From Chloroflexota bacterium (GTDB taxonomy: Bacteria > Chloroflexota > Limnocylindria > Limnocylindrales > CSP1-4), in contig PMIP01000060.1 in assembly GCA_003158295.1 (NCBI GenBank), forward strand, positions 5,342 through 39,470: a DNA stretch of 34,129 nucleotides, read 5' to 3'. This document shows positions 1 through 34,129 of the stretch, piece after piece; the stretch's first letter is position 1, and each line of letters opens with the position of its first letter. The notes under the pieces were generated by a model, which had not been told where the DNA came from, did no database searches, and saw nothing but the letters and a program-made list of their open reading frames with translations. The position numbers and the translations under genes were made by a program.

Positions 1-171
1 ACCGGCAACCTCGACAGCCACTCCGGCGCCGAGGTTCTCGAGCTGTTCAAGGATCTCCACTCTCTCGGGCGAACCATCGTCCTGATCACGCACGACCTCG
101 ACGTGGCCCAAGCCGCCGACCGTGCCGTGCACCTGAGGGACGGACGGCTACAGGACGCGGTGCTCACATGA
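1..171 (+). CDS. ABC transporter ATP-binding protein, C-terminal end (MacB/LolD type), partial
   Basis: The window opens inside this gene; the first codons read TGNLDS, the segment that directly follows Walker B in LolD/MacB-type ATPases (DEPTGNLD). The H-loop LITHD follows about 30 residues later, and the protein ends in ...[11 protein letters not shown] with TGA at 169-171. The stop overlaps the ATG of the permease gene (168-170) as ATGA, so the two are translationally coupled and form one transporter. By family, the subunit hydrolyses ATP in the cytoplasm to drive a mechanotransducing MacB-like exporter. The N-terminus, Walker A and the signature motif lie outside the window, so activity cannot be judged here. 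Confidence 0.9.
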
Positions 172-1370
172 AGATCACCGACCTGATCGGCCTGGCCTTC
201 TCCAGGCTCGGAACAGGGAAGATGCGTGCGGCCCTGACCATGCTCGGCGTCGTCATCGGCGTGGCATCGGTCGTGGCCCTGGTGAGCGTCGCCCAGGGAG
301 CCACGAAGGGAATCAGCGACCGGCTCCAATCCCTCGGCACCAACCTCCTGACGGTGAGCCCGGGCTTCACAACCACCGGCGCAACCCGTGGAGGCTTCGG
401 AACCGCGACCACGCTCACGGTCGACGACGCCAGCGCGCTGTCCCAGCTGGACGGTGTGCAGGCAATCGCGCCGGAGCTCACGACCAACAAGCTCGTGATC
501 GCCGGGACGCAGAACGAAACCGCCCGAGTCGTCGGAACCACACCGGGCTACGTGTCGGTCTTCGCCTACGACATGTGGGTGGGCTCGTTCCTGAACCAGG
601 CATCGGTCGACAACAAACTGCGGGTCGCGGTGATCGGCGCAACCACCGCGGACAACCTCAGCCTTACGGACGCGTCGGTGGGATCGACCATCTTCATCGG
701 CGGCCTGCCGTTCAATCTGATCGGGATTCTGCAGCCGAAGGGCGGTACGTCGAGCACGGATGACCAGGTACTGATACCGCTGTCAACAGCCCACCAGCTG
801 TTTGTCGGCAGCAACAGTGTCTCCGCGATCGGCGTAAGCGCGGCGAATCAAGACGTGATATCGACCGTCTCCGCCGAGATCACCGCGACGCTCGAACAGC
901 GCCACGGCATCACGACCGGCGTCGACGACTTCTCCATCGCGACTCAGGCCCAGCTACTGGGCACGGTCAGCGGGGTCAGCGACACGCTCACCTTGCTGCT
1001 GGCGGGGATCGCCTCGATCTCGCTCCTGGTGGGCGGGATCGGGATCATGAACATCATGCTGGTCTCCGTCCGTGAGCGGACGCGCGAGATCGGCATTCGC
1101 AAGGCCATCGGAGCACGCGGCAGGGACATCCTTTCGCAGTTCCTGGTCGAGGCCCTGGCCCTATCTCTAGCCGGGGGCCTGATCGGCGTCGGGCTGGGCG
1201 TGATCGCCTCCTACGGCATCGGCGTGTACGCCGGTTGGGGCTTCGTCTTCAACCCGGTGACGGTGGTGGTCGCAGTCCTGTTCAGTCTCATTGTCGGGGT
1301 CGTCTTCGGCGTCTGGCCGGCCAGCCAGGCCGCCCGCCTCGATCCCGTGGTAGCACTTCGATACGAGTAG
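168..1370 (+). CDS. MacB-like ABC transporter permease (MacB_PCD + FtsX domains)
   Basis: 400 aa, the usual length for a MacB/FtsX-type permease without a fused ATPase. The N-terminus carries one membrane helix (about residues 20-45, [14 protein letters not shown]). A large extracytoplasmic domain follows to about residue 265, and the C-terminal FtsX domain has three helices. The stretch [20 protein letters not shown], followed by IRKAIGAR, is the classic signature of this family. The start ATG overlaps the stop of the ATPase gene. Members of this family move substrate from the outer face of the membrane (antibiotics, peptides, lipoproteins) using an ATPase dimer. The two-component genes just downstream suggest induction by an envelope or drug signal. 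The substrate cannot be deduced. Confidence 0.93.
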
Positions 1371-1397
1371 GCAATGGAACGCGAAAGGGAGGAACAC

Positions 1398-1931
1398 GTG
1401 ACAACAACGGTTAGGCCGGCCAAGCAGGATCGCACGACGCTGGTACTGCTCCTGGTCGCTGCCCTCGTAGCGGTGGGCGGGATCGGCTTCGCCCTCGGCC
1501 ACCTGACGGCCCCGGCGGCATCGGCGGCCGCCAACGCGACCCGTGGGCCCGGAGGCTTCGCGGGCGGCCGCGGCTTCCCCTCCCTGGCTCCGGGTCAGAC
1601 TTTCGATACGAGCCAGTTCGGGGCCGGCGCCGGCGCGCGCGCTGGTCTCGGCGGCGTGGCCGGCGGCGTAACCGGAACGGTCCAGTCGGTCAGCGGCTCC
1701 GCGATTACGATTCAGGAAGCGAGCGGCACCAGCGTCACGATCGACATCTCCGGCACCACTACCTATCACAATGAGACGTCGGCTCAATCGAGCGACGTGA
1801 AGGTCGGCAGCGGCGTCGTGGTCCAGATCGACACCAGCGCTCTCGCCAGCGAGGCACCAAATCCTAGCGCCAGTGGCGGCCTCGGCGGCCGGACGTTGAC
1901 GGCCAAAGACGTCCTGATCACAACACCCTAG
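1398..1931 (+). CDS. Small membrane-anchored secreted protein, DUF5666-like
   Basis: 177 aa from the GTG at 1398, chosen because AAGGGAGG lies about 6 nt upstream; an in-frame ATG at 1374 would add eight charged residues and lacks a good ribosome site. A short basic N-terminus is followed by one hydrophobic helix (LVLLLVAALVAVGGIGFALG), then an Ala/Gly-rich linker. A C-terminal beta-rich domain (GTVQSVSGSAITIQ, then VTIDISGTTTYH and VVVQIDTS) resembles the DUF5666 OB-like fold. It sits between the ABC permease and the response regulator, so it may be an extracytoplasmic partner of the exporter. It is too short and lacks the coiled coil of a true MacA adaptor. Family assignment is by pattern only. 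Confidence 0.65.
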   Translation: MTTTVRPAKQDRTTLVLLLVAALVAVGGIGFALGHLTAPAASAAANATRGPGGFAGGRGFPSLAPGQTFDTSQFGAGAGARAGLGGVAGGVTGTVQSVSGSAITIQEASGTSVTIDISGTTTYHNETSAQSSDVKVGSGVVVQIDTSALASEAPNPSASGGLGGRTLTAKDVLITTP

Positions 1932-1942
1932 GAGTCCGAACG

Positions 1943-2615
1943 GTGCACTTGCTCGTTGTCGAGGACGATGCCCGACTGAGTCGGCTGCTCAAGCGGCTGC
2001 TCAGCCAGGATCGCCATGTCGTGGAGACGGCTCTGACGGCGGAGGAAGGGCTGGAAGTAGCCACCTCCAACCTCGAGCTGGACGCGATAGTCCTGGATGT
2101 CGGGCTGCCCGATCGGTCGGGCTTCGATGTGGCTCGAACGCTGCGCAAGAAAGGCTCGCAGGTTCCCATCCTGATGCTCACGGCGCGAGACTCCGTGAGC
2201 GACAGGGTGGAGGGGCTCGACGCAGGCGCGGACGACTACCTGGTCAAGCCTTTCGCCTATGAGGAGCTGCTGGCCCGTCTTCGGGCTCTCGGCCGGAGAC
2301 CGCCCACTCGGAAGTCGCCGGTACTGAAGGCAGGCCCGATCGAGCTCGACGAGACGACCCGACGGGTGGCCGTCTCCGGCAAGCCGGTCGACCTGAGCCA
2401 GCGCGAGTTCTCGATACTCGAATGCCTGCTGCGGCAGGCCCGGCCAGGTCCTGTCCCGCGACCAGCTGCTCGACTATGCCTGGCCGTACGGCGTGGCCCT
2501 GACGCCGAACACGGTCGAGGCCTACATCCACCTGCTGCGGGAGAAGGTCGGCAATCAGGCGGCCGCTCACATCGAGACGGTCCGCGGCGTCGGCTATCGC
2601 CTTCGAGAGGGTTGA
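1943..2615 (+). pseudogene. OmpR/PhoB-family response regulator, interrupted by a one-base frameshift
   Basis: Starts at GTG 1943 behind AGGAGT (1930-1935). The receiver domain is complete: acidic pair ED (residues 7-9), phospho-acceptor D52 in LDVGLPD, T80 in LMLTARD and K102 in VKPF. The winged-helix domain begins near residue 127 and reads correctly to LECLLRQA. There an extra base, most simply in the CCC run at 2439-2441, moves the rest into the +1 frame. In that frame it continues GQVLSRDQLLDYAW and ends GVGYRLREG with TGA at 2613-2615. With one base removed the product is 223 aa, a normal OmpR length. As written, the first frame runs into the kinase and makes a false 746-residue fusion without a working DNA-binding domain. 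A sequencing or assembly error is most likely, a recent lesion possible. Confidence 0.85.
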
Positions 2616-2617
2616 CC

Positions 2618-4183
2618 GTGAGGCTCCCGCGTCGCTTCAGCTTGAGGCGCCCGGCCACGGGTGCCTCGGCGGAGGCGAGACCGCCGGTGGCTCAGACCGG
2701 CGCGGCCGACGACGCCCGCATCCTGCGCCGTACCCGCCTGCGGCTGATGGCGGTCAGCGGCGTCGTCACCCTGGCGATCCTGGTTGCCCTCGGCGCGTCG
2801 ATCTACTGGCTCGTCTCCACCGCCGTCGAGGTCGGGGCGCGCGACCAACTCCAGCGTGTGGCGCTCTATCAGACCGAGGTGGACGAGAACGTCGGGCTGA
2901 CCTTCGAGGGGCAGGCTGCCGGCCTGATCCCGATCGTGGTGGATTCGTCGGGTCTCCCCCTGGTCCCCAACGGCCTGAGCCGAATTCCGCCGGGCCTGCC
3001 CAACAAGGACAGTCTGGCCGCGGTGACACAGAAGGGGCAGGTGGACCAGCGCGACGTGGTCTCCGCCGACGGTACGCCATATCGGGTGATCAGCGGCTTC
3101 ATGGCCAGCCCGGATCCCCGCTTCGCCGCGTACAAGGTCCAGTGGGCGCAGAACAGGTCCGCCGAGGTGAACCTTCTGAACACCCTCGCCGTGGTGCTGC
3201 TCGGCGGCGGCCTGCTGGCATTGCTGGCTGCGTTGGCGGCCGGCTACGTATACGCCGGTCGAGCCCTCGTCCCGATTCGCGAGTCAATCGAGCGCCGGCA
3301 GGTGGCATTGCAGCGTCAACGAGAGTTCACGGCCAACGCCAGCCACGAGCTGCGCACGCCACTCACGGTGATTCGGGCAAGCGTCGAGGATCTGAGACGT
3401 AACCGGCGCAGCCGGGTCGAGGAGGTGGGCGAGGCGCTCGATGACATCGATGCCGAAGTGCGACTCGTGACGGCCCTGGTCGAGGACATGCTGCTCCTGG
3501 CTCGCACCGACTCGGGCGTGGTTCAGATGGAGCGCGTACCGCTCGATCTCGCCGATGTGGCGGCCGACGCGACCTCGCTGCTCAGTGCGCTCGGCGTGGA
3601 ACGGAACGTCGCGGTTGTGCTCGATCCGATGCCGGCGCCCGTCAGCGGCGACCCGGTCCGACTGCGCCAGCTCGTGACGATCCTGGTCGACAACGCCATC
3701 CGCCACAGCCCGGCCGGCGCCACGGTCGAGGTCATGGTGGGTTCGGAGCCGGGCGGCGCGGCGCTCCAGGTCGACGACCACGGATCCGGCATCAAGCCCG
3801 AGGATCTGCCGCGCCTCTTCGACAGGTTCTGGCGAGCGGACAACGCCCCTGCCGGCGGTACCGGGCTCGGCCTGGCCATCGCTCGCTGGATCGCGGAGCA
3901 GCATGGCGGAACGATCGGTGCCGCAAACCGGCCCGAAGGCGGAGCTAGCTTCTGGGTTCGCCTGCCGGCCGCGGGGCTTGCCGCTGCATCGGCGCAGTCG
4001 GCCGGAGCCGGGCCCTGGCTTGGGACACCGGATTCCGGGGCCGGACCCGACGCCTCATCGGCCCAATCTTGGGCCAGGCCCGATGCCTCGGGGCCGGAGT
4101 CCGGTGCTGTGCCGGATAGCTCGGCGCCGGCAGCCGAACCGCCCACGTGGACTCCGGGCGAAGCGGGTGGCCCGCCCTCCTAG
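2618..4183 (+). CDS. Sensor histidine kinase (HAMP-HisKA-HATPase), partner of the upstream regulator
   Basis: 521 aa from GTG 2618, two bases after the corrected stop of the regulator gene. Membrane helices lie at about residues 44-67 and 187-212 and enclose a sensor loop of about 120 residues outside the membrane. A HAMP-like segment follows, then HisKA with the phospho-acceptor H243 in ASHELRTP. The ATPase domain shows the N box VDNAIRHSP, DHGSG, the F box LFDRFWR and GTGLGLAIARWIAEQHGG. The last 70 residues or so, after WVRLPA, form a Ser/Pro/Ala/Gly tail with degenerate SGAGPDAS and SGPESGAVPDSS repeats, which is unusual for this family. Its stop overlaps the stop of the opposite gene by four bases. 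It likely controls the exporter upstream. Confidence 0.93.
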   Translation: MRLPRRFSLRRPATGASAEARPPVAQTGAADDARILRRTRLRLMAVSGVVTLAILVALGASIYWLVSTAVEVGARDQLQRVALYQTEVDENVGLTFEGQAAGLIPIVVDSSGLPLVPNGLSRIPPGLPNKDSLAAVTQKGQVDQRDVVSADGTPYRVISGFMASPDPRFAAYKVQWAQNRSAEVNLLNTLAVVLLGGGLLALLAALAAGYVYAGRALVPIRESIERRQVALQRQREFTANASHELRTPLTVIRASVEDLRRNRRSRVEEVGEALDDIDAEVRLVTALVEDMLLLARTDSGVVQMERVPLDLADVAADATSLLSALGVERNVAVVLDPMPAPVSGDPVRLRQLVTILVDNAIRHSPAGATVEVMVGSEPGGAALQVDDHGSGIKPEDLPRLFDRFWRADNAPAGGTGLGLAIARWIAEQHGGTIGAANRPEGGASFWVRLPAAGLAAASAQSAGAGPWLGTPDSGAGPDASSAQSWARPDASGPESGAVPDSSAPAAEPPTWTPGEAGGPPS

Positions 4184-4929
4184 GCGAGCAGCAGCTTCGC
4201 CTCGGCCAGGATCCCGACGGCGATGATCGCCAGCCGCAGGGCCGGGGCGGGTAATCGACGTCCGACTCGCGCCCCTACCTGGCCGCCAACGATCGAGCCG
4301 GCGGCGATGAGCAGGGCGACGTCCCAGTGCACCGGGGCCACCAGGATGAAGAGGATCGCGGCGACGCCGTTGATCAGGCCCGCCAGCACGTTCTTGAGGC
4401 CGTTGAGACGCTGGAGGTCGTCTGGTACGAAGATCGTCAACAGGGCGATCATGATGATCCCCATCCCCGCCCCGAAGTAGCCGCCGTAGATCGCCGTAGC
4501 GAAGAACATGAGCCCGAGCTGCCAGGATCGATGCGACTCTGCGTGACGGTGCTCCGCCAGGGTCTCCGACAGGCGCGGCCCAATCGCCACCAGGACCAGC
4601 GCGACTCCGATCAGCACCGGCACCACCGCCTCGAACGCGCCCGGGAAGGCGAGGAGGAGGACTCCGCCCGTCAGTCCGCCGGCACCGGAGACGATGCCCA
4701 GCCGGACCGCCCGATCTCCCTGGCCCGCGAGCTCACGACGGTAGCCGATCGCGCCGCTGATCGAGCCGGGCACCAGGCCGACCGTGTTCGAGACGTTGGC
4801 GTGCAGCGGCGAGAAGCCGAAGGCGAGCAGGGTAGGGAAGGTGATGAGCGATCCCGAGCCCACGATCGTGTTGATCGTTCCGGCGGCCAGACCGGCGGCA
4901 AGAATGGCGGCGGCTTCGAGCGGACTCAT
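4180..4929 (-). CDS. TauE/SafE-family sulfite or organic-anion permease (DUF81)
   Basis: 249 aa, with about eight hydrophobic helices and two half-repeats. The N-terminal motif AAGTINTIVGSGSLITFPTLLAFG is typical of TauE/SafE proteins (written here only as a landmark of the first helix pair), and the second half has GGYFGAGMGIIMIALL and GSIVGGQVGARVGRRLP. By family it is a membrane permease for small sulfur-containing or carboxylate anions; no neighbour fixes the substrate. The ATG at 4929 has no clear Shine-Dalgarno sequence. It overlaps, as ATGA, the stop of a 15-codon ORF that begins six bases after a TACGAT box, so translation may depend on coupling. Its stop codon shares CTAG with that of the convergent kinase gene. 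Confidence 0.88.
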   Translation of the reverse strand: MSPLEAAAILAAGLAAGTINTIVGSGSLITFPTLLAFGFSPLHANVSNTVGLVPGSISGAIGYRRELAGQGDRAVRLGIVSGAGGLTGGVLLLAFPGAFEAVVPVLIGVALVLVAIGPRLSETLAEHRHAESHRSWQLGLMFFATAIYGGYFGAGMGIIMIALLTIFVPDDLQRLNGLKNVLAGLINGVAAILFILVAPVHWDVALLIAAGSIVGGQVGARVGRRLPAPALRLAIIAVGILAEAKLLLA

Positions 4930-4973
4930 CCGGCGGCCTGCGATGCAGGGACGGCCGGGCTTGCGCTTCTCAC
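4926..4973 (-). CDS. Possible leaderless 15-residue leader ORF coupled to the TauE-like gene
   Basis: On the minus strand GTG at 4973 opens VRSASPAVPASQAAG and stops at TGA 4928-4926, which overlaps the ATG of the permease (4929-4927) as ATGA. A TACGAT box lies six bases before the GTG, the same geometry as the leaderless promoters elsewhere in this window. The peptide has no recognisable motif. Its role, if real, would be to bring ribosomes to a downstream start that lacks its own ribosome site. It is too short to prove from sequence alone. Confidence 0.35.
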   Translation of the reverse strand: MRSASPAVPASQAAG

Positions 4974-4979
4974 CCCCGG

Positions 4980-4985
4980 ATCGTA
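4980..4985 (-). promoter_or_regulatory. -10 box of the TauE-like gene and its leader ORF
   Basis: TACGAT on the minus strand fits TANNNT and stands six bases before the GTG of the leader ORF, or 50 bases before the permease ATG. No convincing -35 box is visible 16-18 bases upstream. Confidence 0.45.
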
Positions 4986-5012
4986 GCCGACGGCTCGGCT
5001 TGCGGCGTCTGA

Positions 5013-5086
5013 GTCGCGCGCCGGACTCCTGTCGGGCGCGCCAGAATATGGTGCCGAGCGCCGAGTGCCCGGGTCGCGCGCCGGAC
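5013..5086 (+). repeat. 14-bp direct repeat in the TauE/lipoprotein divergent gap
   Basis: GTCGCGCGCCGGAC occurs at 5013-5026 and again at 5073-5086, and a related GCGCGCC lies between them. The sequence is simple and GC-rich, so it may have no function; it could also be a binding site shared by the two divergent promoters. Confidence 0.4.
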
Positions 5087-5133
5087 GCCCAGTGCCGCGC
5101 GCCGCGTTGGTCGCCCTCGCTCGCCTGACCTGC

Positions 5134-5162
5134 TGGTCATCGATCCTTCAGCCGGGTAGTCT
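5134..5162 (+). promoter_or_regulatory. Promoter of the HNH-like lipoprotein gene
   Basis: TGGTCA at 5134-5139 and TAGTCT at 5157-5162 are separated by exactly 17 bases, matching four of six TTGACA positions and the TANNNT form. The predicted transcript starts near 5169 and leaves a leader of about 43 bases that contains the GGGAGGA ribosome site. Confidence 0.55.
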
Positions 5163-5211
5163 GGACGGAGCGCTTCCGTCGGGGGAAGTGGGAATCTGGG
5201 AGGACACTCGG

Positions 5212-5949
5212 ATGCGCACGCGACACCTGTCGATTCGCTTGCTGGGGTTGCTGCTCGCGGCGGGCCTGCTGGCCGGGTGCGGCCCGGCCGCGGCGACCCC
5301 GACCCCCTCCGCCACGCCTTCGCCTACCGCCACGGCCTCGCCCACTGCCACCGCTTCGCCCACTGGTGCGCCCACGGCTTCGCCCGGCGACACCTCCGGT
5401 GCCGTCATCGGCGACACGGGCGACCCGGAAGATGAGCCGGCCGCCAGCGAGACTCCGGCGGTCGGCTTCAGTCCCGGCCCCACCGGCATTCCCGCGCCGA
5501 CGCCGCCGGCGTCGATGGCCAGGCTGCCGGGCGAGCCCGATCCGGCCCTGACGCCCGGAGCGCTCAATCCCGCGGTAACCCAGGCAACCATCGCCTCGAC
5601 CATCTGTGTCTCGGGCTGGACGGACACCATTCGCCCGCCGACCTCGTACACGAACGCCTTGAAGGTGAAGCAGATCGCCGAGTACGGCTACGCGGACAAG
5701 GCAGTCGCCTCCTACGAGGAAGATCACCTGATCTCGCTGCAGCTGGGCGGCAACCCGACCGATCCCAGGAACCTCTGGCCGGAGCCCTACACGATCAGCC
5801 TGTCGGACGGACGCTCGGTGGGCGCGCGGGTCAAGGATGTGTTCGAGACCAAGCTGAAGAAGCAGGTCTGCGCCGGGACGATGACGCTGGCCCAGGCTCA
5901 GGCAGAAATCGGCATCCACTGGGTCCACTTCGACCCCTCGATCTCATAG
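5212..5949 (+). CDS. Secreted lipoprotein with a C-terminal HNH-like (DHL...NLWP) domain
   Basis: 245 aa from ATG 5212, preceded by GGGAGGA about 7 nt upstream; a longer in-frame ORF from 5065 has no such site. A lipoprotein signal peptide ends in the lipobox LAGC (Cys23). Residues 30-60 are Thr/Ser/Pro repeats (SPTATASP units), a cell-wall spanning linker. The C-terminal domain (about 125-245) has EEDHLISLQLGG (169-180) and NLWP (187-190), with Cys132 and Cys220 able to form a disulfide. The His-Leu-Gly-Gly-Asn spacing recalls HNH/beta-beta-alpha-metal nucleases, with H172 and N187 as candidate catalytic or metal residues. The family is recognised by motif only. A surface-anchored nuclease is an inference; a non-catalytic binding domain is equally possible. 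Confidence 0.8.
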   Translation: MRTRHLSIRLLGLLLAAGLLAGCGPAAATPTPSATPSPTATASPTATASPTGAPTASPGDTSGAVIGDTGDPEDEPAASETPAVGFSPGPTGIPAPTPPASMARLPGEPDPALTPGALNPAVTQATIASTICVSGWTDTIRPPTSYTNALKVKQIAEYGYADKAVASYEEDHLISLQLGGNPTDPRNLWPEPYTISLSDGRSVGARVKDVFETKLKKQVCAGTMTLAQAQAEIGIHWVHFDPSIS

Positions 5950-6023
5950 CGCCGGATCGGGGCCTTTCTCACAGGCAGGCACAGTGCCGGATTCGAACTC
6001 AGGGCCCTTCGCGTGGCAAACGG

Positions 6024-6100
6024 TGGGGTGGCCTACGGGGGTCGAACCCGTAACCTGCGGATCCACAGTCCGCTGCTCTGCCGGTTGAGCTAAGGCCACC
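6024..6100 (-). tRNA. tRNA-His (anticodon GTG)
   Basis: A complete cloverleaf reads on the minus strand. The acceptor stem GTGGCCT pairs with AGGCCAC, preceded by an encoded extra G (6100, the G-1 unique to tRNA-His) that faces C73. The D arm is GCTC/GAGC, the anticodon arm GCGGA-CTGTGGA-TCCGC gives anticodon GTG, the variable loop is AGGTT, and the T arm is ACGGG-TTCGACC-CCCGT. CCA is encoded at 6026-6024. The 77-nt length is normal for tRNA-His with G-1 and CCA. Confidence 0.97.
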
Positions 6101-6162
6101 GTAGCGGTCCCAACGGGGCGTGGCTTCCTTGCGGGTCGCGCCTCCCGGATGGGGCGACGGGG

Positions 6163-6168
6163 AGTATA
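6163..6168 (-). promoter_or_regulatory. -10 box for tRNA-His
   Basis: TATACT on the minus strand lies about 63 bases upstream of the tRNA 5' end, close to the -10 consensus. No clear -35 box is seen. The precursor would carry a leader of about 55 bases for RNase P to remove. Confidence 0.45.
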
Positions 6169-6286
6169 GCGGCTGCGTGCCGGCCCGGGCTAGGAAGGCA
6201 CCGATGCCGGCCCGCCACGCATCGGCGCCCGAGTAGGCGGTCGGTCGGACCCTGCCAACGGACAACGCTCGGGAGGTACCCGGTGC

Positions 6287-7345
6287 TTGCGTGCACCCAT
6301 GCAAGGACCGCAGATCCGCGTGGTACGACGTCATCGTGTCCGAATGACGAGCGAGCGGGTCTCCCAGCCGGCCTCGGTATCTACCGTTGAACGTGCCAAG
6401 CCCCAGCTGAGATGGGATCGCCATATCGTGTCGGGTTTCATCGCCTTGTCTGCCTCCGCCGTCCACGCGACCGTGCGGAGGATCTGCATCGTCGGTGTGG
6501 CGCTCATGCTCGCCGGAGCGGGGACGGTCGCGACCGCCGGCCCGGCGCTCGCCTGGGACGGCGCGGCCTTCAGCCCCGCTGATGAGGGGCTGCTCTTCTC
6601 CCTGACCAACCAGGATCGAGCCTCCGCCGGCCTCAACGCGCTCGTGAACGACCCCTATCTGCACACCAAGGCCGAGTGGCGAGCCCAGGACATGGGCGAC
6701 CGGGACTACTTCTCCCACGAGATCCCGCCCGCTAACGCCATGGTCTTCGCGTCCATGCAGTCGGACGGTTATTGCTTCTCGGTCGCCGGCGAGAACATCG
6801 GCCTGAGCACGTATGGCGACGATGTCGCCACGAACCGAATCGAAGCCGCCTTCATGGGATCCGCCGGCCACCGGGCCAACATCCTGGGGACGTGGGCCCA
6901 CATGGGAGTCGGGGCGTACAAGGCCGCCGACGGTCGCAAGCTGTACACGGTGCTCTTCTCGGTCCCTTGCGGCGCGGCAGTCGCAACTCCGGCGCCGGTG
7001 GCGACACCTCAGCCTCCTGCCCCGACCCCTCCGCCGCCTGCCCCGACGCCCAAGCCAGCGCCTAAGCCGACGCCCAAGCCGATCCCGACGGTTGCTCCGA
7101 CCCCAACTCCTGCCCCAACCGCGACCGCCACACCGACCCCGACCGACCCGCCAACGCCGAGTCCGTCGGCGTTCGCTCCGGCCACGCCTCTGGCGGTCCC
7201 GACCACACCGCTTCCGAGCGACGCGGCCGCGCCGTCGCCGGCGACCGACACCACCTCGAGCCTTCGAGTTCGTGAGAAGCCGGCATCCACGGGACCGCTC
7301 GACTCCGTCCTCCACTGGCTCTTCGGCGGGATGCTCGGCTGGTAG
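6287..7345 (+). CDS. Secreted CAP/SCP-domain protein (YkwD-like) with Pro/Thr-rich tail
   Basis: 352 aa as drawn from TTG 6287, which follows GGGAGGT (6271-6277). ATG 6299 is nearly as good, and GTG 6473 would place the signal peptide at the very N-terminus. The signal sequence is RRICIVGVALMLAGAGTVAT ending at ALA-WD. The CAP domain (about residues 97-225) has FSHEIPPANAMV, AGENIGL, FMGSAGHRANIL and GVGAYKA. A long Pro/Thr/Ala linker follows. The last 25 residues (LRVREKPASTGPL and HWLFGGMLGW) form a distinct hydrophobic end that could anchor the protein. Bacterial CAP proteins are secreted and poorly understood; proteolytic or lipid-binding roles have been proposed. It stands alone between tRNA-His and an ABC transporter. 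Confidence 0.85.
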   Translation: MRAPMQGPQIRVVRRHRVRMTSERVSQPASVSTVERAKPQLRWDRHIVSGFIALSASAVHATVRRICIVGVALMLAGAGTVATAGPALAWDGAAFSPADEGLLFSLTNQDRASAGLNALVNDPYLHTKAEWRAQDMGDRDYFSHEIPPANAMVFASMQSDGYCFSVAGENIGLSTYGDDVATNRIEAAFMGSAGHRANILGTWAHMGVGAYKAADGRKLYTVLFSVPCGAAVATPAPVATPQPPAPTPPPPAPTPKPAPKPTPKPIPTVAPTPTPAPTATATPTPTDPPTPSPSAFAPATPLAVPTTPLPSDAAAPSPATDTTSSLRVREKPASTGPLDSVLHWLFGGMLGW

Positions 7346-7371
7346 AGCCGGTCCCCAGAGGACGGCGCACC

Positions 7372-7401
7372 TCGACTCCCCGTTCCGCGATTGACTACAC
7401 T
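7372..7401 (+). promoter_or_regulatory. Leaderless-type promoter of the ABC transporter operon
   Basis: TCGACT (7372-7377), an 18-base spacer and TACACT (7396-7401). GTG follows seven bases later at 7409, so the transcript should begin at or within a base or two of the start codon. No ribosome site precedes this GTG, which agrees with a leaderless mRNA. Confidence 0.6.
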
Positions 7402-7408
7402 GCGGGGC

Positions 7409-8206
7409 GTGACTAGCCAACCGCTCGAAGAGGGTCAGGTCTCATCGAGATCGGACGGCACGATCCTCGAGGCCTGCGACCTGACCAAGAGCTATCGCCT
7501 GGGCAGCCGCGACGTCGAGGCCTTGCGAGGGGTGTCGCTCAAGGTTCGCCGGGGCGAGTTCGTGGCCCTGATGGGGCCCTCGGGATCCGGCAAGAGCACG
7601 CTGCTCCAGCTGCTCGGCGGACTCGACAGACCGACCAGCGGCGAAGTCGTACTCGACGGTCAGGTCATAAGCCGCCTGGGCGACGCGCAGGCGACTCGCC
7701 TTCGACGCGAGAAGACGGGCTTCGTCTTCCAGTTCTTCAACCTGATCCCGCTGCTCGACGTTTACGAGAACGTGGCGCTGCCGTTCACGATCGCCGGCGA
7801 GGATCCACGGCGCGGCGATGCGGCCGCACGAATCCGCGATGTCCTGGAGATCCTGGATCTCGTGGGCCGCGAGCACAACCGGCCCGACCAGCTCTCGGCC
7901 GGCGAGCAGCAGCGAGTGGCTCTGGCCCGAGCATTGGTCTCCCGACCGGCCATCCTGCTCGCCGACGAACCGACGGGCAACCTGGACTACGCTAGCGGCG
8001 GCGAGATCCTGGACGAGCTGTGGCGTTCATGCGACGAGCTGGGCCAGACGATCGTCCTGGTCACCCACGACGCAAGAGCTGCCGCGCAGGCCGATCGCGT
8101 CCTGGTCGTAGGTGACGGCAAGATCCGGGACGAGATCGAGCTGGGTCGCCGGACCGATCGGCGCGCCGGACCGCTCATCGCTCGCCTTGCCCAACTGGGC
8201 TTGTAG
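7409..8206 (+). CDS. ABC transporter ATP-binding protein (LolD/MacB type)
   Basis: 265 aa from GTG 7409; the in-frame TTG at 7391 lies upstream of the -10 box and is unlikely to be transcribed. Walker [10 protein letters not shown] is at residues 56-64, the Q loop is [10 protein letters not shown], the signature [15 protein letters not shown] (Ala replaces the usual Gly), Walker [13 protein letters not shown] and the H loop VTHD. All catalytic elements are present. The C-terminus has an extra 25 residues or so rich in Arg ([15 protein letters not shown]). The large FtsX-type permease begins three bases after the stop, so the two form one transporter; the permease holds two FtsX modules in a single chain, and an ATPase dimer would serve it. 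Confidence 0.93.
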
Positions 8207-8209
8207 CTC

Positions 8210-10774
8210 GTGAGGCGCCTCTCGTCGCTGGCGTGGCGGAGCCTCAGCGCTCGGTCGGTGCGCAGCTTCCTGACCATCGCCGGCGTGGCCCTGGGCGTGG
8301 CCGTACTGTTCGCCTCGCTCACGGCCGGCGCGACGATGGATGCGGCCGTGGATCGCGCCGCAGCGGACGAGATGGGTCGGGCCGTCCTGCGGGTCCAGGC
8401 TCTCGAGGAGCGCGGCTTGAGTTCGGTCGCCGTCCGCGCCGCGGAACAGGCCGTTGGTGTCTCGGTTGCCGCGCCGGCCCTGGAGCGCAAGACATATCTG
8501 GCCGCGAGCCCGAATCAGACCGCCTCGGCCAGCCTGCCGGCTCCGGTGACCGTGCTCGGTATCGACCCCGGGCGCGAGTTCGCGCTCCATGACATGCCGC
8601 TGGCCTCCGGCCGGCTTCTCACCGCTACCGACGGGCAATCCGTGCTGATCAGCGAAACAATGGCGGCCCAGGAACGGCTCGGAGTTGGAGACTCTCTCTC
8701 GCTCAACGGCACGGTTGCCGCGGGTCCACAGTCCTTCCAGATCGTGGGCATCGTGCAGGGCGACGCGCCGGTCCCGGACGCCGGTGGCCGCCTGGTCTTC
8801 GTCCCGCTCGCGTCGGCCCAGGCCCTCTTCGGGACCACCGGCGTCACTCGAGTTGACCTTGGCGCCCAGGTGGGCATATCCGTGGAGGCTTTGACCGACC
8901 AGCTCGAGAAAGCCATCACCAGTGAGCCGTACCTGCTGTCCCGGCAGGCCGACCTGGCCGGCTCGCTCCGGACCGAGATGGCCGACTTCCGGAGTGCCCT
9001 GCTGCTGGTTGCCGCCGTCGTCCTCTTCGCCGGCGCCTTCCTGATCTTCAACACACTCTCGATGACGGTTTCGGAGCGGGCTCGAGAGGTCGGCCTGCTG
9101 CGTGCCGCCGGGACCACCCGCTCGCAGGTCATGAGCATCATCATGCTGCAGGCCCTGTTCCTGGGTGCCGCGGGCTCGGCGCTGGGAGCCCTGGTCGGAG
9201 TGTCTGTGGCCGGGCTGAGCCTGTCCTGGGTGCAATCCACCGGCCCGATCGCTCTAACCGCGCCCGCCGTCTCGGCGGGCTCGATCGCCATCGCCATCGT
9301 CGTCGGCCTATTGGTCACCCTGGCCGCCTCGCTTGAACCGGCCTGGCGAGCCAGCCGGATCCCGCCCGTCGAGGCGCTTCATCGCGGCCCGGCCGGAATG
9401 GTGGCTGGGCCGGCCCGGCTACGCTGGCTCTTCCTGGTCTTCGGCGTCCTGGGGGTGGCGGCGCTGGCGATCTGGCCGGGGGGCAGCGGCGGATCGGTCG
9501 GCGCAGGCGGCTCGGCAGGTGGATCGGGAATGTGGGGTCCGCTCGCGGTCTACGGCCTGCTCTTCCTTACGGTGCTGCTCGTGCCCCTGCTGCTGGGTCC
9601 GTTGCTCCTGGTGGCGGGCATTCCATTCCGAATCTTCCGGAACGAAGAGCGCCTGGCGCGCAGCTCTCTTGCCCGCGACCCGAGTCGCACGACACTCACG
9701 GCCGGCGCCCTGGTAGTTGGTCTGGCGATGGTCGTGGCCCTGGGAACCGCAGCGGAGAACGTGCGCAAGACCGGCACCGCCTGGCTCGCCGAGACGATAC
9801 CGGGGAGTGAGGTGTTGACCTCGATACGTCCGGTCTCCACCACGGACCCGGTCCGCGCCGAGCTGGCGGCGATCCCCGGGGTGAAGTCGATCTCCCCGAT
9901 AGGGTTGTTCGGAGTCCCGTATCAGGGCCTCCGCCAGGAAGCCGCAGCGATCGTGGGCCGCGACTACCTGGCCGACGGAAGGCTGGTATTCGTCTCAGAC
10001 GGGGGTGATCGCACCGCCGCGTTGACCGCACTGGATGCCGGCGGCTCGGTCGTCCTTCCCGAGTCGCTGGCGGATCAGGATGGGATTCAAGTGGGCGACG
10101 AGCTGACGTTCGCCACGGGCCCGTCGTCGACTCGGCTGCGAGTGGCGGGCATCGTGGCCCACTCGATACCGTCCGGATCCGAGGAGGCAATCCTGGTCGG
10201 CTGGTCGGACGCCACCGACCAGTTCGGTGTCGCCGGGGCCGATTTCTACGCCGTTCGGTACGCGCCCGGACAGGAGTCTTCCTCGAGAGCCGCGCTGGAC
10301 GCCGCGGCGACTCAATACGCCTTCGAGCCCAACTCCCTGGACCGCGTGCAGGGAACCGTCGGAGATGCCCTGGACCGCATCTTCCGCCTTCTCGATGGGC
10401 TCGCCCTGATTGCGGTCCTGGTGGCGGGACTGGGCCTCGTGAACACGTACTCGATGAGCGTGTTGGAGCGAGTCCGCGAGATCGGCGTGCTTCGCGCCAC
10501 CGGCATGACCAGCCGCCAGGTTTGGGGCATGGTGGTCATGGAGGCGGGCCTGCTCGGTATCTTTGGATCCGTCGTCGGGGCCCTGGTGGGGCTGATCGCC
10601 GGGGCGCTGCTGGTGGGCTGGTCCAGCGGAGGATTCGGTCTCGCTTTCGAGCCGCCGTGGGTGTCGATCGCCGTCGCCGTGGTCTTCGGCGTGCTGGTCA
10701 GCATCGTGGCGTCGATCTACCCGGCGGGACTGGCCAGCCGTCTTTCGATCGTCCGAGCGTTGCAGCACGAGTAG
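8210..10774 (+). CDS. Large ABC transporter permease with two FtsX modules
   Basis: 854 aa from GTG 8210. The chain has the duplicated layout of large FtsX/LolE-like permeases: an N-terminal helix (FLTIAGVALGVAVLFASL) and extracytoplasmic domain to about residue 255, three helices with MTVSERAREVGLLRAAGTTR (about 282-301), a central pair of helices, a second extracytoplasmic domain (about 525-720), and three more helices with MSVLERVREIGVLRATGMTS. The two repeated ERxREVG/IGxLRAxG signatures mark each FtsX half. Families of this type export lipids, lipoproteins or peptides, or pull substrate from the membrane. Substrate is unknown. A hairpin at 10810-10843 may end the operon. Confidence 0.92.
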   Translation: MRRLSSLAWRSLSARSVRSFLTIAGVALGVAVLFASLTAGATMDAAVDRAAADEMGRAVLRVQALEERGLSSVAVRAAEQAVGVSVAAPALERKTYLAASPNQTASASLPAPVTVLGIDPGREFALHDMPLASGRLLTATDGQSVLISETMAAQERLGVGDSLSLNGTVAAGPQSFQIVGIVQGDAPVPDAGGRLVFVPLASAQALFGTTGVTRVDLGAQVGISVEALTDQLEKAITSEPYLLSRQADLAGSLRTEMADFRSALLLVAAVVLFAGAFLIFNTLSMTVSERAREVGLLRAAGTTRSQVMSIIMLQALFLGAAGSALGALVGVSVAGLSLSWVQSTGPIALTAPAVSAGSIAIAIVVGLLVTLAASLEPAWRASRIPPVEALHRGPAGMVAGPARLRWLFLVFGVLGVAALAIWPGGSGGSVGAGGSAGGSGMWGPLAVYGLLFLTVLLVPLLLGPLLLVAGIPFRIFRNEERLARSSLARDPSRTTLTAGALVVGLAMVVALGTAAENVRKTGTAWLAETIPGSEVLTSIRPVSTTDPVRAELAAIPGVKSISPIGLFGVPYQGLRQEAAAIVGRDYLADGRLVFVSDGGDRTAALTALDAGGSVVLPESLADQDGIQVGDELTFATGPSSTRLRVAGIVAHSIPSGSEEAILVGWSDATDQFGVAGADFYAVRYAPGQESSSRAALDAAATQYAFEPNSLDRVQGTVGDALDRIFRLLDGLALIAVLVAGLGLVNTYSMSVLERVREIGVLRATGMTSRQVWGMVVMEAGLLGIFGSVVGALVGLIAGALLVGWSSGGFGLAFEPPWVSIAVAVVFGVLVSIVASIYPAGLASRLSIVRALQHE

Positions 10775-10809
10775 TCCGCCTGGTTCCGCGGTGTGACATC
10801 TCTCTTTGA

Positions 10810-10843
10810 GGCGCACCGGCGAAGAGGCTTGTCTTCGCGCGCC
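10810..10843 (+). terminator. Two-part hairpin after the ABC operon, possible terminator
   Basis: The inner stem GCGAAGA (10819-10825) pairs with TCTTCGC (10832-10838) around a six-base loop. The outer stem GGCGC (10810-10814) pairs with GCGCC (10839-10843). Only a weak T run (CTCGTTT) follows about 10 bases later, so termination is uncertain; a Rho-dependent or processing role is possible. Confidence 0.4.
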
Positions 10844-10858
10844 GGCCGTCTCGTTTGC

Positions 10859-10894
10859 TACACTCCTGCCACCTGATCCGAAGATCCGTGCAGG
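10859..10894 (+). promoter_or_regulatory. bioY promoter -10 box and 5' leader hairpin
   Basis: TACACT at 10859-10864 fits the -10 form. The predicted leader holds a nested palindrome: CCTGC (10865-10869) with GCAGG (10890-10894), and inside it GATC-CGAA-GATC. The hairpin sits at or just after the transcription start, where a repressor could act. It does not match the BirA, BioR or BioQ operators I know. Confidence 0.4.
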
Positions 10895-10929
10895 TCACGG
10901 CCGTGCCGTCACTATGAGGAACTCGACGC

Positions 10930-11595
10930 ATGCTCGCGACCCCGCAGTTGCACCGGCTCCCAGCCACCGAGCGCGGCATAACCCTGGGCGACTTCCTGGT
11001 GCCGATTCGGATCGGCGAGCGCATGAGTGCGCGGATTCGCCACATTGCCCTCATCTGCGTTGGCGCGGTCTTCATCGCCGTGACCGCCAACGTCGGCTTC
11101 CGCCTGCCGGACAGCCCGGTTCCGGTCACCGGCCAGACGCTGTCGGTGCTGGTCGTCGGCGGCGCTCTCGGCCTTCGCCGCGGGGTGCTATCGGTTGGGC
11201 TGTACCTGATCCTCGGCCTTCTCCTACCCGTCTACGCCAATCAGCAACACGGCTTCGGGGCCATCGCCAGCGTCGGCTGGAGCGGCGTGGCCATTGCGCC
11301 CGTCGGCGGCTACCTGATCAGCTTCCTATTCGCGGCGGCCCTCGTGGGATGGCTCGCGGAGAACGGTTGGGACCGCCACATCGGCGGCGCCATCGGGGCC
11401 ATGATCCTGGGCGAGGCCGTGATCTACTTGATCGGCGTGCCGTGGTTGGCCGTTTCGCTGCACCTCTCGCCGCAGGTCGCGATCGAGAAGGGCCTGACGC
11501 CCTTCCTGATCGGAGACACGATCAAGCTCGCGATTGCGGCCGGCATCTTCCCGTGCGCGTGGTGGATCGTGGGGCGCCGAGTCGGCGACCGCTAG
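10930..11595 (+). CDS. bioY: BioY biotin-transport substrate-binding membrane protein
   Basis: 221 aa, membrane protein with about six helices. The BioY signature is clear: DSPVPVTGQTLSVLVVGGAL, then GLRRGVLSVGLYLILGLLLPVY, GGYLISFLFAAALVGWLAE and GDTIKLAIAAG. BioY is the S-component of ECF transporters; it binds biotin at the outer face and either works with a T and A component or alone. No BioM or BioN gene adjoins, so shared ECF modules elsewhere, or solitary function, must be assumed. ATG 10930 follows GAGGA by about 10 bases. The N-terminal 35 residues are longer than usual; internal ATG at residue 32 (SARIRHIAL) could be the real start. Confidence 0.93.
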   Translation: MLATPQLHRLPATERGITLGDFLVPIRIGERMSARIRHIALICVGAVFIAVTANVGFRLPDSPVPVTGQTLSVLVVGGALGLRRGVLSVGLYLILGLLLPVYANQQHGFGAIASVGWSGVAIAPVGGYLISFLFAAALVGWLAENGWDRHIGGAIGAMILGEAVIYLIGVPWLAVSLHLSPQVAIEKGLTPFLIGDTIKLAIAAGIFPCAWWIVGRRVGDR

Positions 11596-11625
11596 GGCTT
11601 GTGCGGCGAGCCGCCGCGTGAGTGT

Positions 11626-12297
11626 CTAGAGGCGCGGCCAGTCGTCTGGGCCCAGCTCGCCCACGCCGAACAACTTCAGGCATGGCTCCAGGCCCTCGAT
11701 CGTCACCGGCACGAGCTCGCGACGCCACGTCTGGGGTGTCGCCCGAACCTTGATCTCCAGGGCGCGCTTGCCTTCGATGGCGCACACCTCCTCGCCGGTT
11801 ACGCGGTAGCCCAGCTTCTCCGAGACCCGCGCCGAGGCCGCGTTGCCCTCGATGTACCCGGACTCCGCCACGTCCGCGCCCAGACCCTCGAACGCCAGGG
11901 CGAGGATGGCGGCCCGTGCCTCCGTCCCAAGGCCCTGGCCCTGGAACTCGCGACCGAGCCAGCTGCCTGACAGGATTACCCGCCGGATGCGGAAATCGCG
12001 CGCGAGCAATTCCTGCACGCCGATTGGTTGCTCGTCCTTGAGCACGACCAGCCCGAGCGACCAGTTGTCCGGCTGCCAGCGGCCACGCACCTCCCACCAA
12101 TGCAGCAGGAACTGCCGCTCGAAAGCCGGGGAGGGTAGCTTGTGCCAGGGCACAAGGAAGACGGTCCGGCCCGTATCGACGATCCCTGCACGGGCAACCT
12201 CCATGAGCGCGAGCAGGTCGCTGTCGGTCGGCAGGCGCAGCTCGAGATGAGGCGTTCGAAGCCGAAGGTCGAATAGCGGCCAGGGGTGTCCGGACAT
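11626..12297 (-). CDS. GNAT N-acetyltransferase (RimJ/RimL-like)
   Basis: 223 aa. An N-terminal LRLRTPHLELRLPTDSDLLAL is the usual first strand of RimJ/RimL-type enzymes. The acetyl-CoA loop is LGREFQGQGLGTEARAAIL (Q-G-Q-G-L-G), followed by SGYIEGNAASARVSEKLGYR, the N-A-S-x-x-V-x-E-K-L-G-Y motif. Members acetylate alpha-amino groups of proteins or small amines; the substrate here is unknown. The ATG at 12297 stands seven bases after TACTCT, so the message looks leaderless. It converges on bioY, with about 30 bases between the two stop codons. It is not obviously linked in function to its neighbours. Confidence 0.88.
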   Translation of the reverse strand: MSGHPWPLFDLRLRTPHLELRLPTDSDLLALMEVARAGIVDTGRTVFLVPWHKLPSPAFERQFLLHWWEVRGRWQPDNWSLGLVVLKDEQPIGVQELLARDFRIRRVILSGSWLGREFQGQGLGTEARAAILALAFEGLGADVAESGYIEGNAASARVSEKLGYRVTGEEVCAIEGKRALEIKVRATPQTWRRELVPVTIEGLEPCLKLFGVGELGPDDWPRL

Positions 12298-12304
12298 GCG
12301 CCGT

Positions 12305-12310
12305 AGAGTA
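12305..12310 (-). promoter_or_regulatory. -10 box of the GNAT gene (leaderless geometry)
   Basis: TACTCT on the minus strand, seven bases before the ATG at 12297. No Shine-Dalgarno sequence fits in the gap. The -35 region is not recognisable. Confidence 0.5.
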
Positions 12311-12430
12311 GCGAACGCCGGTGAAGTCGGCCAGCGAGCGCAGCCGCTCGTGGGCGGCGACGGTCGTCGCTCCCGCCGCCTCGCGGGTGTCTAGAGGGGC
12401 GACGCTTGCCCGCCGTAGTCCCCGTCGCTT

Positions 12431-12487
12431 CGCACAACGCCGCAAGCGGCGCCGAGTGCTTCGCGAGCGGTAGCGGCCCTCGTCACC
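12431..12487 (+). repeat. 57-bp direct repeat, left copy
   Basis: Matches 12875-12931 at 55 of 57 positions (differences at 12438 and 12474). Each copy contains the small palindrome GCCGCAAGCGGC and a second stem GCT-TCGCG-AGC, so it is REP-like in build. The copies lie 444 bases apart in the same orientation. Confidence 0.8.
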
Positions 12488-12526
12488 CCCGCCCGGGAGT
12501 CGGCTCGTCCGGCACTCAGACGAGAA

Positions 12527-12549
12527 CTGCTCATTTCCAGTGGAGGTAG
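12527..12549 (+). repeat. 23-bp inverted repeat, left arm
   Basis: Complementary to 12736-12758 with a single mismatch; 186 bases lie between the arms. In both arms the sequence encodes, reading toward the repeat, a C-terminal Tyr-Leu-(His/Asn)-Trp-Lys-stop. Confidence 0.8.
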
Positions 12550-12647
12550 TACCAGGTGGGGCCACCCCACCACTTGCCCGTCGCGCAAGCGCTCGCCCCT
12601 ATGTCAGCCAGCTTCTCCGCGGGCAGCTTGTCCCGGGCCACGCTCAC
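12531..12647 (-). pseudogene. Short ORF or gene relic ending ...WYYLHWK
   Basis: From GTG 12647 the minus strand reads 38 codons beginning MSVARDKLPAEKLADIG and ending KWWGGPTWYYLHWK with TGA at 12533-12531. The aromatic-rich end and regular codon use look like real coding sequence. There is no ribosome site, and a TAG closes the frame 13 codons upstream of the GTG, so it is probably the 3' remnant of a gene rather than an intact one. The right arm of the inverted repeat carries the same end (YLNWK) on the plus strand behind a close TAG, as if two relics of one family converge here. I do not recognise the family. Confidence 0.35.
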
Positions 12648-12735
12648 GCCGGGGCGATTCGGACTCGCGACCCCGGAGAGCGTCTACAGATGGAGGCTCG
12701 GGACCCGACAGTCCGTCCCGCTTTTCGCGGTAGCT

Positions 12736-12758
12736 CTACCTCAACTGGAAATGAGCAG
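12736..12758 (-). repeat. 23-bp inverted repeat, right arm
   Basis: Partner of 12527-12549, 22 of 23 bases complementary. Outside the arms the flanks do not match, and no target-site duplication is evident directly next to them. Confidence 0.8.
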
Positions 12759-12813
12759 ATTCGGACCAAGGCCGGGCGCCTCGCTACCCACTGGCCCGTA
12801 GACGGGCTCGCCT

Positions 12814-12856
12814 CTAGCGGCCGCCGCTCGCGTGCGGCCAACGAGCGCGGCGCTAG
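12814..12856. repeat. Long imperfect hairpin
   Basis: CTAGCGGCCGCCGCTCG (12814-12830) pairs with CGAGCGCGGCGCTAG (12842-12856) with two single-base bulges around an 11-base loop. No T run follows on either strand. The 15-base word GCGGCCAACGAGCGC from its loop and arm recurs near 14003. Confidence 0.55.
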
Positions 12857-12874
12857 TTCGCCTCGACCGCCCTC

Positions 12875-12931
12875 CGCACAAAGCCGCAAGCGGCGCCGAG
12901 TGCTTCGCGAGCGGTAGTGGCCCTCGTCACC
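12875..12931 (+). repeat. 57-bp direct repeat, right copy
   Basis: Second copy of the repeat at 12431-12487. It ends 33 bases before the stop of ku. Confidence 0.8.
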
Positions 12932-12963
12932 GCTGCGTTCACCTCAACCACTGAGCTCCGTAT

Positions 12964-13887
12964 TCAGGCGGACTTGCGGTGGCGAACCGGCGCTGCCTCA
13001 GCCTCGCTCTCGGCGGCAGCGACACGAGCTGCGGCTTTGGCGGCCGCCACGCGGGAGCGCTTCTTGCCGGCCGCGACCACCATCGGCTCGGGCGCGTCGG
13101 CCTGGCGCGCGGCCTTGGCCGCGGCGACGCTCGCTTCCAGTGCGGCCATCAGGTCCGTCAGCCCGGCCGCCGGCGCCGCGACGGGCTCGGCGATCTCCGC
13201 GCCGGTGGCCTTGGCCTCGATGACTGCCATCAGGGCTTCGCGGTACTCGTCGTGGAAGGCGGCTGGATCGAACTCGGCCGTCATGGTCGCGACGAGCTGT
13301 TCGGCCATGGCCAGCTCGCCGGGCTTGATTTCGACCTCGTCTTCGGGGAGCGCCAGCTGGCCGGTATCTCGGACTTCGTCTGGCCAGTAAAGCGTGGAAA
13401 GGAGCATCGTCGAGGAGAACGGGTCGAGGGCGACCAGCTGCTCGCGATCGCGAAGCACGATCTTGCCGATGGCACGCAGGCCTCGCTCGGCGAGGACCCG
13501 CTTCAGCAGGTAGAAGGCCTTGCGCGCGATCGGGTCGGGCTCCAGGTAGTAGGCCTGCTTGACGAAGCTCGTGGACTGGCCGGCGGAGTCGACCGGCACG
13601 AATTGCTCGATCTCGATCGACCGGACGGTCTTGAGCGGCACCGAGGCCAGGTCGTCGTCCGTAACGACCACGTACCGGTCGGGCGCAATCTCGTAGCCGC
13701 GGACCGTGTCGCTGCGCTCGATGTAGGCGTCGTCGGTGGGGCAGTACGTCTTCATCTGGATCCGGCCGTGGCATTCCGCGTGGAGCATGTTGAAGCTCAC
13801 GCCCTTCGACTCGGTCGCCAGGTATAGCTTGACCGGTATCGTCACCAGTCCGAACTGGATTGCGCCTTTCCACATCGAACGCGCCAC
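12964..13887 (-). CDS. ku: Ku family DNA double-strand-break end-binding protein
   Basis: 307 aa from GTG 13887, chosen because GAGGTG lies six bases upstream and the protein then begins at the conserved MARSMWKGAIQFGLVTIPVK. Typical Ku landmarks follow: FNMLHAECHGRIQMKTYCP, the IEIEQFVPVDSAG strand, YYLEPDP, KAFYLLKRVLAERG and ALMAVIEAKATG. Bacterial Ku binds DNA ends as a ring-shaped dimer and recruits LigD for non-homologous end joining. LigD is not in this window. The last 60 residues are Ala/Lys/Arg-rich (AAGKKRSRVAAAKAAARVAA), like the DNA-binding tails of many Ku proteins. It stands alone on the minus strand. Confidence 0.96.
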   Translation of the reverse strand: MARSMWKGAIQFGLVTIPVKLYLATESKGVSFNMLHAECHGRIQMKTYCPTDDAYIERSDTVRGYEIAPDRYVVVTDDDLASVPLKTVRSIEIEQFVPVDSAGQSTSFVKQAYYLEPDPIARKAFYLLKRVLAERGLRAIGKIVLRDREQLVALDPFSSTMLLSTLYWPDEVRDTGQLALPEDEVEIKPGELAMAEQLVATMTAEFDPAAFHDEYREALMAVIEAKATGAEIAEPVAAPAAGLTDLMAALEASVAAAKAARQADAPEPMVVAAGKKRSRVAAAKAAARVAAAESEAEAAPVRHRKSA

Positions 13888-13936
13888 GGTTAGCACCTCA
13901 CGAGCGCGAGCCCTTCTCGGCGGGCCGCGGAGGGCG

Positions 13937-13942
13937 AGCATA
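13937..13942 (-). promoter_or_regulatory. -10 box of ku
   Basis: TATGCT on the minus strand, about 49 bases before the GTG of ku. Here a leader with a normal ribosome site (GAGGTG) is expected, in contrast to the leaderless genes nearby. Confidence 0.4.
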
Positions 13943-14041
13943 GCGCGGCGTGAGGCCGTGTCCAGCTTGGCTCGCCTGGCGTCCCACACTACCGGCCGGC
14001 CGGCGGCCAACGAGCGCCAGCTGAGCCAGAATCGCCGGCGG

Positions 14042-14155
14042 CTACCTCGGACCCAGGTGCCTACCGCGACTCTCCGCGCGGCGGACGACCACGAAGCCGG
14101 CGAGCGACGCGAGCAACAAGAGCAGCGGCACTCTCGGATCCGATGAACCTGGCAC
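14042..14155 (-). pseudogene. Possible C-terminal membrane-anchor remnant of a secreted protein
   Basis: The minus strand from GTG 14155 reads VPGSSDPRVP, then the hydrophobic run LLLLLASLAGFVVV, then RRAESRGR and soon a stop at 14042. A Ser/Pro lead-in, a 14-residue hydrophobic stretch and an Arg-rich end are the usual build of C-terminal surface-protein anchors. The frame stays open upstream toward merR but shows nothing recognisable, and no start with a ribosome site is seen. It may be a leftover of a deleted gene, or chance. The rest of the 13888-14263 gap holds only the ku and merR promoters. Confidence 0.3.
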
Positions 14156-14227
14156 CCCGCTTCGACTCGTCGATGTGGCGCGCGCGGCACCTCCCTCCGT
14201 CCCGGGGACTCCCCTCAATCCCCAACT

Positions 14228-14263
14228 TTCACGTGAACGGCAAGGTTGCGATAGGATGCATCC
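14228..14263 (+). promoter_or_regulatory. merR operon promoter with two perfect palindromes
   Basis: The -10 box TAGGAT (14252-14257) is six bases before the ATG at 14264. Two perfect 10-base palindromes flank it: TTCACGTGAA (14228-14237, in the -35 region) and GGATGCATCC (14254-14263, from the -10 box to the start codon). No good -35 hexamer is present, as is usual for activator-dependent promoters. The upstream palindrome could be the MerR operator, although family operators normally lie between the -35 and -10 boxes. Confidence 0.5.
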
Positions 14264-14758
14264 ATGACTGACACGAAGACCGGCTCGGTCGATGCCTCCG
14301 GGCTGCTGCGGATTCAGGAGGCCGCGGCCGAGGCCGGCCTCACCTCCCGATCCGTGCGCTACTACGAGGAGCTGGGCCTGCTGCGGCCGGCGGCACGCTC
14401 CGAGGGCGACTACCGCCTCTACGACACGACGGACGTCGAGCGGCTGCGCTTCATCAAGGCCCTGCGCGACGACGCCGGCTTCTCACTCGCGGAGATAGCC
14501 CAGCTCCTCGAGGACGAAGATGCCCGGGAACGCGGGCACGAGGCCTACCACGCCACGACCGATCCCGCCGAACGACTGCGGATCCTGCGCGACCGCGTCT
14601 CCCGGTACGAGCACCAGATCGAGATGCTGCGGACGAAGATCGAGCGACTCCAGGCGATGGTGGACGAGACCAACGGGCGGCTGACCCGGACCAACACGAA
14701 GATCGCTGCGCTCTCTGACGAAACTGCTGCCACGGCCGGGAGCGAGGCGGCACGATGA
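14264..14758 (+). CDS. MerR-family transcriptional regulator
   Basis: 164 aa. The N-terminal winged helix reads RIQEAAAEAGLTSRSVRYYEELGLL, then YRLYDTTDVERLRFIKALRDDAGFSLAEIAQLL, standard for MerR. A dimerisation coiled coil follows (about residues 95-150, LRILRDRVSRYEHQIEMLRTKIERLQAMV). There is no Cys cluster for metal and no large C-terminal ligand domain, so the effector would have to bind within the coiled-coil region, or another mode of control applies. Its TGA overlaps the ATG of the first MFS gene as ATGA. By context it should regulate the two exporters and itself. ATG 14264 sits six bases after the -10 box, suggesting a leaderless message. Confidence 0.93.
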   Translation: MTDTKTGSVDASGLLRIQEAAAEAGLTSRSVRYYEELGLLRPAARSEGDYRLYDTTDVERLRFIKALRDDAGFSLAEIAQLLEDEDARERGHEAYHATTDPAERLRILRDRVSRYEHQIEMLRTKIERLQAMVDETNGRLTRTNTKIAALSDETAATAGSEAAR

Positions 14759-14771
14759 TCGTGGGCGGTCG
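14742..14771 (+). repeat. 30-bp exact direct repeat, copy 1 (merR/MFS junction)
   Basis: Identical to 16223-16252. It spans the last codons of merR (EAAR, stop) and the first of the exporter (MIVGGR). The identity stops abruptly at both sides. Confidence 0.9.
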
Positions 14772-16239
14772 TCTCGCAGATCCTGCCGCCCCGTCCTACC
14801 GCTGGTGGGTTCTGGGCGTGACCAGCGTCGGTGCCCTCATGGCCTCGCTGACGGGCGGCACGCTCATCATCGCTCTGCCCGACATCCTGCGCGACCTCCA
14901 CACCGACATCTTCAGCCTGCTCTGGATCGTCGTCGGCTACACCCTGGTGGCCACGGTCCTGGTTCTCAACGCCGGACGACTGGCCGACATGGCCGGCCGG
15001 GCGCGCTCCTACACCCTCGGTTTCGTCATCTTCACCGGCGCCTCGATTCTGTGCGCCGTGGCGCCCAACGCGGGGATGCTGATCCTCTGGCGGCTGGCAC
15101 AGGGAGTGGGTGGGGCGCTGCTCATGGCCAATGCCACCGCCCTGGTCACGGATGCTTTTCCACGGTCGGAGCTGGGACGCGCGTTGGGCATCAACGCCAT
15201 GGTCATCGGTGCCGGCGCCATCCTCGGCCCCATTCTGGGCGGCTGGCTCACAGGCTTCGGCTGGCGGATGGTCTTCTGGTTCAACGTCCCGATTGGTCTC
15301 GTGGGCGCCGTCGCCGCGGGGTTGATCCTGGTGGAGCAGGCCCATCCCGATCATCGGCTCGAGATCGACTGGCTCGGCTCGCTCTTGTACTTCGTCGGCC
15401 TGATGGGCCTGATGATGGCGCTCGCTTTCGGCGGCGTTTACGGCTGGACGACCTGGTGGGTCGTCGGCGGCTTCATAGCCTTCCTGGTGGCCTTGCCGCT
15501 GTTCCTCCGCGTGGAGTTGCGCCATCACGCCCCGTTGCTGGACCTATCGCTCTTCCGCGACCGGCTGTTCGCGATGGGCAACCTGACCGGCTTCCTGAAC
15601 GCGATCGCCCGCAACAGCGTGCTCTTCCTGCTCGTGTTCTACTTCCAGGGCGCCCGCGGCGAAGACCCGGTGACGGCCGGGATCATGCTTGCTCCGCTCG
15701 CGATCGGCCTGATCGTGCTCTCGCCGATAAGCGGCGCCCTGGCCGACCGCTATGGCTCGCGCGCGCTCGCGACGGCAGGGATGGTTATCACCGGCCTGGG
15801 CCTGCTGGGCCTCACGACCATCGACGTCGTGACTCCCTACTGGCAGCTGGCGTTCTGGCAGCTGGTCGTCGGCGCGGGTTCGGGCATCTTCAACTCGCCG
15901 AACACGAGCGCGGTCATGGGAGTCGTGCCGCCGAGCAAACGTGGCGTCGGGGCGGGGATGCGGATGATGCTGATGCAGTCCGGCTTCATGGTGTCGATCG
16001 CGCTGGCCATCGGCCTGGTCACGAGTTCCATGGACCCCAAGGTCATGGTCGCGATCTTCTCCGGCGAGCAGATCGGAGGGAAAGGAATCAGCCTCGATCC
16101 GTTCATGAATGCCCTGCACCTTGCGTTCCTGGCCGGCGTCGTGGCCAGCGCGCTCGGGGCCGTGGTTTCGCTGATGCGCGGCGAGCATAGGTCCTTTGAG
16201 GAGGCGCTCCCTGCCCTCGAAGGCGAGGCGGCACGATGA
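14755..16239 (+). CDS. MFS multidrug exporter, DHA2 (EmrB/QacA) family
   Basis: 494 aa, with about 14 predicted helices as in the DHA2 family of drug:proton antiporters. Motif A is GRLADMAGRARSYTLG after helix 2, the antiporter motif C lies in GAGAILGPILGGWL, and SGALADRYGSRALATAG marks the second half. It is translated by ATGA overlap with merR and itself overlaps the next exporter in the same way, so the three form one operon. Both ends of the gene lie in copies of the same exact 30-bp repeat. By family it exports amphipathic drugs, dyes or toxic metabolites at the expense of the proton gradient; the substrate is unknown. Confidence 0.93.
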   Translation: MIVGGRLADPAAPSYRWWVLGVTSVGALMASLTGGTLIIALPDILRDLHTDIFSLLWIVVGYTLVATVLVLNAGRLADMAGRARSYTLGFVIFTGASILCAVAPNAGMLILWRLAQGVGGALLMANATALVTDAFPRSELGRALGINAMVIGAGAILGPILGGWLTGFGWRMVFWFNVPIGLVGAVAAGLILVEQAHPDHRLEIDWLGSLLYFVGLMGLMMALAFGGVYGWTTWWVVGGFIAFLVALPLFLRVELRHHAPLLDLSLFRDRLFAMGNLTGFLNAIARNSVLFLLVFYFQGARGEDPVTAGIMLAPLAIGLIVLSPISGALADRYGSRALATAGMVITGLGLLGLTTIDVVTPYWQLAFWQLVVGAGSGIFNSPNTSAVMGVVPPSKRGVGAGMRMMLMQSGFMVSIALAIGLVTSSMDPKVMVAIFSGEQIGGKGISLDPFMNALHLAFLAGVVASALGAVVSLMRGEHRSFEEALPALEGEAAR

Positions 16240-16252
16240 TCGTGGGCGGTCG
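16223..16252 (+). repeat. 30-bp exact direct repeat, copy 2 (MFS/MFS junction)
   Basis: Identical to 14742-14771 and again spans ...EAAR-stop and MIVGGR, now between the two exporters. The copies are 1481 bases apart, so a crossover between them would remove exactly the first exporter gene and leave merR joined in frame order to the second. Confidence 0.9.
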
Positions 16253-17564
16253 AGTCCGATTCCTGGCCGCCGGGCGGGCCCTGCGGCACCGCAACTTCCG
16301 CTTCTTTTTCTTCGGCCAGCTGGTCTCGGTCACCGGGACGTGGATGCAGTCGGTGGCCTTGGGCTGGCTTCTCGTGACTATGGTCGGGGCCAACCAGGCC
16401 ATCGTGCTGCTCGGCTTGCTGGGCGTCGTCCAGTTCCTGCCCGTACTGGCGCTCGGTCTCTTCGGCGGGATCATCGCCGACATCTGGCCCAAGCGATACC
16501 TGGTCATCGGAACGCAGACGGCGGCCGGCATCCTCGCCCTCACCCTGGGCGTACTCGTCTACTCCGGCGAGATAACAATCTGGCAGATCTTCCTGCTGGC
16601 TTTCCTGCTGGGTCTGGTGAACGCCGCGGACATGCCCGCTCGCCAATCCTTCGTCGTGGAGATGGTCGGGCCGGAAGACATCGCGAACGCGATCGCCCTC
16701 AACTCGGCCGTCTTCAACGGCGCCCGGGTCGTTGGACCGGCCGTCGCGGGGATCCTCATCGCTATCGTGGGCACGGCGCCGTGCTTCCTTCTCAACGGCT
16801 TGAGCTACGCGGCAGTGGTCGCCGGGTTGCTGGCGATGCGGGACGGAGAGTTGCGCCCGGCCGATCGATTGGCCGTCCCCAAGAGTGTCGCGGCGATCCG
16901 AGAGAACCTCGGCGAAGGGCTCGGCTATGTCCGGCACACGCCGATCGTGCTGCTTGCGATCAGCGTGATCGGGTTCGTCTCCACGTTCGGAATGAACTTC
17001 AACGTCATCCTGCCGGTTCTCGCGGCCGGAGTCTTGAAGGTGGGGCCAAACGGGCTCGGGTGGCTGTACTCCGCCATGGGGGCGGGGGCGGTGATCGCGG
17101 CTCTGGGCGTGGCAACGTTGGAGCGTCCGCGGGTTCGCGTCCTGATCGGAGGGGGGATGGTGCTGGGGGTCGCCGAGCTGGTGCTGGCCGGCACGACCTC
17201 CTATCCGATCGCGCTGGCGGCAGTGTTCTTTTCCGGGATGGGCGCGATCGCCACCGCGGCCAGCGCCAACTCACTGGTCCAGATCACGGTCCCGGGTCCG
17301 CTCCGGGGACGGGTGATGAGCGTCTACACGACGGTCTTCGCGGGCTCGACGCCGATCGGGAGCGGGTTGACCGGCGGCGTCGGCGGCCTGTGGGGTACGC
17401 CCGCGGCGCTGGTCATGAACGGGGCGGTCGCTTTGGGCGCCGAGGCGGTGGCGGCGATCGCGGTGCTGCGGGGAGCGGTGCCGAGCGTGGGTCAGGGCCG
17501 GCCCAGTGGTGCGACGCCGGTTCCCGCTCCCGCGAGGCCGGGAGGCGCCCCCTCGGTCGATTAG
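16236..17564 (+). CDS. MFS exporter, DHA3 family (MFS_3 / EntS-like)
   Basis: 442 aa, about 12 helices. RALRHRNFRFFFFGQLVSV followed by TGTWMQSVALGWLL is the hallmark of MFS_3/DHA3 transporters (macrolide, siderophore and other exporters). Loop motifs GGIIADIWPKRYLVIGTQ and NAADMPARQSFVVEMV support it. The first six residues (MIVGGR) come from the repeat shared with the previous gene. After the last helix the chain ends in a Pro/Ala/Gly tail of about 35 residues. It is the last gene of the merR operon; the two exporters belong to different MFS families, so they are not a simple tandem duplication. Confidence 0.92.
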   Translation: MIVGGRVRFLAAGRALRHRNFRFFFFGQLVSVTGTWMQSVALGWLLVTMVGANQAIVLLGLLGVVQFLPVLALGLFGGIIADIWPKRYLVIGTQTAAGILALTLGVLVYSGEITIWQIFLLAFLLGLVNAADMPARQSFVVEMVGPEDIANAIALNSAVFNGARVVGPAVAGILIAIVGTAPCFLLNGLSYAAVVAGLLAMRDGELRPADRLAVPKSVAAIRENLGEGLGYVRHTPIVLLAISVIGFVSTFGMNFNVILPVLAAGVLKVGPNGLGWLYSAMGAGAVIAALGVATLERPRVRVLIGGGMVLGVAELVLAGTTSYPIALAAVFFSGMGAIATAASANSLVQITVPGPLRGRVMSVYTTVFAGSTPIGSGLTGGVGGLWGTPAALVMNGAVALGAEAVAAIAVLRGAVPSVGQGRPSGATPVPAPARPGGAPSVD

Positions 17565-17568
17565 CCGG

Positions 17569-18099
17569 TCACGAGCCGGACGGGCCGCCGAGGTCGAAGG
17601 CGTAGGCGATCAGGTCGATCCCAGGTGCCGGCGAGAAGTCGAGATCGGGCAGGCGTTCGAATCCCATTCGTTCGTAGAGGTGGACCGCGGCCGGCATGAA
17701 CGCGCCGGTGTGCAGGACCAGTCGGAGGCGGCCGGCGGCACGGGCACGCTCCAGGCACCACTCCGTCAGGGCGTGTCCGATGCCCCGGCCCTGACGGGCA
17801 GGATCGACGGCCAGCATCCGAACGCCGGCTTCGCCTTCGCGCAGCTCCTCGGAGTACGGGTCGTCAGGGCCGGAGACGTACGTCACGCCACCGAGCAGCT
17901 CGCCGGCCGGGCCGACGGCCACGACCACGCACGACTTCCGTGCCCGCCCTGCCACGTCGCGCAACTGGAGGTCGTAGATCGTCTGGTGAGGCATCTCGGC
18001 CGGGATGGAGTGGTACGCGGCCACGGTCAGCTCGCCCAGGGCCTCGTACTCATCGGGGCGGATGGGGCGGATCAGGAACGAGGTCTCGGACGCGGCCAT
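17569..18099 (-). CDS. GNAT N-acetyltransferase
   Basis: 176 aa. Standard GNAT order: IRPIRPDEYEALGELT at the N-terminus, the substrate-side strand VVVAVGPAGELLGGVTYV, the acetyl-CoA loop VDPARQGRGIGHALTEWC (R-Q-G-R-G-I-G), and the C-terminal HLYERMGFERLPDLDF. The acetyl acceptor cannot be told. The ATG at 18099 is six bases after TACCCT, another leaderless arrangement. The gene is divergent from the deacetylase fusion, with 89 bases between the starts, and converges on the exporter with four bases between the stops. The shared gap may link its control with that of the acetylation gene beside it. Confidence 0.9.
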   Translation of the reverse strand: MAASETSFLIRPIRPDEYEALGELTVAAYHSIPAEMPHQTIYDLQLRDVAGRARKSCVVVAVGPAGELLGGVTYVSGPDDPYSEELREGEAGVRMLAVDPARQGRGIGHALTEWCLERARAAGRLRLVLHTGAFMPAAVHLYERMGFERLPDLDFSPAPGIDLIAYAFDLGGPSGS

Positions 18100-18105
18100 G
18101 ACGGC

Positions 18106-18111
18106 AGGGTA
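18106..18111 (-). promoter_or_regulatory. -10 box of the GNAT gene (leaderless geometry)
   Basis: TACCCT on the minus strand, six bases before the ATG at 18099. No ribosome site is present between them. Confidence 0.45.
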
Positions 18112-18188
18112 ACCGCTGGCCGAGCCTGTTCGCCGATCGTTCGAGCGCCTGCCTGGCGTTCACTGACCCGGCGCGCGATCATTCGACC

Positions 18189-19976
18189 ATGGCAGATCGA
18201 ACGCACAGGGCTCGTCAAACGGACGCCCCGCTCCTGGTCTTCGGGCCTCGCTCTCCGACCTACGACTTCGGGCCCGGCCACCCGCTGAGCCCGCGACGCT
18301 TTGGGCCCGGTATGGACCTATTGCGAGCGGTTGGCGCCGAACCGGGGCTGGCCCCCGAACCGGCGGCGGACGCGGAGCTCGAATGGCTTCATGCGGCCAA
18401 GTACATAGCGGCCGTGCGATGCTTCGCGGCCGATCCGGGCGGCCCATCGCAGGCAGGCATCGGGCCGGGAGACGATCCGGCCTTCGCTGGGATGCACGAC
18501 GCGGCTGCCGCAGTGGCCGGCGGCTCGATCCGGGCCATGGAGGCGATCCTGCGCGGCGATGCGGAGCACGCGTTCCACCCCGGCGGTGGGCTCCACCATG
18601 CGATGAGGGAGCGGGCCAGCGGCTTCTGCGTCTACAACGACGTCGCCCTGGCGATCGCCCGAGCCCGCCGCGACGGCCTGCGCGTCCTGTATGTGGACCT
18701 GGACGTCCATCACGGCGACGGCGTCCAGGCGCTGCATGCCGCCGACCCCGGCGTGATGACCATCTCCGTCCACGAGTCGGGCCGGACCCTCTTCCCGGGG
18801 ACGGGCTTCGTCGATGAGCTGGGGGAGGGGATCGCCGCGGGGACCTGCGTGAACGTGCCGCTCGAGCCGCTCTCAGATCCGGAGGCCTGGCTGGCTGCGG
18901 TGCGGGGCGTGGTCCCGGCGCTGGCCGCCGCGTTCGGTCCGGACGTGATAGTCAGCCAGCACGGCGCCGACGGCCACGTCTGGGATCCGCTGGCGCATCT
19001 CTGCCTGACCACGACGGCGATGGGCGAGGCCGCGCGGCTCGTAGACCGGATCGCGCACCTCTATGCCGGCGGCCGGTGGCTTGCGACCGGAGGCGGCGGG
19101 TACGCGGTGTATCGGGTCGTGCCGCGGGCATGGGCTCTGACCTGGCTCGCGGCCGCGCACCGAGAGGCGCCGCGGCTGCTCCCCGAGGACTGGCGAGCGC
19201 GATGGGCCGGCGACGCCGCGCGCTGGGGCGACTCGCCACTGCCGACCGGCTTCGAGGACGACCCATACCTCCCGGCCGAGCGCGCGGTCAGTCCGGCCGC
19301 CGCCGAACGAAACGAGCGAACGGTATTGCAGGTTCGAACGGTCATGGTGCCGGCCCTGCTGCGCGCTGCCGAGCGCGAGGGTTGGTGGCGCTTCGACGAG
19401 GAGGGACGAGGGTCGTCGACGAGCGCCGCGCCGGCGGCAGAAGCGCCACCGGCCGTGACGGGAGGGGATCCGGCGATCGTCGCGCTCACGCCCCAGCTGC
19501 TGGATCGATTGACGCTCGTCTCGCGAACGATCGCCCCGGTCGACGCGGGCGATGGGCTGGCTCTCTTGCGGGCGGCTGTACGTGGCGGCGGCATCGCCAC
19601 GGGCGCGGTCACCGGGGAGTGGCTCGTTGGGGTGGCGCTCGTGAGGCCGCGTCCGCCCCACGGCGAGGATGAGCTCGTGGCCCTGGGCGTGGCTCCGTCG
19701 TCCCGTCGTCACGGCATCGCCACCGCCTTGTTGCGGGCGATCGTGGAGGAACAGGACCGCCGTGGCCGGGCGCTCGGGGTTCTCCACACCGCCGCGGATC
19801 GCGACCCGTTCGAGCCATTCCCAAGGGAGCTGCGCCGGGACGTGGCCGTGCGCCTCCTTCGTACCGGGGGCTTCGAGATGCGGCCCACGCCGCCTGAGGT
19901 GGCGGCTGCAGATCCCTACTCCCTGTCGGCCTGTCATTACGCTCCGGGCCCTCGGCCGGCCTCGCAGCAGAGGTAG
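18189..19976 (+). CDS. AcuC-like histone-deacetylase-family enzyme fused to a GNAT acetyltransferase
   Basis: 595 aa. Residues about 12-325 are a class I HDAC/AcuC domain with its whole active site: the His pair H136-H137 in PGGGLHHA, the zinc ligands D172 and H174 in YVDLDVHHGDG, the third ligand D261 in SQHGADGH, and the catalytic Tyr Y305 in GGGGY. A linker rich in Ser/Ala (about 405-425) leads to a GNAT domain (about 435-585) with VALGVAPSSRRHGIATALLRAI (R-R-x-G-I-A loop, 506-511). In Bacillus, separate AcuA (GNAT) and AcuC (deacetylase) control acetyl-CoA synthetase by lysine acetylation. Here both activities appear in one chain. The 110 residues from 325 to 435 do not match a domain I know. 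No acs gene is in the window, so the target is open. Confidence 0.92.
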   Translation: MADRTHRARQTDAPLLVFGPRSPTYDFGPGHPLSPRRFGPGMDLLRAVGAEPGLAPEPAADAELEWLHAAKYIAAVRCFAADPGGPSQAGIGPGDDPAFAGMHDAAAAVAGGSIRAMEAILRGDAEHAFHPGGGLHHAMRERASGFCVYNDVALAIARARRDGLRVLYVDLDVHHGDGVQALHAADPGVMTISVHESGRTLFPGTGFVDELGEGIAAGTCVNVPLEPLSDPEAWLAAVRGVVPALAAAFGPDVIVSQHGADGHVWDPLAHLCLTTTAMGEAARLVDRIAHLYAGGRWLATGGGGYAVYRVVPRAWALTWLAAAHREAPRLLPEDWRARWAGDAARWGDSPLPTGFEDDPYLPAERAVSPAAAERNERTVLQVRTVMVPALLRAAEREGWWRFDEEGRGSSTSAAPAAEAPPAVTGGDPAIVALTPQLLDRLTLVSRTIAPVDAGDGLALLRAAVRGGGIATGAVTGEWLVGVALVRPRPPHGEDELVALGVAPSSRRHGIATALLRAIVEEQDRRGRALGVLHTAADRDPFEPFPRELRRDVAVRLLRTGGFEMRPTPPEVAAADPYSLSACHYAPGPRPASQQR

Positions 19977-20099
19977 AGATCCGCCCGGCCATCGATCGTC
20001 CGCGTGCCAAACCAACACTTACTTCGGTGCTGTTCCAAAGGGTCCGATGGACCGGGCCGTTCGGGACCAACGGCAGGGCTACAGAACAGTAAGTACCTC

Positions 20100-20105
20100 T
20101 ACATT
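20100..20105 (+). promoter_or_regulatory. -10 box of the DoxX-like gene
   Basis: TACATT, about 77 bases before the ATG at 20182. Upstream, ACTTACT (20019-20030 region) and the reverse-complementary AGTAAGT (20088-20095 region) form a widely spaced inverted repeat that could be an operator. No ribosome site of full strength precedes the ATG; GTAGGGA is the nearest. Confidence 0.35.
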
Positions 20106-20181
20106 CAATCCATCGAGATGACAGGCCTGAGGCCTCGAGAGTCGGGGATCACAGGCCGGCAATGGAAAGGTGTAGGGACAG

Positions 20182-20694
20182 ATGGAACGCAGGGATCGCG
20201 GGATTTTCGTTCTTCGGGCAGTAGTCGGGCTTGGCTTCCTCTTTGCAGGCCTCGACAAGTTCTTCATGTGGGCGAGCGGTACGCCGTTCACGGCCGCAGG
20301 CTTCCTCAAGTTCGCCACGACCGGCGCGTGGCTGGGCAGCGACCCCAAGGCCGTCGTCAACCCGACGCACCCCTTGTGGGTTTCGCTGGCGGGCAACGCT
20401 TCACTGATGGGCGCCATCGACACGCTCGTGGTCTTCGGCGAGTGCGCGGTCGGCATCGCCCTGATCCTTGGCCTCGCGACTCGTTTCGCCGGCGTTGCCG
20501 GCGCCACGATGATGGGTCTGTTCTTCGTCGCCAACTGGAGCTTCGCGAACGGTCCGTTCAACGAGCAGCTCATGTACGGCCTGATCGCGGGCGTGGTCGC
20601 CTACGTCGGCGCCGGCGCCTACGCTCTTGACTCCGTCATCGAGAAGCTGGCCATCACGCAGAGGGTCCCGGTCGCCAAGTACGTACTCGGGTAG
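20182..20694 (+). CDS. DoxX-family membrane protein
   Basis: 170 aa, four predicted helices. VLRAVVGLGFLFAGLDKFFM is the typical first helix of DoxX proteins, and GECAVGIALILGLATRFAGVAGATMMGLFF the third/fourth pair. Family members include the small subunit of archaeal thiosulfate:quinone oxidoreductase and many proteins of unknown role in redox or oxidative-stress response. No oxidase partner is adjacent, so the gene appears to act alone; a strong terminator follows it 52 bases after the stop. Confidence 0.85.
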   Translation: MERRDRGIFVLRAVVGLGFLFAGLDKFFMWASGTPFTAAGFLKFATTGAWLGSDPKAVVNPTHPLWVSLAGNASLMGAIDTLVVFGECAVGIALILGLATRFAGVAGATMMGLFFVANWSFANGPFNEQLMYGLIAGVVAYVGAGAYALDSVIEKLAITQRVPVAKYVLG

Positions 20695-20746
20695 CCCATA
20701 GCGTCAGAAGCGGGGAGCTTCCGTCCCAATACCTCCCTGCACCCGG

Positions 20747-20780
20747 AAACGGCGGACCCGCGGTCCGCCGTTTCTGTTTG
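20747..20780 (+). terminator. Rho-independent terminator after the DoxX-like gene
   Basis: AAACGGCGGACC (20747-20758) pairs perfectly with GGTCCGCCGTTT (20762-20773) around the loop CGC, followed by CTGTTTG. This is the clearest intrinsic terminator in the window; with its A-start and T-end it may also work on the opposite strand. Confidence 0.88.
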
Positions 20781-20841
20781 TGCTCGCAATGCAAGAACAT
20801 CGCCGACGGGCCTCCATGTCTCCCTCGGTCGGGCCGATGAC

Positions 20842-20847
20842 TATGAT
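20842..20847 (+). promoter_or_regulatory. -10 box of the FIST-kinase operon
   Basis: TATGAT, five of six matches to TATAAT. A GTG lies seven bases downstream at 20855, the leaderless spacing seen elsewhere here. The FIST start codon itself is 78 bases further on. Confidence 0.55.
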
Positions 20848-20854
20848 GTCCCAC

Positions 20855-20929
20855 GTGCCCGGCGCAGGTGGGGCGTCACCATTTGCTGTTGCGACGCCGG
20901 CGCAACAATCCGATTGGACGATCGAATGA
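20855..20929 (+). CDS. Possible leaderless 24-residue leader ORF coupled to the FIST gene
   Basis: GTG 20855 opens 24 codons, starting VPGAGGASPFAV and ending QQSDWTIE, with TGA at 20927-20929. The stop overlaps the ATG of the FIST gene (20926-20928) as ATGA. The box TATGAT lies seven bases before the GTG. The peptide is not known to me. Together with the similar arrangement before the TauE-like gene this suggests a leaderless mini-ORF that feeds ribosomes to a start lacking its own site. Confidence 0.4.
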   Translation: MPGAGGASPFAVATPAQQSDWTIE

Positions 20930-22104
20930 TCGACCCGGCACCGCCACGAGTCCGCGCGGGCACCGGCATGAGTGGCTTGAAGGACGCATTCGAGGCGGGG
21001 AAAGCGGCAGCGACCGAGGCGATGGATCCTCTGGCAGGCGAGTCGCCCGCGCTGGTCATGGTCTTCGCGACCCCCAGGTACGACCTCCCGGCGCTCCTTG
21101 CCGGAGTCCGCTCGGTGACGGGCACGGCGCTCCTTGTCGGTTCGACCGGCTCCGGCGAGATCATCAAAGGGGAATACCTGGGGTTCGGCGGCGGCGTGGG
21201 TGTGCTTGCCATGACGTCCGGGCCCTACCGGTTCGCGGCCGCCTCGGCCGGCGAGATCAGTGGCGACCTCGATAAGGCCGGCCGGACCCTCGCACGAGCC
21301 AGTCGAGCCCAGGCCGGCAGCAGTCCCTATGCCGCGGCGCTGCTGATCACCGACTCGCTTCTCGGCGACCTGCAGCAATTCGTCCAGGGTGTCTACAGGA
21401 TCACCGGCCCCAAGGTGGCAATCGTTGGCGGCGCCGCGGGCGATGAGCAGCAGTTCGTCCAGTCTTCCATATTCCACGACGACGCCGTGCTTCACATGGG
21501 CGCCCTGGTTCTCTGGATCGCCAGCGACCGACCACTGAAAGTCGTCACTCGCCATGGCTGGGATCCGATCGGCGCGCCGTTGCTCGTGACCCGCGCCGAG
21601 GGCACGGAGATCGCCGAGCTCGGCGGACGCTCGGCGGCCGCAGTCTACGAGGACCAGCTGGGCCTGACTTCCACGCTGGCGCCCGAGGCGTTCTGGGCTA
21701 CGTCCATCCTGCATCCCTTCGGACTCCTGCAACCAGATGGCAGGCACGTCATTCGGGTCGCGCGCTCGAAGACCGAGCGCGGAACCCTGATGATTCATGG
21801 CTGCGTTCCATCGGTGGGAAGCGCGGTCCAGGTCATGGGTGGATCGGTCGACAGCCTGCTCGGCGTCACGGACGAGGTTGTTGATGACGCCCTCGACTCC
21901 CAACCCGACGCCGCGGTTCTGCTGACGTTCAGCTGCGCGGCACGGGCGATGATCTTCGGCGAGCGCGCGCCCGAAGAGGCGCGGCATCTCCAGGCCTCGG
22001 CGGGTGCAGTGCCGACGTTCGGGTTCTACTGCTGCGCGGAGTTCGCGCGAACGGCGGGCGTTCTGGGGACCCACAACGCCACTCTGACTGCCGTGGCCCT
22101 GTGA
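20926..22104 (+). CDS. FIST-domain sensory protein (FIST_N + FIST_C)
   Basis: 392 aa from ATG 20926; TTG 20914 would add four residues. The FIST_N domain (about 30-220) contains VGSTGSGEI, YAAALLITDSLLGD and VAIVGGAAGDE. FIST_C (about 225-390) contains VTRAEGTEIAELGGRSAAAVYE and the end signature GFYCCAEFARTAGV then THNATLTAVAL. FIST proteins are cytosolic sensors thought to bind small ligands such as amino acids and are usually encoded beside histidine kinases or cyclic-di-GMP enzymes. A GAF kinase starts 22 bases downstream, so this is likely its input protein. Two adjacent Cys (FYCCAEF) lie in the conserved end segment and could respond to redox state. Confidence 0.9.
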   Translation: MIDPAPPRVRAGTGMSGLKDAFEAGKAAATEAMDPLAGESPALVMVFATPRYDLPALLAGVRSVTGTALLVGSTGSGEIIKGEYLGFGGGVGVLAMTSGPYRFAAASAGEISGDLDKAGRTLARASRAQAGSSPYAAALLITDSLLGDLQQFVQGVYRITGPKVAIVGGAAGDEQQFVQSSIFHDDAVLHMGALVLWIASDRPLKVVTRHGWDPIGAPLLVTRAEGTEIAELGGRSAAAVYEDQLGLTSTLAPEAFWATSILHPFGLLQPDGRHVIRVARSKTERGTLMIHGCVPSVGSAVQVMGGSVDSLLGVTDEVVDDALDSQPDAAVLLTFSCAARAMIFGERAPEEARHLQASAGAVPTFGFYCCAEFARTAGVLGTHNATLTAVAL

Positions 22105-22126
22105 TTCGCGGCGGAGCGCCGGTCGA

Positions 22127-23452
22127 ATGAGGTACGGCGGACCCGAGCGGCGCCTCGCCCGCGACGCGGCCCTGGCGGAGTACCGGACGGCGATCCGCGA
22201 CACGACCCGTCTCAATCGGCTGTTTGCCATTCTGAGCGAGCCGGCGCCACTGGCGATCCTGGTAGACCGGGTCCTCCTCGCCCTTTCGGAGATGTTCGCG
22301 GCGGACATCGTGGCCCTCCTGCAGCCGTCAGGCGCAGGGGACCTCCTGCTGCTCGGCGCAATCGGGTTGCCGGAGGAGCTGGCCGGCCGGCCCATCTCCG
22401 GACTCGAGGATGGCTATGCGGCCGTCGCCATCAACGATCGAGGACCGGTCCTGGTCGAGAGCGCACTCGGCGACCCGAAGATCGATTCACAGTTCGCCGA
22501 GCTGGGGGTCGAGACGGCGACCTGGCTGCCGGTCCTGGGCAGCCAGGAGGTGCTGGGGGTGCTGGTCCTGGCCCGTTGTCAGCCTGTTCCGTTCACCCGC
22601 TCGGACGCCGACATGTTGATGGCGATGACGTACCGGATCGGGCTCGTTGTGGAGCGCGCCCGTGCGGACGAGGCCGGCAGGCGCCTGGATGCCCGGCTGC
22701 GCCAGGCGGAGAAGGTGGAGAGCCTGGGCCGGATGGCGGCGGCCATCGCCCACCATTTCAACAACAAGCTCACCGCAGTCATGGGATCCCTCGAGCTGGC
22801 GCTCGACGACCTGGCGGCGGGCCGGGACGTCCGGGTCGAGATCGCCAACGCGCAGGAGGCCACGCGCCAGGCGTCCACTGTCAGCCAGTTGATGCTCTCC
22901 TACCTCGGCCAGAGCTTCCAGGCTCGCGAGGTGCTGGACCTCGTTGCCACGTGCCGCGAAGCGCTCCCTGACGTGGTCCGGTCGCTGCCGCCGACGGTCC
23001 GGCTCCGGACCGAGTTCCCCGACGCCGCCCTGACCGTCCGGGCCAGCGAGGTGGAGATCCGACAGGTGCTCTCCAATCTCTTGCTCAACGCCGGAGAGGC
23101 GATCGATACCGGTGAAGGGAAGATCGTCCTTTCCATTCGCGAGGTGCCGGCGAGCCAGATCGTGCCTTCACCGCTCCTCTCGCCCGGCTGGACGCCGAAG
23201 GCGAGCTCCTACGCCTGCCTGGAGATCCTCGACAACGGATCCGGCATGGACGCCCAGCTGCTTGGGAATGCCTTCGACCCGTTCTTCACGACGAAGTTCA
23301 CCGGCCGGGGCCTGGGGCTGCCGGTGGTCCTTGGCGTGGTGCGAGCCCATCACGGAACCGTCACCGTGGACAGCGAGCCGGGCCGAGGGAGCACTTTCCG
23401 CGTCTTCCTGCCGTTGACGGTCTCGACGCCGGAGAATCGCAAGCCCGAATAG
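22127..23452 (+). CDS. GAF-domain histidine kinase (NtrB-like H box), partner of the FIST protein
   Basis: 441 aa, no membrane helix, so cytosolic. A GAF domain occupies about residues 35-180 (SEMFAADIVALLQ, GPVLVESALGDP, VLGVLVLARCQPVPF). A short coiled coil leads to the dimerisation helix KVESLGRMAAAIAHHFNNKLTAVMG, where H209/H210 precede FNNKL; most relatives read AHDFNN, so the Asp is replaced by a second His. The ATPase domain has NLLLNAGEAI, DNGSGMD, the F box AFDPFFTTK and GRGLGLPVVLGVVRAHHG. There is no receiver domain here or next to it, so the response partner is elsewhere. It forms an operon with the FIST gene. Confidence 0.92.
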   Translation: MRYGGPERRLARDAALAEYRTAIRDTTRLNRLFAILSEPAPLAILVDRVLLALSEMFAADIVALLQPSGAGDLLLLGAIGLPEELAGRPISGLEDGYAAVAINDRGPVLVESALGDPKIDSQFAELGVETATWLPVLGSQEVLGVLVLARCQPVPFTRSDADMLMAMTYRIGLVVERARADEAGRRLDARLRQAEKVESLGRMAAAIAHHFNNKLTAVMGSLELALDDLAAGRDVRVEIANAQEATRQASTVSQLMLSYLGQSFQAREVLDLVATCREALPDVVRSLPPTVRLRTEFPDAALTVRASEVEIRQVLSNLLLNAGEAIDTGEGKIVLSIREVPASQIVPSPLLSPGWTPKASSYACLEILDNGSGMDAQLLGNAFDPFFTTKFTGRGLGLPVVLGVVRAHHGTVTVDSEPGRGSTFRVFLPLTVSTPENRKPE

Positions 23453-23714
23453 ACCTGGGAGATACCGAGCCTCGCGCCTGGCGGGAGTGCCCGTTGTCCT
23501 CAGCCCCGGGTTGCCGCTCCGAGGGCACGGCCGAGGTCACGGTCTGACGAGAATGCCTGCCGCCTGTCGCGGCCTGCACGCCCCTTCGGCTGCCTCGGCG
23601 GCTTTTCATGCGTACTTCAGGATGACAGGCAAGACTCCTTGCGGCGGGCCCCCGTCGCGACGACTCGGAGGTGCGTCGATCAGCCGCGGTTCCGACTGGA
23701 GATCAACCTCCCGG

Positions 23715-24707
23715 ATGACGTACCTGCAGGATGAACCCGCACCGCCCGCGCGCCGGGCCTGGTTGGAGCGGGTCTCTCTGTTCCGGCGGCGCTTTCGAAT
23801 CTGGCGCGCCCGCACACTGCCTACCCGGATCCGCCGTTTGCGGCGCAGGATTGGCTGGGCCGCGACGTTCGGGTCGGGCGTTCTGGCCGCCTTCCTCGCG
23901 GTTGTCGTCTACGGGGCGGTGGTGCCCGGGCCGCGGCAGCTGACCCCGAATGACGTCAGCCGGAGCGTAGCCTCGGCACTGGCTTCGCAGACTCCGGCAC
24001 CGGCCCTGGCCCAACGCGTCTATCAGGCTGTCGAGCCTTCGCTCGTCCTGATCGAGACCCAGGTCACGGCTGTCACGGCCGTGCGGAACGGCGGGTTGCC
24101 CGTCGCGTTGGCCAGCGCCTCGCCCAGTGCCGCACCCAGTGCCACACCCAACGCCTCGCCCGGCGAGCCAGGAGGGGCAATCGGCAGCGGCGTGGTCATC
24201 GATGCCAATGGCGACATCCTCACCTGTCTGCACGTCGTCGCCGGCGCCACGTCGATCCAGGTCACCTTCGCCGACGGGACGATATCGCCCGCCACTGTCG
24301 TATCCACCCAACCTCAGAACGACATCGCCGTCCTTCAAGCGAGCCAGCCTCCGGCGAAGCTCGTGCCGGCGGTCCTCGGCAATCCCAGGAGCGTGCAGGT
24401 CGGCAGCGAGGCCTTTGTCCTGGGCAACCCCTTCGGCCTGGACGGTTCCATCAGCTCCGGGGTCGTCTCGGGCCTGAACCGCTCCTTCCAGCTCCCCAAC
24501 GACGGCCCGGCGCTCACCGGCTTGATCCAGGTGGATGCCGCCGTCAACCCGGGCAACTCGGGCGGTCCGCTCGTAAACCGCGACGGTCAGGTGATCGGGA
24601 TCGTCTCCGCTCTCATCAACCCTACCAACGAAGGCGTGTTCATCGGAATCGGGCTCGCGGTGCCAATCAACGTGGCGGGCGGCGCCGCGGGATTGCCCCC
24701 GGACTAG
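23715..24707 (+). CDS. Membrane-anchored trypsin-like (HtrA/DegP-type) serine protease without PDZ domain
   Basis: 330 aa from ATG 23715; the longer frame from 23487 encodes only Arg/Pro-rich sequence and lacks a signal. A very basic N-terminus (22-46) is followed by one helix (about 50-70). After a Ser/Ala/Pro linker the protease domain shows the full triad: H173 in CLHVVAGA, D203 in QNDIAVLQ and S282 in NPGNSGGPL. FVLGNPFGL is also typical. The chain ends at AVPINVAGGAAGLPPD, where HtrA proteins normally continue into a PDZ domain. It is therefore a PDZ-less member facing the outside, and may serve in quality control. It precedes the MoxR-VWA genes by 58 bases. The 262-base gap upstream holds no gene I recognise. 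Confidence 0.85.
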   Translation: MTYLQDEPAPPARRAWLERVSLFRRRFRIWRARTLPTRIRRLRRRIGWAATFGSGVLAAFLAVVVYGAVVPGPRQLTPNDVSRSVASALASQTPAPALAQRVYQAVEPSLVLIETQVTAVTAVRNGGLPVALASASPSAAPSATPNASPGEPGGAIGSGVVIDANGDILTCLHVVAGATSIQVTFADGTISPATVVSTQPQNDIAVLQASQPPAKLVPAVLGNPRSVQVGSEAFVLGNPFGLDGSISSGVVSGLNRSFQLPNDGPALTGLIQVDAAVNPGNSGGPLVNRDGQVIGIVSALINPTNEGVFIGIGLAVPINVAGGAAGLPPD

Positions 24708-24714
24708 CAACCAG

Positions 24715-24742
24715 TCCCGGCGGGCCGCTCGGTTCGCCGGGA
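24715..24742 (+). terminator. Hairpin between protease and moxR
   Basis: TCCCGGCG (24715-24722) pairs with CGCCGGGA (24735-24742) around a 12-base loop. Only ATCGCATTT follows, so it is a weak terminator or an mRNA-processing or attenuation hairpin; the ribosome site of moxR comes nine bases later. Confidence 0.35.
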
Positions 24743-24765
24743 ATCGCATTTGGAGGTGCAGGCCA

Positions 24766-25776
24766 GTGGACCAGACGGCCGACACGGCGACGATCGTGCC
24801 GATGGAGCGCGTGCTGTACGAGGTCAAGAAGGTCATAGTCGGCCAGGATCACCTCCTGGAGCGGCTGGCCGTGGCGCTACTCGCGAGGGGCCATCTCCTG
24901 GTCGAAGGCGTGCCTGGACTGGCCAAGACGATGGCGATCAAGACCCTGGCCGGGGCGATCGGCGGTGACTTCAAGCGGATTCAGTTCACGCCCGATCTCG
25001 TCCCCGCGGACCTGGTCGGTACGCGGATCTACAACCAGAAGACGGGCGAGTTCAGTACTTCATTGGGGCCGGTCTTCACAAACCTCCTGCTCGCCGACGA
25101 GATCAACCGGGCACCCGCGAAGGTTCAGAGCGCGCTGCTCGAAGTGATGCAGGAGCGGCAGGTCACGATCGGGCGCGAGACGTTCAAAGTGCCTGACCCG
25201 TTCCTCGTTCTCGCGACCCAGAACCCGATCGAGACCGAAGGCACTTACGCCCTGCCCGAGGCCCAGGTGGATCGCTTCATGCTGAAGGTGCTGGTCGGCT
25301 ATCCGAGCTCGGCCGAGGAGTTCTCAATCGTCGATCGCATGACTGGACCGCTCGACGAGGTCCAGGAGGTGCTGTCGACCAAGAGGTTGCTCGAGCTTCA
25401 GAAGGAAGCCGACAGCGTCTATGTCGATCCCGCCCTCATGCAGTACGCCGTGCGCCTGGCAACAGCCACTCGGGCGCCCAAGTCGCATGGCATGGCGGAA
25501 CTGGAGCGGTACATCACCTTCGGGGCAAGCCCGCGAGCCTCGATAAACCTGATCCTCACCGCCCGTGCTCTCGCCTACGTTCGGGGCCGGGATTATGCCC
25601 TTCCTCAGGACGTGCTCGACATGGCACGCGACGTCATGCGCCACCGTATCGTCCTGTCGTTCGAGGCGCTCTCCGACAACGTGACCGCCGACGACGTACT
25701 CACGACCGTCCTCAACCGAGTTCCGGTGCCGGTGGTACCGCTCCGGGAGGCTTCCCACGCCCGCGCCAGCGCCTGA
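24766..25776 (+). CDS. MoxR-family AAA+ ATPase
   Basis: 336 aa from GTG 24766, with GGAGGTG nine bases upstream. Walker A is GVPGLAKT (48-55), followed by RIQFTPDLVPADLVGTRIYN, Walker B LLLADEINRAPAKVQSALLEVMQE, the sensor region LATQNPIETEGTYALPEAQVDRF and the lid. All are diagnostic of the MoxR group. MoxR proteins act as chaperones that insert metal ions or assemble complexes together with VWA-domain partners. Here the next three genes are DUF58, VWA and VWA, the standard MoxR proper/Bat-like cluster. The assembled target is not known. Confidence 0.95.
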   Translation: MDQTADTATIVPMERVLYEVKKVIVGQDHLLERLAVALLARGHLLVEGVPGLAKTMAIKTLAGAIGGDFKRIQFTPDLVPADLVGTRIYNQKTGEFSTSLGPVFTNLLLADEINRAPAKVQSALLEVMQERQVTIGRETFKVPDPFLVLATQNPIETEGTYALPEAQVDRFMLKVLVGYPSSAEEFSIVDRMTGPLDEVQEVLSTKRLLELQKEADSVYVDPALMQYAVRLATATRAPKSHGMAELERYITFGASPRASINLILTARALAYVRGRDYALPQDVLDMARDVMRHRIVLSFEALSDNVTADDVLTTVLNRVPVPVVPLREASHARASA

Positions 25777-25864
25777 GCGCATCGTCCCCGCTCGCTATCG
25801 GAGCCGGCGCGGAAACGTCCGCCCGGCTCGATCGGCCTCCGCGCCGGAGCCGTCGACCTCTGCC

Positions 25865-26764
25865 CTGGAGCGAGCGTCCTCTGCCCCTGAGCGAGTCCTC
25901 CAGCGCCTTGACTGGCAGGTCGTCCGGCGGCTCGACGGCATCCTCCAGGGCGACTACCGGAGTCTCTTCCGCGGCAACGGCCTGGACCTCGCCGGCCTGC
26001 GCGAATACCAGCCGGGAGACGACGTTCGGTACATGGATTGGAACGTCACCGCCCGGACGGGCACGCCGTACGTCCGCCAGTACGTCGAGGACCGCGAGAT
26101 AACGGCCTGGTTCCTGCTCGACCTCAGCCCTTCGGTCGACTTCGGCACGGTGGAGACGGAGCGCGTCAAGCGGACCGTCCTGACCGATTTCGTCACGACG
26201 CTTGCCCGGTTGCTGACGCGGCGCGGCAACCGCGTCGGCGCCATGTTCTACAGCAGCGCCGTCGAGCGGACCATTCCGCCGCGTGGCGGGCGCGACCAGG
26301 TTCTTCATCTCATCGACGAGCTGCTCTCGCATCCGCGCCAGCTGAGCTCGCCACTGACGGATCTGTCGCCTCTCTTCACCGCCGGCGAGCACATCATCAA
26401 GCGACGATCGCTGGTCTTCATCGTCTCCGACTTCATCAGTGCTCCGGGCTGGGAGAGGCCGCTGAGCCTGCTGAACCGACGGCACGAGGTGTTTGCCGTC
26501 CGCCTCTTCGACCCGCGCGAGGTCGAGCTGCCCGATGTCGGATCGCTGATCATGGAAGACGCCGAAACCGGTGAGCAGCTCTTTGTCGACACTCATGACG
26601 CCTCCTTCCGGCGCCGCTTCCAGGAGGCGGCCCGCCGGCGCGAGGCGGAGGTGACCGAGGTCTTCAAGCGATCCGGAGTCGAGGCCATGTCGCTCTCGAC
26701 CGACGAGGACCTCGTCCACGCCATCGTGCGCATTGCCACGATCCGGCGACGGCGGCGGAGGTAG
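25865..26764 (+). CDS. DUF58-domain protein of the MoxR/VWA cluster, start codon uncertain
   Basis: About 299 aa if translation starts at CTG 25865. The conserved start of DUF58 proteins is present upstream of any usual start codon: QVVRRLDGILQGDYRSLFRG, then LDLAGLREYQPGDDVRYMDWN. The frame is open from 25685, but ATG 26033, inside the conserved motif, is the first ATG, GTG or TTG. The region 25777-25907 has none in any plus-strand frame. So the start is CTG 25865, ATC 25781, or a base was lost. The rest is a normal VWA-like fold: AWFLLDLSPSVDFG, RGNRVGAMFY, FIVSDFIS. The Asp-x-Ser-x-Ser motif reads DLSPS. The protein pairs with MoxR by context. 26033-26764 is the minimal conventional reading. 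Confidence 0.85.
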   Translation: MERASSAPERVLQRLDWQVVRRLDGILQGDYRSLFRGNGLDLAGLREYQPGDDVRYMDWNVTARTGTPYVRQYVEDREITAWFLLDLSPSVDFGTVETERVKRTVLTDFVTTLARLLTRRGNRVGAMFYSSAVERTIPPRGGRDQVLHLIDELLSHPRQLSSPLTDLSPLFTAGEHIIKRRSLVFIVSDFISAPGWERPLSLLNRRHEVFAVRLFDPREVELPDVGSLIMEDAETGEQLFVDTHDASFRRRFQEAARRREAEVTEVFKRSGVEAMSLSTDEDLVHAIVRIATIRRRRRR

Positions 26765-26767
26765 ACG

Positions 26768-27778
26768 ATGTCCTTCATCTGGCCGCCCATGCTGCTCGCC
26801 CTGGCGCTCATCCCGATCGGGATCGTGCTCTATCGAGTGATGGGCGGGCGCCGTCGCCGCCGTCTTGCCACGTATGGCGGACCCGGGCTCGCTCCGGAGG
26901 CCGGCCGCGGGGCGGCCCGCCTGAGAAGTCGGATCCCGGCGGCGTTGTTACTGGGCGGGTTGGTCGTTACGACGGTCGGGCTGGCCCGGCCACAGGCCGT
27001 GGTGAATCTGCCCCGCGAGGAGGGCATGGTCATTCTCGCCTTCGACGTCTCGGCCAGCATGTCGGCCACCGACCTGGCCCCCACCCGCATGGCCGCGGCG
27101 ATCGCGGCGGCGAAGGACTTCGTGGCGCGCGAGCCGGCCAGCGTCTCGATCGGGGTGGTGGCCTTCAGCGATTCGGGCGTCTCGGTCCAGACCCCGACGA
27201 CCGACCAGGCTACTGTGTCCGCGGCGATCGACCGGCTGGCGCCCCAGAAAGGCACGTCGGTTGCCCAGGGGATCCTGGCATCGCTCAACGTCATCGCCGT
27301 CGCGGAGGCCGGGCCGTGGGTCGATTACTACACCAACCAGACGCCGGCCCCGACGCCGACTCCGACGCCGGTGCCCGCCGGAACTCACGCACCGGCCGTG
27401 ATCGTGCTGCTGACCGACGGCGAGAACAACGAGTCTCCCGATCCGGCGGCCGCGGCCCAGACGGCGGCCAACCAGGGGGTACGGATCTACACGGTCGGGA
27501 TCGGCAGCGCCGCGGGCACGAACTTGAACTTGAATGGCTTCCTGGTTCACACGCAGCTCGATGAGGCGGCGCTCCAGCAGATCTCCCAGATCACGGGTGG
27601 CACGTACTACGGCGCCACCGATGCCCAGCAGCTCCGCGCGATTTACGACAACCTCGACACGAAGCTGGTCCTGCAGCCGGAGATGACCGAGCTGACGGCG
27701 ATATTCGCGGGCATCGGCGGGCTGTTGCTGCTGGCCGCCGCGCTGACGTCGCTCCGATGGCTGGGTCGGCTCCCATGA
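26768..27778 (+). CDS. VWA-domain membrane protein (BatA-like), first copy
   Basis: 336 aa. Helices lie at about residues 8-24 and 57-73 before the VWA domain, and at about 313-330 after it, the BatA layout that places the domain outside the cell. The metal-ion-dependent adhesion site is complete: D93-x-S95-x-S97 in FDVSASM, Thr in PQKGTSVAQG, and Asp in LLTDGENN. A short Thr/Pro insert (TPAPTPTPTPVPAG) lies before the last motif. Start ATG is three bases after the DUF58 stop, indicating one operon. BatA-type proteins work with MoxR ATPases; in other bacteria they aid stress tolerance or complex assembly. Confidence 0.92.
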   Translation: MSFIWPPMLLALALIPIGIVLYRVMGGRRRRRLATYGGPGLAPEAGRGAARLRSRIPAALLLGGLVVTTVGLARPQAVVNLPREEGMVILAFDVSASMSATDLAPTRMAAAIAAAKDFVAREPASVSIGVVAFSDSGVSVQTPTTDQATVSAAIDRLAPQKGTSVAQGILASLNVIAVAEAGPWVDYYTNQTPAPTPTPTPVPAGTHAPAVIVLLTDGENNESPDPAAAAQTAANQGVRIYTVGIGSAAGTNLNLNGFLVHTQLDEAALQQISQITGGTYYGATDAQQLRAIYDNLDTKLVLQPEMTELTAIFAGIGGLLLLAAALTSLRWLGRLP

Positions 27779-27819
27779 TCGGGCATACGGGCCTCCCGCG
27801 GCGGAAAGGACGGCGATAG

Positions 27820-28923
27820 ATGGACTTCCAATGGTCGGGCCTGCTCGTTGCCCTCGTCCTCCTGCCGGTACTGGTCGCGATCTACGTCCTGAGCCTGCGA
27901 CGGCGGCGCCGATCGGGAGTGCGCTATTCGAGTCTCGCCCTCATTCGTGAAGCCCAGCCCGGACAATCGCGGCTGCGGCGCCACCTGCCGTTCGCCCTCG
28001 TCGTCGCGGCCCTGGGCGCGCTGGTCCTTTCGCTGGCGCGACCGGTCGTCGTCCTCAGCGTGCCCACGAACAAGACGACCATCCTCCTGACGATCGACGT
28101 CTCGGGCAGCATGTGCTCGACCGACATCCCGCCGAGCCGCCTCGAGGCCGCCGAAGCGGCCGCCGCGGCGTTCATCAACAGCCAGGCGTCCACGGCGCAG
28201 ATGGGAATCGTCGCCTTCAGCAGTTTTGCGGAAGTCGTGCAGCCACCTACGACCGATCGAGGATTGCTGCTCAACGCGCTGCACAGCCTCACGACCGGGC
28301 GGAGGACGGCGATAGGAGCCGGCATCCTGGCCTCGATCGATGCCATATCGCTGGTGGACCCGTCGGTCGCCAAGAGCCAGACGGACGCCAACCCGGGCGT
28401 GGCCCCCGCGCCGGTCCCCGCCGGCGACTACGCTCCCGACATCGTCGTCCTGCTCACCGACGGCGCGAGCAACACGGGCCCGGACCCTCTTGCCGCAGCC
28501 CAGCAGGCGGCCGATCGGGGCGTCAGGGTCTACACGATCGGCTTCGGTACGGCGGACGGCGGCGCCCTTAGCCCGACCTGCGCGTCGCAGTTCATCGGTC
28601 GTGAGCCCGGCGGCTTCGGTGCCGGCGGTGGCGGTGGCGGTGGTTTCGGCGGCGGTGGCGGCGGCGGTGGTGCCGGTGGCGGCGGTGGCAACTTCCCGAG
28701 AGGAATCGACGAGGCGACGCTGACGAAGATCGCCGCCCTCACCGGCGGGACCTACCACCCGGCCGAGAACTCGAGCCAGCTCGAAAGCGTCTTCCAGGGG
28801 CTCCCGACGAACCTGATCACAGCCCACCAGGTAACTGAGGTCAGCGTCGTGTTCCTGGCGCTCGGATCCCTACTGGCGGGGCTGGCGACCCTCCTGGGGA
28901 GGGCCTGGCGCCCACTTCCCTGA
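27820..28923 (+). CDS. VWA-domain membrane protein (BatA-like), second copy with Gly-rich insert
   Basis: 367 aa. Same topology as the preceding gene: helices at about 8-25, 56-73 and near the C-terminus (about 337-360). The metal site is D93-x-S95-x-S97 in IDVSGSM, Thr in TGRRTAIG (replaced in spacing), and Asp in LLTDGASN. About residues 262-292 are almost pure Gly with a few Phe and Ala (nucleotides 28611-28690), between TCASQFIGREPGG and NFPRGIDEAT. The first VWA protein lacks this insert. The two copies are clear paralogues and probably form a heteromer. GAAAGGACGGCGATAG before the ATG gives a fair ribosome site. Confidence 0.92.
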   Translation: MDFQWSGLLVALVLLPVLVAIYVLSLRRRRRSGVRYSSLALIREAQPGQSRLRRHLPFALVVAALGALVLSLARPVVVLSVPTNKTTILLTIDVSGSMCSTDIPPSRLEAAEAAAAAFINSQASTAQMGIVAFSSFAEVVQPPTTDRGLLLNALHSLTTGRRTAIGAGILASIDAISLVDPSVAKSQTDANPGVAPAPVPAGDYAPDIVVLLTDGASNTGPDPLAAAQQAADRGVRVYTIGFGTADGGALSPTCASQFIGREPGGFGAGGGGGGGFGGGGGGGGAGGGGGNFPRGIDEATLTKIAALTGGTYHPAENSSQLESVFQGLPTNLITAHQVTEVSVVFLALGSLLAGLATLLGRAWRPLP

Positions 28924-28956
28924 GCCGGTCCCCGGTCAGGGCGGATATCGAACGCC

Positions 28957-28985
28957 TGGTCTAATAGCCGGTAGTTGCCTATACT
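28957..28985 (+). promoter_or_regulatory. Promoter of lhr
   Basis: TGGTCT (28957-28962), exactly 17 bases, then TATACT (28980-28985). GTG 28995 is nine bases further, so the message should be leaderless or nearly so. No Shine-Dalgarno sequence is present. Confidence 0.6.
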
Positions 28986-28994
28986 GGACGCCTC

Positions 28995-33679
<4,685 letters not shown>

Positions 33680-33683
<4 letters not shown>

Positions 33684-33961
33684 GCGAGATCGCCGTCGAG
33701 ACCGCCCCGGTGAGAGGCGGCTGGGTTGCCCGGGTGATCGTCGCCGACCGCCACGGCAGCCGCGAGTTCGAGGTCGGCGTCACGCGCGAAGAGCTGGCCC
33801 GGTACGCTCCCGCCGCAACCGATCCGACCGACCTGATCCAGCGTTCGTTCGTCTTCCTGCTGGCCCGCGAGCCGAAGGAATCGATCCTGAGCTCGTTCGG
33901 CCTGTCGGTGATCGCGCATTACTTCCCCGAGTACGAGCGCGAGATCCGCAGCGCCGGCTGA
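33680..33961 (+). CDS. Small conserved-looking protein of unknown function, coupled to lhr
   Basis: 93 aa from ATG 33680, which overlaps the lhr stop as ATGA, so it is translated with the helicase. The N-terminal half forms a short beta-rich region (VARVIVADRHGSREFEVGVTREEL), the C-terminal half reads LIQRSFVFLLAREPKESILSSF then HYFPEYEREIR. This F-L-L-x-R-E-P...S-I-L...F-P-E-Y-E pattern looks like a family of short hypothetical proteins I have seen in other bacteria, for which I know no function. No membrane helix, no metal motif. The coupling suggests a role beside Lhr. Confidence 0.75.
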
Positions 33962-34021
33962 ATTCCCCATCGTCGCCGCGCCGTCGCCGCGCCGTGGAGC
34001 CACGAGGGCCCCCTTCGCAGA

Positions 34022-34129
34022 TCAGGCCTCCAGGCCGAAGAACGCTCGAAAGCGAGCCCGAGCGACGCGGCGCATCGTCAGTGCCGTTCGCTCCGGACTG
34101 CGCCGCCAGTGGAGGCGCCACAGCCGGGC
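34022..34129 (-). CDS. C-terminal end of a minus-strand gene, partial
   Basis: From the window edge the minus strand reads 35 codons, ARLWRLHWRRSPERTALTM then RRVARARFRAFFGLEA, to TGA at 34024-34022. The even mix of Arg and hydrophobic residues and the compact FFGLEA end look like a real C-terminus, possibly of an enzyme, but there is too little to identify it. It converges on the small gene downstream of lhr, with 60 bases between them that hold an 11-bp tandem repeat (CGTCGCCGCGC twice, 33971-33992). Confidence 0.45.
   Translation of the reverse strand, partial: ARLWRLHWRRSPERTALTMRRVARARFRAFFGLEA

Follow-up and report, generated by a model that had tools for sequence, protein, structure and literature searches.

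An AcuC-type deacetylase fused to a GNAT domain in Chloroflexota: a second half with a possible regulatory or docking role

In Bacillus, AcuC and AcuA are separate proteins that switch acetyl-CoA synthetase (AcsA). For B. subtilis AcuA, PMC11255334 identifies E102 as the general base, with both E102Q and E102A abolishing activity, and reports that W140A is almost inactive and W140F slow, and that these two variants still bind AcsA; in simulation, a salt bridge between R108 and D141 locks acetyl-CoA in place. Furthermore, AcuA inhibits AcsA even without E102 (PMC11910552). A fusion of the two enzymes is not reported among the matches listed in the open-licence literature, as far as the excerpts extend (including those of PMC11532494, PMC13039410, PMC8296664 and PMC13121692).

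Here, we describe such a fusion in a window of 34,129 nt, by which we mean the whole stretch of DNA analysed, from contig PMIP01000060.1 of Chloroflexota bacterium GCA_003158295.1 (a genome 85% complete). The gene, delimited by its ORF, translation, Pfam matches and orthologues, occupies 18189..19976 on the + strand as a single open frame of 595 codons. The initial annotation had read it as an AcuC-type deacetylase and a GNAT acetyltransferase in one polypeptide, and this was borne out: Pfam recognises Hist_deacetyl (PF00850) at residues 31-319 (E 3.3e-73) and Acetyltransf_1 at residues 473-537 (E 6.9e-7, exceeding the curated cut-off), the architecture is conserved by descent, and the full-length protein of 595 aa was modelled with a pLDDT of 91.0 and a pTM of 0.93. 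A frameshift or chimera is ruled out, as 45 of the 83 family loci read are fused; the sole apparent split, in genome G004, has undetermined bases at the break. The fusion of an AcuC-type deacetylase with a complete GNAT fold is real. Within the source genome, the fusion gene alone gave a Hist_deacetyl match, and the genus, searched across its 21 genomes, yielded no sirtuin.

The deacetylase domain (residues ~14-328; 18228..19172, + strand) was assigned by PF00850 and by its identity to AcuC, and is predicted, very likely, to be active. The six residues already named as its zinc site, H136, H137, D172, H174, D261 and Y305, were correctly placed and are conserved across an alignment of 59 rows (40 fused and 15 unfused members of the family plus four of another family), in which five of them are invariant and H174 is found in 58 rows, the remaining row having a gap. 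An annotated AcuC (NZ_CP015439.1, from an acsA-acuA-acuB-acuC locus) is 41% identical over residues 15-384, tail included, and an NCBIfam search at E 0.01 gave no family named for AcuA or AcuC. L268 aligns with the DPK/DPL position of HDAC6, which we take to be the site separating protein from polyamine deacetylases; it is Leu in 59 of 59 rows, and the gatekeeper Glu of acetylpolyamine amidohydrolases does not occur there.

The stretch between the domains, residues 325-435, had been described as unassigned and possibly a sensor or binding part. All 34 unfused relatives extend 61-74 aa past residue 328, the annotated AcuC can be aligned as far as residue 384, and the full-length model places helices at 333-345, 369-386 and 389-397; thus, the stretch consists of AcuC's own C-terminal tail (residues ~329-400; 19173..19388, + strand), a linker (residues ~401-425; 19389..19463, + strand) and the start of the GNAT domain, and a separate sensor domain is ruled out. 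The linker stands out by a dip in interdomain model confidence confined to about residues 401-420 (pLDDT block means of 74 for 401-410 and 55 for 411-420) and by fast evolution (median dN/dS of 0.64 for residues 399-425, 54 pairs).

The GNAT domain (residues ~426-595; 19464..19973, + strand) was delimited by modelling, Foldseek and alignments. Modelled alone, it forms a confident and complete fold (pLDDT 89.6), and in a Foldseek search of the PDB ranks 1 to 6 are all AcuA chains (2q04 and 9g7f_C; E 1.2e-9 to 1.3e-8, TMq 0.67-0.71), followed by 5dwn at a TMq of 0.58; together with the Acetyltransf_1 match, this upholds the GNAT fold that the initial annotation had assigned to the C-terminal part. 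Sequence comparison speaks less clearly. A GNAT profile made from 40 of the 45 fused proteins (G004, G018, G062, G110 and G120 were left out) matched 21 PDB sequences, the best being 2r7h, and AcuA came eighth and last (E 0.0012). Acetyltransf_1 was matched by 37 of the 40 rows at E 0.01. Aligned by hhalign to the AcuA part of the AcuC-AcuA fusions described below, the GNAT domains of the family scored 93.2% over 161 columns (global score 43.9), locally little above the 92.2% over 81 columns (global score 28.9) of an unrelated GNAT control. An AcuA profile (A3) found none in 177 genomes of the class at E 1e-8, in a search that had no known positive and with a profile that misses the fused GNATs. 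The fold thus points to AcuA, whereas sequence searches do not single AcuA out. The domain is under purifying selection, with a median dN/dS of 0.38 versus 0.11 for the deacetylase (66 pairs, 12 genus members).

What the GNAT half has kept and what it has lost was mapped by aligning the 40 domains with two annotated Bacillales AcuA and the AcuC-AcuA fusions in three MAFFT modes. The acetyl-CoA loop, previously called intact, is present as R506-x-x-G509-x-A511 and kept in the 40 aligned rows, with R in all 40, G in 39 and A or G again in all 40. Likewise, the position of AcuA R108 is Arg and that of D141 is Asp (D539 here) in every row and in all three modes. The position of the general base E102 is instead Gly (G500 here) and that of W140 is Arg (R538 here), each in 40 of 40, and at the position of H139 Glu (37 rows) or Asp (three rows, D537 here) is found. 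In hhalign, the WHWD segment comes out one residue away from its MAFFT position, whereby the D141 match is lost and the losses of E102 and W140 stand. Judged from these alignments, both residues that AcuA needs for catalysis are replaced in this lineage. The GNAT half is predicted, very likely, to bind a CoA ester. Residue 557, which we take to be the usual GNAT tyrosine position, is Leu in 30 rows, Phe in six, Ala in three and a gap in one.

To place the fusion among its relatives, the protein P0001 was used to search 177 genomes of the class, 109 of which matched at E 1e-40. The family of the source genome (f1) contributed 83 orthologous loci with most of the deacetylase domain: 45 fused (44 plus G004, split by an assembly gap), 34 unfused and four cut by contig ends. 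Outside this set stand G007 (where a contig starts with nothing more than a GNAT piece), G014 (whose fused gene is broken up over two contigs), G063b (a second, partly matched fused locus) and G107 (a match of <280 residues). The fused tails measure 219-292 aa after residue 328, except in G018 (134 aa, contig end) and G004 (9 aa, gap), and fused genes occur in 16 genera of the family. Identity to the G012 orthologue is 87-88%. Among GenBank MAGs named Chloroflexi bacterium, 10 of 12 loci span both domains, several of them being the same contigs as in the family set. Downstream of its fused gene, G063 carries what looks like a broken partial copy: a piece similar to the GNAT's C-terminal half (L097:7112-7657, + strand), within an ORF that has no Pfam match. 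On plasmids no fusion was seen: of the records matched, 142 in one search and 48 in another, none covers 80% of either query.

A tree of 92 deacetylase domains requires four changes of the fused/unfused label, and a single branch of 55 rows (SH-aLRT 97) takes in every one of the 45 fused rows along with nine unfused rows and one cut row. One clade of all fused rows without losses is not rejected (p-AU 0.072), and no remnant of a lost GNAT was detected downstream of 44 unfused genes at E <0.1. In a wider tree of 95 rows, the main branch of fused rows does not include G035, a fused row that sits in an open fork.

The initial annotation had also linked the fusion to acetyl-CoA synthetase and raised the matter of whether acs lies nearby in relatives, which holds for one part of the family only. 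In 11 of the 34 unfused loci acs follows directly downstream on the same strand, whereas none was found within the stretches read around the 45 fused loci, stretches that contig ends often shorten; nor does the window of 34,129 nt hold an acs. A search of 75 family genomes with TIGR02188 (E 1e-60) recovered Acs from 63, and all 12 genomes without it belong to the source genus (21 genomes). The fused gene is found in 10 of these 12, the source genome included, with G014 carrying the gene in pieces. As the 12 Acs-negative genomes are 73-95% complete, single absences mean little and the pattern more. Where Acs was examined, the motif PKTRSGK is kept in 37 of 37 rows (31 family genomes). The source genome has three AMP-binding matches, one of which carries PRGGTGK near its end, and this AMP-forming ligase is a possible target. 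As a side observation, the Acs of five genomes of the genus, G004, G009, G012, G018 and G020 (L239-L243), is 54-56% identical to that of G001, with the other family members examined reaching 66-82%, and so diverges as if replaced.

A phylum-wide search with P0001 for the same architecture (400 genomes, 113 matched at E 1e-60) found fusions in other families, and the notion that fusion is confined to one family was thereby overturned. From 40 chosen loci (L251-L290), 26 proved to be AcuC-AcuA fusions, two had the AcuA part in other frames and 12 were unfused. The 26 are spread over 23 genomes, 20 of family f21 and one each of f35, f55 and f67, and their AcuA part is all but whole (in G229, it runs into the contig end). 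Three genomes, G488, G473 and G251, have two such genes each among the fetched loci, and the two loci with the AcuA part broken into other frames, among 28 fused loci of the f21 type, are L261 (G478) and L265 (G463). The kinship to AcuA is plain here: an Anoxybacillus AcuA aligns almost end to end with the fusions (best E 4e-35, 36%), one f21 domain gave strong E-values in the PDB to AcuA only (2q04 6.6e-27, 9g7f_C 3.9e-23), and a profile of 23 fusion domains plus two Bacillales AcuA matched 9g7f_C at 2.8e-65. All six deacetylase residues as well as E102, R108, W138, H139, W140 and D141 are kept in 26 of 26. Searching out to about 4 kb from these fusions revealed no acs. In the 95-row tree, they and the f1 fusions form separate branches of the open fork. 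A further sample of 46 HDAC loci (30 best matches and 16 with long open frames), which missed AcuC-type genes, included none with a GNAT tail.

How, then, might the f1 protein work? We lean, with a little less than even confidence, towards a lysine deacetylase with a predicted acetyl-CoA-binding, AcuA-like domain in a regulatory or docking role. In this lineage the GNAT half would no longer work as AcuA does, but might bind the substrate, an acyl-CoA such as acetyl-CoA, or both, and the deacetylation of AMP-forming CoA ligases, perhaps of other proteins too, could in this way be tied to the acetyl-CoA supply. The self-contained acetylation switch suggested in the initial annotation is unsupported for this protein as a switch of Acs, since E102 and W140 are replaced (40 of 40) and no acs is nearby or found, yet it fits the AcuC-AcuA fusions elsewhere; these are the best candidates for such a switch, as both activities are likely kept there, to judge by their residues. 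The bolder statement that the writer half of the f1 lineage has become an acetyl-CoA-sensing, substrate-gripping domain of an eraser, and that AcuC-AcuA fusions act as single-chain switches in Chloroflexota, is a tentative one, which we regard as rather less likely than not.

The strongest competitor, which we regard as somewhat doubtful, is a bifunctional writer-eraser, in which the GNAT would be active with changed catalytic residues and the protein would both acetylate and deacetylate its targets. GNATs can use other catalytic residues, and the invariant (E/D)537-R538-D539 could serve, so that the domain may be active; the acetyl-CoA loop, the strictly kept acidic/Arg/Asp run after strand 5 and the purifying selection on the domain all agree with this, as do the relatives whose AcuC-AcuA fusions have intact residues, the PKTRSGK of the Acs rows and the PRGGTGK ligase of the source genome. 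It has to contend, however, with the replacement of both E102 and W140 in every row, with a presumed tyrosine position that holds Leu, Phe, Ala or a gap throughout, and with acs having been found neither in the stretches read around the 45 fused loci nor in the 10 genus genomes with the fused gene.

The neighbouring genes, which were counted by direct queries since antisense ORFs obscure clustering in DNA so rich in GC, offer another candidate writer. A stand-alone GNAT of 176 aa (17569..18099, - strand; Pfam and recurrence) is divergent from the fusion, as had been noticed before. It was found close to the gene in 23 loci, every one from a genome with a fused gene, and near none of the 34 unfused genes; seven of these loci have it upstream in the same orientation and not divergently. 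All 23 copies have Tyr142, which presumably occupies the place where GNATs usually carry their general acid. The stand-alone protein could thus be the acetyltransferase partner, the fused GNAT only anchoring partner or substrate, but we deem this improbable: the linkage is partly shared descent, the gene is absent from 23 of the 45 fused loci within the stretches read, and the NCBIfam models that it matches, all below cut-off, describe acetyltransferases acting on antibiotics, amino acids or protein N-termini. Also in the window, a DoxX/DoxD-like membrane protein (20182..20694, + strand; Pfam and recurrence) lies downstream of the fusion and recurs in 18 loci, 15 of them within the genus; a FIST-domain protein (NosP-like, below cut-off), followed by a GAF-histidine kinase, lies further along (20914-23452, + strand; Pfam/NCBIfam), a pair closely shared, among the loci read, by G012 only. 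A tRNA-His lies at 6024-6099 on the - strand.

Equally improbable is a small-molecule role, with both domains acting on polyamines or amino sugars, e.g. in an acetylation-deacetylation cycle: although, as we understand it, the HDAC fold also occurs in acetylpolyamine amidohydrolases and small amines are common GNAT substrates (compare PMC11532494), the 41% identity to an annotated AcuC, the Leu and not Glu at what we presume to be the gatekeeper site and the acs adjoining 11 of 34 unfused family genes speak against it.

Were the bolder statement on the f1 lineage true, deacetylase output would be set directly by acetyl-CoA. Known cases of reversible lysine acetylation on CoA ligases involve a writer and an eraser that are separate, and here a natural single-chain pair is at hand within one phylum. 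The intact fusions and the f1 lineage, with its ligand pocket apparently kept and its known catalytic residues lost, form a ready comparison for studying the balance between opposed activities and for asking if a bacterial deacetylase can be under direct control by acetyl-CoA.

Among known systems, AcuC of Bacillales shares with the present protein its zinc-site residues and its C-terminal tail, but is a single-domain protein beside acsA, whereas the present one carries a fused GNAT, and acs was found neither next to its gene nor elsewhere in the genome; the unfused AcuC of the same taxonomic family, an orthologous deacetylase with a tail of 61-74 aa, likewise does without the GNAT. AcuA (2q04; 9g7f chain C) is the closest GNAT fold in the PDB by Foldseek, and the equivalents of its R108 and D141 are kept here; the present domain differs by its weak sequence similarity, its fusion to a deacetylase and the replacement of E102 and W140. 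The AcuC-AcuA fusions of f21, f35, f55 and f67 have the same domain order and an intact AcuC-type deacetylase, but, unlike in the f1 GNAT, their AcuA part is unmistakable and retains all tested residues. In its logic, the architecture is also reminiscent of the two-way regulatory enzymes GlnE, AceK and Rel, which carry opposed activities in one chain; to our understanding, folds and chemistry are unrelated, and in the f1 protein the second of the two activities is a hypothetical one.
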